DNA of 64,000 bases. Source: Flavobacteriaceae bacterium. GTDB taxonomy: Bacteria; Bacteroidota; Bacteroidia; Flavobacteriales; Flavobacteriaceae. Below the pieces are notes generated by a model. It did not search any database. It was not told the DNA's origin and saw only the letters and a list, made by a program, of their open reading frames with translations. The stretch covers positions 1-64,000 of the forward strand of contig JAURRA010000028.1 in NCBI GenBank assembly GCA_030835825.1, in the 5' to 3' direction. The stretch's first letter is position 1; every line of letters starts with the position of its first letter. The translations under genes were made by a program, and so were the position numbers. Below, piece after piece: positions 1-64,000 of the stretch.

Positions 1-252
1 CCCTTAGATCCTCAAATGATAGCGACTTGTGAAGAGTTTAATGTGGATAGCACCACCATTGCTATCAATGGCGGTGAGGATTATGAATTGCTATTTACCA
101 TCGATCAGAAGGATTTTGACAAGATCAAAGGCAATCCTAACCTAACGGTAATTGGCTTTATGAAAGAACAGGGAGATGGTGCTCATTTAGTTACTAGATC
201 AGAGATGCGTATTCCGATAGAAGCAAAAGGCTGGAAGGCGTTCAGTGCCTAA
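1..252 (+). CDS. thiL: Thiamine-monophosphate kinase, C-terminal part (partial)
   Basis: This is the 3' end of thiL. The reading frame is open from the first base, so the start lies outside the window. ThiL phosphorylates thiamine monophosphate to thiamine pyrophosphate with ATP, the last step of the pathway, in the cytosol. The visible ~83 residues contain the family signature GGEDYELLF, which belongs to the C-terminal AIRS-like domain, followed by the usual short strand-helix end. The stop lies 11 bases from the stop of the convergent aminopeptidase gene. A TPP riboswitch and its TonB receptor lie 35 kb downstream, so thiamine metabolism is represented twice in the window. The identification is firm despite truncation. 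Confidence 0.9.
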   Translation, partial: PLDPQMIATCEEFNVDSTTIAINGGEDYELLFTIDQKDFDKIKGNPNLTVIGFMKEQGDGAHLVTRSEMRIPIEAKGWKAFSA

Positions 253-263
253 ATCGTCCGAAT

Positions 264-1556
264 CTAGCGATTCATTAAGTCCTCAATTTCTTCCACATCA
301 ACTGGAATATCGGCCATTAAATTAAATGGCTCACCCTTGTCTTGAATGACAACATCATCTTCTAATCGAATACCGAGGTTTTCAGCTGGGATATAAATGC
401 CGGGCTCAACGGTATAAACCATATTTGACTGCATGGGAGTTTTGAGAGCACCATAATCGTGAGTGTCCAATCCCATATGGTGAGAGGTTCCATGCATGAA
501 GTATTTTTTGTAAGCTGGCCAATCGGCGGACTCGTTTTGAACATCTGCCTTATCTAAAAGACCCAGGCCTAATAGCTCTGCGGTCATCATTTTGCCAACT
601 TCAAGGTGATAAGCATCCCACATCGTGCCGGGAACTAACAGCTTTGTGGCCTCGTCTTTCACCCTTTGTACGGCCTGATAAACAGCTTTTTGACGAGCTG
701 TAAATTTGCCATTGACTGGGATTGTTCGGGTCATGTCGCTAGAATAATTGGCGTATTCAGCACCAACGTCCAGCAACAGCATATCTCCATCTTTACAACT
801 TTTGTTATTCTCAATATAATGTAAAACACAAGCGTTATGACCTGATGCTATAATAGGGGTATAGGCAAAGCCTCGCGATCTATTTCTGAGAAATTCATGG
901 CTAAACTCCGCTTCAATTTCATACTCCATGACCCCGGGTTTGACAAACCCTAAAATTCGTCTGAATCCTTGATTTGTTATCGCGCAAGCTTTTTGAATTA
1001 AATCGATTTCTTCTGCCTCTTTGACGCCTCTCAATTGCTCCAAAATGGGATAACTGCGTTCCCATTGGTGGGCTGGGTATTTTGCCTTGGTTTTTTTAAT
1101 AAAACGATCTTCCCGAGTTTCCATTTCAACCGCTTGACGGTAATGCTCGTTAGTATCTAAATACACGGTTTGGACCTCGGCCATCAACTCCCTAAACAAT
1201 CTGTCGAAATCACTCAACCAGTGAATCGATGCTATTCCAGAAACCTCTGTAGCTCTGACTTTGTTCAATTTCTCTCCTTCCCAGATTGCAATATGATCAT
1301 TGGTTTCTTTTACAAATAGGAGTTCTCGATGCGCTTTATTTTGGGCTTCTGGAAAAAGCACCAAAATACTTTCTTCTTGATCGACTCCGCTCAAATAAAA
1401 GATATTGCGGTGCTGGTGAAATGGCAAACTAGTGTCTGCGCCCGTGGTAAAAATATCGTTTGAATTGAAAACCGCTAAGGACTTGGGCTTCATGGCGGCC
1501 ATGAATTTTTTACGATTTTTAATGAATAGACTGTTGGAAATGGCCTCGTATTTCAT
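264..1556 (-). CDS. Xaa-Pro aminopeptidase (M24B family, aminopeptidase P type)
   Basis: A 430-aa cytosolic metallopeptidase expected to remove the N-terminal residue from peptides with proline in second position. The first ~165 residues form the AMP_N domain; the rest is the pita-bread M24 domain. The dinuclear metal ligands are visible: two Asp in LLLDVGAEYANYSSDMTRT (about residues 262-273), His in HGTSHHMGLDTHD (about 355), Glu in VYTVEPGIYI and Glu in GIRLEDDVVI near the C-terminus. The length is usual for the family. It is transcribed alone, convergent with thiL. Upstream, a minus-strand TACTTTTG (1579-1586) fits the Bacteroidota -7 motif, which supports the chosen start. Confidence 0.93.
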   Translation of the reverse strand: MKYEAISNSLFIKNRKKFMAAMKPKSLAVFNSNDIFTTGADTSLPFHQHRNIFYLSGVDQEESILVLFPEAQNKAHRELLFVKETNDHIAIWEGEKLNKVRATEVSGIASIHWLSDFDRLFRELMAEVQTVYLDTNEHYRQAVEMETREDRFIKKTKAKYPAHQWERSYPILEQLRGVKEAEEIDLIQKACAITNQGFRRILGFVKPGVMEYEIEAEFSHEFLRNRSRGFAYTPIIASGHNACVLHYIENNKSCKDGDMLLLDVGAEYANYSSDMTRTIPVNGKFTARQKAVYQAVQRVKDEATKLLVPGTMWDAYHLEVGKMMTAELLGLGLLDKADVQNESADWPAYKKYFMHGTSHHMGLDTHDYGALKTPMQSNMVYTVEPGIYIPAENLGIRLEDDVVIQDKGEPFNLMADIPVDVEEIEDLMNR

Positions 1557-1739
1557 TGGGATTTTTTTCTGATTGAATCAAAAGTAGAACATTTTATGTG
1601 TTAATCCTATTCAATTTTATGTCACCTAAATGATTTTGGTTTGTTTATCATGGGGTATTTGCATAAATTCACTCCGTTATTCTATGGAAAGGGTTTCCAC
1701 CGAAAATGAATAAGTCGTTAACGTTTTAAATAATCAATA

Positions 1740-4538
1740 ATGAAATTTCAAAAGATTTTCCTTGTCCTTCTGGGATTTACCATCCAATTTGGATATTCTC
1801 AAACAGCCCCCCCAACCCTTGATATCCTTGACCAATCGTTGGTAAAAAATCTGAAATTTGACAATATAGGTCCAACTATTATGAGTGGACGTGTTACTGA
1901 TTTGGCTGTTAATCCAGAAATGACGTCTGAATTTTATGTGGCATATGCCTCAGGGGGTCTTTGGTATACGATTAACAATGGCGCCAGTTTCACCCCTATA
2001 TTGGATAACAGTCAAACCCAAAACGTTGGTGCTCTTGCTGTGCATTGGCCGACCAGAACAATATGGGTCGGAACAGGAGAAAATAATTCTTCTCGATCGT
2101 CTTATGCAGGAATAGGGATGTTGAAATCTACTGACAATGGAAAAACATGGGAACATATGGGACTGTCTGACAGTCATCATATCGGGAATATTCTCATCAA
2201 TCCTGATGATCCCAATGAGGTAGTTGTTGGGGTAGTAGGACATTTGTATTCTCCTAATGATGAACGGGGGGTTTTTAAAACAACTAATGGAGGTCAAGAT
2301 TGGAGCAAAACTCTTTTTGTCGATGATACTTCTGGCATTATTGAGATTCAACACGAACCAGGAAACTTTAATGTTCAATATGCGGCATCTTGGACAAAAG
2401 ACCGAAAAGCTTGGAACTTTTTAGGCAATGGTGAAAACTCCGCTATTTATAAAAGTACTGATGCAGGATCATCTTGGGCCAAAATCAGTACACCGAACAG
2501 TGGTTTTCCAACAGGAGAAGGGGTTGGTCGAATTGGTCTTGCCGTTTTCGATGCCAATACAGTTTATGCCGTGCACGATAGTCAGTTTTTGAGACCCGCC
2601 GCCGATGCCAATAGAGGCAAAGATGGGTTGTCAAAGGAGGATTTCAAAGCGATGAATAAGCAGCAATTCTTGGAGCTAGAGGATAATAAACTACAAAGTT
2701 TCCTCAAGTCCAACGGATTTCCGGAAAAATATAGCGCTAAAGCTGTCAAAGACATGGTCCGAGAAGGTAAGGCCAAACCAGTAGATTTAGCGAAATTTTT
2801 GGAAGATGCCAATGCCATGTTGTTCGATACACCTGTTGTTGGCGCTGAGGTTTTTGTGAGTCATGATGGTGGACAATCGTGGCGTAAAACTCATGAAGGT
2901 TACCTCGATGGGGTCTACAGTAGTTATGGCTACTACTTTGGTAAAATTCATGTTTCGCCTTCCGACAAAGACCATGTTTATATCTATGGTGTTCCAATCA
3001 TTAAATCAAAGGACGGGGGAGCAACTTTTTCTTCAATCGACTACGGCAATGTGCACAGTGACCACCACGCACTTTGGATTAATCCGAACAATCCGAATCA
3101 CCTGATCAACGGTAATGACGGCGGTGTCAATATATCTTACGATGATGGCGCGCATTGGATTAAGTGCAATTCTCCAGAGGTTGGTCAATTCTACGCGATT
3201 AATGTTGACGACGAAAAGCCTTATAATGTCTACGGTGGCTTGCAGGATAACGGTGTTTGGGTTGGTGCTAATAATGCTGACGAGGATGCGAGTTGGCATC
3301 AGAACGGTCAATATCCATGGAAATTTATCATGGGGGGAGATGGTATGCAAATACAAATCGACAACCGCAATGCTAAAGTTGTTTACACCGGGTATCAATT
3401 TGGAAATTACTATCGTTTGAATTTAGATACTCAAGAGTCGGTTTACATCCAGCCAAAGCATGAACTGGGTGACAACCCTTACCGCTTCAACTGGCAAACC
3501 CCCATTTTGTTGTCTTCTCACAATCAAGACATACTTTATTTCGGTACTAACAAACTATTGCGTTCGATGAACCAAGGTAAAGATTGGTCTGTTATCAGTC
3601 CCGACCTTACCACAGGAGGCAAAAAAGGCAATGTAGCTTATGGTACATTGACGACTATCAGCGAGTCACCATTCAAATTCGGTCAAATTGTAGTCGGCAG
3701 TGACGACGGCTATGTTCATCTGACCCAAGACGGTGGAGATAGTTGGACCAAGATATCAGATAGTTTTCCGAAGGACCTATGGGTGTCTCGAGTCGTGGCC
3801 TCGGCGCACGATCAAAATAGACTATACGTCACCTTGAATGGCTATAGATGGGATGATTTTAAAACCTATGTCTATCGCAGTAATGATTTGGGTGCTACTT
3901 GGACAGAAATTTCAGGAAATATACCAGCATCCCCTGTCAATGTTATTCTTGAGGATCCAGTCCGTGAGGATATGCTCTATGTTGGAACCGATTACGGGCT
4001 GTATGTCAGTCTTGATTCGGGTGCCTCATGGCATGCCTTGGCTGGTGGTATGCCCCACGTAGCGGTTCACGATTTGAAAATCCAAAGAACGGCTAATCAT
4101 CTATTAGTTGGGACACATGGTCGTAGTATTTATCGTGCAGAGATTGGCGTCTTACAGGGTTTGACTACTGAGGTGCTTAATCAAGAAACTCATGTATTTG
4201 TATTGGACAAGATGAAAAGATCACCTTATTGGGGAAGGCAGTGGAGCCAGTTTAGAGATGCCAATAGTCCTAAATTGACCATTCCATACTACACCAATGA
4301 AGATCGAACCATGCAGTTTTTAATTACAGATGAAACTGGTAATGAGGTGTTTAGCAGTCAGGTGTCTGCCGATAAAGGATTGAACACCCTTGATTACGAT
4401 ATGAGTTACTCAGAAAAAGCGCTCAAAAAGCTTAAGAAAAACGCACCCAAAGCAGGAGACAATGGCCGGGTGTATTTGGCTAAAGGTACTTACAATGTGA
4501 TGATTGGAAATGCGGGGAAAGAGCTTGTTATTGAGTAA
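1740..4538 (+). CDS. Secreted VPS10/sortilin-like beta-propeller protein with Asp-box repeats
   Basis: A 932-aa exported protein with an N-terminal signal peptide (about residues 1-20, ending GYSQ). It carries at least ten Asp-box (BNR) motifs of the form S-x-D-x-G-x-x-W, at roughly residues 130, 181, 239, 374, 422, 466, 607, 661, 713 and 757. This is the layout of the VPS10/sortilin-type or photosystem-stability-like propellers, often labelled glycosyl hydrolase in databases. Such propellers bind or process ligands outside the cytoplasm, but no catalytic residues can be assigned here. The last ~20 residues (KGTYNVMIGNAGKELVIE) resemble the final strands of a type A T9SS sorting domain but are too short to be sure. 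It sits alone between a 180-base intergenic region and the sdh promoter. Confidence 0.85.
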   Translation: MKFQKIFLVLLGFTIQFGYSQTAPPTLDILDQSLVKNLKFDNIGPTIMSGRVTDLAVNPEMTSEFYVAYASGGLWYTINNGASFTPILDNSQTQNVGALAVHWPTRTIWVGTGENNSSRSSYAGIGMLKSTDNGKTWEHMGLSDSHHIGNILINPDDPNEVVVGVVGHLYSPNDERGVFKTTNGGQDWSKTLFVDDTSGIIEIQHEPGNFNVQYAASWTKDRKAWNFLGNGENSAIYKSTDAGSSWAKISTPNSGFPTGEGVGRIGLAVFDANTVYAVHDSQFLRPAADANRGKDGLSKEDFKAMNKQQFLELEDNKLQSFLKSNGFPEKYSAKAVKDMVREGKAKPVDLAKFLEDANAMLFDTPVVGAEVFVSHDGGQSWRKTHEGYLDGVYSSYGYYFGKIHVSPSDKDHVYIYGVPIIKSKDGGATFSSIDYGNVHSDHHALWINPNNPNHLINGNDGGVNISYDDGAHWIKCNSPEVGQFYAINVDDEKPYNVYGGLQDNGVWVGANNADEDASWHQNGQYPWKFIMGGDGMQIQIDNRNAKVVYTGYQFGNYYRLNLDTQESVYIQPKHELGDNPYRFNWQTPILLSSHNQDILYFGTNKLLRSMNQGKDWSVISPDLTTGGKKGNVAYGTLTTISESPFKFGQIVVGSDDGYVHLTQDGGDSWTKISDSFPKDLWVSRVVASAHDQNRLYVTLNGYRWDDFKTYVYRSNDLGATWTEISGNIPASPVNVILEDPVREDMLYVGTDYGLYVSLDSGASWHALAGGMPHVAVHDLKIQRTANHLLVGTHGRSIYRAEIGVLQGLTTEVLNQETHVFVLDKMKRSPYWGRQWSQFRDANSPKLTIPYYTNEDRTMQFLITDETGNEVFSSQVSADKGLNTLDYDMSYSEKALKKLKKNAPKAGDNGRVYLAKGTYNVMIGNAGKELVIE

Positions 4539-4588
4539 AATTATATTTGATTTAAATTGCATTATTTGAGTTTTTTCTGTCACAGGAT

Positions 4589-4619
4589 TTGCTGTAGCGA
4601 TTGCTGTGGTGTACTTTTG
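4589..4619 (+). promoter_or_regulatory. Bacteroidota-type promoter of sdhCAB
   Basis: TTG at 4589-4591 is followed after 20 bases by TACTTTTG at 4612-4619. This matches the Bacteroidota primary sigma consensus TTG-(19-21)-TAnnTTTG. Transcription would start near 4625, about 18 bases before the SdhC start. It is the only good promoter seen ahead of the three genes, so they are probably one transcript. Confidence 0.7.
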
Positions 4620-4642
4620 TAATTCTAAATCCAAGACCACTT

Positions 4643-5320
4643 ATGGCTCAACTGTTTCAATCTTCAATAGGACGAAAAGTAGCAATGGCTCTTTCGGCCT
4701 TTTTCCTGATGGTTTTTTTGTTACAACATTTTGCTATCAATAGCTTGTCAGTCATTAATCCAGATGCTTTCAATGAGGTGTCTCATTTTATGGGTACCAA
4801 TCCTGTGGTACAATTTGCATTGCAACCTGTTCTGATTTTTGGTGTCCTTTTCCATTTTATGATGGGCTTTATTTTAGACTTTAAGAATCGCAAGGCCAAT
4901 GGAAAGAGCTATGTGAAGTATAATGGAGCTGCAAATGCTAAATGGGCCAGTCGCAATATGATCTTGAGCGGCTTAGTCATCTTAGGTTTTATGGCGCTCC
5001 ACTTTGTTGATTTTTGGTTTCCTGAAATGAACACCAAATTTATCCAAGGAGATTGGTCGGGAACTGCCGAAGGTGTGGAAGGATTGCGCTATTATGAGGA
5101 ACTTCGACATAAATTTGTTAACCCCTATCGCGTAGGAGCCTATGCTTTAGCTTTTGTATTTTTAGCTCTTCATTTGAATCATGGTTTCACCTCAGCTTTT
5201 CAATCCGTTGGTAGTACTTGGGGACGCAAAAAATTGCTTCAGACCATTGGACTGATTTACGCCTACGTTATTCCAGTAGGATTTATTGGCATCGCCCTGT
5301 TTCATCACCTTACCCACTAA
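4643..5320 (+). CDS. sdhC: Succinate dehydrogenase / fumarate reductase cytochrome b subunit
   Basis: A 225-aa membrane anchor carrying heme b and the quinone site of complex II, of the five-helix single-subunit type found in Bacteroidota. Hydrophobic segments lie near residues 13-33, 60-85, 105-125, 155-180 and 200-222. Candidate heme-ligand histidines sit within them: LLQHFAIN (His29), LFHFMMGF, MALHFVDF and LALHLNHGF. The start at 4643 gives the usual N-terminus MAQLFQSSIGRK; an upstream in-frame TTG at 4601 falls in or before the promoter and is rejected. sdhA follows 6 bases later and sdhB after it, forming the C-A-B order typical of the phylum. There is no sdhD, as expected. Confidence 0.95.
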   Translation: MAQLFQSSIGRKVAMALSAFFLMVFLLQHFAINSLSVINPDAFNEVSHFMGTNPVVQFALQPVLIFGVLFHFMMGFILDFKNRKANGKSYVKYNGAANAKWASRNMILSGLVILGFMALHFVDFWFPEMNTKFIQGDWSGTAEGVEGLRYYEELRHKFVNPYRVGAYALAFVFLALHLNHGFTSAFQSVGSTWGRKKLLQTIGLIYAYVIPVGFIGIALFHHLTH

Positions 5321-5326
5321 ATTGTA

Positions 5327-7336
5327 ATGTCTATGTCAACTTTAATATCCAATGTCCCAGAAGGTCCTATAAAAGACAAGTGGACAAATCATAAAAATAA
5401 TATTGACTTGGTTAATCCAGCCAATAAGCGTCTTATTGACGTGATTGTTGTTGGTACAGGTTTGGCTGGGGCATCAGCATCGGCCACCTTGGCCGAATTG
5501 GGTTATAATGTTAAATCGTTTTGCTTTCAAGATTCACCACGTCGGGCTCACTCAATTGCGGCCCAAGGAGGTATCAATGCAGCTAAAAACTATCAAGGTG
5601 ACGGTGATTCCATTCACCGCCTATTCTACGATACGGTAAAAGGCGGAGATTATCGCTCTCGTGAGGCTAATGTTTATCGATTGGCAGAGGTGTCTGGAAA
5701 TATTATTGACCAGTGCGTTGCTCAAGGGGTGCCTTTTGCTCGAGAATATGGCGGACTGCTAGACAATCGTTCCTTTGGAGGTGTTTTAGTTTCACGAACT
5801 TTTTATGCTAAAGGGCAAACCGGACAGCAATTATTATTGGGTGCCTATTCTGCAATGAACCGTCAAATAGGGCGCGGTAAAATCAAAATGTATAACCGTC
5901 ATGAAATGATGGATATTGTCAAGGTGGACGGCAAAGCTCGGGGTATCATTGCGCGTAATTTGGTTACTGGAGAGATTGAGAGACACGCTGCTCACGCGGT
6001 AGTTATAGCCTCTGGCGGCTATGGTAATGTGTTCTTTTTGTCCACTAACGCTATGGGAAGCAATGTTTCTGCAGCTTGGAAAATACATCGTAAGGGTGCC
6101 TATTTTGCCAATCCATGTTTTACTCAAATCCATCCAACCTGCATTCCTGTTTCGGGAGATCACCAATCTAAGTTGACCTTGATGTCTGAGTCCTTAAGAA
6201 ATGACGGGCGTATATGGGTACCAAAAAAATTGGAAGATGTCAAGGCCGTCAGAGAGGGTAAATTAAAGCCTACTGAAATAGCCGAGGAGGATCGAGATTA
6301 CTATTTAGAAAGACGATACCCAGCCTTTGGAAATTTGGTTCCACGAGATGTTGCTTCTAGGGCGGCAAAGGAACGCTGCGATGAGGGCTATGGTGTGAAC
6401 GCAACAGGTGAAGCTGTCTATTTGGACTTTGCAGCCTCGATTGAAAGATATGGCAAAGAGCAAGCCCACGTCAGAGGATTGGATGAGAACGACAAAGCCG
6501 TCGTCCAAAAGTTGGGCAAGGAAGTCGTCAAAGCGAAGTACGGCAATCTTTTTCAGATGTATTATAAAATCGTAGATCAAGATCCTTACGAAACACCAAT
6601 GATGATTTACCCGGCAGTGCACTACACCATGGGTGGGGTTTGGGTAGATTACAATTTAATGACAACCATACCCGGATGCTTTGCTATTGGTGAAGCCAAC
6701 TTTTCAGACCACGGAGCTAACCGCCTAGGTGCTTCTGCGCTCATGCAAGGTTTGGCCGATGGTTATTTTGTACTACCTTATACTATAGGGGACTATTTGT
6801 CTGATGATATCAGAACAGGAGCGATTTCCACCAATAGTCCTGAGTTTGATCAGGCGGAAGCGGAGGTAAAAGCTCAAATAGATGCGCTGATAAATAACAA
6901 AGGAACCCAATCGGTAGATTATTTTCACAGAAAGCTAGGTAAAATTTTGTGGAATCAATGTGGAATGTCCCGAAACGCCGAAGGACTTCAACAGGCCATT
7001 GTTGATATACAAAAATTACGAGAAGATTTTTATCAAAACGTTTGTGTCCCTGGCTCCGCCAATGAATTCAATGAAGAATTGGCCAAGGCTGGACGTGTAG
7101 CGGACTTCCTAGAGTTAGGTGAGCTATTTGCAAAAGATGCCCTTGAACGAGCTGAGTCATGTGGTGGGCATTTCAGAGAGGAATCGCAAACGCCTGAGGG
7201 TGAAGCCCTTAGAGACGACGTTAATTTCGCCTTTGTATCGGCATGGGAGTATACTGGTCAACCCAGTGAGGCCGTGCTACACAAGGAAGATTTGACATAT
7301 GAAAACATAGAATTAAAAACCAGATCATATAAATAG
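5327..7336 (+). CDS. sdhA: Succinate dehydrogenase / fumarate reductase flavoprotein subunit
   Basis: A 669-aa flavoprotein that oxidises succinate to fumarate in complex II on the cytoplasmic face of the membrane. The FAD Rossmann motif [13 protein letters not shown] lies near residues 40-52. The FAD-attachment region reads [13 protein letters not shown], with the histidine expected to carry the covalent flavin. The substrate region QIHPTCIP and the late motif [11 protein letters not shown] are present. The length is usual for the B-type enzymes of Bacteroidota, which are longer than E. coli SdhA. ATG at 5327 is used; a second ATG two codons on is equally possible. It sits between sdhC and sdhB with gaps of 4-6 bases, consistent with translational coupling. 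Confidence 0.97.
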
Positions 7337-7340
7337 GATT

Positions 7341-8084
7341 ATGCGTTTAACACTAAAAATTTGGAGACAGGAAAACACCCATGCCGAGGGTGCCATGGTT
7401 ACATATCCCATTGACAATATCTCACCAGATATGTCTTTCTTGGAAATGATGGATGTTTTGAACAAAGAACTCATTGAAAAGGGGGAGTCACCTGTGGCTT
7501 TCGACCACGATTGCCGAGAGGGCATATGTGGCATGTGTTCTATGTTTATTAACGGTGAAGCACATGGTCCAGATCGCAACGTCACAACTTGCCAATTGCA
7601 TATGCGTAAGTTTAAGGATGGAGATACAATCCATATTGAGCCGTTCCGTGCAAAGGCCTTTCCAGTTATTAGAGATTTGGTTGTTGATCGAAGCGCTTTT
7701 GATCGCATTCAACATGCCGGAGGTTTTATTTCCGTCAATACTTCTGGTAACACCCAAGATGCCAATGCTACACCCATCAGTAAGCATGCTGCAGATACCG
7801 CTATGGATGCTGCTACCTGTATCGGTTGTGGCGCCTGTGTTGCGACTTGTAAGAATTCATCGGCCATGCTATTCGTTGGAGCGAAGGTGTCACAATATGC
7901 CTTACTGCCTCAAGGTCAGGTTGAAGCGGCCGATCGTGTGCAACACATGGTAGACCAAATGGATTTGGAAGGGTTTGGTAATTGTACCAATACGGGTGCT
8001 TGTGAAGTGGAATGCCCTAAAGGAATATCCCTAGAAAATATAGCGCGCATGAATCGCGAATTACTCAAAGCTAAACTGCTTTAA
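7341..8084 (+). CDS. sdhB: Succinate dehydrogenase / fumarate reductase iron-sulfur subunit
   Basis: A 247-aa protein that passes electrons from SdhA flavin to the quinone in SdhC. The N-terminal plant-ferredoxin-type domain holds the 2Fe-2S ligands in [12 protein letters not shown] plus a later Cys in the NVTTC segment. The C-terminal alpha-helical domain holds the other clusters in [13 protein letters not shown] and [14 protein letters not shown]. The start is 4 bases after sdhA. The gene ends 6 bases before the stop of the convergent lipoprotein gene, and no hairpin terminator is visible between them, so the two transcripts may overlap at their 3' ends. Confidence 0.97.
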
Positions 8085-8090
8085 GTGTTT

Positions 8091-9689
8091 CTAATCGAGA
8101 ATAAACTCGATAATTTCGTCCCAACCAGCCCTGATATCTAAAGATTCAGGATAATGACTGATGTGTTCGCTTTGCCGACTTTCTAGGAACCGACCACTAT
8201 CATAAACACCGTTACTATTGCTGTCCTTTATGAGCCTCAAGTAATAGATCCCTGGCACGAGGAATTGAAAATCAATGGGACCAGATTGGGCGACGTAAAG
8301 TTCTCTTTTGATGTCCTCACTGCGGTCTACCAATTGAATAATGACAGGGTATGCAGTGTTTTTTAGGTTAACTCTTAAATTGCCATAATCATCTATACTT
8401 TTTGTTCTGAGACGAAATTGCAAGCTGTCATTAACAGCTTCGAAAAAATCTGTAAACGCTCCAGGAAGAGCCGTTAACAAATAATCGTTTGAAGGCTTTT
8501 TTTCAAAATCAAAAAGCACCTGATTGGACATACTGTCTAGGGTATATTCAAATGAGACGGGTATGGTGTCTTTATCGATCAAATTGATTAATGACTTATC
8601 AACCCTATTCAGAGGAAGGTTGGCCGAAACAATGAACTGCTCATTCAGATTGATGCTGCTTTGAGGAGTAGCTGTCAACCGCAAAGAGTCTCGCTGAATA
8701 TCGCGCAATTGAACCGTCGAAGTGTCTTTGATAGCCCAGTTGGTAGTTACAAATTGGAGAGAATCATAAGCTCTCGAATTTTTGTACCAATAATACAAAC
8801 TATCGGTCTTCAGATCACGGGTAATTCTGCTTTTGAAGGTGTCTTCGACTTCAGAGATCAGCGCAATATGCATATTTTCTCCCGCTCCCTCAAAACCAAA
8901 TACCAATTTATTATTGGTGACTTGCTTAACTTTTTTTGGTCGATATTCAACCTCTTCTTTGAATAGAGCTAATTCAAAGTAATCTTCAGTTGGAAGACTG
9001 ATTGGTTTTTCTGCAAAACCGATAAAATCTTTTCCCTGTTGGTAGATGTAATCTTTATTTTCCTCTTGTAGCGCAATTAATTTATAATTTCCTGCTTTAA
9101 TATTTTCAATCTTGAATGCCGCCGTACTATCGGTAGTTTGACTGATGTATTTGGGTTTTTTCTGATACACTATGGAGTCTTGATAGGTAGAGTCTACCTC
9201 GTATAGCATCACTGAGATAATAGACTTGGGCTCGCGATGCTCGAGATTGAGAGCTACCCCAGAAACTTGTAAGGAATCAATAAAATTGCCCGTTGAGAAG
9301 ATATATTTAAAAAAGGGATATGGATTTCCTTCGTTATTATCTATGATACTCTCTCCGAAACTCAGCGCATAGGTGGTCTCCGGCAAAAGACTGTCAATCA
9401 ATTTTATAGTTAATTTTTTACTGGCTGTCCCCATGGGTAATATCTCCGGTTGGGTATTCATGGGAGGAGATATGATTAATTGCTGTTGTAAATTTTTAAG
9501 CTTTACATATTCGTCAAACAGTATAACAATTTCACTTGCCGTAAAATTCACAGCATAATTTTCTGGAGACATTTTTAAAATGACGGGTGGGTCTTCATCA
9601 ATTTCACCACCTGTAGGGTTACCGCGATTTGCACAAGAGGCCAAAATTAAGCCCAGTCCAACAGCCCAAAAAGAAAGTTGCTTCAGCAT
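8091..9689 (-). CDS. Lipoprotein with N-terminal SbsA-type Ig-like domain
   Basis: A 532-aa protein with a lipoprotein signal: a hydrophobic stretch ending in LILASC, with Cys about residue 19 as lipidation site. Residues ~33-135 read as a bacterial Ig-like domain of the SbsA/Big_5 type, starting EDPPVILKMSPENYAVNF, a motif shared by many Bacteroidota surface proteins. The remainder is rich in beta-strand pattern and ends with a carboxypeptidase-regulatory-like segment (LVPGIYYLRLIKDSNSNGVYDSG). The probable location is the outer membrane or periplasm; the molecular role is unknown. It lies upstream of no obvious partner but next to comF on the same strand, a pairing I recall from related genomes. 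Confidence 0.8.
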   Translation of the reverse strand: MLKQLSFWAVGLGLILASCANRGNPTGGEIDEDPPVILKMSPENYAVNFTASEIVILFDEYVKLKNLQQQLIISPPMNTQPEILPMGTASKKLTIKLIDSLLPETTYALSFGESIIDNNEGNPYPFFKYIFSTGNFIDSLQVSGVALNLEHREPKSIISVMLYEVDSTYQDSIVYQKKPKYISQTTDSTAAFKIENIKAGNYKLIALQEENKDYIYQQGKDFIGFAEKPISLPTEDYFELALFKEEVEYRPKKVKQVTNNKLVFGFEGAGENMHIALISEVEDTFKSRITRDLKTDSLYYWYKNSRAYDSLQFVTTNWAIKDTSTVQLRDIQRDSLRLTATPQSSINLNEQFIVSANLPLNRVDKSLINLIDKDTIPVSFEYTLDSMSNQVLFDFEKKPSNDYLLTALPGAFTDFFEAVNDSLQFRLRTKSIDDYGNLRVNLKNTAYPVIIQLVDRSEDIKRELYVAQSGPIDFQFLVPGIYYLRLIKDSNSNGVYDSGRFLESRQSEHISHYPESLDIRAGWDEIIEFILD

Positions 9690-9745
9690 AGGTCAAAAGT
9701 AAACATAGCCAATGATTAAATGAAAAAAATATGCAAGATTGTAGT

Positions 9746-10450
9746 TTAGGTGTTATCGGTAATTGCAATAGCTGCAATACTAAGGTGGTGATAAGCTGCA
9801 TTGTTGAGTGTCTTGGCACATGACTCGAGGGTGGCTCCAGTAGTGATTAAATCGTCAACGAGTAATATACGGGAGTTTGTGTTTACGGGGCTATCTTCAT
9901 TGATACTGAAAGTATTGAATAGTATTTTAGCTCGCTCGTTGGCGTTTAGAGTAACTTGAGATTGAACATCTTTAGTCTTTACCAATAATTCGGTCATACA
10001 ATGACTTCTCAGTTGCAGGGATAGAGCTTCGGCAAACTTTCTGACTTGATTATAGCCTCTCAAGCGATGGCGTTGTTTTGAAATAGGTACTGGAATAACA
10101 AAGTCAATTTTGCCAAAAAAATGAGATTCATAAAGTAGCGCACCAAACCAATGCCCCAGGCAGGTTCCTATGGACTGCTGGCCATGATATTTTAACTCAT
10201 GCAGCAGATGCTGCACCTTGTTATTGGGCTGAAACTTTAAAAAAGCCGTAGCCTTTTGAAGGGCAATTCTACCCTGAAATAATTGCTCAACGGGATTTGG
10301 ATGAAACAAATGATAGTTAGTCTGGGGAAGCTCATGCCGGCATGTGGTGCAGAGGTCTCGTTCTCCTTGCGATAGCACCATTTCACAAGCTGGGCATAAA
10401 CGGGGAAAAAGTAGGTTAAGCATGTGATGTAACTTGTTGATGATGTTCAA
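9746..10450 (-). CDS. ComF family protein (phosphoribosyltransferase fold)
   Basis: A 234-aa ComF homologue. The N-terminus has a zinc-ribbon-like pair of cysteine motifs, CPACEM and CTTC (about residues 19-38). The C-terminal half has the phosphoribosyltransferase PRPP loop in ILLVDDLITTGATLES. In naturally competent bacteria ComF acts with the DNA uptake machinery in the cytoplasm, but in Bacteroidota its role is not established. The length matches the family. It is divergent from glyS, with ~90 bases between the two starts. The identification of the family is solid and the function is open. Confidence 0.88.
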   Translation of the reverse strand: MNIINKLHHMLNLLFPRLCPACEMVLSQGERDLCTTCRHELPQTNYHLFHPNPVEQLFQGRIALQKATAFLKFQPNNKVQHLLHELKYHGQQSIGTCLGHWFGALLYESHFFGKIDFVIPVPISKQRHRLRGYNQVRKFAEALSLQLRSHCMTELLVKTKDVQSQVTLNANERAKILFNTFSINEDSPVNTNSRILLVDDLITTGATLESCAKTLNNAAYHHLSIAAIAITDNT

Positions 10451-10540
10451 AAGTATGTGGTCAAATCCTAAATATCAAAAGCAAGTATATATATTTCAGT
10501 AATTCGATTTTTGTCCGTTGCGTTTTTTTATTTTTGTAAA

Positions 10541-12082
10541 ATGATGCAAGCAGACGATCAATTCAAAAAAGTCCTATCTCACGCCAAAGAGTATGGCTTT
10601 GTTTTTCAAAGTAGTGACATATATGATGGCCTAAGTGCGGTCTATGACTATGGACAAAATGGATCGGCGCTAAAGAATAATATTCGCAATTATTGGTGGC
10701 AATCCATGGTTCAACTCAATGATAATATCGTAGGTATTGATGCGGCTATTTTTATGCATCCAACGACATGGAAGGCCTCTGGACATGTGGATGCCTTTAA
10801 TGATCCACTCATTGATAATAAGGACTCAAAGAAGAGATACCGCGCTGATGTTTTGATAGAGGATTATATTGCTAAAATAGAGGCGAAAATAGATAAAGAG
10901 GTTTCCAAAGCAGCAAAACGATTTGGAGAAAGTTTTGATAAAGATCAATTTCTAGCCACCAATGGAAGGGTTGTGGAATACACAGCCAAAATTACAGCCA
11001 TTCAAAAACGCTTAGGGCAGAGTTTAGAGGCTGAAGACTTGACCGATGTAAAAGCCTTGATTGAGGAATTAGAAATTGTTTGCCCTGTCTCCGGCAGTAA
11101 GAATTGGACAGAGGTTAAGCAGTTCAATTTGATGTTCGGGACAAAACTAGGAGCATCGGCCGAACACGCCATGGATCTATACTTGCGGCCAGAAACGGCT
11201 CAAGGTATTTTTGTCAATTTTTTGAATGTACAAAAGTCTGGCAGAATGAAAATCCCTTTTGGTATTGCTCAGACAGGTAAGGCCTTCAGGAATGAAATTG
11301 TAGCAAGGCAATTTATCTTTAGAATGAGGGAATTTGAACAAATGGAAATGCAGTTTTTTGTTCGTCCTGGCACCCAAAAAGATTGGTATGAAAGCTGGAA
11401 AGCAAAACGACTCAAATGGCATTTGTCATTAGGAATTGATGCAGAAAACTTCCGTTTCCACGATCATGATAAATTAGCACACTATGCTGACGCCGCTGCA
11501 GATATAGAATTCAAGTTTCCATTTGGATTTAAAGAATTGGAAGGTATACACTCCAGAACGGATTTTGATTTGTCTCAGCACCAAAATCACTCTGGTAAGA
11601 AATTGCAATATTTTGACAATGAAACTCAAGAGCACTATGTGCCCTATGTTATTGAAACTTCCATTGGTCTAGATCGCATGTTTTTGGCCATATTTTCCAA
11701 TGCGCTGCAGGAAGAGGATCTTGGAGATGGTAATTTCCGAACCGTGTTGAGACTTCCAGCCGTCTTAGCTCCGATCAAAGTGGCTGTTTTGCCGCTTGTT
11801 AAAAAAGATGGATTGCCAGAATTAGCACAGCAAATCGTTGACAATCTAAAATTCGATTGTGCTGTAGAGTTTGATCAAAAGGATGCGGTGGGTCGTCGTT
11901 ACAGAAGACAAGATGCCCTTGGCACCCCGTTTTGCATTACTGTTGATCATCAAACTTTAGAGGATCAAACCGTCACACTCCGCCATCGCGATAGCATGGC
12001 TCAGGAGCGACTTTCTGTTTCCGAAGCCATAAAACAGGTCATCGAGACGACCTCCCTTTCCAAGTGGTTAAAGAAATTGTAA
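10541..12082 (+). CDS. glyS: Glycine--tRNA ligase (single-chain alpha2 type)
   Basis: A 513-aa class II synthetase that charges tRNA-Gly, of the eukaryote/archaeon-like homodimeric form rather than the alpha2beta2 form. Diagnostic segments are visible: YGFVFQSSDIYDGLSAVYDYG near the start, YLRPETAQGIFVNF, the motif-2 region QTGKAFRNEI, the motif-3 region SIGLDRMF and a C-terminal anticodon-binding domain (about 415-513). A TTG start at 10511 gives an implausible leader and is rejected; ATG 10541 or 10544 fits. A perfect -7 element TATTTTTG (10529-10536) ends only four bases before 10541, so the mRNA may be nearly leaderless. Confidence 0.96.
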   Translation: MMQADDQFKKVLSHAKEYGFVFQSSDIYDGLSAVYDYGQNGSALKNNIRNYWWQSMVQLNDNIVGIDAAIFMHPTTWKASGHVDAFNDPLIDNKDSKKRYRADVLIEDYIAKIEAKIDKEVSKAAKRFGESFDKDQFLATNGRVVEYTAKITAIQKRLGQSLEAEDLTDVKALIEELEIVCPVSGSKNWTEVKQFNLMFGTKLGASAEHAMDLYLRPETAQGIFVNFLNVQKSGRMKIPFGIAQTGKAFRNEIVARQFIFRMREFEQMEMQFFVRPGTQKDWYESWKAKRLKWHLSLGIDAENFRFHDHDKLAHYADAAADIEFKFPFGFKELEGIHSRTDFDLSQHQNHSGKKLQYFDNETQEHYVPYVIETSIGLDRMFLAIFSNALQEEDLGDGNFRTVLRLPAVLAPIKVAVLPLVKKDGLPELAQQIVDNLKFDCAVEFDQKDAVGRRYRRQDALGTPFCITVDHQTLEDQTVTLRHRDSMAQERLSVSEAIKQVIETTSLSKWLKKL

Positions 12083-12115
12083 AAATTTCACTTTAAAAGC
12101 ATCATAGGTATTTAG

Positions 12116-12143
12116 CTTAACTTTATTTGTTAAGTTTCTTTTT
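12116..12143 (+). terminator. Possible weak terminator after glyS
   Basis: CTTAAC and GTTAAG form a six-pair AT-rich stem with a 7-base loop, followed by TTTCTTTTT. It is in the right place and orientation to end the glyS transcript, 34 bases after its stop. The weak stem keeps confidence low. Confidence 0.35.
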
Positions 12144-12293
12144 AGTATAAATCAAATATACTTTATTGGTCAATTTTATTAATATTACGTACTTAACTAT
12201 TTGATTTACAGACTAATATATCTTTATTTTTCTTTTAAAACAGAAAAATAGTCATTACCTTCGCTTAATTAATTCTCTAAAATCTTCCTTGAT

Positions 12294-12432
12294 ATGAAAA
12301 AACAGTTACACTTCTTTATTTTGGCTAGGTTACAGCCATATCTTGAATATGTCTTTTATGCCTTCGGGAGTTTACTTTGTTACATTAGGTAACGATCACG
12401 TCCAGCAATCTGGCAGAATCATTGGCGAGTAA
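12294..12432 (+). pseudogene. Internally deleted remnant of a T9SS-secreted protein gene
   Basis: ATG at 12294 opens a signal-peptide-like start (MKKQLHFFILA) that stops at 12392. Overlapping it in another frame, about 12337-12432 encodes LNMSFMPSGVYFVTLGN followed by ...GRIIGE and a stop. That is the end of a type A type IX secretion sorting domain. It matches the last 28 residues of the intact protein just downstream at about 16 of 28 positions (NMSYMSAGVYIVTIGN ...RIIVK), and the N-terminus resembles MKTKLHIFLF of the same protein. I infer that a tandem paralogue lost its whole interior, leaving both ends fused out of frame. The hairpin terminator at 12455-12479 still follows it. Confidence 0.72.
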
Positions 12433-12454
12433 TTAGTTGCTTGGATTTTAGTTG

Positions 12455-12479
12455 AAAAGCGCCTTCGGGCGCTTTTTTT
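12455..12479 (+). terminator. Rho-independent terminator with TTCG tetraloop
   Basis: AAAAGCGCC and GGCGCTTTT form a nine-pair stem closed by TTCG, followed by a T run to 12479. It is a strong, canonical terminator. It follows the deleted T9SS gene and no intact gene, so it probably belonged to that gene. Confidence 0.9.
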
Positions 12480-12596
12480 ATTCATTGTAGTAAGAATAAT
12501 TGGGCATTTAGAAATTGATATAATTAATAAAAATTACAATTATTCTAAATGAATTTTATTAAGTATATTAGACAACATTTTAAAAGTTATTCCTTA

Positions 12597-15572
12597 ATGA
12601 AAACAAAATTACACATTTTTCTTTTCACTATTCTTTGCTCGACTTTGACTTTGGCTCAGACCAACGAAAACAAACCTCAAAAACCAAATTATGTTGGCGC
12701 CCCTACGTCAGTGCTGAAGGTGCCGTCGATAGCATCAAGAGCAACATTGGTGCGACCAGACTTGAGTCGAGAAACAGTCATGCAGGATGGAAGAGCATCG
12801 CGGTATGATGTCATTCCAGGAAAAGGATCAACGGGAAACGATCCTTTACTTGAAAAATCCTCAAAATTGAAAAATAGTATCGCCACAAGGGATGCTGACT
12901 TGGTATTCGAAACAGCCACATCGAGCTCCCAGCCGACAGATCCGGCTGCTGCAGTAGGTCCTGATCATTACATCACAGTGACCAATACCGCTTTTCAAAT
13001 TTTTGACAAAAGTGGAAATTCACTAACAGGTGGTTTGCTATCGCCAAATCCAACCATTTTCTCCGCTTCAGGTTGTTGCGATTTGACAGCTTCCTATGAC
13101 AATGCGGCAGATAGATATGTCTTGACATTTTTAGGTGGGGGCGCTCAGGTAGCAATATCCGAAGGTCCAGACCCTGTTAACGATGGCTGGACAGTTTATA
13201 CTTATGCTGCCATAAGTGATTATCAAAAACTTTCAGTTTGGAGAGATGGGTATTATATGACTGAAAATACAGGCTCTGCAAACAAAATTCATGTTTTTGA
13301 AAGAGATAAAATGATTGCAGGAGACCCTTCGGCTCAAATAGTGTCGTTTTCACTTCCGGGATTAACTACTAATGGATTTCATAGTCCGCAATTTTTTAAC
13401 ATTGCTTCATCTAATTTTCCAACCGAAGGAGGCGCCCCCATTGTTTATATGCAAGACGACGCGTGGTTAGGTATTAGCACTGATCATATAAAAATGTGGC
13501 TCGTGGACATGGACTGGACAACTGTTGCCAATTCACAAGTTTCGGCAGCAACTCAATTTGATGTCACAGATTTTGTGAGTGTATTTGATAATGCTGGTTT
13601 TTCTAATTTAACTCAGCCCAATGGCGGATCGGCCATAGATGCACTTCAGGCGACTATTATGAATCAGGCAACATTTAGGAAATTTGGATCGCACAACAGC
13701 GCTGTGTTTAACTTTGTGGTAGATGTCGATGGTACATTGGCCAAACAAGCAGGGATTCGATGGTACGAAATGCGTCAAGATACTGACGGCGGACCTTGGA
13801 CTATTTATCAAGAAGGAACCTATATTGGGCCTGACAACCGACACGTTTGGAATGCGAGTATGTCTATTGATATCTTAGGCAATATAGGTATGGGATATAC
13901 AGGAATGTCGAGCGGTAATAGTACTGATACTTCTGTGCGTGTGGGGTCTTACTACACGGGTAGATATGCTAATGATGACCTTGATGTTATGACAGTAGCC
14001 GAAGGAGTCATTTTTCAAGGAAACTCAAACATACCTGGGACGCGTTATGGTGATTACAGTAAAATAGATATTGATCCTGACGGAGGGAAAAAGTTTTGGT
14101 TTGTCAATGAAGTGATGGATACCCAACGTAAAAATATTGCAGGAGTATTTCAAATAGCTGCAATTACCAGTAATGATGTTGGAGTTATTGCGATTAATGC
14201 ACCAGTTGATGGGTCATTGACCAATTCAGAAGCAGTTACTATAACGATTTTCAATTACGGCTTAAACGAAGCATCAAATTTTGATGTAACCTATCAAGTC
14301 GATAGTGGTGCACTAGTTACGGAGACGTTCACTAGCTCTTTAGCGTCGAATGCGACAGCTGAATTTACATTTGCAACAACGGCTGATTTTTCAACCGTAG
14401 GTCAAACCTACAGTATTACAGCAGCAACAGCAATGACATCCGATGAAGATGCGAACAATGATAGCACTACGGTGAGTGTGACACACCTCTTTTCTGGAGA
14501 TGTTGGCGTTACAGCCATTTCGGCTCCTACTACGGGCCAGCTCGGTGCTGCCGAAACGGTAACAGTGACTATTACTAATTTTGGAGCCGAAACACAGACG
14601 AGCATACCATTAAGTTATTCGATTGATGGAGGAACCTTAGTTAACGAAACCTATACTGGATCTATAGCACCAGGCGCTACGGTAAATTATACTTTTACTG
14701 CTACTGCTGATCTCTCAATTGTTGGATCAACCTACCTCATCACAGCTACAACTGATTTAAATGGGGACGGAGATGACAGTAATGACAGCTTTTCTGTTAC
14801 TGTGAATAATGTTCTGGCTTATTGTGAACCCATTGCGATTGATGGTTGTAACGTTGACGGGATAAAAAGGTTCGTCTTAGTAGATATTGATGCCGATGAT
14901 GGAGGCAATGGCTGTAATGGCGCCAATGGATATGAAAATAGGACAGATCTTTCAACGGATCTTGTTGTTAGTGCAACAGCAGCAACCAGTTTTACGCTTC
15001 AAGCTCAACACAATTGGATTTCTAGTCCAACTGCTGAAAAACTATCTGTTTGGATTGATTTCGATGATTCAGGAACTTTTGAAACTTCAGAACGTTTGAT
15101 TTCGGGGGTCTCATTTTTATCAGCGGGACAATTGAATAATTTTACTTTGACCATTCCAGCCAATGCAGCTTTAGGCTCACACACTTTAAGAGCAAAAGCA
15201 ATTGACAGCACTGCTTCTGGGAATATTTTGGAGCCCTGTTCGGATTTTGCTTACGGTGAGGTTCAAGATTATACCGTTGTCTTAACAACGACAGTTGGCT
15301 TCGAAGATTTGGGCATGGATTCGTCTTTTCAAATTGTTGATATGGACAATAACCAATTCGAAATTTCGCTTCCTACTTCAGAATTTAGTGACCAACTGGA
15401 GTTAAAAGTGTACAACACTTTAGGTCAACAAATCTATTGGAGATCGTTGTTTAATGAAACGGGCTTAGGATACCAACACCAATTGAACATGTCTTACATG
15501 TCAGCAGGAGTGTATATAGTGACAATTGGAAATACGGAAGTAAGCGAGTCTCAACGAATCATTGTAAAATAG
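12597..15572 (+). CDS. T9SS-exported multidomain surface protein (CARDB-like repeats, GEVED domain)
   Basis: A 991-aa secreted protein. ATG 12597 gives a clean signal peptide (MKTKLHIFLFTILCS...TLAQ); the in-frame ATG at 12549 would add a 16-residue extension. Residues ~95-500 form a large domain starting PTDPAAAVGPDHYITVTN, seen in other secreted Bacteroidota proteins and of unknown fold to me. Two tandem CARDB-like repeats follow, beginning DVGVIAINAPVDG and DVGVTAISAPTTG. Next is a GEVED-type segment ending FAYGEVQDYTV. The last ~75 residues are a type A T9SS C-terminal sorting domain ending in SAGVYIVTIGN...RIIVK. It should be exported by Sec, then T9SS, and anchored or released. Its partner or substrate cannot be told from sequence. 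Confidence 0.88.
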   Translation: MKTKLHIFLFTILCSTLTLAQTNENKPQKPNYVGAPTSVLKVPSIASRATLVRPDLSRETVMQDGRASRYDVIPGKGSTGNDPLLEKSSKLKNSIATRDADLVFETATSSSQPTDPAAAVGPDHYITVTNTAFQIFDKSGNSLTGGLLSPNPTIFSASGCCDLTASYDNAADRYVLTFLGGGAQVAISEGPDPVNDGWTVYTYAAISDYQKLSVWRDGYYMTENTGSANKIHVFERDKMIAGDPSAQIVSFSLPGLTTNGFHSPQFFNIASSNFPTEGGAPIVYMQDDAWLGISTDHIKMWLVDMDWTTVANSQVSAATQFDVTDFVSVFDNAGFSNLTQPNGGSAIDALQATIMNQATFRKFGSHNSAVFNFVVDVDGTLAKQAGIRWYEMRQDTDGGPWTIYQEGTYIGPDNRHVWNASMSIDILGNIGMGYTGMSSGNSTDTSVRVGSYYTGRYANDDLDVMTVAEGVIFQGNSNIPGTRYGDYSKIDIDPDGGKKFWFVNEVMDTQRKNIAGVFQIAAITSNDVGVIAINAPVDGSLTNSEAVTITIFNYGLNEASNFDVTYQVDSGALVTETFTSSLASNATAEFTFATTADFSTVGQTYSITAATAMTSDEDANNDSTTVSVTHLFSGDVGVTAISAPTTGQLGAAETVTVTITNFGAETQTSIPLSYSIDGGTLVNETYTGSIAPGATVNYTFTATADLSIVGSTYLITATTDLNGDGDDSNDSFSVTVNNVLAYCEPIAIDGCNVDGIKRFVLVDIDADDGGNGCNGANGYENRTDLSTDLVVSATAATSFTLQAQHNWISSPTAEKLSVWIDFDDSGTFETSERLISGVSFLSAGQLNNFTLTIPANAALGSHTLRAKAIDSTASGNILEPCSDFAYGEVQDYTVVLTTTVGFEDLGMDSSFQIVDMDNNQFEISLPTSEFSDQLELKVYNTLGQQIYWRSLFNETGLGYQHQLNMSYMSAGVYIVTIGNTEVSESQRIIVK

Positions 15573-15593
15573 TGTATCGCATCTATGCTGAGT

Positions 15594-15624
15594 AAAAAAG
15601 AGCGCTTATAGCGCTCTTTTTTTT
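15594..15624. terminator. Bidirectional rho-independent terminator
   Basis: A run of A, then GAGCGCT, a 3-base TAT loop, AGCGCTC and a run of eight T. The symmetric A and T runs let it end both the T9SS cargo gene (+) and the converging trpG-type gene (-), whose stop codons lie on either side. Confidence 0.9.
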
Positions 15625-16186
15625 ATTGTTCTAGCCAATTCCTCAAAATTTCTTTGCCATGGGAGGTCATAATGGATTCGGGATGAAACTGCACGGCGCA
15701 TATGTCAAAAGTTTTGTGCCTTATGGCCATAGTAATACCGGCTTCATCTTGAGCGGTGACGGTTAAACAGGCAGGCAGGGGGGTGGCAGCAGCCCATGAA
15801 TGATATCTTCCAACATCGATTGTTGCAGGTAAATTTTTGAAAAGAGGGTCGTTTGGATTGATTTGAACTTCTGTTGAAACCCCGTGAAATACTTGATCAA
15901 GATTTGTAATTGTACCGCCATAAACCTCTACAATAGCTTGAAGACCAAGACATACGCCTAAAATCTTTTTGGTTGAGCCGTATCTTAAAATGACTTCCAT
16001 CAGTAATCCTGCATCTTTTGGCAGTCCCGGACCTGGTGACAATACAATGGTCTCAAATAGTTCAAGCTCATCAAGATCAAATTGATCGTTTTGCTTTACA
16101 GTAACAGCGCAATCAAGTTCTTCGAAATAGTGCACCAAATTATAGGTGAATGAATCATAATTATCAACTACAAAAACTTTCTTCAT
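15623..16186 (-). CDS. trpG: Anthranilate / aminodeoxychorismate synthase glutamine amidotransferase subunit
   Basis: A 187-aa class I glutamine amidotransferase that supplies ammonia to the chorismate-using partner for tryptophan or folate synthesis. The start at 16186 gives the standard N-terminus MKKVFVVDNYDSFTYN; an upstream in-frame ATG at 16219 would add 11 unusual residues. The oxyanion segment LSPGPGLPKDAG, the nucleophile elbow GVCLGLQAI and the catalytic His-Glu in VQFHPESIMTSHG are all present. No trpE or pabB lies nearby, so it cannot be assigned to one pathway; such solitary copies often serve both. It is followed by a bidirectional terminator. Confidence 0.92.
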   Translation of the reverse strand: MKKVFVVDNYDSFTYNLVHYFEELDCAVTVKQNDQFDLDELELFETIVLSPGPGLPKDAGLLMEVILRYGSTKKILGVCLGLQAIVEVYGGTITNLDQVFHGVSTEVQINPNDPLFKNLPATIDVGRYHSWAAATPLPACLTVTAQDEAGITMAIRHKTFDICAVQFHPESIMTSHGKEILRNWLEQ

Positions 16187-16236
16187 AGAGGTCAAAATTA
16201 TAGAATATTTGACTGCCATAAAGAATGTGATGTTAT

Positions 16237-16557
16237 TTATTGAGTAGATACGTCAATTACTTGGGCTGGAAGCAGGTTGTCGCATCTATTAGCCTGTCTT
16301 AGCCGAACAATTTTAAGAATTATTTGTTGGCCGTTTTTCAGCTGGTGACTTGGTAGTTTTGATTCGGCATCGATTAAGTCAAAGGTTTCATCGCTCGACA
16401 CACTTTTGAATTGATACTTGCAAGGGCTGTCTTCAACAATTGCGAGAAGTCCTGAGAGATATCCTTCGGGAATAGCGATGGGTTTGTCTGGCTTTTGACT
16501 TTTACACGACAATGTGAATAGCGCAATAAGAGATAGAAGATTTACTAGAGGTTTCAT
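16237..16557 (-). CDS. Small hypothetical lipoprotein
   Basis: A 106-aa protein with a lipoprotein signal: hydrophobic LLSLIALFTLSC, Cys about residue 18 being the likely lipidation site. The mature part is ~89 residues with no recognised domain; it has two further cysteines (in SPCKYQF and NRCDNL) that could form a disulfide in the periplasm. It lies between trpG and the large outer-membrane protein gene on the same strand, with short gaps, so it could share a transcript with the latter. Function unknown. Confidence 0.7.
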   Translation of the reverse strand: MKPLVNLLSLIALFTLSCKSQKPDKPIAIPEGYLSGLLAIVEDSPCKYQFKSVSSDETFDLIDAESKLPSHQLKNGQQIILKIVRLRQANRCDNLLPAQVIDVSTQ

Positions 16558-16593
16558 GGGGTTTCGTTTTGTTAAATATACAAATATTTAGTT

Positions 16594-19500
16594 TTAAAAA
16601 TTAGCTCGTAGTTGAATAGTTCCGGTGTGAATAGTCTTTAGATCGGTCGATTTTCTTCCAAAATAATTGACATTTAAGTCCAGTGTTTTGGTCAATTTTT
16701 GCTGTCCCACCAGAGACCAAGTCCAGTTTTCGCCAGTTTGTAAACCCTCTAGAAGTTGATAGGCTACGGGTGTATTGCCTTGACCTGTAAAGTCATTTTT
16801 AATGTATCTCAATTCAGCATTTAAGGTCGATGAGGTCTTAAAAGCAGATGAAAAGCTAAGGGCTAATTGTTGCTGATTTAGGGATTCTTTTGCGTTTATT
16901 TGGTTCTCTGTCTGGCGCCACTCACCTATAAAATTTAGTTGGGAGCTCGCGTCAAAGTTATAAGATAAATGGGGGGAGATTGAGCTTGTATGTAATTCAA
17001 AATTCCTGCCGGGAAAGGATTCGCTGCGCCGCTTTACGATTTCCTTTTCAGCGGACATGTTAGCCACCCAATTGGGATGGAATTGATGAATCCACCTCAT
17101 TTGGTGTCTTTCGGATTCATTTTTAATCAGTCCAGTGCTCCACAGGTTTTGAGATTGGTTTCTGATATAATAATACGTACTGTTGTGCTGTTGCTCATCC
17201 CGATTAAAATGAAGACTGTTGCGCAATTGCAGGTCTAAAGCGAGGACGTCGGCAGACTCCCAATCAGTGATGTTAAAATCAAAATTATTTATGCCTCTCT
17301 TAGCTTTACGGTCGAGCGAAAAAGAAGTTTGATTATAAAATTTTTGGATTAATTTTCCGTCCGTATTAGCTGTCATAAGCTTTGGGTTTATAATGAAGTT
17401 TTGACGAAAAACCTGTTGTTGCGTTTTTACAAATACTTGATGGGGTAGAAAAAGCCGGACATAAATCCCTTGGTCTTGAAAGTTTGCAATTTCAAATTCC
17501 TCTAACTCCTGAATACCATTTCCGTTGTAATCTATCCAGGTATAGCTGCCCTGGCCAGGCTCGACTTCAACAAAAGTATAGCCTTGTTGAGGCAATTGAC
17601 CAGAGCTTGTCTCAACTAAAGTCTGCCAATCAATTAATTTTTTGAACAAATTTTGACGGTATTGTATTCTGGCATTCAGGGTTTCTTCGCCATCAGAATC
17701 TTGCGCAAATGCGGTTTGTTTTCGGTAGTTGGCAAATAAAGACAGTTGACTTACCGAGCTCTTAATTACCGTAGAATTTATATATACCGTACTGGCATGG
17801 TTGGCTTTTTGAATACTCCCGTTATAAACACTGTCATTAACGTGAAATCGATAACCAATAGTTCCATGGATTCCTAGGCTATCACCGACCCCTATATATC
17901 CATCCAGGTGTTTAAAGCGATTGCTTAGTGGGGACATGTCCTCGGTAAGACTATTCTGCTTTTTCAGATCTTCTGCATTCAAAATTATTCCCGCTCGCCA
18001 GGTGTCCTCAATATATTCTATCCTCTGATATAATCTCAGGAAACGTGTTTGGTAGAGCCCGTTCACACTTAAAACACTTGATTCGGTTACTGAAGTCAAT
18101 CGATTATTGGTCCATTGCGCATCAAACTTGTGTTTTTGACCGTTGTAATGATCTCCTTGATTCAGACTCTCGTAACCATAAGTGAAGGCAGCTGTGCTGT
18201 CTTTGATTGCCGTAAGGTAATTCCTTATGTATTGACGTGCGCCCGAAACATCCTGAAGATCCCAGTCCCTGTTAAATTCAATTGAGTAGAGTGCCTCGAT
18301 GCTTTTAAAATTGTTATGAACTTTTTGAAAAGCACTTTTTACTTGCCACTGCCACGGATTGTCATCCTTTGAAAATTTGTGTAAAAATTGAAGATTTCCA
18401 GCAAAGCCGTTATTGTCATTATCATCAATGTTTGAAAACAAATTTTGATCATATTGACTGGCAGCTAAATCAAAGTCAATTTTGGATTTAGGGCCTACTT
18501 GATACCCACCTACGATATTAGCTAAACGCAGGCTTTGAGGAGCGACGAGTCGAACAATAGGCTCGAAACTACCTTGAGGTACGCCGTCGATTGGCGCAAC
18601 ATAGGCGTAAATATAAGCTATTGCATCAGTTGAAATCAATTGATAGTTCCCTTGATTCGTCCCTACATTGGTAAATTTCAGCGCATACAGTTCATCGTCT
18701 GGATTATTTGAGTATTGGAATACCTCTTGACCATCAATCGTAATTTTTTTGTAAAGAATTCTATTCTGATCAAATGGAGTCATTTCTTCGTAAGGCGCAA
18801 AAATGCCCTCAGGACCATCTCTAGCTTCCGATAAATACAGTTGTTGTACTTCTGTTAAATTTTGTTGTAGTGGTTGATTTTTCAGATCACTTTCTGAAAA
18901 CACGGTCCCCTTTATACGCCAATTATCGCTGTTGTATGCACCTCCGTTGAAGGTCATGAATCGGGTATAATTGCGATCACTGTATTGATAATCGGCAGAA
19001 ATTCTCATATCCGAAGTGATTGGTAATGTGGCTGTAAAGAGAATTTCGCCAGCATTGTAATCGATAGTATAATCCTTGTCTTGACCTCGTTCCAAGAGAA
19101 TCCCATTAATATAAATTCTTTCACTACCTGAAACAATAAGAACATAAAGTTCGCCATTTTCCCCCTTAAGCTTATAAGGCCCTTGGTTGCCCTCAACACC
19201 TCGAAATTGAGATCGTGCAAATTGGCCTTTTGCCAGAGCTGCTGATGCAAAAAGTTGTTTTTCAGATTCATTGCTGTGCCATTGAGAATTGAAAGAAATG
19301 CCTTGTATCCGTTTTGAAAAATTAGCAAATTCTGTATTTTGGTGGGTTATGTCAATATCCCCCCCTCTTAGTCGCCATTGGGAACTTTCGAATTCTATAA
19401 AGATTTGATCGAATTCATCAAGACGTTTTGAATATCCGCCATCTTGAATAGGAATGTTTGCATCTTGGATGGATGCTCGAAGTGTCACATTTTCGTTGAG

Positions 19501-20022
19501 GTTTCCGTAAATTTTAAGATCCAAATTACTGTTTAACACAGTATTTTGATTATTGCCAATGGTCAATCCTCGCGATAAGGCCCCCGAACTATTGAGGCCT
19601 CCAAAGAAAGTTTGGTCTTGATCGAGTCTTGGTTGTTTAAGCCGATAAAGTCGCTCTAGATTGCCGGTATTTCTAACGATTAGCGCGTCATCTAAACTTT
19701 GATAACTATCGGTTAAAAACGTTGGAAATCGGGAGTATTCGATCACCACTGAGTCGGCGGAGGGTGCTGACAGAAATCTCAACTCGGCCTTTGAATAGTC
19801 AACTTTGTAAGTATGGGGTAAAATCAATTCACCTTTCTTATTTCTCACCACAAGGGGTTTTTGAGAGTCTATGCTTACAGCGTCTATAGTTAATGGATTT
19901 TGGACAGCTACAGTCACGCGAACATCTAAGTTTGAGTTCACTTGTGCCTTGCTTTGCCATACTGCTACTATAAGACAGCAGGTACAAATCCAACCACTGA
20001 AAGATGTCATATTATTCCACAC
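16594..20022 (-). CDS. Very large outer-membrane beta-barrel-type protein with SprA-like N-terminal motif
   Basis: A 1142-aa exported protein, signal peptide within the first ~27 residues (ending SKAQ). After a beta-rich N-terminal domain it carries the stretch SRGLTIGNNQNTVLNSNLDL, then DANIPIQDGGYSKRLDEFDQ. As I recall, very similar wording occurs in SprA, the giant T9SS translocon protein. The rest shows alternating-strand patterns of long barrels and ends in an aromatic-containing strand (GTIQLRANF), as outer-membrane barrels do. Near residue 830 there is a calcium-loop-like segment, DYNGNGIQELEEFE. It is less than half the size of SprA, so it is a relative or analogue, not SprA. Specific function unknown. 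Confidence 0.68.
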   Translation of the reverse strand: MWNNMTSFSGWICTCCLIVAVWQSKAQVNSNLDVRVTVAVQNPLTIDAVSIDSQKPLVVRNKKGELILPHTYKVDYSKAELRFLSAPSADSVVIEYSRFPTFLTDSYQSLDDALIVRNTGNLERLYRLKQPRLDQDQTFFGGLNSSGALSRGLTIGNNQNTVLNSNLDLKIYGNLNENVTLRASIQDANIPIQDGGYSKRLDEFDQIFIEFESSQWRLRGGDIDITHQNTEFANFSKRIQGISFNSQWHSNESEKQLFASAALAKGQFARSQFRGVEGNQGPYKLKGENGELYVLIVSGSERIYINGILLERGQDKDYTIDYNAGEILFTATLPITSDMRISADYQYSDRNYTRFMTFNGGAYNSDNWRIKGTVFSESDLKNQPLQQNLTEVQQLYLSEARDGPEGIFAPYEEMTPFDQNRILYKKITIDGQEVFQYSNNPDDELYALKFTNVGTNQGNYQLISTDAIAYIYAYVAPIDGVPQGSFEPIVRLVAPQSLRLANIVGGYQVGPKSKIDFDLAASQYDQNLFSNIDDNDNNGFAGNLQFLHKFSKDDNPWQWQVKSAFQKVHNNFKSIEALYSIEFNRDWDLQDVSGARQYIRNYLTAIKDSTAAFTYGYESLNQGDHYNGQKHKFDAQWTNNRLTSVTESSVLSVNGLYQTRFLRLYQRIEYIEDTWRAGIILNAEDLKKQNSLTEDMSPLSNRFKHLDGYIGVGDSLGIHGTIGYRFHVNDSVYNGSIQKANHASTVYINSTVIKSSVSQLSLFANYRKQTAFAQDSDGEETLNARIQYRQNLFKKLIDWQTLVETSSGQLPQQGYTFVEVEPGQGSYTWIDYNGNGIQELEEFEIANFQDQGIYVRLFLPHQVFVKTQQQVFRQNFIINPKLMTANTDGKLIQKFYNQTSFSLDRKAKRGINNFDFNITDWESADVLALDLQLRNSLHFNRDEQQHNSTYYYIRNQSQNLWSTGLIKNESERHQMRWIHQFHPNWVANMSAEKEIVKRRSESFPGRNFELHTSSISPHLSYNFDASSQLNFIGEWRQTENQINAKESLNQQQLALSFSSAFKTSSTLNAELRYIKNDFTGQGNTPVAYQLLEGLQTGENWTWSLVGQQKLTKTLDLNVNYFGRKSTDLKTIHTGTIQLRANF

Positions 20023-20174
20023 TTCATATCAAACTAAATTTAGCGTAATTTATTTTGCCAAAACCTATTATTGATCAGATTGACTGATGAAACTTAGATT
20101 ATTAGTTTGTTTTAATAATATTATAAGGGAAAAGCCTCAAATTTAAATAGACTTAGTAACTTCGTTGATATTTT

Positions 20175-20936
20175 ATGAAAATCATTTCTTACAACGTTAA
20201 TGGTGTGCGTGCTGCTCAAAAAAAAGGCCTGGTTGAGTGGCTCAAAACTACAAATGCTGACGTGGTCTGTCTTCAGGAAATTAAAGCCAATCAAGATCAA
20301 ATCGATTTGGCGGCCTTTGAAGCCGCAGGTTATAAACATCACTATTGGTTTAGCGCTCAGAAAAAAGGATATAGTGGTGTTGCGATTTTGAGTAAAGATG
20401 AGCCTCTACATGTTGCCTATGGCACGGGGATAGAATCAATGGATTTTGAAGGTCGAAACATTAGGGCAGATTTTGAAAAATGTTCAGTGATGAGCGTTTA
20501 TGTCCCATCGGGCACCAATTTGGATCGGTTGACTCATAAATTGGAGTATATGGATATGTTTCATCATTATATTGATTCCTTGAAAGACACCCATCCCAAT
20601 TTGATTATTTGCGGCGATTATAACATTTGTCATGAGGCCATAGATATTCACGATCCAATTAGAAATAAGAATGTTTCAGGTTTCTTGCCCGAGGAAAGAG
20701 CTTGGTTTAGTCGCTTTTTGAAAAGTGGATTTATTGATGCTTTCCGACATTTTAACAGTGCCCCTCATCATTATTCTTGGTGGAGCTATAGAGCTAATTC
20801 AAGAGCAAATAACAAAGGGTGGCGTTTAGATTACACCCTAGTTTCAAAGCCGATGGAGTCTAGGTTGATAAGGGCAGTAATCCTTCCCGAAGCGGTTCAC
20901 AGCGACCATTGTCCAGTGCTTGTCGAAATATCATAA
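20175..20936 (+). CDS. xth: Exodeoxyribonuclease III (AP endonuclease, xth family)
   Basis: A 253-aa cytosolic base-excision-repair enzyme that cuts DNA at abasic sites and degrades 3' ends. Family residues are visible: Asn in SYNVNGVRAAQKKG, metal-binding Glu in CLQEIKAN, Asp/Asn in CGDYNICHEAIDIHDP and the catalytic pair in HSDHCPVLVEI at the C-terminus. The WWSYRANSR and GWRLDYTLVS segments are also standard. The length is typical. The aldo-keto reductase gene begins 11 bases after the stop on the same strand. Confidence 0.95.
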   Translation: MKIISYNVNGVRAAQKKGLVEWLKTTNADVVCLQEIKANQDQIDLAAFEAAGYKHHYWFSAQKKGYSGVAILSKDEPLHVAYGTGIESMDFEGRNIRADFEKCSVMSVYVPSGTNLDRLTHKLEYMDMFHHYIDSLKDTHPNLIICGDYNICHEAIDIHDPIRNKNVSGFLPEERAWFSRFLKSGFIDAFRHFNSAPHHYSWWSYRANSRANNKGWRLDYTLVSKPMESRLIRAVILPEAVHSDHCPVLVEIS

Positions 20937-20947
20937 CAATCAAACCA

Positions 20948-21985
20948 ATGAAATACACAACGATTCCCCAAACTGACATAAAAATTAGTAAAATCTGTCT
21001 CGGAACCATGACGTGGGGAAATCAAAATTCGCAAGAAGAGGGGTTTGAGCAGTTAGATATGGCCCTGGAACAAGGTGTCAACTTTATTGACACTGCTGAG
21101 CTCTATCCGGTGCCAGCTACTGCCGAGACCCAAGGACGAACCAGCACTATCATTGGGAATTGGCTCAAAGAACGTAAAAATAGAGATCAAGTTGTTTTGG
21201 CTACAAAAATTGCTGGTCCAGGTGACTACACTGCGCATATCAGTACAGAAGGGTTTAGCCCAAAGGCTATTAAAACGGCTGTCGATAAGAGCCTTAAAAG
21301 ATTACAGACCGATTATATCGATTTGTACCAACTTCATTGGCCAGAGCGACATACCAATAGATTTGGAATTAGAGACTATCAGCACAGGCCGGATGATCCA
21401 TGGACAGAAAATTTTCATGAAGTTTTACTAACCCTAGATGAAGTAGTCAAGACGGGTAAAATCAGACATATTGGAATTTCTAATGAATCATCGTGGGGGA
21501 CCATGAGATTTTTGGAGGAATCGAAAACGCATCAGCTGCCCAGAATGCGTACCATTCAGAATTCATATTCTCTTTTAAACAGAACTTTTGAAGGCGATCT
21601 TGCCGAAATTGCAGTGAGAGAAAATATAGGTCTATTGGCCTATTCACCTCTGGCCTTCGGGGTACTTAGTGGAAAATATATTAATAATACTGCTGCTGAA
21701 AATTCTAGATTAAAACTCTTTCCACGTTTTTCAAGGTATAGTAGTGAGCAATCTACCGAGGCGACTAGGAAATATATGGCAATTGCTAATGAGTTTAATA
21801 TCAGTTTGGCGCAAATGGCATTGGCTTTTGTTAACGCTCAACCTTTTGTAACAGCCAACATTATTGGAGCTACCAATTTGAAACAATTGGAGGAAAATAT
21901 TTTAAGTATCAATCATACCTTATCGGATGATGTATTGAAAGCAATAGCTGAAGTGCATGCCCAAATTCCTAACCCTGCGCCTTAA
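20948..21985 (+). CDS. Aldo/keto reductase, Tas-like
   Basis: A 345-aa NADP(H)-dependent oxidoreductase of the Tas/YgdS subgroup. The start at 20948 gives MKYTTIPQTDIKISKICLGT; an upstream in-frame alternative lies inside xth and is rejected. The TIM-barrel active-site Asp-Tyr pair is in DTAELYPVP, the Lys in ATKIAGPG and the His in YQLHWPERH. The long insert after the Tyr (PATAETQGRTSTIIGNWL) is characteristic of Tas. The physiological substrate is unknown. The gene is probably co-transcribed with xth and ends 12 bases before a strong bidirectional terminator. Confidence 0.9.
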   Translation: MKYTTIPQTDIKISKICLGTMTWGNQNSQEEGFEQLDMALEQGVNFIDTAELYPVPATAETQGRTSTIIGNWLKERKNRDQVVLATKIAGPGDYTAHISTEGFSPKAIKTAVDKSLKRLQTDYIDLYQLHWPERHTNRFGIRDYQHRPDDPWTENFHEVLLTLDEVVKTGKIRHIGISNESSWGTMRFLEESKTHQLPRMRTIQNSYSLLNRTFEGDLAEIAVRENIGLLAYSPLAFGVLSGKYINNTAAENSRLKLFPRFSRYSSEQSTEATRKYMAIANEFNISLAQMALAFVNAQPFVTANIIGATNLKQLEENILSINHTLSDDVLKAIAEVHAQIPNPAP

Positions 21986-21996
21986 TTTTAGGATAT

Positions 21997-22024
21997 AAAA
22001 AAACCCCACATTTGTGGGGTTTTT
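21997..22024. terminator. Bidirectional rho-independent terminator
   Basis: A seven-base A run, CCCCAC, loop ATTT, GTGGGG and a T run. It lies between the stops of the aldo-keto reductase (+) and RNase G (-) and can serve both. Confidence 0.9.
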
Positions 22025-22026
22025 AA

Positions 22027-23571
22027 TTAGCGCAATCTCTTTCCTTTTGCGTCGAGAAAATGAAATTCGAGATAGGTATAGGCATCCCTAGGTAGGATTT
22101 TCACCCAGGCCTTGTGTTTGAAGTACCATTTCATTCGTATGGAAGGAAAGCCTTGTTTCAAAAAGGCTGCAATAAAGGGATGTACATGAAGTACCATCTT
22201 TTTATGTTTCTTGCGAATAAGGGATTCTAGCTCCAAAGTCATAGTTTGTAACAATAAAATAGGTGCTTCTACCTCTTCATTGTTTCCGCCGTTAGGGTCC
22301 TTCTCTTTGGTTTTGATTTCCATTTCTGGACGAACACGCTGTCGTGTCATTTGTATCAGACCAAATTTTGAAGGAGGCAAAATTTTATGCTTTGCCCTAT
22401 CATTTTTCATCTCATCTCTAAAGTGATTGAAAAGCTGTTTTCTGTTTTCGGCTCTGCCCAAATCAATAAAATCGATAACAATAATACCGCCCATGTCGCG
22501 CAAGCGCAGTTGCCGGGCAATTTCAGTTGCTGCCAATAAATTCACTTCGAGTGAGACCTCCTCAGGATTTTTCGAGTTGTTTGATCCTTTGCCACTATTG
22601 ACATCGATAACATGCAGTGCTTCTGTATGTTCTATGATAAGTGAGGCTCCTTTGTCTGTTGAAACATGGCGACCAAACGAGGTTTTAATTTCTCGTTCAA
22701 CGCCGTACTTCTCGAAAATAGGAACTGAAGATTGATAAAATTTGACTATCGACTCTTTTTGGGGTGCTATTTCAGCGATGTTGTCTTTGATTTGATAATA
22801 TAAATTCTCGTCGTCAACAACGATTGAAGTAAATGAGTCGTTAAAAATATCTCTAAGAATGGAAAAAGCCTTGTTGCCGTCTTCATGAATTTTTGTCGGA
22901 AAACTCGCTTTTGGAATTTTCTTGCACAATGCAATCCATTTGTTGTATAGATTAGACAAGTCCCGATCCAAATCGGCAACTTTCTTATCTTGTGCAACTG
23001 TTCGTACAATTACTCCAAATCCTTTGGGAGTAATACTTTTTACTAGTCTTTTGAGTCGGTCTTTTTCTTCATGACCTTCAATTTTCTGAGAAATCGAAAT
23101 GCGGTCTGAAAAAGGTACCAATACGAGGTATCTTCCAGCAAGTGATATTTCGGAATTCAGTCTGGGACCTTTTGTTGAAATAGGTTCCTTAATGACTTGT
23201 ACCAAAATGGATTGATTGACTTTGACGGCGTCAACTATTCTTCCGTCTTTATCAATACCGTCTTCTAACTCGTAATTTTTGAGAGAAAAATCTTTTAACT
23301 TACCTGAACTTACGCTTTTGACGAATTTTATGAGAGATGGTACATTAGGACCTAAATCGTGATAGTGTAAAAAACCATCTTTTTCGTAGCCAACATTAAC
23401 AAATGCTGCATTCAATCCTGGAACACATTTTCTTGCTTTAGCAATAAAAATATCGCCAACTGCAAACTGTGTATCTCCTTCATCTCTGTGTAATTCTGTC
23501 AATCTACCATCTTCCATGAGGGCAAAATCAACTTGTCCCGAATCAGAACGTATGATTAATTCTTTTGACAT
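22027..23571 (-). CDS. rng: Ribonuclease G/E family endoribonuclease
   Basis: A 514-aa endoribonuclease that cleaves single-stranded AU-rich RNA in rRNA maturation and mRNA decay. The N-terminus contains an S1 domain (about residues 35-130, with GDIFIAKARKCVPGLNAAFV). The catalytic DNase I-like part has the two metal-binding Asp in HVIDVNSGKG and IIVIDFIDLGRAENR. The zinc-link cysteines (CPxCxG) of E. coli RNase E/G are absent after the segment LIQMTRQRVRPEMEIKTKEK. The length is that of RNase G, with no C-terminal degradosome scaffold. A long hairpin sits 13 bases upstream of the start. It is downstream of the HU and 29-aa protein genes. Confidence 0.95.
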   Translation of the reverse strand: MSKELIIRSDSGQVDFALMEDGRLTELHRDEGDTQFAVGDIFIAKARKCVPGLNAAFVNVGYEKDGFLHYHDLGPNVPSLIKFVKSVSSGKLKDFSLKNYELEDGIDKDGRIVDAVKVNQSILVQVIKEPISTKGPRLNSEISLAGRYLVLVPFSDRISISQKIEGHEEKDRLKRLVKSITPKGFGVIVRTVAQDKKVADLDRDLSNLYNKWIALCKKIPKASFPTKIHEDGNKAFSILRDIFNDSFTSIVVDDENLYYQIKDNIAEIAPQKESIVKFYQSSVPIFEKYGVEREIKTSFGRHVSTDKGASLIIEHTEALHVIDVNSGKGSNNSKNPEEVSLEVNLLAATEIARQLRLRDMGGIIVIDFIDLGRAENRKQLFNHFRDEMKNDRAKHKILPPSKFGLIQMTRQRVRPEMEIKTKEKDPNGGNNEEVEAPILLLQTMTLELESLIRKKHKKMVLHVHPFIAAFLKQGFPSIRMKWYFKHKAWVKILPRDAYTYLEFHFLDAKGKRLR

Positions 23572-23584
23572 ATATAGTTAATTT

Positions 23585-23617
23585 AAATCCATACCCAAAA
23601 CGGGTACAGATGGATTT
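23585..23617 (-). promoter_or_regulatory. Leader hairpin of rng
   Basis: Perfect inverted arms AAATCCAT (23585-23592) and ATGGATTT (23610-23617) are extended by ACCC/GGGT with a 4-base bulge, giving a 12-pair stem just 13 bases before the RNase G start codon. Its position could mask the translation start or be an RNase target; E. coli rne is autoregulated through 5' leader hairpins, which makes the analogy attractive, but it is only inference here. Confidence 0.55.
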
Positions 23618-23721
23618 ATGTAATATTTACAGGATAATTATCGTAAAACTCAACGCGACACTTGAGTGAAAACGCTGAATTTAGATGTCAAAGAACGCTA
23701 TTAGATGAAGAGTAATCTAAA

Positions 23722-23811
23722 TTACTTCTTCTTGTGACGATTCGCACGTCTGCGCTTCTTGCGCTTGTGCGTCGCTACCTTATGTCTTTTACGTTTTTTA
23801 CCGCTTGGCAT
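23722..23811 (-). CDS. 29-aa highly basic AURKAIP1/COX24-type (bS22-like) ribosomal protein
   Basis: This short gene encodes MPSGKKRKRHKVATHKRKKR followed by nine more residues ending HKKK. Lys, Arg and His make up about two thirds of it. The pattern matches the tiny AURKAIP1/COX24-domain proteins of Bacteroidota, related to mitochondrial mS38 and mycobacterial bS22, which sit in the decoding region of the small ribosomal subunit. It lies 39 bases downstream of the HU gene on the same strand, and 150 bases upstream of rng. The conserved sequence, not the length, is what makes it credible. Confidence 0.85.
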   Translation of the reverse strand: MPSGKKRKRHKVATHKRKKRRRANRHKKK

Positions 23812-23850
23812 AAATAATTATTTTTAAATATTATTAAACAATAGGGCAGC

Positions 23851-24141
23851 TTATTTCACCTTAACATGTTCCTTGACAGACTGAACAAACACTTTGGCCG
23901 GTTTAAAGGCAGGAATGTTGTGTGCAGGGATAGTTATTGTGGTGTTTTTAGAAATATTGCGGCCAGTTTTTTCAGCTCGGGTTTTAACAATAAAACTCCC
24001 AAAACCTCTTAAGTAAACATTATTACCACTAGCCACGGAGGATTTTACTTCGTTCATAAATGATTCAACAGTGGCAAGAACATCTCCTTTTTCGATGCCC
24101 AGTTGATCAGATATTTTCGAAACCAATTCAGCTTTTGTCAT
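23851..24141 (-). CDS. HU/IHF family DNA-binding protein
   Basis: A 96-aa nucleoid protein. It begins MTKAELVSKISDQLG, has the core beta-arm sequence (VYLRGFGSFIVKTRAEKTGRN) and the DNA-intercalating-arm proline region TITIPAHNIPAFKPAK. The short C-terminal helix ends in KEHVKVK. It bends and compacts DNA; whether it is HU-like or IHF-like in specificity cannot be told. It has its own promoter (24180-24209) and is probably transcribed with the 29-aa ribosomal-type protein. Confidence 0.95.
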   Translation of the reverse strand: MTKAELVSKISDQLGIEKGDVLATVESFMNEVKSSVASGNNVYLRGFGSFIVKTRAEKTGRNISKNTTITIPAHNIPAFKPAKVFVQSVKEHVKVK

Positions 24142-24179
24142 AAGTATAAATTTATATCTGGTTATTCTTTAAAGGGTTG

Positions 24180-24209
24180 CAAATATAGAGTTTAAATTCA
24201 ATAATTCAA
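24180..24209 (-). promoter_or_regulatory. Bacteroidota-type promoter of the HU gene
   Basis: On the minus strand, TTG (24209-24207) is followed after exactly 19 bases by TATATTTG (24187-24180). The start codon at 24141 is ~38 bases further on. It is a full match to TTG-19-TAnnTTTG. Confidence 0.75.
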
Positions 24210-24260
24210 GCTCATTTATTAATTTTTAAGCCCTTAAAAGCTTACTTTTGAACTCGCTAT

Positions 24261-25313
24261 ATGGTTCAGCCCAATTTATCCGATGTCCTTTTAAGATGGT
24301 TTGATGATAATCAAAGAGACTTGCCGTGGCGGACTACGAAAGAGCCTTATTTGATTTGGCTTTCTGAAGTTATACTCCAGCAAACTCAAGTAGCGCAAGG
24401 CTTGCCCTATTATTTAAATTTCCGGTCCCAATTTCCTACTGTTTTTGATCTGGCCAAAGCCAATGAACAGGAAGTGCTCAAGGCTTGGGAAGGCTTGGGC
24501 TATTACTCGAGAGCCCGCAATTTGCACAAGACGGCTATTGAAGTAGCTACTCACTTGGAAGGTGATTTTCCTAAAACAGCCACTGGTTTAATGCAATTGC
24601 CGGGAATAGGCCCTTACACTGCCAATGCGGTGGCTTCAATTTGTTATGACGAGAAGGTTGCCGTTGTCGACGGTAATGTATACCGCGTTTTGTCGCGCTA
24701 TTTTGGTGTGAGTTTGCCGATTAACGAATCATCAGGGATTAATTATTTTAAAACCTTATCACAAGAAATATTGCCTGACCAAAGGATTGGTGATTACAAC
24801 CAAGCTGTTATGGAATTTGGGGCATTAATATGCACCCCCAAGCAGCCCAGTTGCTGCAAGTGTCCTTTGAACAGTAGCTGCGCTGCACTTGCTAATAAGG
24901 AAGTAATCAATTTGCCTGTCAAAACCAATAAAGTGAAAGTCCGAAAAAGGTATTTCAATTATTTGATATATCTCGATCTGGAGCGGAAAACCCCCTTGAA
25001 TAAGCGCTTGGAAAAGGACATATGGCAACACTTGTACGAATTTCCGCTAATTGAATCAAATGGTTTGCTCGGGGTTAGGGATATGCGACATCAGGTGTCT
25101 GAGCTCTTTAAATATAACATTCAGGGGGACTTATCTTTAATTAATGCAAAACCTATTGTGCAAAAACTAACCCATCAACATATTTTTGCGAACTTTTGGC
25201 TTGCTCGCGCAGACCAAATCAATGCTGATTTTTTGTCTTTAGAAGTCTTTGAAAAATATCCAATGCCTCAGCTCATCGTTAGATTTTTGAAAAATTTCAG
25301 AAGACATTTATAG
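24261..25313 (+). CDS. mutY: A/G-specific adenine glycosylase
   Basis: A 350-aa DNA repair enzyme that removes adenine mispaired with 8-oxoguanine. The helix-hairpin-helix reads LMQLPGIGPYTANAVAS, with the catalytic Asp in AVVDGNVYRVLSRYFG. The catalytic Glu region LSEVILQQTQV is near the N-terminus. The iron-sulfur loop has exact C-x6-C-x2-C-x5-C spacing in CTPKQPSCCKCPLNSSC. The C-terminal third is the NUDIX-like 8-oxoG recognition domain. A TACTTTTG element (24243-24250) lies 10 bases before the start. The order mutY-ssb-gldE-gldD is one I recognise from many Bacteroidota. Confidence 0.96.
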   Translation: MVQPNLSDVLLRWFDDNQRDLPWRTTKEPYLIWLSEVILQQTQVAQGLPYYLNFRSQFPTVFDLAKANEQEVLKAWEGLGYYSRARNLHKTAIEVATHLEGDFPKTATGLMQLPGIGPYTANAVASICYDEKVAVVDGNVYRVLSRYFGVSLPINESSGINYFKTLSQEILPDQRIGDYNQAVMEFGALICTPKQPSCCKCPLNSSCAALANKEVINLPVKTNKVKVRKRYFNYLIYLDLERKTPLNKRLEKDIWQHLYEFPLIESNGLLGVRDMRHQVSELFKYNIQGDLSLINAKPIVQKLTHQHIFANFWLARADQINADFLSLEVFEKYPMPQLIVRFLKNFRRHL

Positions 25314-25386
25314 TAAGCTTTCATTTTTTTGTATTTTTAATGTCAATTGTATTAACAAGCCTTTTAGGCTATAAAAACCTCAAGTT

Positions 25387-25803
25387 ATGTCAGGAACTTT
25401 AAATAAAGTCATGTTGATTGGTCATCTGGGAGATGACGTTAAAATGCACTATTTTGATGACGGTGCCTGCGTTGGTCGTTTTTCTTTAGCTACAAACGAA
25501 TCTTACACGAACAAACAGACCAACGAAAGGGTGACTAACACAGAATGGCACAATGTTGTTGTCCGAAATAAGGCAGCTGAAATTTGCGAAAAATACCTTA
25601 GTAAGGGTGATAAAGTTTATATCGAAGGCCGGATTAAAACTAGGAAATGGCAAGATGACAAAGGTGTTGATCGTTATTCTACCGAAGTGGTTTGCAATGA
25701 ATTCACCTTTTTGTCTACAAAATCAGACCCTAGTAGCGCCTCTAAAGACAATACCTTAGCGCCAGAATCACCACCAACTGATAACTCAGACTTACCCTTT
25801 TAG
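25387..25803 (+). CDS. ssb: Single-stranded DNA-binding protein
   Basis: A 138-aa SSB with an N-terminal OB fold (about residues 1-105; MSGTLNKVMLIGHLGDDVKM, EWHNVVV, KGDKVYIEGRIKTRKWQDD) and a short disordered linker. It ends in the acidic tip SDLPF, which recruits repair and replication proteins. The length is at the short end for the family. It sits between mutY and gldE on the same strand. Confidence 0.96.
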   Translation: MSGTLNKVMLIGHLGDDVKMHYFDDGACVGRFSLATNESYTNKQTNERVTNTEWHNVVVRNKAAEICEKYLSKGDKVYIEGRIKTRKWQDDKGVDRYSTEVVCNEFTFLSTKSDPSSASKDNTLAPESPPTDNSDLPF

Positions 25804-25824
25804 GACTAACTAACACAACAGAAT

Positions 25825-27135
25825 TTGGACTCAGACCCATTAAGTTTACTTGTACTACTTGGTACGATTGATTTCGCTTTTTTTCAGGGTTTATTTGTTT
25901 TCACAATACTGTTGGGTATGTCTGCCCTAGTGTCTGGGTCAGAAGTAGCGTGTTTTTCATTAACTCAAACGCAATTATCAGAGTCTGATTCTGAAAGTAT
26001 CAAGCTGATACAGTGCATGATCCAATGGCCAGAACGTCTTCTGGCAACCATTTTAGTCGCGAACAATTTTATCAATATTGGGATTGTTCTCTTATTCTCT
26101 AAATTAGGAGATACTTTATTCATCGACATTGAGGATACAGTGCTGAGATTTGTCGTTGAAATTGTCGTAGCTACTTTTTTGCTTTTGATATTTGGAGAAA
26201 TATTACCCAAGATTTATGCCAATCGAAACAATCTGAAGTTTGCCCTATTTGTTGCCCGACCTTTATATGGATTGTTTTATGTGCTAAAGCCAATTAGTAA
26301 ACCCATGCAAATGATTACTTCTTTTCTGAGAAGTGGGTTTTCACAGAGAAAATCTAGCTTTAGTGTAGATCACTTGTCTCAGGCTTTGGAGTTGACAGAT
26401 CCTGAGGATACCTCAAAACAAGAGCAAAAAATATTAAAAGGAATAGTTTCTTTTGGTAATACAGACACCAAGCAGGTTATGAGTCAAAGGCTTGATATTC
26501 ATGCAATAGATATTAACACGCCCTTCGAACAAGTGCTTGCCGATATTCTAGAAAATGGACACTCTCGAGTGCCAATCTACGATACAGATATCGATCATGT
26601 CGTTGGAATATTATACGTAAAAGATTTGTTGTCACATTTAAATGATGCGTCCTTTGATTGGACTGGCCTGCTTCGCGATCCGTATTTCGTCCCTGAGAAT
26701 AAGAAACTGGATGATCTAATGGCTGAGTTTCAAGAAAAAAAGGTGCACCTAGCTTTGGTAGTAGACGAATATGGTGGTACTTCGGGACTGGTTACCCTTG
26801 AGGATATCATTGAGGAAATTGTTGGTGATATTTCTGACGAATTCGATGATGATGATGTGAATTTTGTAAAAATTGACGACTTGAATTTTATGTTTGATGG
26901 TAAAACCAATTTGAAGGACGTCTATCGCATTGCGCAAATTGACAATGTAGATCTTTTTGAAGCTGCCAAAGGAGAGGCCGATACCTTAGCAGGTTTAGTT
27001 CTCGAATTGTCAGGAAATTTCCCCAAAAGGGGTGCCGTGATTAATTTTCACCACTGTACCTTCACCATTGAACAACTGGACAAAAAACGAATCAAAAAAA
27101 TCAAATTATCAAAAGAGCAAGTGCACTTTTTGTAA
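25825..27135 (+). CDS. gldE: Gliding motility-associated protein GldE (CNNM/CBS/CorC family)
   Basis: A 436-aa inner-membrane protein with an N-terminal CNNM transmembrane domain (about residues 1-185), a CBS pair (about 205-330; NGHSRVPIYDTDIDHVVGIL and ALVVDEYGGTSGLVTLEDI) and a CorC/HlyC C-terminal domain. It starts with TTG, since no upstream ATG fits. In Flavobacterium johnsoniae GldE is linked genetically to GldD in gliding and type IX secretion. The 3' end overlaps the region that seems to encode the GldD signal peptide. The assignment rests on both the domain set and the gldD neighbour; alone it would be called a hemolysin-related transporter. Confidence 0.9.
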   Translation: MDSDPLSLLVLLGTIDFAFFQGLFVFTILLGMSALVSGSEVACFSLTQTQLSESDSESIKLIQCMIQWPERLLATILVANNFINIGIVLLFSKLGDTLFIDIEDTVLRFVVEIVVATFLLLIFGEILPKIYANRNNLKFALFVARPLYGLFYVLKPISKPMQMITSFLRSGFSQRKSSFSVDHLSQALELTDPEDTSKQEQKILKGIVSFGNTDTKQVMSQRLDIHAIDINTPFEQVLADILENGHSRVPIYDTDIDHVVGILYVKDLLSHLNDASFDWTGLLRDPYFVPENKKLDDLMAEFQEKKVHLALVVDEYGGTSGLVTLEDIIEEIVGDISDEFDDDDVNFVKIDDLNFMFDGKTNLKDVYRIAQIDNVDLFEAAKGEADTLAGLVLELSGNFPKRGAVINFHHCTFTIEQLDKKRIKKIKLSKEQVHFL

Positions 27136-27701
27136 CCCTGCTAACGGTGCTTGTATTGACGCAATCGTGCGAAGAAGCTGCAGTGCCAAAACCAAAAGGC
27201 TATTTGCGTTTGTCTTTTCCAGATTCCCGCTACCTGCTGTTTGACCAAAATGACGCATTTACGTTCGACAAAAATATTTGGTGCGATGTTTATCAGTCTG
27301 TTAATAAAGATATGACTAGGCGAAAACAAATGAATTTGGTTTATCCCAAACAAAACGCTGTTTTGTACTGTACCTATGTTTCTTTAAAGTCAAACGATTT
27401 GGAATCGCTTTTGTTGGATGCTCAAAATAGAACTCAAAAACACGCCATCAAAGCCGATGCCATAGAAATGCAACCATATCAAGATGTTGTCAACAAGGTA
27501 TACGGTATGTTTTACGATGTTACGGGTAATGCCGCGTCACCCTTGCAGTTTTATGTTACGGATAGCATAAATCACTTTTTGTCGGGCGCGCTCTATTTCT
27601 CTAGTCAACCCAATTATGACTCTATCCTCCCAGCAATTGATTACTTGAGATCGGATCTCCGTCGTTTCATGGAAAGCTTGCAATGGAAATCTCAGGAATA
27701 A
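27105..27701 (+). CDS. gldD: Gliding motility lipoprotein GldD
   Basis: A lipoprotein required for gliding and type IX secretion in F. johnsoniae. It is recognised by the mature N-terminus PKPKGYLRLSFP and the C-terminal GALYFSSQPNYDSILPAIDY. The first canonical start is GTG at 27147, which leaves only seven residues before the lipidation Cys in LTQSC. Reading upstream in the same frame to ATT at 27105 yields an ideal lipoprotein signal: two basic residues, then SALFVTLLTVLVLTQSC. The next upstream in-frame stop is at 27069, and no ATG, GTG or TTG lies between. I therefore propose ATT 27105 as the start, overlapping gldE by 31 bases. The fallback is 27147-27701. Confidence 0.85.
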   Translation: MIKRASALFVTLLTVLVLTQSCEEAAVPKPKGYLRLSFPDSRYLLFDQNDAFTFDKNIWCDVYQSVNKDMTRRKQMNLVYPKQNAVLYCTYVSLKSNDLESLLLDAQNRTQKHAIKADAIEMQPYQDVVNKVYGMFYDVTGNAASPLQFYVTDSINHFLSGALYFSSQPNYDSILPAIDYLRSDLRRFMESLQWKSQE

Positions 27702-28244
27702 CTAAGAGCTTTTTGTCTTACAGCATTCTTTTTTACAATCGGCAGCACAAGCCTTAGCCTCTTCTTTTGCTTTGTCTTTGCAACAGGGCTTTTCACAATC
27801 TGCCTTACAAGATTTGGCGTCAGTTTTTCCTTTACAGCAAGCCATTTTACAAGCCGTTTTATGAGATTCGTTTGTATTAAAATCGCTTACCCTCTTTATG
27901 TTTACAGCTTGGTACATGTCTCCTGAAGCTTTGACTGAGGATTCAATATCATCGAGATCTAAAACTGTTGGATCAAACTTGACACGGGCAGTTTTGGAGT
28001 CAAAGTCTACCGCGGCATGGGCAACGCCCTCGGTTTTAGATAAATTTGTTTCAATAGTCTTCGCGCATCCCATTGCGCAGGTCATACCTTCAATAGTGAA
28101 TTCTGCTAAAGCATAATCTTCATTTTCAGGCATTATTTGTTTTGTTTCGGTAGTATCGACATGTACGATTTCGACTTCTTCTGGAGCATTCTTACATTGA
28201 AAGCTTAATAGGGTTAGGAATGAAATTGTTAGGTATTTTTTCAT
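27702..28244 (-). CDS. HMA-domain lipoprotein with metallothionein-like cysteine tail
   Basis: A 180-aa exported protein. A hydrophobic signal ends at LLSFQC (Cys about 17, possible lipidation). Residues ~45-115 form a heavy-metal-associated domain with the motif EGMTCAMGCAKT, a variant of GMxCxxC with an extra residue between the cysteines. The last ~50 residues hold eleven cysteines in repeats of C-x3-CC or C-x3-C-x3-CC spaced by lysine-rich stretches. It should bind soft metals such as copper or zinc in the periplasm or at the membrane. No metal ATPase or regulator lies nearby. Its stop is immediately adjacent to that of gldD, on the opposite strand. Confidence 0.82.
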   Translation of the reverse strand: MKKYLTISFLTLLSFQCKNAPEEVEIVHVDTTETKQIMPENEDYALAEFTIEGMTCAMGCAKTIETNLSKTEGVAHAAVDFDSKTARVKFDPTVLDLDDIESSVKASGDMYQAVNIKRVSDFNTNESHKTACKMACCKGKTDAKSCKADCEKPCCKDKAKEEAKACAADCKKECCKTKSS

Positions 28245-28315
28245 AACGTAAATATTAATTAAGTGGAGGCTAAAGTAATAAAATTATACATTTCTTTGCA
28301 ATCATAAATATATTA

Positions 28316-29209
28316 ATGGTGAGCGTATCAATAATATTTGAGACCTATAAAAAATGGTTTTTTCTCGTAGCCCTTTCTGTCATTTGGGGGAGTTCATTCA
28401 TTCTGATTAAAAAGGGTTTAATCGGGCTTGACCCAGTTCAATTGGGATCGCTTCGATTGCTCTTCTCTGGGGCTATGATTTTATTAGTTGGCTCACATTT
28501 GATTAAAAATATTACAAGACAACAGTGGCCGTGGGTTGTGGGTTCTGCTATTTTGGGAACATTTTTCCCAGCTTTTCTTTTTGCCATAGCCGAAACTGAA
28601 ATCGACAGTGCTGTCGCGTCTATTTTAAATGGACTGGTGCCTCTTAATACTATCCTATTCGGTTTGGCCCTTTTTAAAATTGGAACAACAACCAGACAGG
28701 CGGTCGGGGTTGTAATCGGTTTTATGGGAACAGCGGTTCTGATAGGTTATGGAGCTCAGTTAAATCCAGAACAAAATTATTATTATGCCGGATTTGTGAT
28801 TTTATCAACCTTGATGTATGCCCTAAATATTAATATCATCAAAAAGCACTTGCAAGAAATGACAGCACTCACAATTGCTGCTGGCAATTTTGTCGTCTTA
28901 ATGGTTCCCGCATTTGCTATTCTTTATTTCAGTGGATTTTTTGAAAATGGAGAATATCAATCCCCCGAGGTATTGGCATCTATGAGGTATGTCCTGATAT
29001 TGTCACTCTTCGGCACAGCAATTGCCAAGGTCTTGTTTAATCGATTGGTCCAGATGTCTACACCCGTATTTGCATCTTCGGTGACCTATTTAATGCCTTT
29101 GGTAGCCGTTTTGTGGGCTACCCTTGATGGTGAGAAATTATATTTCGAACAGGCTTTGGCCGCAATTCTCATATTGTTTGGGGTGTATTTGTCCAATAGA
29201 AACAAGTGA
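28316..29209 (+). CDS. EamA/DMT superfamily transporter
   Basis: A 297-aa inner-membrane protein with about ten hydrophobic helices arranged as two EamA repeats. The first starts VIWGSSFILIKKGLIGLDP, and the second is near residues 155-290 ending AAILILFGVYLSNRNK. Such proteins export or exchange small metabolites, but the substrate cannot be predicted. Start ATG 28316 gives a short basic-aromatic lead before helix 1. It stands alone between the HMA lipoprotein (divergent) and rplU. Confidence 0.88.
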   Translation: MVSVSIIFETYKKWFFLVALSVIWGSSFILIKKGLIGLDPVQLGSLRLLFSGAMILLVGSHLIKNITRQQWPWVVGSAILGTFFPAFLFAIAETEIDSAVASILNGLVPLNTILFGLALFKIGTTTRQAVGVVIGFMGTAVLIGYGAQLNPEQNYYYAGFVILSTLMYALNINIIKKHLQEMTALTIAAGNFVVLMVPAFAILYFSGFFENGEYQSPEVLASMRYVLILSLFGTAIAKVLFNRLVQMSTPVFASSVTYLMPLVAVLWATLDGEKLYFEQALAAILILFGVYLSNRNK

Positions 29210-29243
29210 TTCAACAAGTATAGCGTAATATGTCTTGAAAGGT

Positions 29244-29273
29244 TTGTTGGTTTTTCAAATTACACTATATTTG
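29244..29273 (+). promoter_or_regulatory. Bacteroidota-type promoter of rplU-rpmA
   Basis: TTG at 29244-29246, a 19-base spacer, then TATATTTG at 29266-29273. It is 39 bases before the L21 start codon and is a full consensus match. Confidence 0.75.
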
Positions 29274-29312
29274 CAAGCATTTTAATAATGATCAACCCTT
29301 AAACCCAGCGCG

Positions 29313-29822
29313 ATGTACGCAATTGTAGAGATAGCAGGGCAACAATTCAAAGTTGTTAAAGACCAAAAAGTCTTTGTAAACCGTTTGGATTCTGAAGAAG
29401 GCAACAAAGTCACTTTTGACAATGTGCTTCTTTTGGACGACAGTGGCAAAGTAACTTTAGGCGCCCCGGTTATAGATGGTGCTCAAGTGAGTGCTAAAGT
29501 ATTGAAACACTTACGCGGTGATAAAGTCATCGTGTTTAAAAAGAAACGTCGTAAAGGATACCGTGTTAAAAACGGTCACAGACAATCCTATACAGAAATT
29601 CAGATCGACAACATTGTTGCCTCTGGTGCCAAACCAGCGGTATCAAAAACTGAAAAGGCTCCAGCAAAACCAGCTGCCAAGTCCAAGCAGGTTGAGGACA
29701 AAGCGCCAGCTGTCGATTTGAGTAAAATGTCAGTTGCTGATTTGAAAGCTTTGGCAAAAGAAAAAGGTATTACAGGAATTTCGGCGATGAAAAAAGCCGA
29801 TTTAATTGCGGCCTTAAGCTAA
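29313..29822 (+). CDS. rplU: Large ribosomal subunit protein bL21 with C-terminal helix-extension-helix extension
   Basis: A 169-aa protein. Residues 1-103 are a normal L21 (MYAIVEIAGQQFKVVKDQK; FKKKRRKGYRVKNGHRQ), which binds 23S rRNA. A Lys/Ala/Pro-rich linker (about 105-133) leads to a compact helical module, SKMSVADLKALAKEKGITG, then MKKADLIAALS. That module resembles the Rho N-terminal or SAP/HeH domains that bind nucleic acids. E. coli L21 is only 103 residues, so the extension is additional. It is followed 27 bases later by rpmA, the usual L21-L27 pair. Confidence 0.94.
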   Translation: MYAIVEIAGQQFKVVKDQKVFVNRLDSEEGNKVTFDNVLLLDDSGKVTLGAPVIDGAQVSAKVLKHLRGDKVIVFKKKRRKGYRVKNGHRQSYTEIQIDNIVASGAKPAVSKTEKAPAKPAAKSKQVEDKAPAVDLSKMSVADLKALAKEKGITGISAMKKADLIAALS

Positions 29823-29849
29823 ACCTAATCCATTTAAAAGACATAAATC

Positions 29850-30110
29850 ATGGCACATAAAAAAGGAGTCGGTAGTTCTAAAAACGGTAGAGAATCAGAA
29901 TCGAAACGCTTAGGTGTTAAGATATTTGGAGGCCAAGCGGCTATCGCTGGCAATATTCTCATTCGCCAGCGCGGTACAGCTCATCACCCTGGTGAGAATG
30001 TGTATGCGGGAAAAGACCACACGCTTCACGCGAGAGTTGACGGTATCGTCAAGTTTCAAAAGAAAAAAGACAATAAATCTTACGTATCAATTGTTCCTTT
30101 TGAGGCCTAA
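29850..30110 (+). CDS. rpmA: Large ribosomal subunit protein bL27
   Basis: An 86-aa protein of the 50S subunit near the peptidyl-transferase centre. It starts [16 protein letters not shown] without the cleavable N-terminal extension seen in Firmicutes, so the flexible tail is present from initiation. The conserved [18 protein letters not shown] is intact. It shares the rplU promoter and is followed by a strong terminator. Confidence 0.97.
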
Positions 30111-30129
30111 TTGCTACTCAAATTTATTG

Positions 30130-30155
30130 AAAGCCCCACTTGTGGGGCTTTTTTT
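30130..30155 (+). terminator. Rho-independent terminator of rplU-rpmA
   Basis: AAGCCCCAC and GTGGGGCTT pair around a 2-base TT (4-6 bases in practice) and are followed by a T run to 30155, 20 bases after the bL27 stop. Confidence 0.9.
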
Positions 30156-30273
30156 ATGCAAAAATCTTAAGATGATACCGGTGTATTTCATTGGATTATT
30201 AGGTGTACCTTTGCCGCTTTAATAAGGGGAGGTCTTTTAATTGCATCTGATCGCTCTCAAAAAACCACTCTAA

Positions 30274-31572
30274 ATGTCATTTGACAAACTCGGATTATCT
30301 CTTGAGCTACTAAAAGCAGTAGCTAAACAAGGTTACACAACACCCACTCCAATTCAAGAACAAGCCATTCCCCATGTATTATCGGGTTCGGACATGCTGG
30401 CTTCGGCCCAAACTGGAACTGGAAAAACAGCAAGTTTCACTTTGCCCATTTTACATATCCTTAGTAAAAACGAAATTAAAGGACGCCGTCAACCGCGTGC
30501 GCTGATTTTAACACCTACTCGAGAATTGGCAGCACAGGTTTCTAATAATTTGAGATCGTATGCACAGTTTACAAAATTGCGCTCAACGGTAATTTTTGGA
30601 GGTGTCAATCAAAACCCTCAGGTCAGAGCCCTTCAACAAGGACAAGACATTGTGATAGCAACTCCAGGTAGGCTACTCGATTTATACAATCAAAGACATC
30701 TGTCACTTAAATCGATTTCTATGTTTGTGTTAGATGAGGCTGACAGAATGTTGGATATGGGTTTTTTAGGAGACATTAAAAAAATTATTTCACTGATGCC
30801 GCCACAACGCCAGAATTTAATGTTTTCAGCAACCTTTTCTGGTGAAATCAAAAAACTAACTAAAGATATTCTAAATCAACCTGTTACTGTAGATGTGTCA
30901 CCGCCCAATTCAACGGTAGAGTCTATTTCTCAAATGGGATATCGCGTTGATAAGTCAAAAAAGCGCGATTTACTTTTAAAATTGATTAATGATCAAAATT
31001 GGAATCAAGCGTTAGTTTTTTGTCGGACGAAGCATGGAGCTAATAATCTCAGCGAGCGTATTGAAAAGGAAGGCATTACCTCTGTAGCTATTCATGGTAA
31101 TAAAAGTCAAGGTGCGCGGACTAAGGCCTTGGCCGATTTTAAGCGCAATAAAGTGAGAATTCTTGTCGCTACCGATATTGCTGCACGAGGGTTGGATATT
31201 CCCTTATTACCTCATGTGGTTAATTTTGATTTACCAAATATATCGGAAGACTATGTTCATAGAATTGGACGTACAGGAAGAGCTGGCGCCGATGGTGTCG
31301 CTATTTCTTTTGTTAGTCCAGATGAAAACAACTACCTCCGAGGAATAGAAAGATTGATTGACTTTACTTTGCCCTTGGAAGAAATTGAAGGTTTTTATAC
31401 ACCAAGAAAACCCTCGAAAAAGGCAATAGCCAGGGGAGAAGGGAAATCTGGTTCTAAATCAACTGGTTCTGGAAAAAACCCCTCGAGAAGTGGTCACAAA
31501 GGTAAAGCCTCATCAACGACTACCTCAGAAACTAATTCCAAAGCACGTAAGCCTAAAAAACGCTGGTACTAG
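30274..31572 (+). CDS. DEAD-box RNA helicase, RhlE-like
   Basis: A 432-aa ATP-dependent RNA helicase. All core motifs are visible in order: Q motif [12 protein letters not shown], Walker [45 protein letters not shown] and [10 protein letters not shown]. The two RecA-like domains cover residues ~1-370; the last ~55 residues are a Ser/Lys/Gly-rich basic tail ending [10 protein letters not shown], likely an RNA-binding extension. A -7 element TACCTTTG lies at 30206-30213. Its stop codon overlaps that of the convergent ahcY by three of four bases (CTAG). Confidence 0.93.
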
Positions 31573-32885
31573 TATCTGTAGTAGTCTGGTTTAAATGGAC
31601 CTTCTGCTTTAACACCAATATAGGAAGCCTGCTCTGAACTCAATTTTTCGAGTTCGACACCAAGTTTTTCCAGATGTAGTTTAGCCACTTTTTCATCCAG
31701 ATGTTTGGGTAGCGTGTATACCTCGTTCTTGTAGTTTTTAGCATTTTTCCACAATTCTATTTGAGCTAACACCTGATTTGTAAATGAGTTGCTCATTACA
31801 AAGCTGGGATGACCTGTGGCACACCCTAAATTGACCAATCGACCTTCAGCTAAAATGACAATATCTCTACCATTGATGGTATATTGATCGACTTGTGGTT
31901 TGATCTCCGATTTTGAGTGACCATGATTTTCGTTTAACCAAGCCATATCAATTTCATTGTCAAAATGACCAATGTTGCATACGACCGTTTTGTCTTTCAT
32001 GGCTTCGAAGTGCCTTTGTAAAACAATGTCTTTATTTCCAGTAGCAGTGACAATAATGTCTGCATTACGGACAACGGAGTCTAGTTTTTTAACTTCATAA
32101 CCATCCATAGCTGCTTGAAGGGCACAGATAGGGTCAATTTCTGTCACAGTAACAATACTACCTGCTCCTCTGAACGAGGCAGCAGTGCCTTTGCCGACAT
32201 CGCCATAGCCACAAACAACAACTCGTTTTCCGGCCAACATCAAATCTGTTGCACGTCGAATGGCATCGACGGCACTTTCTCTACAGCCGTATTTATTATC
32301 AAATTTACTTTTCGTAACAGAGTCATTGACATTGATGGCCGGCATAGGCAGAGTGCCATGGGCCATGCGTTCATATAAACGGTGAACACCTGTAGTTGTT
32401 TCTTCAGACAAGCCATTAATCCCATGGACAAGCTCTGAGTAGTGGTCAAAAACCATATTGGTCAAATCACCACCATCATCTAAAATCAAATTGAGAGGTG
32501 CTCTGTCTTCACCGAAAAACAGGGTTTGTTCAATACACCATTCAAATTCTTCTTCAGTCATACCTTTCCAGGCATATACTGGTATTCCAGCGGCGGCAAT
32601 AGCTGCGGCAGCGTGATCTTGAGTGGAGAAAATATTACAAGAACTCCAAGTAACCTGGGCTCCCAGGGCAACCAATGTTTCGATCAATACAGCTGTTTGA
32701 ATGGTCATGTGCAGGCATCCTGCGATCCGAGCACCAGCAAGCGGCTGGGACGGACCATATTCTCGACGAAGTTCCATCAAGCCCGGCATTTCGGCTTCTG
32801 CCAAAGTAATTTCTTTACGACCCCAATCGGCCAAGGACATGTCTTTGACTTTAAATGGTACAAAGGATACTGTTTTAGTGCTCAT
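31569..32885 (-). CDS. ahcY: Adenosylhomocysteinase
   Basis: A 438-aa NAD-dependent hydrolase that splits S-adenosylhomocysteine into adenosine and homocysteine, keeping methylation reactions going. Start 32885 gives [20 protein letters not shown]; an in-frame upstream ATG at 32951 would add 22 residues overlapping the divergent gene and is rejected. The substrate motif [13 protein letters not shown], the NAD loop [19 protein letters not shown] and the C-terminal FKPDYYRY are standard. A minus-strand TATTTTTG (32923-32916) sits ~30 bases upstream. Confidence 0.97.
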
Positions 32886-32944
32886 AAGATTATATTTGTC
32901 TTTTAAATCGCTGAGCAAAAATACGCATTCCAAACAAAACGACC

Positions 32945-33571
32945 TTGCCATTATTCAAATCCATTAAGGTAAATTCTGAAACTGCTGTACACATTTGGAT
33001 GATTACAGAAGCTGCTGACGAACTTCAAGCCAATCTGGTTTTGACCCCAAAGAGTGGAATTCGTTTAGCAGGCATGAGAAACCTCATCCACCGCTGTGGA
33101 TTTCTCAGTGTTCGGCATTTGTTGGCAATCGAAAATTACTTTGATGCCGATTTGATCTATGATGACTCGGGCAAACCTCACTTGAGCGATGGTCGCTATA
33201 TTTCGATTACCCATTCTTTTGACTATGCCGCAATCATTGTCAGCGATAAACCAGTAGGTATTGATATTGAAAGGGTTAGATCCAAAATTGTTAAGATAGC
33301 AACGAAATTTATCGGTTCGGAATGGGATTATCTGGATCAAGAGAGTGATCAATTTGTCCGTCAATTAACTGCTATTTGGTGCGCCAAGGAGTCCTTGTAT
33401 AAGCTGTTAGCTATCCCTGGTTTGAGCTTTAAGAATCATCTGCAAATCCCGCCCTTCTTACTCACCGACCATTCACTAATGGGAGAGTGTCATTACGATG
33501 CTGTTTTGCAGCAGTACCAATTAGCACATTTGTCTCTTGGAGATTATCATTGTGCGTTTATCATCAGCTAG
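32945..33571 (+). CDS. 4'-phosphopantetheinyl transferase family protein
   Basis: A 208-aa enzyme expected to attach the 4'-phosphopantetheine arm of CoA to a carrier protein. The two family signatures are present: VGIDIERVR (Mg-binding Asp/Glu, about residues 99-106) and [12 protein letters not shown] (about 143-154). The length fits the Sfp-like group rather than the short AcpS group. The start is TTG at 32945, chosen because no ATG is available close to it. The gene is divergent from ahcY, with 59 bases between the starts. No polyketide or peptide synthetase is in the window, so the carrier protein is unknown. Confidence 0.85.
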
Positions 33572-33621
33572 TGCTACCCTATAAAGTGTATATTTGCTCG
33601 ACATTAAAATAATCTATAACA

Positions 33622-34254
33622 ATGACTCAGGTCATCGATTTTTTTATTGAGCCCTATGTGGGACGTTCAACCAGTCTAATTCTACTCGAAGTGGTAGCGT
33701 TTGTCTTTGGCATTGCTAGTGTGGTTTATGCCAAGCAGGCCAATGTTTTGGTATATCCTACAGGACTTGTTGCTACCATTATTACGGTCTATCTGTTGTT
33801 TTTGGCAGAACTGATGGGGGATATGATGATGAACTTCTATTATTCCATTATGAGTATTTACGGTTGGTGGAACTGGTCGAGACGGCAAAACAACCAATTG
33901 GCAGTTGCGGTGTCTAGAACCAATACCAAGGAGAAAATGATAGGTGTAGCCATGTTTATTGCCACTGTTGTGATTACTTCTGTCGTATATCTGGGTAGTA
34001 ATGTTGCTATTGGTCCAACCAACTATATCGATATTTTTACCTCTGGATTATTTTTTACGGCCATGTGGTACATGGCCAACAAAAAACTAGAAAATTGGAC
34101 CCTTTGGATAATTGCGGATATTATTACGGTTCCGCTTTACCTCTATAGAGGATGGGGCTTTTTGTCACTACAATATTTAATTTTTACCATTTTGGCTATT
34201 CAAGGCTATCGTGCATGGAAGAAACAATTGAGCAACAGGCTTCAGACTGCCTAA
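33622..34254 (+). CDS. pnuC: PnuC-family vitamin transporter (nicotinamide riboside or thiamine)
   Basis: A 210-aa inner-membrane protein with about seven hydrophobic helices and the family segment YYSIMSIYGWWNWSR near residue 75. PnuC proteins take up nicotinamide riboside by facilitated diffusion; the PnuT branch, found in Bacteroidota, takes up thiamine. The neighbourhood allows either reading: a NadR-like kinase overlaps its 3' end, but a TPP riboswitch with a TonB receptor begins 850 bases downstream. A -7 element TATATTTG (33589-33596) is 26 bases before the start. I use pnuC as a family name only. Confidence 0.82.
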   Translation: MTQVIDFFIEPYVGRSTSLILLEVVAFVFGIASVVYAKQANVLVYPTGLVATIITVYLLFLAELMGDMMMNFYYSIMSIYGWWNWSRRQNNQLAVAVSRTNTKEKMIGVAMFIATVVITSVVYLGSNVAIGPTNYIDIFTSGLFFTAMWYMANKKLENWTLWIIADIITVPLYLYRGWGFLSLQYLIFTILAIQGYRAWKKQLSNRLQTA

Positions 34255-34781
34255 AGGTAGTTTTATTTGGCCCAGAATCGACAGGAAAAACTACCTTGTC
34301 ACAGCAGTTAGCAGCGCATTACCAAACCCCATGGGTGCCCGAATTTGCGCGAGATTATTTGCAAGAAAAATGGGATCGGGAACAAAAGTCCTGCGAGCCA
34401 AAGGATCTGATGCCCATTGCAGTAGGGCAGATGGCTCTCGAAAATAAACTGGCACAACAAGCTGATAAAATCTTGATTTGCGATACGGACTTGCTCGAAA
34501 CTAAGGTTTACTCTGAAACCTACTACGATGGGTTTTGTCCCGAGCCCATTGCCAAAGCAGCCCTGTCTCACCAATACGATTTGTATTTTTTGACCGACAT
34601 CGACGTGCCTTGGGAAGCTGATGACCTGCGCGATCGGCCGCTGTTCAGACACGCCATGTTCGAAGCCTTTAAAGCTACTCTAGACCGTTACCAAAAGCCT
34701 TACATCCTGCTAACAGGCTCCAAGGAAGTGCGATTCGAAACCGCGGTTAAGGCGATAGAGGCTTTGATGGATAAATTCTAA
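34215..34781 (+). CDS. NadR-like AAA-family ATPase / nucleoside kinase
   Basis: A 188-aa P-loop protein with Walker A LFGPESTGKTTLSQQLA, an acidic Walker B-like strand (ILICDTDLLETKVYSETYY) and the segment RDRPLFRHAMFEAF typical of the ribosylnicotinamide-kinase domain of NadR. It lacks the adenylyltransferase and DNA-binding parts of NadR. Start ATG 34215 overlaps pnuC by 40 bases, implying translational coupling; a longer frame from 34152 is rejected. It would phosphorylate the incoming nucleoside to trap it in the cell. If the partner is a thiamine transporter, the substrate could instead be thiamine. Confidence 0.8.
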   Translation: MEETIEQQASDCLKVVLFGPESTGKTTLSQQLAAHYQTPWVPEFARDYLQEKWDREQKSCEPKDLMPIAVGQMALENKLAQQADKILICDTDLLETKVYSETYYDGFCPEPIAKAALSHQYDLYFLTDIDVPWEADDLRDRPLFRHAMFEAFKATLDRYQKPYILLTGSKEVRFETAVKAIEALMDKF

Positions 34782-34833
34782 ATTATTGTCTGGATATTAA
34801 AGGACATCGGTTAGTGACGGTTCTAAGGTTGTC

Positions 34834-34938
34834 TTATTTGGATTCTTGATGAAGGTCTAACAGGACGTCTTTACCTTGACATTGAGCGAACATCAATAAA
34901 ACAGCCATACTCGCAACGTATCGAAAGATTGTTTTCAT
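34834..34938 (-). CDS. Predicted 34-aa lipoprotein
   Basis: The minus strand encodes MKTIFRYVASMAVLLMFAQC followed by 14 residues, QGKDVLLDLHQESK, and a stop. It has all parts of a lipoprotein signal: basic start, hydrophobic core and a lipobox-like FAQC. The mature product would be only 15 residues. It is divergent from the TPP riboswitch and converges on the NadR-like gene, with ~50 bases between the two stops. It could be a real micro-lipoprotein or the stub of a lost larger gene; no continuation is seen in other frames. No homologue is known to me. Confidence 0.4.
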   Translation of the reverse strand: MKTIFRYVASMAVLLMFAQCQGKDVLLDLHQESK

Positions 34939-35018
34939 GAAAGGAGCATTTGAGGGTTTGATTTATATAAAGTTCAAAATGGATATTGAGACATGCAACT
35001 GGTGTTAGTAAGCGCTGG

Positions 35019-35037
35019 TCATTTCCGGCTGAAATGA
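35019..35037. repeat. Short perfect inverted repeat
   Basis: TCATTTC, a 5-base CGGCT spacer, then GAAATGA. It lies between the divergent micro-lipoprotein and the TPP-riboswitch promoter. It could be a regulator site or a hairpin; there is no T run to make it a terminator. Confidence 0.4.
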
Positions 35038-35105
35038 TCCTAAAAGGCTATAAATGAATTATTTATTGATATCATATAAAAAGCAAAACACCAATTAAAA
35101 AAAAC

Positions 35106-35113
35106 CTATATTT
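35106..35113 (+). promoter_or_regulatory. -7 element upstream of the TPP riboswitch
   Basis: TATATTTG exactly matches the Bacteroidota -7 consensus and would start transcription just ahead of the riboswitch aptamer. No TTG at the right distance is seen for the -33 element. Confidence 0.55.
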
Positions 35114-35120
35114 GTGCCGT

Positions 35121-35195
35121 TCTCAAAAGGGGTGCCAAAAGCGGCTGAGATCATACCCATTGAACCTAGAACAGATAATGCTGTTTAGGAAATTT
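35121..35195 (+). ncRNA. TPP riboswitch (THI element)
   Basis: The conserved aptamer pieces appear in order: GGGGTGCC (35128-35135), GGCTGAGATCATACCC (35142-35157), GAACCTAGAACAG, then TAATGCTGTTTAGGAAA (to about 35192). This is the thiamine pyrophosphate-sensing RNA. It precedes a TonB-dependent receptor gene by ~75 bases. Downstream, CCCCTTT (35241-35247) is complementary to AAAGGGG (35125-35131) at the 5' side of the aptamer and may form the alternative structure. High TPP would be expected to lower receptor expression. Confidence 0.93.
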
Positions 35196-35268
35196 TTGTT
35201 AAACCAGAGGCGCTAAGGCGCATCACAACTTGGAGTAATTCCCCTTTATTATTCTGTTTGATCAAAAC

Positions 35269-37434
35269 ATGAATACCAAACAAATCCTTTTAATTGCTGG
35301 TATATTACTGCCAGCACTAGCCTTGGCTCAACAGCCTCAAGATTCCTTAACAATTCAAAATTTAGAACCTGTTTTGCTGCGATCAATCAAAGTAAAACCC
35401 ACAGCACCTATCGCACATACCAATGTGACAAAAGCTGAATTGGTGTCACGCAATTTAGGTCAAGATCTGCCCTATTTGCTCAATGACTTGCCTTCGGTGG
35501 TTATCACGAGTGATGCAGGGGCTGGGATAGGTTACACGGGCTTGAGAGTGCGCGGGGTGAGCGCACAGTCTACCAATATTACCATCAATGGGATTCCCTA
35601 CAACGACGCAGAATCCTTGGGCACCTATTGGGTTGACCTTCCTGATTTTGCTTCGTCCGTGGAGCAGTTGCAACTGCAAAGAGGAGTGGGTGCTTCGACC
35701 ATGGGTACAGGTGCCTTTGGCGCAAGTATCGCCATTCAAACCGAACAACAATCCGAGCTAGCCTTCGCTGAAATGTCACATAGCGCGGGAAGTTTTAACA
35801 CCTTCAAACACACCTTGAAGTTTGCCACAGGCCTTATTAATGAACGTTTGTCTTTTTCGGGTCGTGCTTCAAAAATCAATTCAGATGGGTATATCGATCG
35901 CGCCAGTGCCGATCTCAAGTCCTATTTTATCCAAGGGGATTATCAAACAGCGCAAACTGCACTTAAAGCCATCGCTTTTGGAGGTCATGAGCGCACCTAT
36001 CAAGCCTGGTATGGTATCGATCCAGACACTTATGCGAGTCATCCTACTTTCAATTATGCCGGTATTTTCACCGATGCCAATGGAAATCTGCAATTCTATG
36101 AAGATCAAGTAGATGACTACCAACAAGATCACCACCAATTGCACTGGCAAGAGAAATGGAATGCTGTTTGGTCAACCCAATTGAGTCTGAATTATACCAA
36201 AGGACGCGGCTATTATGAGGAATACAAAGAAGACGATGACTTGTCAAATTATGGTTTTCAAAGTAATATGGAATCGACTAGTGATGTGGTACGCCGTCGC
36301 TGGTTGGATAACGATTTTTATGTAGCAAGCCTATCGGCAAGCCGACTGAAAAAGGACTCTGAGTGGCTCTTTGGGTTGTTTTACAGTCATTATAAAGGCG
36401 ATCATTTTGGAGAAGTGGTTTGGACTTCGGAAGCGGTTAGTACGTTGCCTGGGCAACAGTATTATTTGGGTCAAGGGGTGAAAAATGAGTGGAGTGGGTT
36501 TGGCAAATTGACAAAAGACCTGGGACAAACTTGGCAGATATTTGCAGATACCCAATGGCGCTTTGTGGACTATACAACCTTGGGGTTGAATTCAGATCGC
36601 TTGCCATTTGAAGTGGCGGTGTCCTATCATTTTTTCAATCCTAAACTTGGCACCACTTACCAACTCAATCCGGACAGCAATATCTATGCCTCTGTATCAC
36701 GCGCCAATCGTGAGCCAGCGCGCTCTGATTTTGAAAATAACCCAGAGGTGAAACCCGAAAGATTGACTGATTTTGAGCTTGGATGGCGTTATACTAAAAA
36801 GCGATCAACATTGAAGTTAAATGCCTTTTATATGGCCTATGAAGAACAACTGGTACTCACAGGAAATATTGATAACAATGGTACCCCAATCCGAGATAAC
36901 AGCGGAAAAAGCTATCGTACGGGATTAGAATTATCGGCCAAAACCACATGGAGTCAAAGACTTCAAATGTTAACCAATTTAACTTGGAGCTCTAATCAAA
37001 CTCAAGAAACAATCGCTTCTTTTAATGGGACCTTAACCAACTTTGGCAAGCGCGATTTGACCTTTTCTCCAGAATGGGTAGGAAGCAATAGATTGAGTTA
37101 TAAAGTCAATCAAAAATTAGAAGTCAATTGGTTTTCTAAGTTGGTCAGTGAGCAATTCATGAGCGATATCAACGCGCCTATTTCTAAATTGGCAGGCTAT
37201 TTTTTAAATGATCTAGGGATCAGTTATGTCTTATCACCATCGAGGATTGTTAGCAGTATGCGATTTGACGTATTAGTGAATAATATATTGAATGTTAAAT
37301 ACATATCTAAAGGTTATTACTACTCCTATGATGATGATTATTCAAATCCAGAGGTTGTCCAAACCATTGAAGGTATAGGTTATTACCCTCAGGCTGGAAC
37401 CAACATATTGGCGGGTGTTACTTTGAGGTTCTAA
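35269..37434 (+). CDS. TonB-dependent receptor under TPP riboswitch control (putative thiamine receptor)
   Basis: A 721-aa outer-membrane barrel. It has a signal peptide (MNTKQILLIAGILLPALALAQ), then a plug domain (about residues 50-160) with TGLRVRGVSAQSTNITINGIPYND and SSVEQLQLQRGVGAST, then a ~550-residue beta-barrel ending FGAGTN-like YYPQAGTNILAGVTLRF with a terminal Phe as barrels usually do. The riboswitch shows that it responds to thiamine status, so the ligand is most likely thiamine or a precursor; this is inference from regulation. No SusD-type partner lies nearby. Its stop overlaps that of the convergent lipoprotein gene by 4 bases. Confidence 0.9.
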   Translation: MNTKQILLIAGILLPALALAQQPQDSLTIQNLEPVLLRSIKVKPTAPIAHTNVTKAELVSRNLGQDLPYLLNDLPSVVITSDAGAGIGYTGLRVRGVSAQSTNITINGIPYNDAESLGTYWVDLPDFASSVEQLQLQRGVGASTMGTGAFGASIAIQTEQQSELAFAEMSHSAGSFNTFKHTLKFATGLINERLSFSGRASKINSDGYIDRASADLKSYFIQGDYQTAQTALKAIAFGGHERTYQAWYGIDPDTYASHPTFNYAGIFTDANGNLQFYEDQVDDYQQDHHQLHWQEKWNAVWSTQLSLNYTKGRGYYEEYKEDDDLSNYGFQSNMESTSDVVRRRWLDNDFYVASLSASRLKKDSEWLFGLFYSHYKGDHFGEVVWTSEAVSTLPGQQYYLGQGVKNEWSGFGKLTKDLGQTWQIFADTQWRFVDYTTLGLNSDRLPFEVAVSYHFFNPKLGTTYQLNPDSNIYASVSRANREPARSDFENNPEVKPERLTDFELGWRYTKKRSTLKLNAFYMAYEEQLVLTGNIDNNGTPIRDNSGKSYRTGLELSAKTTWSQRLQMLTNLTWSSNQTQETIASFNGTLTNFGKRDLTFSPEWVGSNRLSYKVNQKLEVNWFSKLVSEQFMSDINAPISKLAGYFLNDLGISYVLSPSRIVSSMRFDVLVNNILNVKYISKGYYYSYDDDYSNPEVVQTIEGIGYYPQAGTNILAGVTLRF

Positions 37435-37865
37435 TTGGAAATATAGAGTGTATTTCCCGATCTGGTAACAGGATAACTTTTAAGTGCACATCTCAGGCTC
37501 GGATTTTCCATGGGTTGGCCAGTAAAAAGACTGTAAGTATTGCCATCATCGCAACCGCAGACACCCAAGACACCGTCAATAGTCAGAGTTCCACAATTGC
37601 TGGGAATATGGTTAGGATCGGCAGCGTCCCAAGCCAAATAGCCAGTGCCAACGTTAACAACTATTAGCCCCGAATTGGCTGTGCTGGGCACAAAAACGGC
37701 ATTACTGGTAAAGAGTAAATTACTATACTGGGGTAAATTCATATTAACCACTTCATTGACTCCAATATTGAGGAGATAATTACAGCTAGGATCTATACTG
37801 TCTTTTTTACGACAGGCTTGTGTGAGGAGCAATAAAAATACCAACGATAGAGCGGTCGATTTCAT
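37431..37865 (-). CDS. Degenerate Rieske-like lipoprotein
   Basis: A 144-aa protein with a lipoprotein signal ending LLLLTQAC (Cys about 18). The distal half follows the shape of a Rieske 2Fe-2S domain: IPSNCGTLTIDG, GVCGCDDGNTYSLFTGQPM, then ALKSYPVTRSGNTLYISN, matching the usual proline loop and final strands. The canonical ligand pairs C-x-H and C-x2-H are not intact: the CPCHGS-type box reads CGCDDG, lacking its His. It therefore probably keeps the fold without a Rieske cluster, perhaps with disulfides. The stop overlaps the TonB receptor stop. Such proteins are common in Bacteroidota, and the role is unknown. Confidence 0.65.
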   Translation of the reverse strand: MKSTALSLVFLLLLTQACRKKDSIDPSCNYLLNIGVNEVVNMNLPQYSNLLFTSNAVFVPSTANSGLIVVNVGTGYLAWDAADPNHIPSNCGTLTIDGVLGVCGCDDGNTYSLFTGQPMENPSLRCALKSYPVTRSGNTLYISN

Positions 37866-37936
37866 GAAATTATCTTAATAGGTCTAAAATTACACTAAAA
37901 AGCTTAGAATCATATTTTTTTATAACTTTGCGTAGG

Positions 37937-37960
37937 ATCTCGTGATAACGAGATTTTTCT
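37937..37960 (+). promoter_or_regulatory. Hairpin with T run at the start of the greA leader
   Basis: ATCTCGT and ACGAGAT form a seven-pair stem around GATA, followed by TTTTCT. A -7 element TAACTTTG lies at 37923-37930, so this hairpin would be the very 5' end of the greA transcript. It looks like a terminator but stands before greA with no upstream gene on this strand, so it could be an attenuator or a 5' stabiliser. Confidence 0.4.
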
Positions 37961-37995
37961 ATTTAGGGAAATAAAAGAATAACCGTACGAAAAGC

Positions 37996-38058
37996 CCCCA
38001 GCTTAACCGATTCCAGAAATGACGTTTTGTGATGTTTTGAAATCGGTGTATCGTGGGG
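37996..38058 (+). promoter_or_regulatory. Structured greA leader
   Basis: Nested complementary arms: CCCCA (37996-38000) with TGGGG (38054-38058), and ACCGATT (38006-38012) with AATCGGT (38041-38047), enclosing a 28-base loop. It ends 22 bases before the greA start codon. The nesting is more than expected in a short AT-rich leader, but no known family is recognised. Confidence 0.35.
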
Positions 38059-38080
38059 TTCAGGTTAAATATAATTATAT

Positions 38081-38557
38081 ATGAATAAAGTATCTTATTA
38101 CACAGAAGAAGGTTTAAAAAAGCTTCGTACCGAATTGGCACAATTGAAGGATGTAGAACGGCCGAAAGCCTCGCTAGCTATCGCTGAAGCCCGAGATAAG
38201 GGCGATTTAAGCGAAAACGCAGAATATGATGCAGCTAAGGAGGCACAAGGCATGCTTGAGCTGCGTATTGCTCGGCTGGAAGAGGCCCTGTCTGGCGCTC
38301 GTTTGATTGACGAATCACAATTGGACAATTCCAAAGTCTTAGTACTTTCGCAAGTTAAAATTAAGAACCAAGCCAATGGCACGGAAATGAGTTATACCCT
38401 GGTGGCGGAGAGCGAGGCCAATTTGGCTGCAGGTAAAATTTCTGTGAATTCTCCAATTGGAAAAGGTTTGTTGGGCAAGTCTGTGGGTGAAATAGCCCAA
38501 GTACAAGTCCCTAATGGCGTGGTTAATTTTGAAATCCTTGAAATTACAAGACCCTAA
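38081..38557 (+). CDS. greA: Transcription elongation factor GreA
   Basis: A 158-aa factor that rescues backtracked RNA polymerase by stimulating transcript cleavage. The N-terminal coiled coil begins YYTEEGLKKLRTELAQLK and contains the acidic tip region DKGDLSENAEYDAAKEAQ. The C-terminal FKBP-like domain (about 80-158) includes NSPIGKGLLGKSVGEIAQV. The length is standard. It overlaps the HIT gene by one base (TAATG), so the two are translationally coupled. Confidence 0.96.
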   Translation: MNKVSYYTEEGLKKLRTELAQLKDVERPKASLAIAEARDKGDLSENAEYDAAKEAQGMLELRIARLEEALSGARLIDESQLDNSKVLVLSQVKIKNQANGTEMSYTLVAESEANLAAGKISVNSPIGKGLLGKSVGEIAQVQVPNGVVNFEILEITRP

Positions 38558-38961
38558 TGGCCTCCATTTTTTCTCAAATTATTTTAGGAGATATCCCTTC
38601 TTACAAGATCGCTGAAAATGCCCATTGTATTGCATTTTTAGATATCAACCCTAATACTGTTGGTCACACCCTGTGTGTCCCGAAAGTAGAGGTTGATAAA
38701 TTCTATCAGATGAGCGGCAAAGAGTATCTAGAATTGATGAGATTTGCTAAAATAGTCGCTACGGCTATTGAAAAGGCAATCCCTTGCAAAAGAGTAGGCC
38801 TGACCATCATTGGACTTGAAGTGCCTCATACTCATATTCATTTGTTGCCTTTGGTCGATATGGTGGCAACAGATTTTACAAAAAAAATTGCTACACCTTC
38901 GGTTGAGGAGTTTCAAGCGACTGCAGACCGTATAGCCAGTTTTATACCAGACTCAATTTGA
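38557..38961 (+). CDS. HIT family protein
   Basis: A 134-aa histidine-triad protein, probably a nucleotide hydrolase acting on nucleoside phosphoramidates or dinucleotides in the cytosol. The N-terminus reads FSQIILGDIPSYKIAEN, and the triad motif is H-T-H-I-H-L-L-P near residue 90. The spacing with greA (1-base overlap) suggests one operon. Its last ~20 bases overlap the 3' end of the convergent kinase gene. Confidence 0.93.
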   Translation: MASIFSQIILGDIPSYKIAENAHCIAFLDINPNTVGHTLCVPKVEVDKFYQMSGKEYLELMRFAKIVATAIEKAIPCKRVGLTIIGLEVPHTHIHLLPLVDMVATDFTKKIATPSVEEFQATADRIASFIPDSI

Positions 38962-40090
38962 TAGAAAAGGTGGTTCCAACACCCAATTCGGATTTCAAAA
39001 CTTTGATTTGTCCGCCGTGGTAGTCTTCGATAATTCTTTTAGCTAAAGACAATCCCAGGCCCCAACCTCTGGCCTTGCTAGTATATCCAGCCTCAAAAAT
39101 CTTCCTAAATTTGTTTTTGGGTATTCCCGCTCCTTGATCTTGTACTAGAATTTCAACGGTATTTTGTTGCTTGCGCATTTCGATATGAATCGTTCCTTTG
39201 CCTTTCATGGCATCAATGCCATTTTTAATCAAATTCTCAATAGTCCAGCCGTACAACTGTGGGTTGAGCAGGACCATTAATTCATCATGGTCACTATTAA
39301 AATCTAAGGTAATAAGAGCCGATTGTCTTTTTTGATGGTAGGCAGCAGTTTCTCGAGTGATCTGGACAACGTTCAGCCAACTTAACTTGGGCTTGGCTCC
39401 AATTTGACTGAATCGTTCCGTAATGGTTTGGAGCCGATCAATATCTTGAGTCATTTCGACCAACGGCAAGGTGTTGTCCTCTCGAGCTTTGAGCAATTCG
39501 ACCCAGCCCATCAAGGCCGAAAGAGGTGTTCCAATTTGATGTGCTGTTTCTTTGGCCATGCCTGTCCACAACTTGTTCTGTTGAGCAATTTGTGCACTTC
39601 GATTAAAAAAGAAAACCAATGCCAAAAACAACAATACTATAAGCAAAAGTGCCAGGGGGTAGTATTGCAGCTTTGTCAAAATGGGGGCATTGCCGTAATA
39701 GATGGTTTGCACCACCTTGCCATCGATAAGGACTTCGATAGGTTGGTTTTCATTTCTGAACTTAGGGATTAACTTTTGAAGTTTTGTTTGATTTTCAGCA
39801 TAGTCGTCAGGGAGATTGTTAGAGCTCAAAGTGCCATCAATATCAGCCAATATCATGGGTGTTGTTTTGTTACTCGTCATAATGGAAAGCACGATATCCA
39901 AATTGCGATTTTCATTGACATCCGAAGCCAAAAGTTCTTGATAGGCATTGGCCCAGATAGTCATTTTAGCCCGTTCTTCAGCCTTGAAATTTTTAAAAAA
40001 AACGTTTGTGTTCCATAAAATCAACACAACAATACCTAAAGATAATGTGGTAATAACCCAGCGCCATGTTCTGTTGTATGCAATAATCAT
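38942..40090 (-). CDS. Orphan membrane sensor histidine kinase
   Basis: A 382-aa inner-membrane kinase with one transmembrane helix near residues 10-32, a ~105-residue periplasmic sensor segment, a second helix near 140-162, then a HisKA domain and an ATPase domain. The phosphorylated His is in TAHQIGTPLSALMGW. The N box reads ENLIKNGIDAM, and the G boxes read VQDQGAGIP and ARGWGLGLSLAKRI. No HAMP domain is seen. No response regulator lies in the neighbourhood, so its partner is elsewhere. This kinase convergent to greA-HIT is an arrangement I recall in related genomes. Confidence 0.9.
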   Translation of the reverse strand: MIIAYNRTWRWVITTLSLGIVVLILWNTNVFFKNFKAEERAKMTIWANAYQELLASDVNENRNLDIVLSIMTSNKTTPMILADIDGTLSSNNLPDDYAENQTKLQKLIPKFRNENQPIEVLIDGKVVQTIYYGNAPILTKLQYYPLALLLIVLLFLALVFFFNRSAQIAQQNKLWTGMAKETAHQIGTPLSALMGWVELLKAREDNTLPLVEMTQDIDRLQTITERFSQIGAKPKLSWLNVVQITRETAAYHQKRQSALITLDFNSDHDELMVLLNPQLYGWTIENLIKNGIDAMKGKGTIHIEMRKQQNTVEILVQDQGAGIPKNKFRKIFEAGYTSKARGWGLGLSLAKRIIEDYHGGQIKVLKSELGVGTTFSIKLSLV

Positions 40091-40210
40091 GCTGTCAATT
40101 TACGGAACAATATACGCCAAATAACTTGCTTTTAGAATTTCATTTATCGCTCCAGACCATTCTATTTTACTAAATTTGTAAACAGAACGCGTACAAATAT
40201 TACACTACAA

Positions 40211-41080
40211 ATGCCTTCCTTTTTAACCAAAGACCTGAGCACGCCAAAGATGCAAGAGCTGCTTCAAAACAGTATTGGGCCACGCCCAATTGCTATGGCC
40301 AGTACTATGGATGCAGAAGGACGTCCCAATTTATCGCCCTTCAGTTTTTTCAATGTCTTTAGTGCCAATCCCCCTATTTTGGTCTTTTCTCCTGCAAGAA
40401 GGGTAAGGGATAATTCCACCAAACATACTCTGGAGAATGTAATCGCCTTGCCAGAAGTAGTGATTAATGTGGTAAATTACGACATGATCCATCAAGTATC
40501 TTTGAGCAGTACGGAGTACCCGAAAGGTATCAATGAATTTGTTAAGGCGGGCTTTGATATGGTTGAATCTGACGAAGTTCAACCATTTCGGTTGAAACAA
40601 TCGCCGGCTCAATTTGAGTGCAAAGTAATTGAAGTGGTGTCGTTGGGGGAAAATGGCGGCGCGGGTAATTTAGTGATTTGCGAGGTGATCAAAACACATA
40701 TCTCCTCCCAAGTTCTCGACGATAAGGGCCGAATAGACCCCTATAAAATGGATTTAGTGGCTCGGGCTGGTGGAAATTATTATTCACGAGCGAAAAGCGG
40801 TTTTTTTGAAATACCCAAGCCCATTTCTTCTATGGGAATAGGAGTTGATGCCCTTCCAAAGGCGGTTATAGAAAGTTCAATTTTTACAGGAAACGATTTG
40901 GGTAAATTAGCCAATATCACTAATTTGCCATCATCAGAAAACGTTCAGTTGTTTCTAGCAGAACAACGCCAAAAAGGCCTCGATCTGCTGAGAATGAACC
41001 AGACACAAAAACAACAACAAGCTAAGTTATTTCTAGATCAAGACGATGTAGAAAACGCTTGGCATGTGCTTTTATCTTAA
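40211..41080 (+). CDS. Flavin reductase family protein (FMN-binding split barrel)
   Basis: A 289-aa protein with the split-barrel FMN-binding domain in residues ~15-190: SIGPRPIAMASTMDAEGRPN, SPFSFFNVFSANPPILVFSP and a later VICEVIKTHIS. The C-terminal ~90 residues are an extra helical tail not needed for the fold. It probably binds FMN or reduces flavin with NAD(P)H, but the physiological role is unassigned. It lies 8 bases before the DUF3127 gene on the same strand. A -7 element TAAATTTG (40171-40178) is 32 bases upstream. Confidence 0.88.
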   Translation: MPSFLTKDLSTPKMQELLQNSIGPRPIAMASTMDAEGRPNLSPFSFFNVFSANPPILVFSPARRVRDNSTKHTLENVIALPEVVINVVNYDMIHQVSLSSTEYPKGINEFVKAGFDMVESDEVQPFRLKQSPAQFECKVIEVVSLGENGGAGNLVICEVIKTHISSQVLDDKGRIDPYKMDLVARAGGNYYSRAKSGFFEIPKPISSMGIGVDALPKAVIESSIFTGNDLGKLANITNLPSSENVQLFLAEQRQKGLDLLRMNQTQKQQQAKLFLDQDDVENAWHVLLS

Positions 41081-41088
41081 TTTAACAT

Positions 41089-41469
41089 ATGGAAGTTCAA
41101 GGAAAAATTAAACGCATCAGTGAAACACAAACGCTCGGTAGTGGCGGATTTAGAAAACGTGAGGTGGTAGTGACTACTGAGGAACAATATCCCCAGCATC
41201 TAGCTATTGAATTTGTTCAAGACAAAACAGAATTGCTAAATAACTTTCGCGAGGGACAAAGTGTGAAAGTAAGTATCAACCTCAGAGGTCGCGAGTGGGT
41301 GAGCCCTCAGGGAGAGACCAAGTATTTTAACTCCATTCAAGGATGGCGTATCGATGCTTTGGACACATCTTCTCAAGGGGGGTCAGATTTGCCCCCAGTG
41401 CCGCCGGCTGCTGCATTTCAGCCCTTAGAGGAAATGAATGACGATGAGCAAGACGACCTGCCTTTCTAG
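41089..41469 (+). CDS. DUF3127 protein with SSB-like acidic C-terminal tip
   Basis: A 126-aa protein. Residues 1-92 match the DUF3127 family of Bacteroidota (MEVQGKIKRISETQTLG, GFRKREVVVTT, NSIQGWRIDAL), which reads like a small OB-type barrel. A Pro/Ser-rich linker (about 93-112) then leads to an acidic end, EQDDLPF, nearly identical to the interaction tip of SSB (the ssb gene in this window ends SDLPF). It may dock the same repair or replication proteins as SSB. Its function is not established. It lies between the flavin reductase-like gene and the transporter with very short gaps. Confidence 0.88.
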   Translation: MEVQGKIKRISETQTLGSGGFRKREVVVTTEEQYPQHLAIEFVQDKTELLNNFREGQSVKVSINLRGREWVSPQGETKYFNSIQGWRIDALDTSSQGGSDLPPVPPAAAFQPLEEMNDDEQDDLPF

Positions 41470-41472
41470 ACA

Positions 41473-42843
41473 ATGAATATCACTAGGTCAATAACCGCCT
41501 TTTACCAACGGTTTTTTCCTTCGCCATTTACAATTGCCATTTTACTCACTTTGCTGACCATGATTTTGGCATTTCTTGTGGGAGATAGCAAAGGATGGTC
41601 TGGTGTTATTTCTATTTTATCTTATTGGGAACAGGGCATCTGGAATAATGATCTTTTGGTTTTTGCCTATCAAATGATGCTCATTTTGGTTTTGGGACAC
41701 GTTTTGGTTTTGAGTTCTCCGATGCAAAATCTCATTGGTAAATTGACCAAATATGCTACCAACACCCAAAATGCGGTAGTCCTGGTCAGTGTGACAACAA
41801 TGCTAGTCGCTTTTTTTAACTGGGGACTGGGATTGATTTTTGGTGCTATACTTGCCAGACAGATTGGTGAACAAATGCATCGTGCTGGGCATCAATTTAA
41901 TTATCCTTTGATTGGTGCTGCTGGTTATTCTGGATTGATGATTTGGCATGGAGGTATCAGTGGGTCAGCTCCTATCAAGGTGGCTGAGTCTGGTCACCTT
42001 TTAAGTTTAATGAAAGGTGTCGGGTCTCCCGAAAACATGGCCTTGCTCCCTCAGAGTATTAATTTTGATCAAACCATTTTCAGTTCTGGAAACCTCTTGA
42101 TTTTTCTCGCTGCACTAGTGCTTGTCCCGTTGACTTTAAATCGCATGGCTAAATTCGCACCATCAACAGAGGTCTGTTTTAAGGAGGCCATCGAAAATTT
42201 TAAAGATTCAAAACAGGAGGGCGGAGAACGGCTCGATCATTCCCGACTCCTGTCAGTGGTGTTTGGAGCTTTAATACTTATCGTCTTCTTTATCCAATAC
42301 TCCAATTCTTTCTCAAGTTTGCAGATCACACCCAATATGCTCAATTTTTTCATGTTTGGTTTAGCCCTGATTTTACATCGTAATTTCTCAACTTTTGGAC
42401 AGGCTATTACTAAGGCCATAACTGGGGCTTCTGGTATTCTGATACAATTTCCACTTTATTTTGGTATTATGGGAATCATGAAAAGCGCAGGTTTAGTCAC
42501 CGTATTATCTACTTTTTTTGTTGGTATTTCAACCGCTGTTACCCTTCCGATTTATACTTTTTTTAGTGCAGGTCTGGTCAATATTTTTGTTCCTAGTGGC
42601 GGTGGTCAATGGGCCATTCAAGGGCCTGTAATTGTTGAGTCGGCGCAGCAATTGGGCGTGCCTTTACCCAAGATGGTATTGGCGTTAGCCTATGGTGATC
42701 AGATTACTAATATGTTACAACCTTTTTGGGCTTTACCCTTGTTGGGAATCACACAGATTAAGGCCAAGGACCTATTGCCCTACACGCTCATAATGATGCT
42801 GGTTGGTGTACTTGTTTTTATTGGAGGCTTACTCCTGATTTAG
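41473..42843 (+). CDS. Short-chain fatty acid transporter (AtoE/TIGR00366 family)
   Basis: A 456-aa inner-membrane permease with about 12 hydrophobic helices. Family features include YQRFFPSPFTIAILLTLLTM at the N-terminus, the WHGGISGSAP loop near residue 156 and VNIFVPSGGGQWAIQGPV near residue 372. AtoE-type proteins take up short-chain fatty acids such as butyrate or acetoacetate. It starts 3 bases after the DUF3127 stop, so it is probably on the same transcript. No acetoacetate pathway genes are adjacent. Confidence 0.88.
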   Translation: MNITRSITAFYQRFFPSPFTIAILLTLLTMILAFLVGDSKGWSGVISILSYWEQGIWNNDLLVFAYQMMLILVLGHVLVLSSPMQNLIGKLTKYATNTQNAVVLVSVTTMLVAFFNWGLGLIFGAILARQIGEQMHRAGHQFNYPLIGAAGYSGLMIWHGGISGSAPIKVAESGHLLSLMKGVGSPENMALLPQSINFDQTIFSSGNLLIFLAALVLVPLTLNRMAKFAPSTEVCFKEAIENFKDSKQEGGERLDHSRLLSVVFGALILIVFFIQYSNSFSSLQITPNMLNFFMFGLALILHRNFSTFGQAITKAITGASGILIQFPLYFGIMGIMKSAGLVTVLSTFFVGISTAVTLPIYTFFSAGLVNIFVPSGGGQWAIQGPVIVESAQQLGVPLPKMVLALAYGDQITNMLQPFWALPLLGITQIKAKDLLPYTLIMMLVGVLVFIGGLLLI

Positions 42844-42862
42844 AAGATGGTGTGCCACTTCG

Positions 42863-43423
42863 TTATTTCAACTCTTGATATCTGAAACAACTTTGTAAAT
42901 GGTCCATGACCATACCCGTGGCTTGCATATGTGCATAGATAACCGTCGATCCAACAAACTTGAATCCCCGTTTTTTTAAATCATTACTGATGGTATCACT
43001 AAGTGGTGTGTTAGCTGATAAATCTGAAAGAGTATTGAAAGTATTCTGAATAGGTTGATGATTGACAAATGCCCATATATAGGCACTAAAACTGCCAAAC
43101 TCCTGCTTGATTTTTATAAAGGCTTGAGCATTTGTTATTGCGGCCCTTATTTTTAATTTATTCCGTATGATTCCAGCGTTGTTTTCTAAGTCCGATATTT
43201 TGCTAGGCCCGTATTTGGCGACTTTTTCAAAATCAAATTTATCAAATGCCGTCCTAAAATTCTCTCGTTTTTTTAGTACTGTGATCCAACTGAGTCCGGC
43301 CTGAAAAGTTTCCAGAGTTAAAAACTCAAATAATAATTGGTCGTCCTTTACTGGAACACCCCACTCCTTGTCGTGGTAGGCCTCGTAAATGGGGTCGCCT
43401 ATGCACCAGTCGCATCTTGTCAT
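42863..43423 (-). CDS. tag: DNA-3-methyladenine glycosylase I
   Basis: A 186-aa DNA repair glycosylase that removes 3-methyladenine. The zinc-binding Cys and the N-terminal segment MTRCDWCIGDPIYEAYHDKE are present, as are EWGVPVKDDQLLFEF and the catalytic-site ETFQAGLSWITVLKKR. The C-terminal zinc ligands fall in VYAHMQATGMVMDH, with a Cys six residues later. Its start overlaps the truB stop by 4 bases (ATGA), implying coupling in the ftsX-DUF3098-uppP-truB-tag run. Confidence 0.95.
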   Translation of the reverse strand: MTRCDWCIGDPIYEAYHDKEWGVPVKDDQLLFEFLTLETFQAGLSWITVLKKRENFRTAFDKFDFEKVAKYGPSKISDLENNAGIIRNKLKIRAAITNAQAFIKIKQEFGSFSAYIWAFVNHQPIQNTFNTLSDLSANTPLSDTISNDLKKRGFKFVGSTVIYAHMQATGMVMDHLQSCFRYQELK

Positions 43424-44127
43424 TGGGGTTGTGTATTTAGGGCGTGCAATTCACTGATTAAGGTGTCAAGTTGCCACGCTTCTTCAATGTCAAAGTCACC
43501 GATTTTTGTGCGTCTAAGAGCTGAAAGATGTGCTCCATTGTTCAAAGCGCGACCAAAGTCATAAGCTAAGGATCGGATGTAGGTACCTTTACTGCAAATG
43601 ACCTCAAATTCAACATGGGGCATTGCTATTTCCGTTATTTCAAATTTCTCGATGCTAACAGATCTATTGTTTATTTCAACTTGCTCTCCAGCTCGAGCAT
43701 GCTCGTAAAGTCGTTTGCCTTCTTTTTTGATGGCAGAAAATATTGGTGGCCTTTGTTGAATGTCACCCACAAATTGACTGGTCGCGGCGTATATCTCTTC
43801 ATCTGAAATCAAACTGGTGTCAAAAACTTCGTTAATCTCTGTTTCAAGATCGTAGGATGGGGTGGTTGCACCCAACCTAATGGTTCCCGTATAGGTTTTG
43901 ACTTGGCCTTGAATATTAGATATACTTTTTGTTTTCTTGCCAGTGCATAAAATCAACAAACCACTTGCCAATGGATCTAAAGTACCCGCATGACCTACCT
44001 TTAGTTTTTTAATTCCAAAGGTGTTTTTCAACTCATATCTGATTTTATTGACTACTTGAAAAGAAGTCCAATGAAGCGGTTTGTCAACACAAATGACTAA
44101 TCCCTCAATGATCTCATCCTTTGTCAT
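43420..44127 (-). CDS. truB: tRNA pseudouridine-55 synthase
   Basis: A 235-aa enzyme that makes pseudouridine 55 in the T loop of tRNAs. The catalytic Asp is in KVGHAGTLDPLASGLLIL (about residue 47). RPPIFSAIKKEGKRLYEHAR and CSKGTYIRSLAYDFG are standard TruB segments. The C-terminal PUA extension of some TruB proteins is missing, as in other Bacteroidota. It starts 1 base after uppP ends and overlaps tag. Confidence 0.96.
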   Translation of the reverse strand: MTKDEIIEGLVICVDKPLHWTSFQVVNKIRYELKNTFGIKKLKVGHAGTLDPLASGLLILCTGKKTKSISNIQGQVKTYTGTIRLGATTPSYDLETEINEVFDTSLISDEEIYAATSQFVGDIQQRPPIFSAIKKEGKRLYEHARAGEQVEINNRSVSIEKFEITEIAMPHVEFEVICSKGTYIRSLAYDFGRALNNGAHLSALRRTKIGDFDIEEAWQLDTLISELHALNTQPQ

Positions 44128-44128
44128 T

Positions 44129-44923
44129 TTAAATAAGTGTTACATAGAGTATGGCGGCTAAACCGATAGCCACACAGTAGTAAGCAAAAAATGACAATTG
44201 ACTCCTTTTAACTAACCTGATCATCCAGCTACAGGCTATGATGCCAATGACAAAAGCAGATGTAAATCCACAGAAAAGAGTAAGTGATCCTATTGAACTT
44301 TCGTTTAGTGCACCGTCATAAAGATCTTTGAGAATTTTTCCAAAAATTAAGGGCAATACCATTAAAAAAGAAAATCTGGCTGCTTTGCTTTTGTCAACGC
44401 CTAAAAGTACTCCCGAGGCGATGGTGGCTCCAGACCGCGAAATGCCTGGCAAAATGGCAATTGCCTGAGCACATCCAATGAGAAAAGCATCCTTGGTGGA
44501 TACTGATTTTGCTGTCTTTTTTGCCCGATCGGCCAAAAACAATAGGAGCCCTGTTATGATAAGCATTGCACCAACGAAGCGTATTTTGCCGTCAAAAAGA
44601 GCAGACAATTCTTCTTCAAAAAACAGTCCAATGCATGCTGCGGGCAGGGTTGAAAGAGCAATGTTTAAAGCCAAATGGGTATCGGCAGAAGATTTAAATC
44701 GAAAAAGATCTTTCATGATAATCCAAATATCATTTCTAAAAACAACCACTGTGCTTAGTGCTGTCGCGGCATGAAGAACCACTGTGAAGAGAAGGCTGTC
44801 GGATGGCAAAGCATTGTCGCCCAAAATGGCTTTGCCCAATTCTAAATGACCACTCGAGGAAACAGGGAGAAATTCGGTTAGTCCTTGAACGGCACCCAAT
44901 ATTATCGCGTCAATGATTTCCAA
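44129..44923 (-). CDS. uppP: Undecaprenyl-diphosphate phosphatase (UppP/BacA)
   Basis: A 264-aa inner-membrane enzyme that recycles undecaprenyl pyrophosphate to the monophosphate carrier for cell wall synthesis. It has about eight hydrophobic helices. Both catalytic motifs are present: GLTEFLPVSSSGHLELG near the N-terminus and LPGISRSGATIASGVLLG near residue 158. It lies in the cell-envelope cluster ftsX-DUF3098-uppP-truB with gaps of 1-11 bases. Confidence 0.96.
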   Translation of the reverse strand: MEIIDAIILGAVQGLTEFLPVSSSGHLELGKAILGDNALPSDSLLFTVVLHAATALSTVVVFRNDIWIIMKDLFRFKSSADTHLALNIALSTLPAACIGLFFEEELSALFDGKIRFVGAMLIITGLLLFLADRAKKTAKSVSTKDAFLIGCAQAIAILPGISRSGATIASGVLLGVDKSKAARFSFLMVLPLIFGKILKDLYDGALNESSIGSLTLFCGFTSAFVIGIIACSWMIRLVKRSQLSFFAYYCVAIGLAAILYVTLI

Positions 44924-44925
44924 AA

Positions 44926-45171
44926 TCAGGAGTTTTTATTCCGATGCGATAGGATGGCATAAAATTGAATGCCAAGCCCAATTATAACGAGGGTAGGAGC
45001 CAGTCTTATCCGCCTCCAATTAAATACTTCAGGGTTGAAGACATTGGGGTCTTCACTACCACCTCCCGACATTAAAATAAATCCCAATGCAATGAAACCA
45101 ATTCCCATAAGCATCCATTTGAAGTTGTGTTGTCTAAATATGAATTCAGGTTTGTCTTTGTTCGCCATCAT
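44926..45171 (-). CDS. DUF3098 two-helix membrane protein
   Basis: An 81-aa protein with two hydrophobic helices (about residues 17-33 and 57-73), separated by the segment MSGGGSEDPNVFNPEVFNWR. This is the pattern of DUF3098 proteins, found only in Bacteroidota, nearly always between ftsX and uppP. Its role is unknown; the genomic position suggests a link to divisome or lipid-carrier functions. It starts 11 bases after ftsX ends. Confidence 0.9.
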   Translation of the reverse strand: MMANKDKPEFIFRQHNFKWMLMGIGFIALGFILMSGGGSEDPNVFNPEVFNWRRIRLAPTLVIIGLGIQFYAILSHRNKNS

Positions 45172-45182
45172 TTAATTTTTTT

Positions 45183-46064
45183 TTAATACAATTGGTCGCT
45201 ACGTAATTTTAAAAATCTTTGGGTCGCAAAAAATGTACTAACCCAACTGATAATCATGCCAAAAAGAAGTATACCCAAACCAACGATAATCAATTCAATC
45301 GGTTGTTCGAACAACTCTAATTCGGGCACATATTTTTCTAAATAAAATAAGGCTATAGCCAAACCAGCCACAGCTAAAATAGAGCCAATAAGTCCTAGCT
45401 TAACACTGTGTGCTATAAACGGTTTTCTAATGAAACTTTTCGTAGCTCCAACCATTTGCATGGTTTTAATGATGAATCGTTTTGAGTATATGGACAAACG
45501 AATGGAGCTATTAATCAATAAAAAAGCGATAATGGAAAAAATAGCACAGATGACCAAAATCCAAAAACTGAGGCGTTTAACATTACTGGCCATCAAATGG
45601 ACTAAATCACGATCATAACGCACGTCAGAAATAAAAGGTTTTTGGAGTTGTATTTGAGACAAGCTATCTAAAAATTGCTCTGTGACAAAATCGGCTTTTA
45701 GATTAATGTCTACAACATCCTCCAATGGATTGTAGCCTACATCATCGAGAAAATCTGCGCCGTATTCCTCTTGCATCATACTTGCAGCGTCTTCTTTTGA
45801 AATAAATTTGACAGACTTCACTTCCGGGGTCAATTTAAAAGCCTTTTGCAATTGGGTAATATCGGCCGCTTTGGCTGTTTCGTTAAAATAGACACTTAGA
45901 ACCACCTGCTCCTTAAATTTGTTCGATATGGCTTTGGTGTTTAGAACAAGTAGTCCAAGCGCACCCAATAAAAATAATACTAAGGAAATACTTAAAACAA
46001 CTGAAAAATAGGAGCTCATCAATCGCCTATTTTGGAATCTTTCGAAGGGGGTTTGCATAGTCAT
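45183..46064 (-). CDS. ftsX: Cell division protein FtsX (permease-like)
   Basis: A 293-aa inner-membrane protein with four hydrophobic helices: one near residues 20-42, then a ~125-residue periplasmic loop and three C-terminal helices (about 172-195, 222-245 and 257-280). FtsX works with the ATPase FtsE to control peptidoglycan hydrolases at division. The periplasmic segment contains VKFISKEDAASMMQEEYGAD, a typical FtsX region. ftsE is not adjacent. The start may be ATG 46064 or 46058. Confidence 0.93.
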   Translation of the reverse strand: MTMQTPFERFQNRRLMSSYFSVVLSISLVLFLLGALGLLVLNTKAISNKFKEQVVLSVYFNETAKAADITQLQKAFKLTPEVKSVKFISKEDAASMMQEEYGADFLDDVGYNPLEDVVDINLKADFVTEQFLDSLSQIQLQKPFISDVRYDRDLVHLMASNVKRLSFWILVICAIFSIIAFLLINSSIRLSIYSKRFIIKTMQMVGATKSFIRKPFIAHSVKLGLIGSILAVAGLAIALFYLEKYVPELELFEQPIELIIVGLGILLFGMIISWVSTFFATQRFLKLRSDQLY

Positions 46065-46158
46065 TTAAAAGCATAAAGATATAAAAGTTCAGTCAATGCG
46101 CTAGGACTTTTCAAGTGTGGCAATATATCTTACTTTTGTGGAGCAAATTTTTTTGTTT

Positions 46159-48978
46159 ATGCGATACGATTTTAAGGCCATTGAGGCCAAATGGCAAAAA
46201 TATTGGGCCGAAGCTCAAACTTATAAAGCCGAAATGCCTTCGAAAAAGCCCAAGTACTTTGTTTTGGATATGTTTCCCTATCCTAGTGGCGCAGGATTGC
46301 ATGTAGGCCATCCGCTTGGCTATATTGCCTCCGACATCTATGCGCGTTACAAGCGACTTCGTGGATTTAATGTCTTACATCCTCAAGGCTATGATAGTTT
46401 TGGACTGCCAGCAGAACAGTACGCCATCGAGACAGGTCAGCATCCCGCCACCACAACTGATCAAAATATACAGAGGTACAGACAGCAACTCGATCGGTTA
46501 GGATTTTCTTTCGATTGGTCGTGTGAAGTAAAAACAAGCGACCCGAGTTATTTCAAATGGACTCAGTGGATTTTTCTAAAACTTTTTGACTCTTGGTATG
46601 ATAAGGAACACGACAAGGCGCGACCAGTTAGCGAACTTATAGAAGTTTTTCGAACTCAAGGAAATGCCGCTCTTTCTGCAGCCTGTGATGAAAAGACTCC
46701 TGTTTTTAAGGCTCAACAATGGCAGCAGATGGATCAAGACCAACAGGCTGATATTCTTTTAAAATACAGATTGACCTATTTGGCCGAGACAGAAGTAAAC
46801 TGGTGTCCTTATTTGGGAACGGTTTTAGCAAATGATGAAATTGTCAATGGATTATCAGAAAGAGGAGGTCATCCTGTAGTCAGAAAAAAAATGACTCAGT
46901 GGATCATGAGAATATCTGCTTATGCCCAAAGATTGTTGACAGGATTGGATCATATTGATTGGACTTTTGCGCTCAAAGAATCTCAGCGCAATTGGATAGG
47001 CAAGTCTGTTGGAGCCCTGGTCCACTTTGAAGTTAAGGATTTAAACCGCAAAATATCAGTATTTACTACAAGGCCTGATACCATTTTTGGGGTCAGTTTT
47101 GTGACATTGGCGCCCGAGCATCCTCTTGTGTTGGAATTGACCACGTCGGAACACCGCGAAGAGATTCAAAGTTACATCCAAGCCACTGCGCGCAGGAGTG
47201 AACGCGACAGAATGGCCGATGTTAAAACTATTAGCGGAGCGTTTACCGGGGCCTATGTATGGCATCCCTTCACAAAAAAACCTCTTCCTATTTGGATCGG
47301 CGATTATGTGCTGGCTGGATATGGTACTGGAGCAGTAATGGCCGTACCCTGTGGAGATCAAAGGGATCACGATTTCGCTCATTTTTTCGATTTACCCATT
47401 CCAAATATTTTTAAAGACACTAATGTCGATCAAGAGGCATTCACAGAAAAGTCAGGTTTTATAATTCAAAATTCTGATTTTTTAAATGGCTTGGATTATG
47501 TCTCAGCAATGAAAGTTGTTATTGAACAATTAGAGTCCGCAGCGGCTGGCCAAGGTCAAACTAATTTTAGACTAAGGGATGCCGTGTTCTCGCGTCAGCG
47601 TTTTTGGGGAGAGCCTTTTCCAATGTATTATGTCAATGGCCGTCCACAACCTATAAGTCCAGATCATTTACCCATACGACTGCCTCATGTCGATCAATAC
47701 CTGCCCACAGAGGATGGTGCGCCGCCTTTAGGAAGAGCGACGCAATGGGCTTGGGACACTGAGCGTAATTCAGTGGTAGACAACGCTAATGTCGACCATA
47801 AGAAGGTGTTTCCTTTAGAACTGAACACCATGCCAGGATGGGCAGGTAGTGCTTGGTATTTCTTTAGATATATGGATGCACAGAACGAAAAAGAATTCGC
47901 CAATCAAGAGGCTATGTCCTATTGGAAGCAGGTGGATTTGTATATTGGAGGCAGCGAACATGCTACGGGGCATTTACTCTATTCAAGATTCTGGACCAAA
48001 TTTCTATTTGACCTTGGCTTGGTTCCAGTTGACGAACCTTTCAATAAACTTATCAACCAAGGGATGATTCTTGGAACAAGTGCCTTTGTTCATCGCCTCG
48101 AAGGAACTTCAACTTTTTTGTCTAATGATAAGGTTGATGGTCAAAAAACGCAACTTATTCATGTTGATGTCAATATGGTAGATGCCAGTAACCACTTAAA
48201 TATTAACCAATTTAAAGGTTGGCGTAAAGATTTTGCTGATGCTGACTTTGTGACGAATGATCAAGGACATTTTGTGGTTGAAAGAGAAGTTGAAAAAATG
48301 TCTAAGTCCAAATACAACGTCGTAAGTCCAGATGAGATTTGTGATCAATATGGAGCCGATAGCCTTCGGATGTATGAAATGTTTTTAGGGCCTTTAGAGC
48401 AGGCTAAGCCCTGGAATACGGCCGGGATTAGCGGGGTTTATAATTTTCTAAATAAGCTGTGGCGCCTATATATTGATGACCAAAACCGATTGAAAGTAGA
48501 AGCGTCTGAGCCCTCCGCCGAAAATTTGAAAACACTGCATAAATCCATTAAAAAAGTGCAAGATGATATTGAAGGATTTTCTTTTAATACATCGGTTTCT
48601 ACTTTTATGATTGCTGTTAATGAATTTTCTACCCAATCATGTCAAAGTAAACAAGTGCTGGAGCCTTTTCTAATTTTGTTATCGCCTTATGCCCCGCATA
48701 TTGCTGAAGAATTGTGGCATCGATTAGGTCACTCTACCTCTGTGACTTCTCAGTCATTTCCCGAATTAAACGAGGCACTATTAGTCGAACAAACCAAAGT
48801 ATACCCAGTTTCATTTAATGGTAAGATGAGGTTTACTTTGGAATTGTCCTTAGATATGGATAAAGCCGCTTTAGAGACTCACGTGCTAAAACATGATCAA
48901 ACTGTAAGTCAGTTAGCAGGTCACAAACCAAAAAAAGTTATCGTAGTCCCGGGTAAAATTATCAACATTGTGTATTAA
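46159..48978 (+). CDS. leuS: Leucine--tRNA ligase
   Basis: A 939-aa class I synthetase that charges tRNA-Leu. The start 46159 gives MRYDFKAIEAKWQKYWAEAQ, the usual N-terminus; the in-frame ATG at 46117 lies upstream of the -7 element (TACTTTTG, 46131-46138) and is rejected. The HIGH-type motif is HVGHPLGYIASDIYARYK, and the KMSKS motif reads EKMSKSKYNVVSPDE. The editing (CP1) domain lies near residues 300-420 (FTTRPDTIFGVSF). The long insertion between residues 150 and 230 (SWYDKEHDKARPVSEL) is usual in this phylum. Confidence 0.97.
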   Translation: MRYDFKAIEAKWQKYWAEAQTYKAEMPSKKPKYFVLDMFPYPSGAGLHVGHPLGYIASDIYARYKRLRGFNVLHPQGYDSFGLPAEQYAIETGQHPATTTDQNIQRYRQQLDRLGFSFDWSCEVKTSDPSYFKWTQWIFLKLFDSWYDKEHDKARPVSELIEVFRTQGNAALSAACDEKTPVFKAQQWQQMDQDQQADILLKYRLTYLAETEVNWCPYLGTVLANDEIVNGLSERGGHPVVRKKMTQWIMRISAYAQRLLTGLDHIDWTFALKESQRNWIGKSVGALVHFEVKDLNRKISVFTTRPDTIFGVSFVTLAPEHPLVLELTTSEHREEIQSYIQATARRSERDRMADVKTISGAFTGAYVWHPFTKKPLPIWIGDYVLAGYGTGAVMAVPCGDQRDHDFAHFFDLPIPNIFKDTNVDQEAFTEKSGFIIQNSDFLNGLDYVSAMKVVIEQLESAAAGQGQTNFRLRDAVFSRQRFWGEPFPMYYVNGRPQPISPDHLPIRLPHVDQYLPTEDGAPPLGRATQWAWDTERNSVVDNANVDHKKVFPLELNTMPGWAGSAWYFFRYMDAQNEKEFANQEAMSYWKQVDLYIGGSEHATGHLLYSRFWTKFLFDLGLVPVDEPFNKLINQGMILGTSAFVHRLEGTSTFLSNDKVDGQKTQLIHVDVNMVDASNHLNINQFKGWRKDFADADFVTNDQGHFVVEREVEKMSKSKYNVVSPDEICDQYGADSLRMYEMFLGPLEQAKPWNTAGISGVYNFLNKLWRLYIDDQNRLKVEASEPSAENLKTLHKSIKKVQDDIEGFSFNTSVSTFMIAVNEFSTQSCQSKQVLEPFLILLSPYAPHIAEELWHRLGHSTSVTSQSFPELNEALLVEQTKVYPVSFNGKMRFTLELSLDMDKAALETHVLKHDQTVSQLAGHKPKKVIVVPGKIINIVY

Positions 48979-49028
48979 TTCAACCAGACCGTATTAACTT
49001 TGTGTTATAGAAATTAAATGCTTTTGTT

Positions 49029-49724
49029 ATGTTAAATTATTATCTTCTTCTTGGCGGCATTGCTTTAGTCAGTTATTGGGTGAGCCATAAACTCAAATCG
49101 AAGTTCAAAAAGTATTCTGAGGTACAGTTAAGAAATGGATTGACAGGTGCTGAAATTGCCGAAAAAATGCTTTCTGATCATGGGATTTATGATGTCAAGG
49201 TAATTTGTACAGCTGGTAAGTTGACCGACCATTACAATCCTAAGGATAAAACAGTCAATCTCAGTGAGGTAGTATTTAATCAAACGAATGCTGCGGCAGC
49301 AGCCGTTGCTGCCCACGAATGTGGTCACGCCGTTCAGCATGCAACAGCTTACAGTTTGCTCCAATTGAGATCCAATTTGGTTCCAATGGTAAGTGTGGCG
49401 TCGCAATTATCTCAATGGCTCATAATTGGCGGCTTGATACTTGGAGCGGCATCTGCTGCTGGACTTGGATTTTATGTAGCGGTTATTGGCTTGATGCTTA
49501 TGGCAGTAGCGACGGTATTTAGTTTCATAACCTTACCAGTAGAATACGATGCCAGTAACCGTGCTTTGGTTTGGCTAGAAAACAAAAATATGGTTACCCG
49601 GGAAGAGTATGCTAGCGCCAAAGACGCGCTTAAATGGGCAGCTCGTACCTATCTGGTCGCGGCAATTGCCGCGCTAGCCATGCTACTCTATTGGGGTTTA
49701 CGCATACTTGGTAGCCGAGATTAA
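49029..49724 (+). CDS. Membrane zinc metallopeptidase (YugP family)
   Basis: A 231-aa membrane protein with the zinc motif HECGH in AAAVAAHECGHAVQHATAYS (about residue 98), hydrophobic helices at residues 1-18, ~128-168 and ~198-225. It belongs to the neutral zinc metallopeptidase family typified by Bacillus YugP. Substrates are unknown. It ends in a 4-base overlap with the Lrp-type regulator on the other strand. A -7 element TAACTTTG (48995-49002) precedes it by ~26 bases. Confidence 0.9.
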   Translation: MLNYYLLLGGIALVSYWVSHKLKSKFKKYSEVQLRNGLTGAEIAEKMLSDHGIYDVKVICTAGKLTDHYNPKDKTVNLSEVVFNQTNAAAAAVAAHECGHAVQHATAYSLLQLRSNLVPMVSVASQLSQWLIIGGLILGAASAAGLGFYVAVIGLMLMAVATVFSFITLPVEYDASNRALVWLENKNMVTREEYASAKDALKWAARTYLVAAIAALAMLLYWGLRILGSRD

Positions 49725-50191
49725 ACAGCTATTTGGCGCTCTATTTGTTGATCTAGTGAAATAAAGGTTTCTGTCCGGGAAACACCGCTGATGGTCTGTA
49801 TTTTGTCATAAAGCACTTTCATCAGTTCGTCGTTGTCATGACACATTACCTTAATTAAAATACCCCAATTGCCAGTAGTGTAATGGCATTCTAAAACCTC
49901 TGGGATTTTAGATATTTCCTTAATAATTTCACAATTATTGGCCGCTTTTTCTAAAACCAGACCAACGAAGGCTGTGGTTCTATATCCCAGCATATCGGTG
50001 TTCACCAAATAGCGCGAGCCTGTGAGGAGTTGGTGCTGTTCTAGTTTTTTGAGTCGCTGATGAATGGCAGCACCTGATTCGCCTACTTGACGTCCGATTT
50101 CGAGTACAGGCGTGCGAGCATCTTTCATGAGAGCACGTAAGATAGTGCGATCGATGCGGTCTAATACGAAGTTTTCGTTGATAATTTTCAT
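49721..50191 (-). CDS. Lrp/AsnC family transcriptional regulator
   Basis: A 156-aa regulator with an N-terminal winged helix-turn-helix (residues ~10-60; LDRIDRTILRALMKDARTPV and SGAAIHQRLKKLEQ) and a C-terminal RAM ligand-binding domain (about 75-150). It would sense an amino acid and regulate transcription. It lies 58 bases downstream of the saccharopine dehydrogenase-like gene, so it may control lysine or related amino-acid metabolism; this is inferred from position only. Confidence 0.92.
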   Translation of the reverse strand: MKIINENFVLDRIDRTILRALMKDARTPVLEIGRQVGESGAAIHQRLKKLEQHQLLTGSRYLVNTDMLGYRTTAFVGLVLEKAANNCEIIKEISKIPEVLECHYTTGNWGILIKVMCHDNDELMKVLYDKIQTISGVSRTETFISLDQQIERQIAV

Positions 50192-50249
50192 AGGTTGATA
50201 AATTTGGGTTTGACAGTTAAAGGTACTAAATATTTTTAAAATAAAACGT

Positions 50250-51614
50250 TTAAAGGTGTAAAGTATTGTAAGATGTGTACGGAACTTCCTTTTCGTTAAA
50301 AGAAATCATTTCATTTTCTAGCGCTGTCATTACTGGATTATAAACTTCTGACTTGACAGGAATGACAACTCCTGGAGTGCAAATTTCACTGTTTAGAATT
50401 GCCAAAGCTGCTATTCCTACAGGTAATCCCACTGTTTTTGACATGGCTGTGAATGTGTTGTCTTCACCAATCACTACCATTGTCGCATCAATTTGCTTTT
50501 CTTGACCATCTAATTCATAGCCAAATTTGTGGCACATGACAATCATGTCTTTATCTTCTGGAGCTAAGGTCCAATTGTCCATCAATATTTTTTGAAGGGC
50601 TTGAGCTGGAGATGCGTTTTTAAGGCCAATTTTTTTTGTTTTACTAAAAATATCCAAAGACAAATATTTGTCCCAAATGATATCGTCCTGATCTATTTTT
50701 AGAGCATGTCTGAATTTTAATTCAACAGAATCTGATGGGTGATATGGCAAAAATAGATTGACAAATTCTCTGTAGGAAAGATTCTCACTATGCTCAATTT
50801 GATAAGAATCATCAGTCATGCCTAATTGGACAAAAACATGCCAAGCCCGACTAAATCCAACTTTCCTGATGGTGCCGCGGTACATGGTCTTCACATCGGT
50901 TAAGCCATAGACCTCGCGGTAACTCAGTGAGTCTCTATTGGCATAAGCTTCAAATTTGCCATAACCGTCAATGTTCAAAAATTCTGTTCGTCGAAACAAG
51001 TGTTGGTATGGAATATACTTATAGCTGCCTTCTTGAATAAATTTTGCGGCCCCACCTTGTCCCGCCAAAACTACATTTCTTGGATTCCAAGTGAATTTAT
51101 AGTTCCACAGATTGTTGTCCGATTCTGGTGCGATCAAACCACCAGTGAAGGATTCGAACAATATCATTTTACCTCCTTGTGATTTGATACGGTCTATGGT
51201 TTGCATGGCACTCATATGGTCAATGCCTGGATCGCAACCAATCTCATTTAAGAAAACGAGACCTTGAGCGGCGACCTCATTATGCATGGCCTTAAGTTTG
51301 GGACTGACGTAGGAGGCAGTTACCAAGTGTTTCTTGAAAGCCAAGCACTCCGTTGCCACGTCAATATGCAAAGCCGCAGGCAACATGGAAATTACAAGAT
51401 CTGCTTGCTTGATCAAATTTTGTCTTTCTTCGATATCAGTAACATCAAAAGGTATGGCCTTAAAATAACGAGAAAATTCACTAAACTTTTGCAAATGAGA
51501 TACTTGAAGGTCAGCTATGGTGAGTTGTAACTCCTGCTTTGGAGCTTCTTTTAATAAAAATCTTATTAAATGTGATGCTGATTTTCCAGCACCAAAGATT
51601 AATACTTGTCTCAT
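50250..51614 (-). CDS. Saccharopine dehydrogenase family protein
   Basis: A 454-aa NAD(P)-dependent oxidoreductase. It begins with the Rossmann motif VLIFGAGKSASHLIRFLL and has the catalytic-domain signature FLNEIGCDPGIDHMSAMQT (about residue 123), as in saccharopine reductase (Lys9-type). It ends with VIPVKSEVYNPVMTALEN. The enzyme may act in lysine degradation or polyamine metabolism, but the exact reaction is not decided by sequence. It is followed by the Lrp/AsnC gene and is divergent from pckA. Confidence 0.88.
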   Translation of the reverse strand: MRQVLIFGAGKSASHLIRFLLKEAPKQELQLTIADLQVSHLQKFSEFSRYFKAIPFDVTDIEERQNLIKQADLVISMLPAALHIDVATECLAFKKHLVTASYVSPKLKAMHNEVAAQGLVFLNEIGCDPGIDHMSAMQTIDRIKSQGGKMILFESFTGGLIAPESDNNLWNYKFTWNPRNVVLAGQGGAAKFIQEGSYKYIPYQHLFRRTEFLNIDGYGKFEAYANRDSLSYREVYGLTDVKTMYRGTIRKVGFSRAWHVFVQLGMTDDSYQIEHSENLSYREFVNLFLPYHPSDSVELKFRHALKIDQDDIIWDKYLSLDIFSKTKKIGLKNASPAQALQKILMDNWTLAPEDKDMIVMCHKFGYELDGQEKQIDATMVVIGEDNTFTAMSKTVGLPVGIAALAILNSEICTPGVVIPVKSEVYNPVMTALENEMISFNEKEVPYTSYNTLHL

Positions 51615-51756
51615 TAAATCAAAAATTGGTTTATTATTTTCAGAAAAGCTTTGGCAATTCCTGTTTTAAAAATGTAAATAAACAAAAAAAACTTGGGTCT
51701 TTATTGTTCTTTGGGTTAATTGAAATTTTCTAAATTTACCTTCTAAACTTCAAATC

Positions 51757-53352
51757 ATGGAAAAAGCGCCAAGAGTTTCGAAAACGATTTCGTTGGAATC
51801 GTTAGGAATTTTAAATTCTGACGTAAGGTATCAACTCAGCCCCAAAGAATTACAACAAATTGCTGTAGCCGAGAACCTAGGTATAACCACCAATTCTGGT
51901 GCCTTAGCCATAAACACTGGTGATTTTACTGGAAGATCACCTAAGGACAGATTCATTGTGATGGACGATATTACTCGAGACCAAATTTGGTGGGGTAAGG
52001 TTAATATCCCTTTCGATACCGACAAGTTTGAGGGCTTGAGGCAAAAAATGGTAAGCTATCTTTCTGATAAAACCCTTTATGCAAGAGATTGTTTTGCTTG
52101 CGCTGAGCTGTCTTATCGGAAATCAGTTCGTGTGGTAACCGAACTTCCTTGGAGTTCCATGTTTGTCTATAATATGTTTATTCGGCCATCCGAAGAAGAA
52201 CTTTCAGACTTCGATCCAGAATGGACCGTTTTGAACGCTCCGGGATTTTTTGCAGATCCAGAAGTGGATGGCACCAGGCAAGCTAATTTTGCGATAATTA
52301 ATTTCTCTCGAAAAATGATACTGGTCGGAGGTACTGGTTACACGGGTGAGATTAAAAAAGGAATGTTTTCAGCATTGAATTTTATATTACCGGTTTTTCA
52401 CGAGACACTGCCAATGCATTGTAGTGCTAATGTCGGCGATGACGGGCAGACGGCGATTTTCTTTGGTCTTTCGGGCACTGGCAAAACTACCTTGTCGGCT
52501 GTTCCTGAGCGCAAGCTAATAGGTGACGATGAACATGGCTGGACATCAATGGATAGTGTTTTTAATATGGAAGGTGGTTGCTATGCCAAGGTGATTAACT
52601 TAACTGAAGAAAACGAGCCAGACATTTTTCGGGCCATTAGACCGGGTGCACTGCTCGAAAATGTCATTGTAAATAACCAAGGCGAGATTGATTTTACTAA
52701 TTCGAGCATAACCCAAAATACAAGGGTTAGCTATCCGATTGATTTTATAGAAAATATTCAAAAACCTTCCATTGGCTATAATCCCAAACATATTTTTTTC
52801 CTTACGGCCGATGCCTTTGGCGTATTACCTCCTATATCAAAACTCAATCCTAATCAGGCTGCCTACCATTTTATTTCTGGATATACAGCTAAGGTTGCTG
52901 GAACTGAGGAAGGTGTTGATCAGCCTATACCGAATTTTTCCGCTTGTTTTGGTGCGCCTTTTATGCCCGTGCACCCCACGCGTTATGCCGAAATGTTGAG
53001 TCGAAAAATGAATGATGCTAATGTGAGCGTCTGGCTTGTTAACACTGGTTGGACGGGAGGGCCCTATGGTATTGGATCTAGAATGAAATTGAAATATACA
53101 CGAGCCATGATTGATGCTGCGCTTGAACACAAATTGGATGGCGTGGCTTATGAAACCCATCCTGTTTTTGACCTAAAAATGCCTCTTGAATGTCCCGGTG
53201 TGCCCTCCGAAATCTTGAATCCAAAAAACACATGGAGGGATCCTGATGCGTATGATGCCAAGGCCTCTTATTTGTCGCAAATTTTCAAAGAGAATTTTCA
53301 ACAATTCGAGTCCTTTGCCAGTGCAGACATACTTTCGGGAGGACCAAACTAA
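51757..53352 (+). CDS. pckA: Phosphoenolpyruvate carboxykinase (ATP)
   Basis: A 531-aa cytosolic enzyme that converts oxaloacetate to phosphoenolpyruvate in gluconeogenesis. The kinase-type P-loop reads FFGLSGTGKTTLSAVPER (about residue 245). The substrate and Mn/Mg site is GDDEHGWT, and the C-terminal binding region is WLVNTGWTGGPYGIGSRMKL. The length is standard for the ATP-dependent form. It stands alone, divergent from the saccharopine dehydrogenase-like gene. Confidence 0.97.
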   Translation: MEKAPRVSKTISLESLGILNSDVRYQLSPKELQQIAVAENLGITTNSGALAINTGDFTGRSPKDRFIVMDDITRDQIWWGKVNIPFDTDKFEGLRQKMVSYLSDKTLYARDCFACAELSYRKSVRVVTELPWSSMFVYNMFIRPSEEELSDFDPEWTVLNAPGFFADPEVDGTRQANFAIINFSRKMILVGGTGYTGEIKKGMFSALNFILPVFHETLPMHCSANVGDDGQTAIFFGLSGTGKTTLSAVPERKLIGDDEHGWTSMDSVFNMEGGCYAKVINLTEENEPDIFRAIRPGALLENVIVNNQGEIDFTNSSITQNTRVSYPIDFIENIQKPSIGYNPKHIFFLTADAFGVLPPISKLNPNQAAYHFISGYTAKVAGTEEGVDQPIPNFSACFGAPFMPVHPTRYAEMLSRKMNDANVSVWLVNTGWTGGPYGIGSRMKLKYTRAMIDAALEHKLDGVAYETHPVFDLKMPLECPGVPSEILNPKNTWRDPDAYDAKASYLSQIFKENFQQFESFASADILSGGPN

Positions 53353-53360
53353 TGGTTAAA

Positions 53361-54107
53361 TTAGCGTTTGTTAGCTTCTAAAATATACTTTTCCAGAGCC
53401 ATTGTCATAGAAGGATTTTCAGGAGATGGCGTTACGATATCAGCTCTAAGTCCTCTTTCCTCAAGTGCCCTTAGGGTGGTGCTTCCATAAACTGCTAGGC
53501 GAGTTTTTTTCTGCTCAAAATCAGGGAAATTGTGAAATAAGGACTCTATGCCCGATGGGCTGAAAAAGACCAAAATATCATAGGAAACATCACTAAGGTC
53601 AGATAAATCGCTAATTACAGTCCTGTAAAAAGTCGTCAGTCTGTATTGAATATTCAATTGATCTAACACTTCGGTTATTTCTGGTGCAACTTTGTCGGTC
53701 GTAGGAAAGAGAAATTTTTCATCCTTGTGTTTTTTCACCATCGGCGTGAGTTCTGCCACAGTTCTCTTGCCCACATAAATGCGCCTTTTGCGATAAACCA
53801 CATATTTCTGTAAATAAAAAGCGATGGCCTCAGACAGGCAGAAGTACTTCATGTCATCAGGCACCTTGAACCTCATTTCTTCTGCAATTCTAAAATAGTG
53901 ATCTACCGCATTTCGACTGGTTAGAATGATGGCGGTATAGTCATTTAAATCGACTTTTTCCTTTCGAATGTCTTTGGCATAGACACCCTCTACGTGGATA
54001 AATGGTCTAAAATCAATTTTAACCTTCAATTTATCGACTAGGTTAAAATATGGAGAATTTTCTGCCTTGGGTTGTGGTTGAGAAACCAAAATGGTTTTCA
54101 CTTTCAT
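53361..54107 (-). CDS. hemD: Uroporphyrinogen-III synthase
   Basis: A 248-aa enzyme that closes hydroxymethylbilane to uroporphyrinogen III in tetrapyrrole synthesis. HemD is poorly conserved, but the two-domain layout and the landmarks AIILTSRNAVDHYFRIAEE, FLFPTTDKVAPEI and DILVFFSPSGIESLF are present. It starts 23 bases after the DUF4271 gene ends. That order, with pckA downstream on the opposite strand, is one I recognise from Flavobacteria. Confidence 0.9.
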   Translation of the reverse strand: MKVKTILVSQPQPKAENSPYFNLVDKLKVKIDFRPFIHVEGVYAKDIRKEKVDLNDYTAIILTSRNAVDHYFRIAEEMRFKVPDDMKYFCLSEAIAFYLQKYVVYRKRRIYVGKRTVAELTPMVKKHKDEKFLFPTTDKVAPEITEVLDQLNIQYRLTTFYRTVISDLSDLSDVSYDILVFFSPSGIESLFHNFPDFEQKKTRLAVYGSTTLRALEERGLRADIVTPSPENPSMTMALEKYILEANKR

Positions 54108-54130
54108 GGGTTATATTTGAATTATGGACT

Positions 54131-54817
54131 TTAAATGACAAATTTCCAGAGGACAGCCAATGGAGCTATTTCAAAGGCGCAAAGGTACAAAATAAATAGG
54201 AGCCATCTATGTCTAATCAAAAATCGAAAGCGAAAAAAGGTTGTAATAAATCCTATTGTTAAAATAGCTGCACCTATTGATAAAGTAACATAAATGAGCC
54301 ATTGAGCTCTGCCGATACTATAAACCATTAACATATTGGCTAAAAACAACCAGAGTCCAAAAAAATGCAAAGAGTTCATTTTTTGGAAAAGATAGGCACT
54401 AATCTGACTTTCTATCTTTAGCCAACGACCTGCGAATAGTTCTAAAAGTCGCTTTAAAAAAACATAAACGAACAGGATGAATATATTTCTAAAAATGGCG
54501 TTCAAGGACAAGTTTTGAGTACCGTTATTATTGAAACCAATCAGGTTAAGAAATAGTGAACTCGCCAATAAAAATTGAAAAAATAACAACAAGTCAAACT
54601 TTTGAATGCTGAATACAGAGGGTCGTTTGTAAATCTGATTGTAGGTTCCGTATCCTGTTATTTTTAAAAAATCACTAAATCTTTTCGGCTGCAGCAATTT
54701 GCACAACATTAATAATAGGGCCGAGATAAAAAAAAGCATGTTGCATTGATCAAGTGTAGTCACGGCTCTAAAATTAAGCTCAAAAGTAGAAAGAAAAACC
54801 AACATGGTGGGACACAA
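54131..54817 (-). CDS. DUF4271 integral membrane protein
   Basis: A 228-aa inner-membrane protein with about six hydrophobic helices. The N-terminal part contains LLMLCKLLQPKRFSDFLKI, typical of DUF4271, and a Trp/Phe-rich C-terminal half ends IAPLAVLWKFVI. The family is restricted to Bacteroidota and nearly always sits next to hemD. Function unknown. ATG 54817 is used; 54805 is a possible alternative. A DPM-type gene diverges from it. Confidence 0.87.
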   Translation of the reverse strand: MCPTMLVFLSTFELNFRAVTTLDQCNMLFFISALLLMLCKLLQPKRFSDFLKITGYGTYNQIYKRPSVFSIQKFDLLLFFQFLLASSLFLNLIGFNNNGTQNLSLNAIFRNIFILFVYVFLKRLLELFAGRWLKIESQISAYLFQKMNSLHFFGLWLFLANMLMVYSIGRAQWLIYVTLSIGAAILTIGFITTFFRFRFLIRHRWLLFILYLCAFEIAPLAVLWKFVI

Positions 54818-54853
54818 TCAAAAACTGTATTTTTGTACAAATTCAATTCCCGG

Positions 54854-55603
54854 ATGCAGGAAATTCAATTCAATGACTCATTAGTAATAATTCCGACTGT
54901 CAATGAAGTCGATAATATCGATAGATTGATTAGAGCGCTTATGGCTATTGAAATAGCTGTGGATGTTCTGGTGGTCGATGACGCTTCCGACGACGGCACC
55001 ATAGATTTGGTAGAAACATTAATTCGTGAATTTGAAGACCGAATCACACTGCTGCAACGACCAAAGAAAATGGGTCTGGGAACAGCCTATATAGCCGGCT
55101 TTAAATGGGCGCTTTCAAGACATTACTCTTACGTTTTTGAAATGGATGCCGATTTTTCTCATCGTCCAGAAGAGATGATGAAACTATATAAAGCCTGCCA
55201 TATTGATGAGTTTGATGTAGCCATTGGATCCCGGTATAAAAGAGGGATTCGAGTGGTCAACTGGCCTTTTGGCCGAATTTTATTGTCACTTGGGGCGTCA
55301 TGGTATGTGCGACTCATTACAGGCATGCCTGTCAGCGATCCTACCGCAGGCTTCATGTGCTATAGAAGAAGGGTTTTGTCCCATATTAATTTGGATGAGG
55401 TCAAATTTATTGGCTATGCTTTTCAGATTGAAATGAAATTTAGAGCATATCAAATGGGATTTCGAATGATGGAAGTGCCCATTGTTTTCTTTGATCGAGA
55501 AAAGGGAATTTCAAAACTGAGCAAGGGTATCATTAAAGAGGCTATCTTTGGAGTAGTAAAAATGAAGTTTAGCAGTCTATTTGGAAAATTCAATGGAAAT
55601 TAG
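54854..55603 (+). CDS. Polyprenol-phosphate mannosyltransferase-like GT2 glycosyltransferase
   Basis: A 249-aa family 2 glycosyltransferase expected to move a sugar from a nucleotide sugar to a polyprenyl phosphate on the inner face of the membrane. Diagnostic segments are VIIPTVNEVDNIDRLI, the Asp pair in VLVVDDASDDGT, the DxD-type EMDADFSHRPEEM and DPTAGFMCYRRRVL. The acceptor-proximal end includes ISKLSKGIIKEA. Start ATG 54854 follows a -7 element TATTTTTG (54828-54835). Its 3' end overlaps pyrC by 11 bases. Confidence 0.92.
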   Translation: MQEIQFNDSLVIIPTVNEVDNIDRLIRALMAIEIAVDVLVVDDASDDGTIDLVETLIREFEDRITLLQRPKKMGLGTAYIAGFKWALSRHYSYVFEMDADFSHRPEEMMKLYKACHIDEFDVAIGSRYKRGIRVVNWPFGRILLSLGASWYVRLITGMPVSDPTAGFMCYRRRVLSHINLDEVKFIGYAFQIEMKFRAYQMGFRMMEVPIVFFDREKGISKLSKGIIKEAIFGVVKMKFSSLFGKFNGN

Positions 55604-56939
55604 AAGTCGCATACTAATAAAAAACGGTCAAATTGTTAATGAGGGAAGGACCTTTGAAGGCGATATTTTGATTGAAAACGATCGAATTTCACAGATCGCC
55701 ACTCATATTGATGCCGATAATAATATCGAAATTATCGATGCTACGGGATTATTAGTCCTGCCAGGCATCATTGACGATCAAGTACATTTTAGAGAGCCAG
55801 GCCTTACCCATAAGGCTACCATCGCTACGGAATCTAAAGCTGCCGTAGCTGGCGGTATCACTTCTTTTGTTGAGATGCCCAATACGATTCCACAGACAAC
55901 AACTATTGAAAAACTAGAACAAAAATTTGATACCGCTGCGGCCACGTCATTTGCCAATTACTCTTTTATGTTTGGAGGAACTAACGACAACTTGGAGGAA
56001 GTGATGAAGTTGGACCCTAAACAGGTAGCCGGACTCAAATTGTTTTTAGGATCCTCGACTGGCAATATGCTGGTAGATGATCTCGAGATTCTTGAAAAGA
56101 TTTTTTCAAACACGAATTTGGTCATATCAGCGCACTGCGAGGACGAGACTACTATCAAAAATAATATGAATGCCCATCTCAAGGACTATGGTGAGGATAT
56201 TCCAATGAAGTGCCATCCAGAAATTCGATCGGCTGAAGCTTGTTATTTATCGTCTTCTCGTGCCGTGGCTCTGGCCAAAAAAACTGGTGCTCGGTTACAC
56301 GTCTTTCATTTGTCCACTGCAAAAGAAATGGATTTATTTAGAAACGATATTCCTTTGAAGGAAAAGAAAATTACTGCTGAGGTCTGTGTTCATCACCTGT
56401 GGTTTTCAGATCAAGATTATGAAGAAAAAGGGAGTTTAATTAAATGGAATCCCGCTGTAAAGTCGGCTTTAGACCGTGACGCTCTGTGGGCGGCTTTGTT
56501 AGATGATCGAATTGATTTAATAGCAACCGATCACGCCCCCCATACCCTTGAAGAAAAAAATCAGCCTTACACCAAAGCACCTTCTGGAGGTCCAATGGTG
56601 CAGCATGCTCTTCTTTTGATGTTGGAATGTGTGAGAATGGGTAAAATAGACCTACCCAAGGTTGTTCAAAAAATGTGTCACAATCCCGCCATTCTTTTTG
56701 ATATCCAGTATCGCGGTTTCTTGAGAGAGGGCTACTTTGCCGATATAGTGCTAATTAATCCCAATGATCCTTTTCAGGTTCAGAAAGAGCATTTGCTCTA
56801 CAAGTGTGCTTGGTCTCCTGTGGAAGGATTAAAACTAAACGCTCAAGTGAAATATACCTTAATCAATGGTCAATTAGTTTATTCTGACGGAATAGTCAGT
56901 GAAAATAGGGCTGGAAAAAGGCTGACTTTCAACAGATAG
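55593..56939 (+). CDS. pyrC: Dihydroorotase (class I type)
   Basis: A 448-aa metal-dependent amidohydrolase that closes carbamoyl aspartate to dihydroorotate in pyrimidine synthesis. The metal ligands are in GIIDDQVHFREPGLTHK (HxR type, with Asp in place of the usual first His), SAHCEDE, the histidine in ARLHVFHLST and the Asp in LIATDHAPHTLEEK. Start ATG 55593 is chosen; TTG 55581 would add four residues. It overlaps the GT2 gene by 11 bases and is followed 2 bases later by the DUF4296 gene. Dihydroorotase is favoured over hydantoinase because of the REPG motif and the length. Confidence 0.93.
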   Translation: MEIRSRILIKNGQIVNEGRTFEGDILIENDRISQIATHIDADNNIEIIDATGLLVLPGIIDDQVHFREPGLTHKATIATESKAAVAGGITSFVEMPNTIPQTTTIEKLEQKFDTAAATSFANYSFMFGGTNDNLEEVMKLDPKQVAGLKLFLGSSTGNMLVDDLEILEKIFSNTNLVISAHCEDETTIKNNMNAHLKDYGEDIPMKCHPEIRSAEACYLSSSRAVALAKKTGARLHVFHLSTAKEMDLFRNDIPLKEKKITAEVCVHHLWFSDQDYEEKGSLIKWNPAVKSALDRDALWAALLDDRIDLIATDHAPHTLEEKNQPYTKAPSGGPMVQHALLLMLECVRMGKIDLPKVVQKMCHNPAILFDIQYRGFLREGYFADIVLINPNDPFQVQKEHLLYKCAWSPVEGLKLNAQVKYTLINGQLVYSDGIVSENRAGKRLTFNR

Positions 56940-56941
56940 AT

Positions 56942-57472
56942 ATGATGAATCGACCGCCTCTTTTAGTTGTAATCTTGATGGTGCTCTCTGCTTGTGAAAT
57001 GGGCCGAGTCGATGCGCCTACAAAGCCGAAAAATTTGATGCCTGAGGAACAAATGATAGAGGTTTTATACGATATGGCTATCTTGAATTCAGCCAAAAAT
57101 ATTAATAAGAAGGTGCTGGAAAATAAGGGTATTGCACCAGTTTACTTTATATATGACAAGTATGGTATTGATAGTTTACAATTTGCAGAAAGCAGTGTTT
57201 ACTATACCTACAAGAGAGAGATGATTCAAAGAATTTACGACAGTGTGTTCGCTCGTTTGGAAAGGGATAAAATCTATTATGAGGCTGCTTACAGCGAGGA
57301 AACGGCAAAAGCTGACTCTTTGAGTAAGGCTACTCTTAAATACAGAGACTCTATTAAGGGACTCGGTGAACGCGAATTGAATGCTAAGCCATTCAAGATT
57401 CCTTCAGGAGAAATGCGCAACAAGAGGAGATTGAATCCCGAAGAGAAAGATAGTTTAGGCCTAGGGTATTAG
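56942..57472 (+). CDS. DUF4296 lipoprotein
   Basis: A 176-aa exported protein with a lipoprotein signal: LLVVILMVLSAC, Cys about 18. Residues ~30-110 match DUF4296 (PEEQMIEVLYDMAILNSAK; DKYGIDSLQFAESSVYYTY), a domain found in Bacteroidota lipoproteins. The C-terminal part is charged and coil-like. Function unknown. It follows pyrC by 2 bases on the same strand. Its last 80 bases overlap the 3' end of the SDR gene on the other strand. Confidence 0.85.
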   Translation: MMNRPPLLVVILMVLSACEMGRVDAPTKPKNLMPEEQMIEVLYDMAILNSAKNINKKVLENKGIAPVYFIYDKYGIDSLQFAESSVYYTYKREMIQRIYDSVFARLERDKIYYEAAYSEETAKADSLSKATLKYRDSIKGLGERELNAKPFKIPSGEMRNKRRLNPEEKDSLGLGY

Positions 57473-58400
57473 TAATTTTACGACCATCATAAAGGGTTTG
57501 GTTGGCCATAGATCGAATGCTGGATTTGGTAATACGTCTTTGTTTTCCCGTCAGTAAACTGCGTAAAGCGTCGGTAAAAAGAGCGATGCCAAGTACACAT
57601 CTGTTAGCTACGCGCTTAGGGACTTTTGAGGATAGACCTTGTGCGATTTGTTTTAAAACATCCTTCCATTCACCATTGTCACTAACCAAAATAAATCGTT
57701 CACTCACAATACTGCTATTCATCAGGCTTGTCATAGCCTTCACCACATCATCGACATGGACAAAACCAGTCCTTCCAGAAGGATAGTAATTCAGTCCTCT
57801 TTGAACCATGGTGAAAATAGCACCACTGCCAGAGCGCCAAAATCCTGGTCCTAGGATTACACCAGGGTTTACAATCACAGCCTTGAGACCTTCTTGAGAT
57901 CCTCTCCAAACTTCCATTTCACCGCCATATTTGGTTAATGAATAGGCTGAAGTCTGTTTTTCGGCGAGCCAATCTTGATCCTCAGTCACTGGTTGCTGCG
58001 CATTGCTGGCTCCCAGAGCAGCAATTGAACTGACATAGCACAATTTATCGATTTTATACTGAAGACATAGGTTAACTATATTAGCAGACCCCGATATATT
58101 AACCTTCCTCATTTTAAAATAATCATTGGGTTGGAAGGAAATTAAAGCGGCACAATGGAATACCTTCTCGACACCACTAAAGGCGGCCTCTAAACTTGGT
58201 AAATCCAGAATATCACTTTCTACCCAATCAATTCTTTGAAAGAGAATTTCGTGATCTGAAGAATAATAAGAAAATACCTTTTTGACTTTTTCTAATCTGC
58301 GAGCGTTGCGAAAAATGGCTCTTACGGTTTGCCCTTGCTCCACCAATCGGTAGAGCAGGTGACTACCCACCAGTCCAGTGCCTCCTGTTACTAATATCAT
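57393..58400 (-). CDS. NAD-dependent epimerase/dehydratase family protein (extended SDR)
   Basis: A 335-aa extended short-chain dehydrogenase. The cofactor motif is LVTGGTGLVGSHLLYRLVE and the catalytic pair is in SAYSLTKYGGEMEVW (Tyr-x3-Lys). The Ser of the triad is in YVSSIAALGA. It resembles the NAD-dependent epimerase or cinnamoyl-CoA-reductase-like enzymes, whose substrate is not settled. It overlaps the end of the DUF4296 gene by 80 bases on the opposite strand, which is longer than usual for two convergent genes. It is divergent from tyrS. Confidence 0.87.
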   Translation of the reverse strand: MILVTGGTGLVGSHLLYRLVEQGQTVRAIFRNARRLEKVKKVFSYYSSDHEILFQRIDWVESDILDLPSLEAAFSGVEKVFHCAALISFQPNDYFKMRKVNISGSANIVNLCLQYKIDKLCYVSSIAALGASNAQQPVTEDQDWLAEKQTSAYSLTKYGGEMEVWRGSQEGLKAVIVNPGVILGPGFWRSGSGAIFTMVQRGLNYYPSGRTGFVHVDDVVKAMTSLMNSSIVSERFILVSDNGEWKDVLKQIAQGLSSKVPKRVANRCVLGIALFTDALRSLLTGKQRRITKSSIRSMANQTLYDGRKITNTLGLNYLSLRDSISSCCAFLLKES

Positions 58401-58469
58401 AGGACGAATTTAGGGCTTTTTCTTTTCTCCTAAATTGAATGCTATATCTTTGTGAAAATTTGCAATCAA

Positions 58470-59774
58470 ATGGCTCGGAATTTAGTCGAAGAATTAAGGT
58501 GGCGTGGTTTGCTTCACGATATGACCCCAGGAACTGAAGAAAAACTTCAAAATGGAATGACTACAGCCTATATTGGCTTTGACCCTACGGCCGATGCCCT
58601 TCACGTGGGAAGTTTGGTTCCTGTGATGTTATTGGTCCATTTATTTCGATATGGTCATAAGCCAGTGGCCCTTTTAGGTGGTGCTACCGGTATGATTGGG
58701 GATCCGTCTGGAAAAAGTGACGAACGCAATTTACTCGATGAGGCTACCTTGCAGCGCAATGTGAATGGCATAAAATCTATTTTAGAAAAATATTTGGACT
58801 TCAAAAGCACCGCAGCCAATGCTCCTCTGCTAGTTAATAATTACGACTGGATGAAATCGTTCACCTTTATTGAGTTTGCAAGAGAAGTTGGAAAGCGCAT
58901 CACCGTTAATTATATGATGTCGAAAGATTCTGTAAAAAAACGACTTCAAGGTGATTCTGGGACGGGTATGTCATTTACAGAATTCACTTACCAGTTGATT
59001 CAAGGCTACGACTTTTACCATTTGCACAAGCATTATGGTTGTGAGCTGCAGATGGGTGGCAGTGACCAATGGGGCAATATTACTACGGGCATGGAACTGG
59101 TCCGACGAATGAATCCAGATCAAGACACTAGCGCTTTTGCCTTGACTTGCCCTTTAATCACCAAGTCGGATGGTTCTAAATTTGGCAAATCGGAGTCGGG
59201 AAATGTTTGGTTGACTCCAGAACGAACCTCAGTATTTAAATTTTACCAATTTTGGCTTAATGTGTCTGACGAGGATGCCGAGAAATATATTAAAATTTTC
59301 ACCTTTTTAGATAAATTGACCGTCGATCAACTCATCAGTGCACATCGAGAAGCACCCCATTTGAGGGGATTACAAAAACGTTTGGCTCAGGAAGTGACCA
59401 ATTTTGTCCACGGTGAGGATAGCGCCAGCCAAGCGGAACAAGCATCAGACATTCTCTTCAGTAAAAATTTTAAAACTGACATCCAAGGACTAGACGAATC
59501 TACATTTAACGAAGTGTTTGAGGGTGTGCCGATGGTTAATTTGCCGAAGTCAGAACTCACTAATGGTATGGATATGATTGGCGCCTTGTCTGCCAAAACG
59601 CAATTTCTTCCCTCTAACGGTGAAGCGCGACGTGCCTTACAAGAGCAATCTATTTCAGTCAACAAAGAAAAGGTTGGCCTCGATTATAAGCTCTCCTCTT
59701 CAGACTTAATACACAACGCTTACGTGGTGATCAATAAAGGCAAAAGGCAGACTTTCATTATTAAGTTTGAGTAA
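58470..59774 (+). CDS. tyrS: Tyrosine--tRNA ligase
   Basis: A 434-aa class I synthetase. The HIGH-type motif is in DPTADALHVGSLVPVML and the KMSKS motif is KFGKSESGN. The tyrosine-binding region FTYQLIQGYDFYHL and GGSDQWGNITTGMEL are intact. The C-terminal ~90 residues form an S4 RNA-binding domain. Start ATG 58470 is preferred over GTG 58452, which is part of the -7 element TATCTTTG (58445-58452). Confidence 0.97.
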   Translation: MARNLVEELRWRGLLHDMTPGTEEKLQNGMTTAYIGFDPTADALHVGSLVPVMLLVHLFRYGHKPVALLGGATGMIGDPSGKSDERNLLDEATLQRNVNGIKSILEKYLDFKSTAANAPLLVNNYDWMKSFTFIEFAREVGKRITVNYMMSKDSVKKRLQGDSGTGMSFTEFTYQLIQGYDFYHLHKHYGCELQMGGSDQWGNITTGMELVRRMNPDQDTSAFALTCPLITKSDGSKFGKSESGNVWLTPERTSVFKFYQFWLNVSDEDAEKYIKIFTFLDKLTVDQLISAHREAPHLRGLQKRLAQEVTNFVHGEDSASQAEQASDILFSKNFKTDIQGLDESTFNEVFEGVPMVNLPKSELTNGMDMIGALSAKTQFLPSNGEARRALQEQSISVNKEKVGLDYKLSSSDLIHNAYVVINKGKRQTFIIKFE

Positions 59775-59797
59775 TTTAAAGTTCGCATCAATCTGTG

Positions 59798-60052
59798 CTA
59801 TTTTCTGAACAATTTGCCTTGTAAAAATCTTCTTTTGAAATAAAGCAACAGAACAAAACTCCCTATTGAATTGATTGACGTTATAACGAGGCTCATTTTG
59901 AGATGTTCGTTCAACGTCAATTGGTTATATGCTTGATAATGATTGAAGTGATCAATTACAAAAAAGGAAAAGGCTAATGAGAAGGTCAATAGCACAATGA
60001 CGATCATTATAATTAGTATTAAACCATTGATTGAGGAATTTGAAATATTCAT
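59798..60052 (-). CDS. Small two-helix membrane protein of unknown function
   Basis: An 84-aa protein with two hydrophobic helices (about residues 9-33 and 53-70). The segment between them is polar and charged (NHYQAYNQLTLNEHLKMS), and the tail is strongly basic, FKRRFLQGKLFRK. No family is recognised. Its start codon overlaps the stop of the upstream lipoprotein gene by 4 bases (ATGA), so the two are probably translated together. The size and topology would suit an immunity or accessory protein, but that is speculation. Confidence 0.6.
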   Translation of the reverse strand: MNISNSSINGLILIIMIVIVLLTFSLAFSFFVIDHFNHYQAYNQLTLNEHLKMSLVITSINSIGSFVLLLYFKRRFLQGKLFRK

Positions 60053-60585
60053 GGATGCGTCATTATATAAATTACAAGACTGTTGAGCGCCGATTCAAAT
60101 CCAATACCTAATAGACTTGCGATGATTTCCGTTGTGGCTACAATTCCTGCTCCTCCTGTTGCAGCCCCAATTAAAGCAACCGCTGAAGCTACTAATGCCA
60201 ATGTCACAAAACTAATACCAGCAGAAATTCCATCCGCAGTTACCCAAGCTGGTCTAGGACGTGGTTTTTCAGGCTGGTCATTTCCAGTTTCTATGTAATA
60301 CCTTTCCAGTTTCAAAGAATTTTGTGTGAGACCCTTTGTTGAATAAAGCTGAAGTGCTCTTGCGCGAACATCATCAAGACTAGCTGGTTGATTAGAAAAT
60401 AATAAAGTTAAATTATCGTTGTGTTCAGAGGCAATGCGTATGATTTCGGGGTCACTTAGAATCCTAGTATATTTACTGAAAGTAGGGGCCTCTTCAATCT
60501 TGTATTTGCTGCACGAAACAAAAAGTACAACAACCGAGACAAGAATTGAAAAATTGCTTTTGCGAAAATGTTTTAAAATTGTCAC
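60049..60585 (-). CDS. Unrecognised lipoprotein with a Gly/Ala-rich hydrophobic C-terminal module
   Basis: A 178-aa protein starting at GTG 60585. The lipoprotein signal ends LFVSC (Cys 25). Residues ~30-100 are soluble, charged and helix-prone. A Pro-rich hinge (PEKPRPRPAW, about 105-114) precedes a ~60-residue hydrophobic region with glycine repeats, GISAGISFVTLALVASAVAL then AATGGAGIVA, ending ALNSLVIYIMTHP. This order resembles membrane-active peptides fused to a carrier part, but no family is recognised. It overlaps the small membrane protein gene by 4 bases. It is flanked upstream by 345 bases of AT-rich non-coding DNA. Confidence 0.65.
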   Translation of the reverse strand: MTILKHFRKSNFSILVSVVVLFVSCSKYKIEEAPTFSKYTRILSDPEIIRIASEHNDNLTLLFSNQPASLDDVRARALQLYSTKGLTQNSLKLERYYIETGNDQPEKPRPRPAWVTADGISAGISFVTLALVASAVALIGAATGGAGIVATTEIIASLLGIGFESALNSLVIYIMTHP

Positions 60586-60930
60586 AGTATTATGGGGTCT
60601 AATAGTAATTCTACTTTATGGAAATTACTTTTATTTAGTTAAAAATAAATAAAAAATAGAAAAAATAATTAATATATGTTTTCACCTAAAGTTTTGACTT
60701 AATGATATCTACATACAGTTTGAATATTGTCTTGATTAATTTAGATTTATTCATTTAATTGGCCACAAAATAAATAGAAAAGCGATTTTCGTTGGATATT
60801 ATTAAAATCTCATCAATTCTCTATTTTGTCCCTATTGGAATTCTAAATAAATATGCAGACTATTGCTAAAAATAAATTTGAATTAATTATTCTTTAGAAT
60901 TTAAAAAGTACCCAAAAAGTAAATTTAAGG
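60586..60930. other. AT-rich intergenic region
   Basis: 345 bases of very AT-rich DNA without a credible gene on either strand. It contains short A/T runs and direct ATAAAT-like words, but no clear promoter with both elements, no hairpin terminator and no duplicated ends that would mark a mobile element. Confidence 0.6.
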
Positions 60931-61587
60931 TTAAGTCAACAGTACAGCAAAAGTTCCAAAAAACAAGACGTGCAGTAGCAACAGATTGTTAGCAAAGGCC
61001 TGCGGTCGGTCGGCAACCAAATTGTGATATAAAAATTGTAAAGGCAATGCTGCAATAAACCAACCGAGATAGTTGGAGAAAGGAGCTGTCCCTGATTCAA
61101 AAGTCCAATAGTCGAACAAGGGAGCTACTGGCTCTATACAGAGGTCAATCAACACCATTAAAACACTGCCTAAAAGTGCGGCTAGTATCATGCGCTTTGG
61201 GAAAATTAGGGCAGACACTGCACCAGTCATAAAGGTTAAACTGACCCAATTGGCGCCAATCAATATTGGAACTCCCACAAATTTCGACCCCAGATTGTCG
61301 CCATATTCATAAGATCCAAATATCAATCCTGTTTGAACGCCCACTATTTCTACGATCAAACCAAACACATAAACTAAGACAACTGTGGTGATGACTCTTT
61401 TGTTAAAATCGTTAAGATTGATCAAAAGCAAAACAAAACACAACAGCAAGTTGAGAGGTGTGAGTTGCAAAAACAAATCGCGATTACCAAATAGGATACC
61501 CAAAATACCAGAACAGAAAACCAGCCAAATAACCCCAGTCGAAATCCACATGACCCTGTTAGCAGGAAGAAAGAGTTTTTTAATCAT
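60931..61587 (-). CDS. cruF: Carotenoid hydratase of the CruF family
   Basis: A 218-aa membrane protein with about seven hydrophobic helices. The segment VGVQTGLIFGSYEYGDNLG, followed by GVPILIGANWVSLTF, is characteristic of the CruF/DUF422 carotenoid biosynthesis family, which adds water to the psi-end of a carotene (1',2'-hydratase). Its start overlaps the end of crtD by 8 bases, so the two are likely coupled. The pair fits a pathway to myxol, saproxanthin or related monocyclic carotenoids; the exact product cannot be told from this window. Confidence 0.85.
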   Translation of the reverse strand: MIKKLFLPANRVMWISTGVIWLVFCSGILGILFGNRDLFLQLTPLNLLLCFVLLLINLNDFNKRVITTVVLVYVFGLIVEIVGVQTGLIFGSYEYGDNLGSKFVGVPILIGANWVSLTFMTGAVSALIFPKRMILAALLGSVLMVLIDLCIEPVAPLFDYWTFESGTAPFSNYLGWFIAALPLQFLYHNLVADRPQAFANNLLLLHVLFFGTFAVLLT

Positions 61588-63046
61588 TTTGTATCAAATC
61601 AGTTACTATTTTAGCAGATAGTAGGCATAAGGGAATTCCTCCTCCCGGGTGCACACTGCCACCACAGAAAAACAAATTTTTGATCTGGCTCGAAAAATTG
61701 GCATGCCTCAAAAATGCTGACATTTTACCATTACTCGATGAGCCGTAAAGGGCGCCTTGATAGGATCCTGTGCGCTCAGCAATCATGGGCGGCGTCATGA
61801 CATATTCCTCTTCAATGAGAGAGCTGAGGTCTTTTTTCAGAATCACTTGCAGGTGATTTAAAACCGCCTCACGCAGTTGGGCAACCATGTTGTCCCAGTC
61901 TTGTCCAGAATCACAGGGGGTGTTGATCATTACAAACCAATTCTCACAACCATCTGGAGCATCTCCATCCACATCCCGAGAAGTGATATTGACGTAAATG
62001 GTTGGATCGAGAGGGACTGTTTGGTCTTTGAAAATCGCTTCAAATTCAGCCTTGTAGTCCTGAGAAAAAAAGATATTATGCAATTCAAGGTTTGGGAAAG
62101 AAGATTTGATTCCCCAATAAAATATAATGGCAGAACTGGATCGAGATTCACTTAAAATTCGCTCAGGAGCTTTTTGATTTGGAAGCAAGTGGCGGTAGGT
62201 CGGTACGACATCCATATTGGAAATTACCAAGTCGGCATCAACGGTGGCTTTTCCTATCCGAATACCAGTGGCTTTTTTGGCTTTTACTATAATTTCGTCT
62301 ACCCGATTGTTCAGGTGAATGATAACGCCACACCTCTCGGCAAGCGCTGCAATGGATTCACTAATTGACACCATACCTTTTTTGGGAACAAAGGTGCCAT
62401 AGTGTTGTTCAAGATGTTGAACAAGTGTCATAATACCAGGTGTTTGAAATGGGTCGGAGCCATTGTAGGTAGCAAATCGGTCGTAGAGTTGAACCAAATG
62501 CGGCTCTCCTAGCTGTTTTTGGTTGACTTCATGCAAGCTTTGTCCAATTTCGAACAGGGATAAATGTTTGATGCATTCCCAAGTTTCTTTGCGCAATAGA
62601 CCGCGCCATTTGTGAAGTGATTGCTCCAAAAAAAGAGGAGCAGTCAGTTCGTACTTCAGTTGAGCGCGATCCAGATAGGTCTTGAGCTTTGTCTCAGGAA
62701 CTCCCAGTTGGTTTTCAACTTCTTTCAAATAGGCCTTTTGGTCTGTGTAAGCGTTTAAAACAATACCATCTTTCCAAAAGTATTTGCACCCGATCGTTTT
62801 TGAGGTGTATTGAAAATAATTCTCAACTTTTTCGCCGGCCAGTTCAAATAATTCCACAATATAGTGGGGCATGGTAAAAAGTGAGGGCCCTGCATCAAAA
62901 CGGTAATTTCCTAATTTGAAGGAGGAGAGTTTTCCTCCGATGAAACCGTTGGCTTCATAAATCGAGACCTGATGTCCAGCAACGGCCATTCGAACCGCAG
63001 CGGCCAGGCCCGCAATGCCGGATCCAATTATAGCTACTTTCATCAA
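61580..63046 (-). CDS. crtD: Carotenoid desaturase, CrtD-like (CrtI superfamily)
   Basis: A 488-aa FAD-dependent desaturase. The dinucleotide motif is VAIIGSGIAGLAAAVRMAVA, and the C-terminal signature is CGGSVHPGGGIPLCLLSAK. The segment DPTIYVNITSRDVDGDAPDG, then CENWFVMINTP, resembles 1-hydroxycarotenoid 3,4-desaturases (CrtD) more than phytoene desaturases (CrtI), as I recall those families. The coupled cruF gene supports CrtD. It is probably membrane-associated. An alternative is a CrtI phytoene desaturase; phylogeny would decide. Confidence 0.82.
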   Translation of the reverse strand: MMKVAIIGSGIAGLAAAVRMAVAGHQVSIYEANGFIGGKLSSFKLGNYRFDAGPSLFTMPHYIVELFELAGEKVENYFQYTSKTIGCKYFWKDGIVLNAYTDQKAYLKEVENQLGVPETKLKTYLDRAQLKYELTAPLFLEQSLHKWRGLLRKETWECIKHLSLFEIGQSLHEVNQKQLGEPHLVQLYDRFATYNGSDPFQTPGIMTLVQHLEQHYGTFVPKKGMVSISESIAALAERCGVIIHLNNRVDEIIVKAKKATGIRIGKATVDADLVISNMDVVPTYRHLLPNQKAPERILSESRSSSAIIFYWGIKSSFPNLELHNIFFSQDYKAEFEAIFKDQTVPLDPTIYVNITSRDVDGDAPDGCENWFVMINTPCDSGQDWDNMVAQLREAVLNHLQVILKKDLSSLIEEEYVMTPPMIAERTGSYQGALYGSSSNGKMSAFLRHANFSSQIKNLFFCGGSVHPGGGIPLCLLSAKIVTDLIQND

Positions 63047-63139
63047 TTATTGTCAACGCAAAAGTCAGTTATATTTATTTTAAATTATAATGAAATGAGT
63101 AAATTTTAGCAAGATGTTTTAAACAATTGTCTTAAAAAG

Positions 63140-64000
63140 CTAAACCACCATAAGATTACATCCTCTGATATCTGAGTGGTCAAAACGTCCTAATACTTCA
63201 AAGTCACCGTTTGAGTGAATGCGTCCAAGATCTTGGGTGGCTATAAACGAACAAGAATGAAGATTGGCCAGGTCAATAATGTTAAGGCCACCAGTAGTAT
63301 TTAATTTTGCAATTTGGAAGGGGTCTTCTTGTTCTCTGACGAGAACCTTCATCCAAGGGGGGCAATGAAACAGGCCTTTTCCTTTGGAATAGGCTTGGCT
63401 CAACAGTTCTGTCATGCCGTATTCACTGTGAATTTGATCAACCTCAAAGGCCTTTGTTAAGATGGCGTGAACCTCACTTCTGACCATTTCCTTTCGACGA
63501 CCTTTCATACCTCCTGTTTCCATCAAAATGGTATGTTTAAGCGGTTGGGGGAATTGTTCCGCTAAATCGAGTAGGGCAAAGGTTACTCCAATTAGAATGG
63601 TTTTTTGCTGAGAGGCTTCAATTTGCTTAATTACTTCAGATAATTCGTTGAGATTATTCAAATAAAATCCGTTGATTTGATGCTGAGATTGACACATCCA
63701 GTCTTCCACCATAAAGGCCAAAGAAGCATCATTTCTTTCGGAATATGAGGGTAATAGCGCCAAAACAGCATAATGACTTAAAGGACCGTAGAACATCTCA
63801 AACCCCTTCTGTCCAGATTTCTGATATAATTGCATATCAGCCACATGATGCTGGCTTTGAGTTGATCCTGTGGTTCCGCTACTTCTGAAGGTTTTTTGGA
63901 TTTGGGGCTTCCCAGTGATTACGGTTCTAGTTTTGAAAAACTCAATGGGTAAAAAAGGAATATGCTCTATGGATTTGATGTCCGAAGGGTGCTTGCAGAG
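63140..64000 (-). CDS. LuxE-like acyl-protein synthetase / acyltransferase (partial)
   Basis: The open frame runs off the right end of the window, so the N-terminus is missing; 287 residues are visible. The region upstream of the first ATG (63844) continues the family: HIPFLPIEFFKT, then TFRSSGTTGSTQSQHHVADM, the adenylate-forming nucleotide loop of LuxE-type acyl-activating enzymes. Later segments include TGGMKGRRKEM and SEYGMTELLSQAYS. In Bacteroidota such proteins occur outside bioluminescence operons. The neighbouring carotenoid genes, 93 bases away on the same strand, could mean a role in acylating a pigment or lipid, but this is a guess. Confidence 0.8.
   Translation of the reverse strand, partial: LCKHPSDIKSIEHIPFLPIEFFKTRTVITGKPQIQKTFRSSGTTGSTQSQHHVADMQLYQKSGQKGFEMFYGPLSHYAVLALLPSYSERNDASLAFMVEDWMCQSQHQINGFYLNNLNELSEVIKQIEASQQKTILIGVTFALLDLAEQFPQPLKHTILMETGGMKGRRKEMVRSEVHAILTKAFEVDQIHSEYGMTELLSQAYSKGKGLFHCPPWMKVLVREQEDPFQIAKLNTTGGLNIIDLANLHSCSFIATQDLGRIHSNGDFEVLGRFDHSDIRGCNLMVV

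Follow-up and report, generated by a model that had tools for sequence, protein, structure and literature searches.

A candidate toxin–immunity gene pair inserted between tyrS and cruF, and a leader-defined lipoprotein family of Flavobacteriales to which it belongs

The gene pair and its insertion site

The window (the whole 64,000-nucleotide stretch of DNA analysed, from a 1.62 Mb Flavobacteriaceae genome, G000) carries two overlapping genes on the minus strand, encoding a lipoprotein and a small membrane protein. The features of the locus are as follows:

59769..60930, no strand: inserted block of ~1,162 bp, 32% GC, flush between the tyrS and cruF stop codons (blastn and tblastn against congeners G003 and G002)
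59798..60052, minus strand: 84-aa two-helix basic membrane protein, proposed cognate immunity protein (open reading frame list; partner adjacency in the family)
60049..60585, minus strand: gene of the 178-aa lipoprotein, starting at GTG, putative lipid-anchored polymorphic toxin (open reading frame list, held-out leader profile, 400-genome search, GC3)
60052..60243, minus strand: Gly/Ala-rich hydrophobic module (residues ~115-178), predicted helical hairpin and proposed pore-forming part (composition; low-confidence model)
60247..60510, minus strand: soluble helical middle (residues 26-103) and Pro-rich hinge QPEKPRPRP (residues ~104-113) (sequence; low-confidence model)
60511..60585, minus strand: conserved leader with signal peptidase II signal MTILKHFRKSNFSILVSVVVLFVSC, lipobox LFVSC and acylated Cys25 (alignments; leader matches)
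60586..60930, minus strand: AT-rich non-coding upstream region, 345 bp, 21% GC, presumably holding the promoter (base composition)

The first-pass annotation had described a two-gene membrane cassette, and both open reading frames are confirmed on the minus strand. The genes overlap by ATGA (60049-60052), with the start of the 84-aa gene inside the overlap. The GTG start of the lipoprotein is backed by alignment, MTILKHFRKS in the window corresponding to MTILKRIRKP or MNILKxxRKP in relatives. The hydrophobic module has a mean hydropathy of 1.69, a Gly+Ala content of 32% and four matches of the G/A-x3-G/A type, and the 84-aa protein has a pair of hydrophobic helices and ends in a basic tail (YFKRRFLQGKLFRK). 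The Pro-rich hinge is confined to the window copy among the family members described below. GC3 of the lipoprotein gene is 0.26, compared with 0.42 in the flanking tyrS, cruF and crtI. The cassette had also been placed in AT-rich DNA, a description that applies chiefly to the upstream region. A promoter scan of this upstream region gave no signal above shuffled sequences. The pair is real, and it is not a housekeeping one.

A single-sequence model of the window lipoprotein (pLDDT 46) places module helices at residues 117-142 and 146-176 and, at low confidence, helices of the middle at 46-54 and 70-83. In the better model, that of the relative L142 (pLDDT 58), the middle is helical, at a local confidence of 70-86, and the module consists of two low-confidence helices. 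Both models are too weak to establish a fold, and no match came from Foldseek.

The flanking genes tyrS and cruF are convergent, and only ~10 bp separate them in congeners G003 and G002 (blastn, tblastn). The junction in a third congener, G001, holds ~150 bp of unrelated sequence, and the block at 59769-60930 is missing from all three. The insert contains the cassette alone, with tyrS on one side and cruF/crtI on the other. Judged from these alignments, the cassette is evidently a recent insertion, and horizontal acquisition would explain it best. A possible target duplication, AATTTAA at both edges of the insert, is not significant because the DNA is so AT-rich.

The same junction in G001 includes a 37-aa open frame (L034:1347-1460) that could be the remnant of a small membrane gene. 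It was considered as a relative of the window partner on account of its resemblance to a small transmembrane (TM) remnant, and no tie was established; the frame suggests a recurrent insertion site. The gene adjoining the insert in the window (60931-61587) matches Caroten_synth (PF04240) and is near CruF-type hydratases, below the NCBIfam equivalog cut-offs.

Searches against known families

Both products stay below the cut-offs of Pfam, NCBIfam, PHROGs and PADLOC, and neither has a meaningful PDB match. The 178-aa lipoprotein has no nuclease match above cut-off in Pfam or NCBIfam and no MACPF/CDC domain match in Pfam. Direct searches with it found no homologue in viral contigs, phages, plasmids or 100 relatives; neither exact protein occurs in any of these collections or was found by a scan of genome contigs seeded with exact 8-residue patterns, and a small-protein search returned background only. 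The modules of the wider family likewise gave nothing significant in PDB profile searches and Foldseek, and no known toxin fold was matched. In the open-licence literature we found no described lipoprotein bacteriocin with an immunity protein from Flavobacteriaceae or Bacteroidota. The first-pass statement that neither gene has a known family thus holds against Pfam, NCBIfam, PHROGs, PADLOC, the PDB and that literature.

Several sub-threshold matches were rejected. The 84-aa partner scored 18.2 bits against DUF2569 (PF10754; cut-off 26.5), a likeness that is probably mere hydrophobic similarity. Two relatives matched BSAP5b (NCBIfam) at ~15 bits or less, compared with a cut-off of 380. Matches to an M30 peptidase and to cation-efflux proteins were below cut-off, and those to the calcium uniporter and other PDB entries were attributed to chance.

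A lipoprotein family defined by its leader

A permissive search of 300 genomes returned two matches (loci L002 and L003, E ~4e-4), both limited to the first 42 residues; most of the other weak matches were unrelated lipoprotein signal peptides. L002 and L003 share the leader with the window lipoprotein, differ from it in the helical middle and have at the C-terminus a hydrophobic stretch rich in Gly and Ala, and a gene for a small multi-helix membrane protein lies directly 3' of each. A leader profile, built first from three sequences (the window, L002 and L003) and then from 14, gave 14 matches in 10 of 400 genomes of the taxonomic family at E<=7e-13, the next best match being at 1e-5. The consensus M(N/T)(I/V)LKxxRKPYxSIFLxSLxLFVSC, to which the window lipoprotein conforms, was found at 8 loci in named genomes.

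Scanning such genomes with the leader extended the family to Polaribacter sp. IC073, where the reading frame is truncated, and to Aquimarina sp. Aq78, a Bacteroidia MAG and Flavobacteriales bacterium 33_180_T64. G458, from another family of the same order, was found afterwards by the leader alone (E=4e-15), and it encodes a Gly-rich module and, downstream, a 58-aa two-TM open reading frame. Members or remnants are present in Ichthyenterobacterium magnum (DSM 26283) and in Polaribacter and Aquimarina strains. With L146 excluded (weak leader, no clear module), the family as known here comprises ~20 loci in 16 genomes, and it is apparently previously unlisted. Its presence is patchy: five genomes (G348, G326, G368, G391 and G667) have no match though sister species are positive, the family is missing from ~97% of the family-level genomes sampled, and 148 genomes sampled across the phylum held no member besides the window and G217.

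One further locus, L005 (1069-1725, genome G224), encodes a 218-aa lipoprotein that has no hydrophobic module; an 83-aa two-TM protein, laid out like the window partner, is encoded ~210 nt further on. The L005 lipoprotein is possibly a family relative with other cargo.

Controls separate the family from ordinary lipoproteins. In a jackknife, the held-out window sequence scored 43.7 bits. The highest score among 42 control lipoproteins, drawn from the loci that were the hardest leader look-alikes, was 28.4; only G236, which had been found via its module, scores under the controls. After the leader, a 50-aa stretch of mean hydropathy >=0.8 occurs in 15 of 16 members and in none of 43 control lipoproteins, and Gly+Ala makes up 30% of the modules as against 7% of the middles and partners. 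Membership of the window lipoprotein in the leader family is near certain from these comparisons.

For the second gene, we scored as a partner any 45-150-aa open reading frame that encodes two or more hydrophobic helices and follows the lipoprotein gene at a distance of -60 to +150 nt. This rule is satisfied by 16 of 18 members and by none of 35 control lipoproteins (Fisher p=1e-11). Of the two failures, G238 does have a 50-aa two-helix partner, obvious on inspection, and the copy in Aquimarina (L141) is truly without an adjacent one. At the latter locus (L141:4001-5721, Aquimarina sp. Aq78), a gene pair resembling ParD/ParE by eye lies ~460 bp downstream. On the question, raised in the first-pass annotation, of whether the two genes are conserved together, the exact pair is not, since no other genome searched has either sequence, and the architecture is, since so many relatives have an adjacent small multi-TM gene.

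These results bear on whether the two frames could be functionless, being either open by chance in inserted AT-rich DNA or the remains of decayed genes. Both exact sequences are orphans and the insert is AT-rich, as such an origin would predict. However, the held-out leader is homologous to genes in other genera, and the order of signal, middle, module and small TM open reading frame recurs in those 16 of 18 members and in none of the 35 controls. We regard this reading as largely refuted by the comparisons, and as very improbable.

The pair could also belong to a phage-related or self-acting system, with the lipoprotein serving in superinfection exclusion, or as a membrane-damaging abortive-infection effector accompanied by a regulator. 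Exclusion lipoproteins are known from phages, and systems of this kind typically involve accessory, inserted proteins that act on membranes. Against this, a search of IMG/VR viral contigs with the leader consensus found nothing, annotated phages and plasmids, PHROGs and PADLOC gave no match either, and no phage or defence genes were seen next to the cassette or around the family members whose neighbourhoods were listed. We consider such a role improbable.

Module types and their partners

The commonest module type has the form C-x10-C-(Gly-zipper helices)-C-x10-C and is found in G138, G238, G405, G180, G236 and three loci of G184. All eight of these Cys4-Gly-zipper modules are followed by a 49-57-aa two-TM partner, and most of the partners share the core IPLxLILLIQIFDKxxDY, that of G405 being more divergent. 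A second type, W/KCA..., occurs at three loci of G125 and in L142 and L143, and has other partners. The window copy falls with G149 and G217 in a third, loose group, its module showing weak similarity to theirs (z 4.0 and 3.5). Compared with the other types, the window copy scores z<=4.0 for the module and z<=2.9 for the partner, which is without a clear relative.

Across 17 loci, similarity between modules correlates with similarity between partners (Mantel r=0.73, permutation p=1e-4; host kinship was not modelled), a correlation driven mainly by the Cys4 type. As an exception, G125a and G125c have similar modules and dissimilar partners. The covariation of module and small protein raised in the first-pass annotation is seen in the family. 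Because the module and partner of the window copy are only weakly related to the others, this copy takes its place in the pattern by position, not by similarity.

The sequences also indicate how cargo may change. Tandem copies in G125 are identical over 72 of 72 nt to just past the acylated Cys, and identity then drops at once to ~40% or less. This is the picture expected if recombination keeps the leader while the cargo is exchanged or diverges fast. The tandem locus (L094:1282-3683) contains two members, each with its own membrane partner, and the third G125 member, elsewhere in the genome, is L002. At three loci the lipoprotein gene is broken (a stop in the leader in L096, a split or frameshift in L097, an in-frame stop in L143) and the partner is intact, as expected when antidotes outlive toxins.

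The G149 cassette lies in a 4.2-kb insert missing from its congener G348. Within the insert, the cassette is flanked by 288-bp direct repeats that are 96.5% identical (L153:2778-3065 and 4485-4772), and the repeats include the start of an endonuclease/exonuclease/phosphatase-like gene. They hint at how such cassettes integrate.

Part of this evidence would suit a non-toxic envelope pair, in which the hydrophobic hairpin anchors in or spans the membrane and the small protein acts as a chaperone for the lipoprotein, retains it or takes part in its assembly, perhaps in a stress response or a variable role at the surface. An obligate complex would likewise account for the overlap and adjacency of the genes, any co-evolving complex would account for the covariation, and single-copy accessory genes are common. 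However, rapid cargo change behind a constant leader, including the sharp 72-nt boundary, fits a toxin–immunity system better, as does patchy presence within genera. The broken lipoproteins beside intact partners point the same way, because in a structural complex both genes should decay together. We therefore think an envelope pair unlikely.

Comparison with described systems

The closest analogies are with SitA/SitI of Myxococcus and Cdz of Caulobacter. SitA has an escort domain of ~375 aa and C-terminal nucleases that act in the cytoplasm, and it needs TraAB outer membrane exchange (PMC5562445, PMC8546572). Like SitA/SitI, the present family combines a constant lipoprotein N-terminus, a polymorphic C-terminal part (toxic in SitA) and a downstream partner gene (the cognate immunity gene in SitA/SitI), and it shares the occurrence of several alleles per genome and frequent mobility. 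In the window pair, the lipobox and downstream partner gene follow this layout, the immunity role being putative. Unlike SitA, the family has only ~60-150 residues between the Cys and the module, with no escort or nuclease domain; the module is a hydrophobic Gly/Ala hairpin, and the partner is a membrane protein. No sequence similarity to SitA/SitI was found.

CdzC and CdzD are 84-86-aa glycine-zipper two-peptide bacteriocins that are type I-secreted and have no lipid anchor, and CdzI is a small TM immunity protein (PMC5380434). On the proposed reading, the cassette would resemble the Cdz system in pairing a Gly-rich membrane-active toxin on the cell surface with a small inner-membrane immunity protein. 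The window module has G/A-x3-G/A motifs and its partner is a two-TM protein, a layout that may be comparable; no sequence similarity was shown. The cassette differs in having one lipoprotein and no linked transporter, with no cdzAB-type genes in the insert. We read the resemblance to both systems as one of way of working without homology; the cassette is a member of neither.

Among Bacteroidota, the described pore-forming weapons include the BSAP/MACPF proteins, of which the BSAPs carry a lipid anchor, and the CDCLs, one pair of which comes with an immunity gene, BcdI (PMC12853789, PMC11169675). They share the phylum and a pore-forming action with what is proposed here, but have large beta-pore MACPF/CDC folds, and BcdI is a surface lipoprotein, whereas members of the present family gave no MACPF match, are predicted to be helical and have a TM protein as partner. 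In Phocaeicola, BcpT is a 499-aa proteolytically activated toxin and BcpI a 57-aa lipoprotein (PMC9308784). This pair is similar in that the toxin is a signal-peptidase-II substrate with a very small immunity gene directly downstream; however, BcpT is not described as a hydrophobic hairpin, and BcpI is not a two-TM protein.

Proposed function

The best-supported reading is a toxin–immunity pair, because, across the family, the leader stays constant, the hydrophobic modules vary and the small membrane partners covary with them. On this sequence evidence, we think that the cassette probably encodes a polymorphic lipid-anchored antibacterial lipoprotein, likely pore-forming, and its cognate inner-membrane immunity protein. 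Of the two roles offered in the first-pass annotation, toxin–immunity has thus gained support; envelope stress gains nothing, because the cassette is missing from the three congeners searched and the family from nearly all family-level genomes sampled.

Three features of the sequences underlie the proposed mechanism: in the lipoprotein, the signal-peptidase-II leader is conserved, and both the helical stretch behind it and the Gly/Ala-rich hydrophobic module vary; the next gene encodes a small multi-helix membrane protein whose type tracks the module type; and the loci are patchy insertions between housekeeping genes, differing between congeners. Toxicity and delivery we infer. The lipoprotein would travel to the outer membrane and be displayed, shed in vesicles or passed by contact to neighbouring relatives. 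Its hydrophobic module, the predicted helical hairpin, would insert in the inner membrane of the target and permeabilise it. The small partner, in the inner membrane of the producer, would block its own module only, as CdzI does for CdzC/D and SitI for SitA.

Surface display is uncertain for the window copy. In this phylum, surface export is signalled (LES) by acidic residues at positions +2 to +6 relative to the Cys (PMC5080379). In most relatives, SQYDxD-like residues follow the Cys, in contrast to SKYKIEE in the window copy, where acidic residues occur at +7/+8 only, a poor export signal. No secretion or exchange system is linked to the cassette.

More tentatively, and as a possibility that we would not yet favour, the family may represent a new contact- or vesicle-borne weapon of marine Flavobacteriales, in which a lipid-anchored carrier with a fixed leader bears interchangeable bacteriocin-like helical hairpins, matched by two- to four-helix inner-membrane antidotes and diversified by recombination at the leader boundary. 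The protein weapons described in Bacteroidota come mostly from gut Bacteroidales. One recognisable leader offers a handle for finding many loci, including cargo types that no profile would detect. It also makes two questions testable: how a lipoprotein brings a hydrophobic pore-like module across the envelope of its producer without damaging it, and whether delivery takes place by lipoprotein export or in vesicles.
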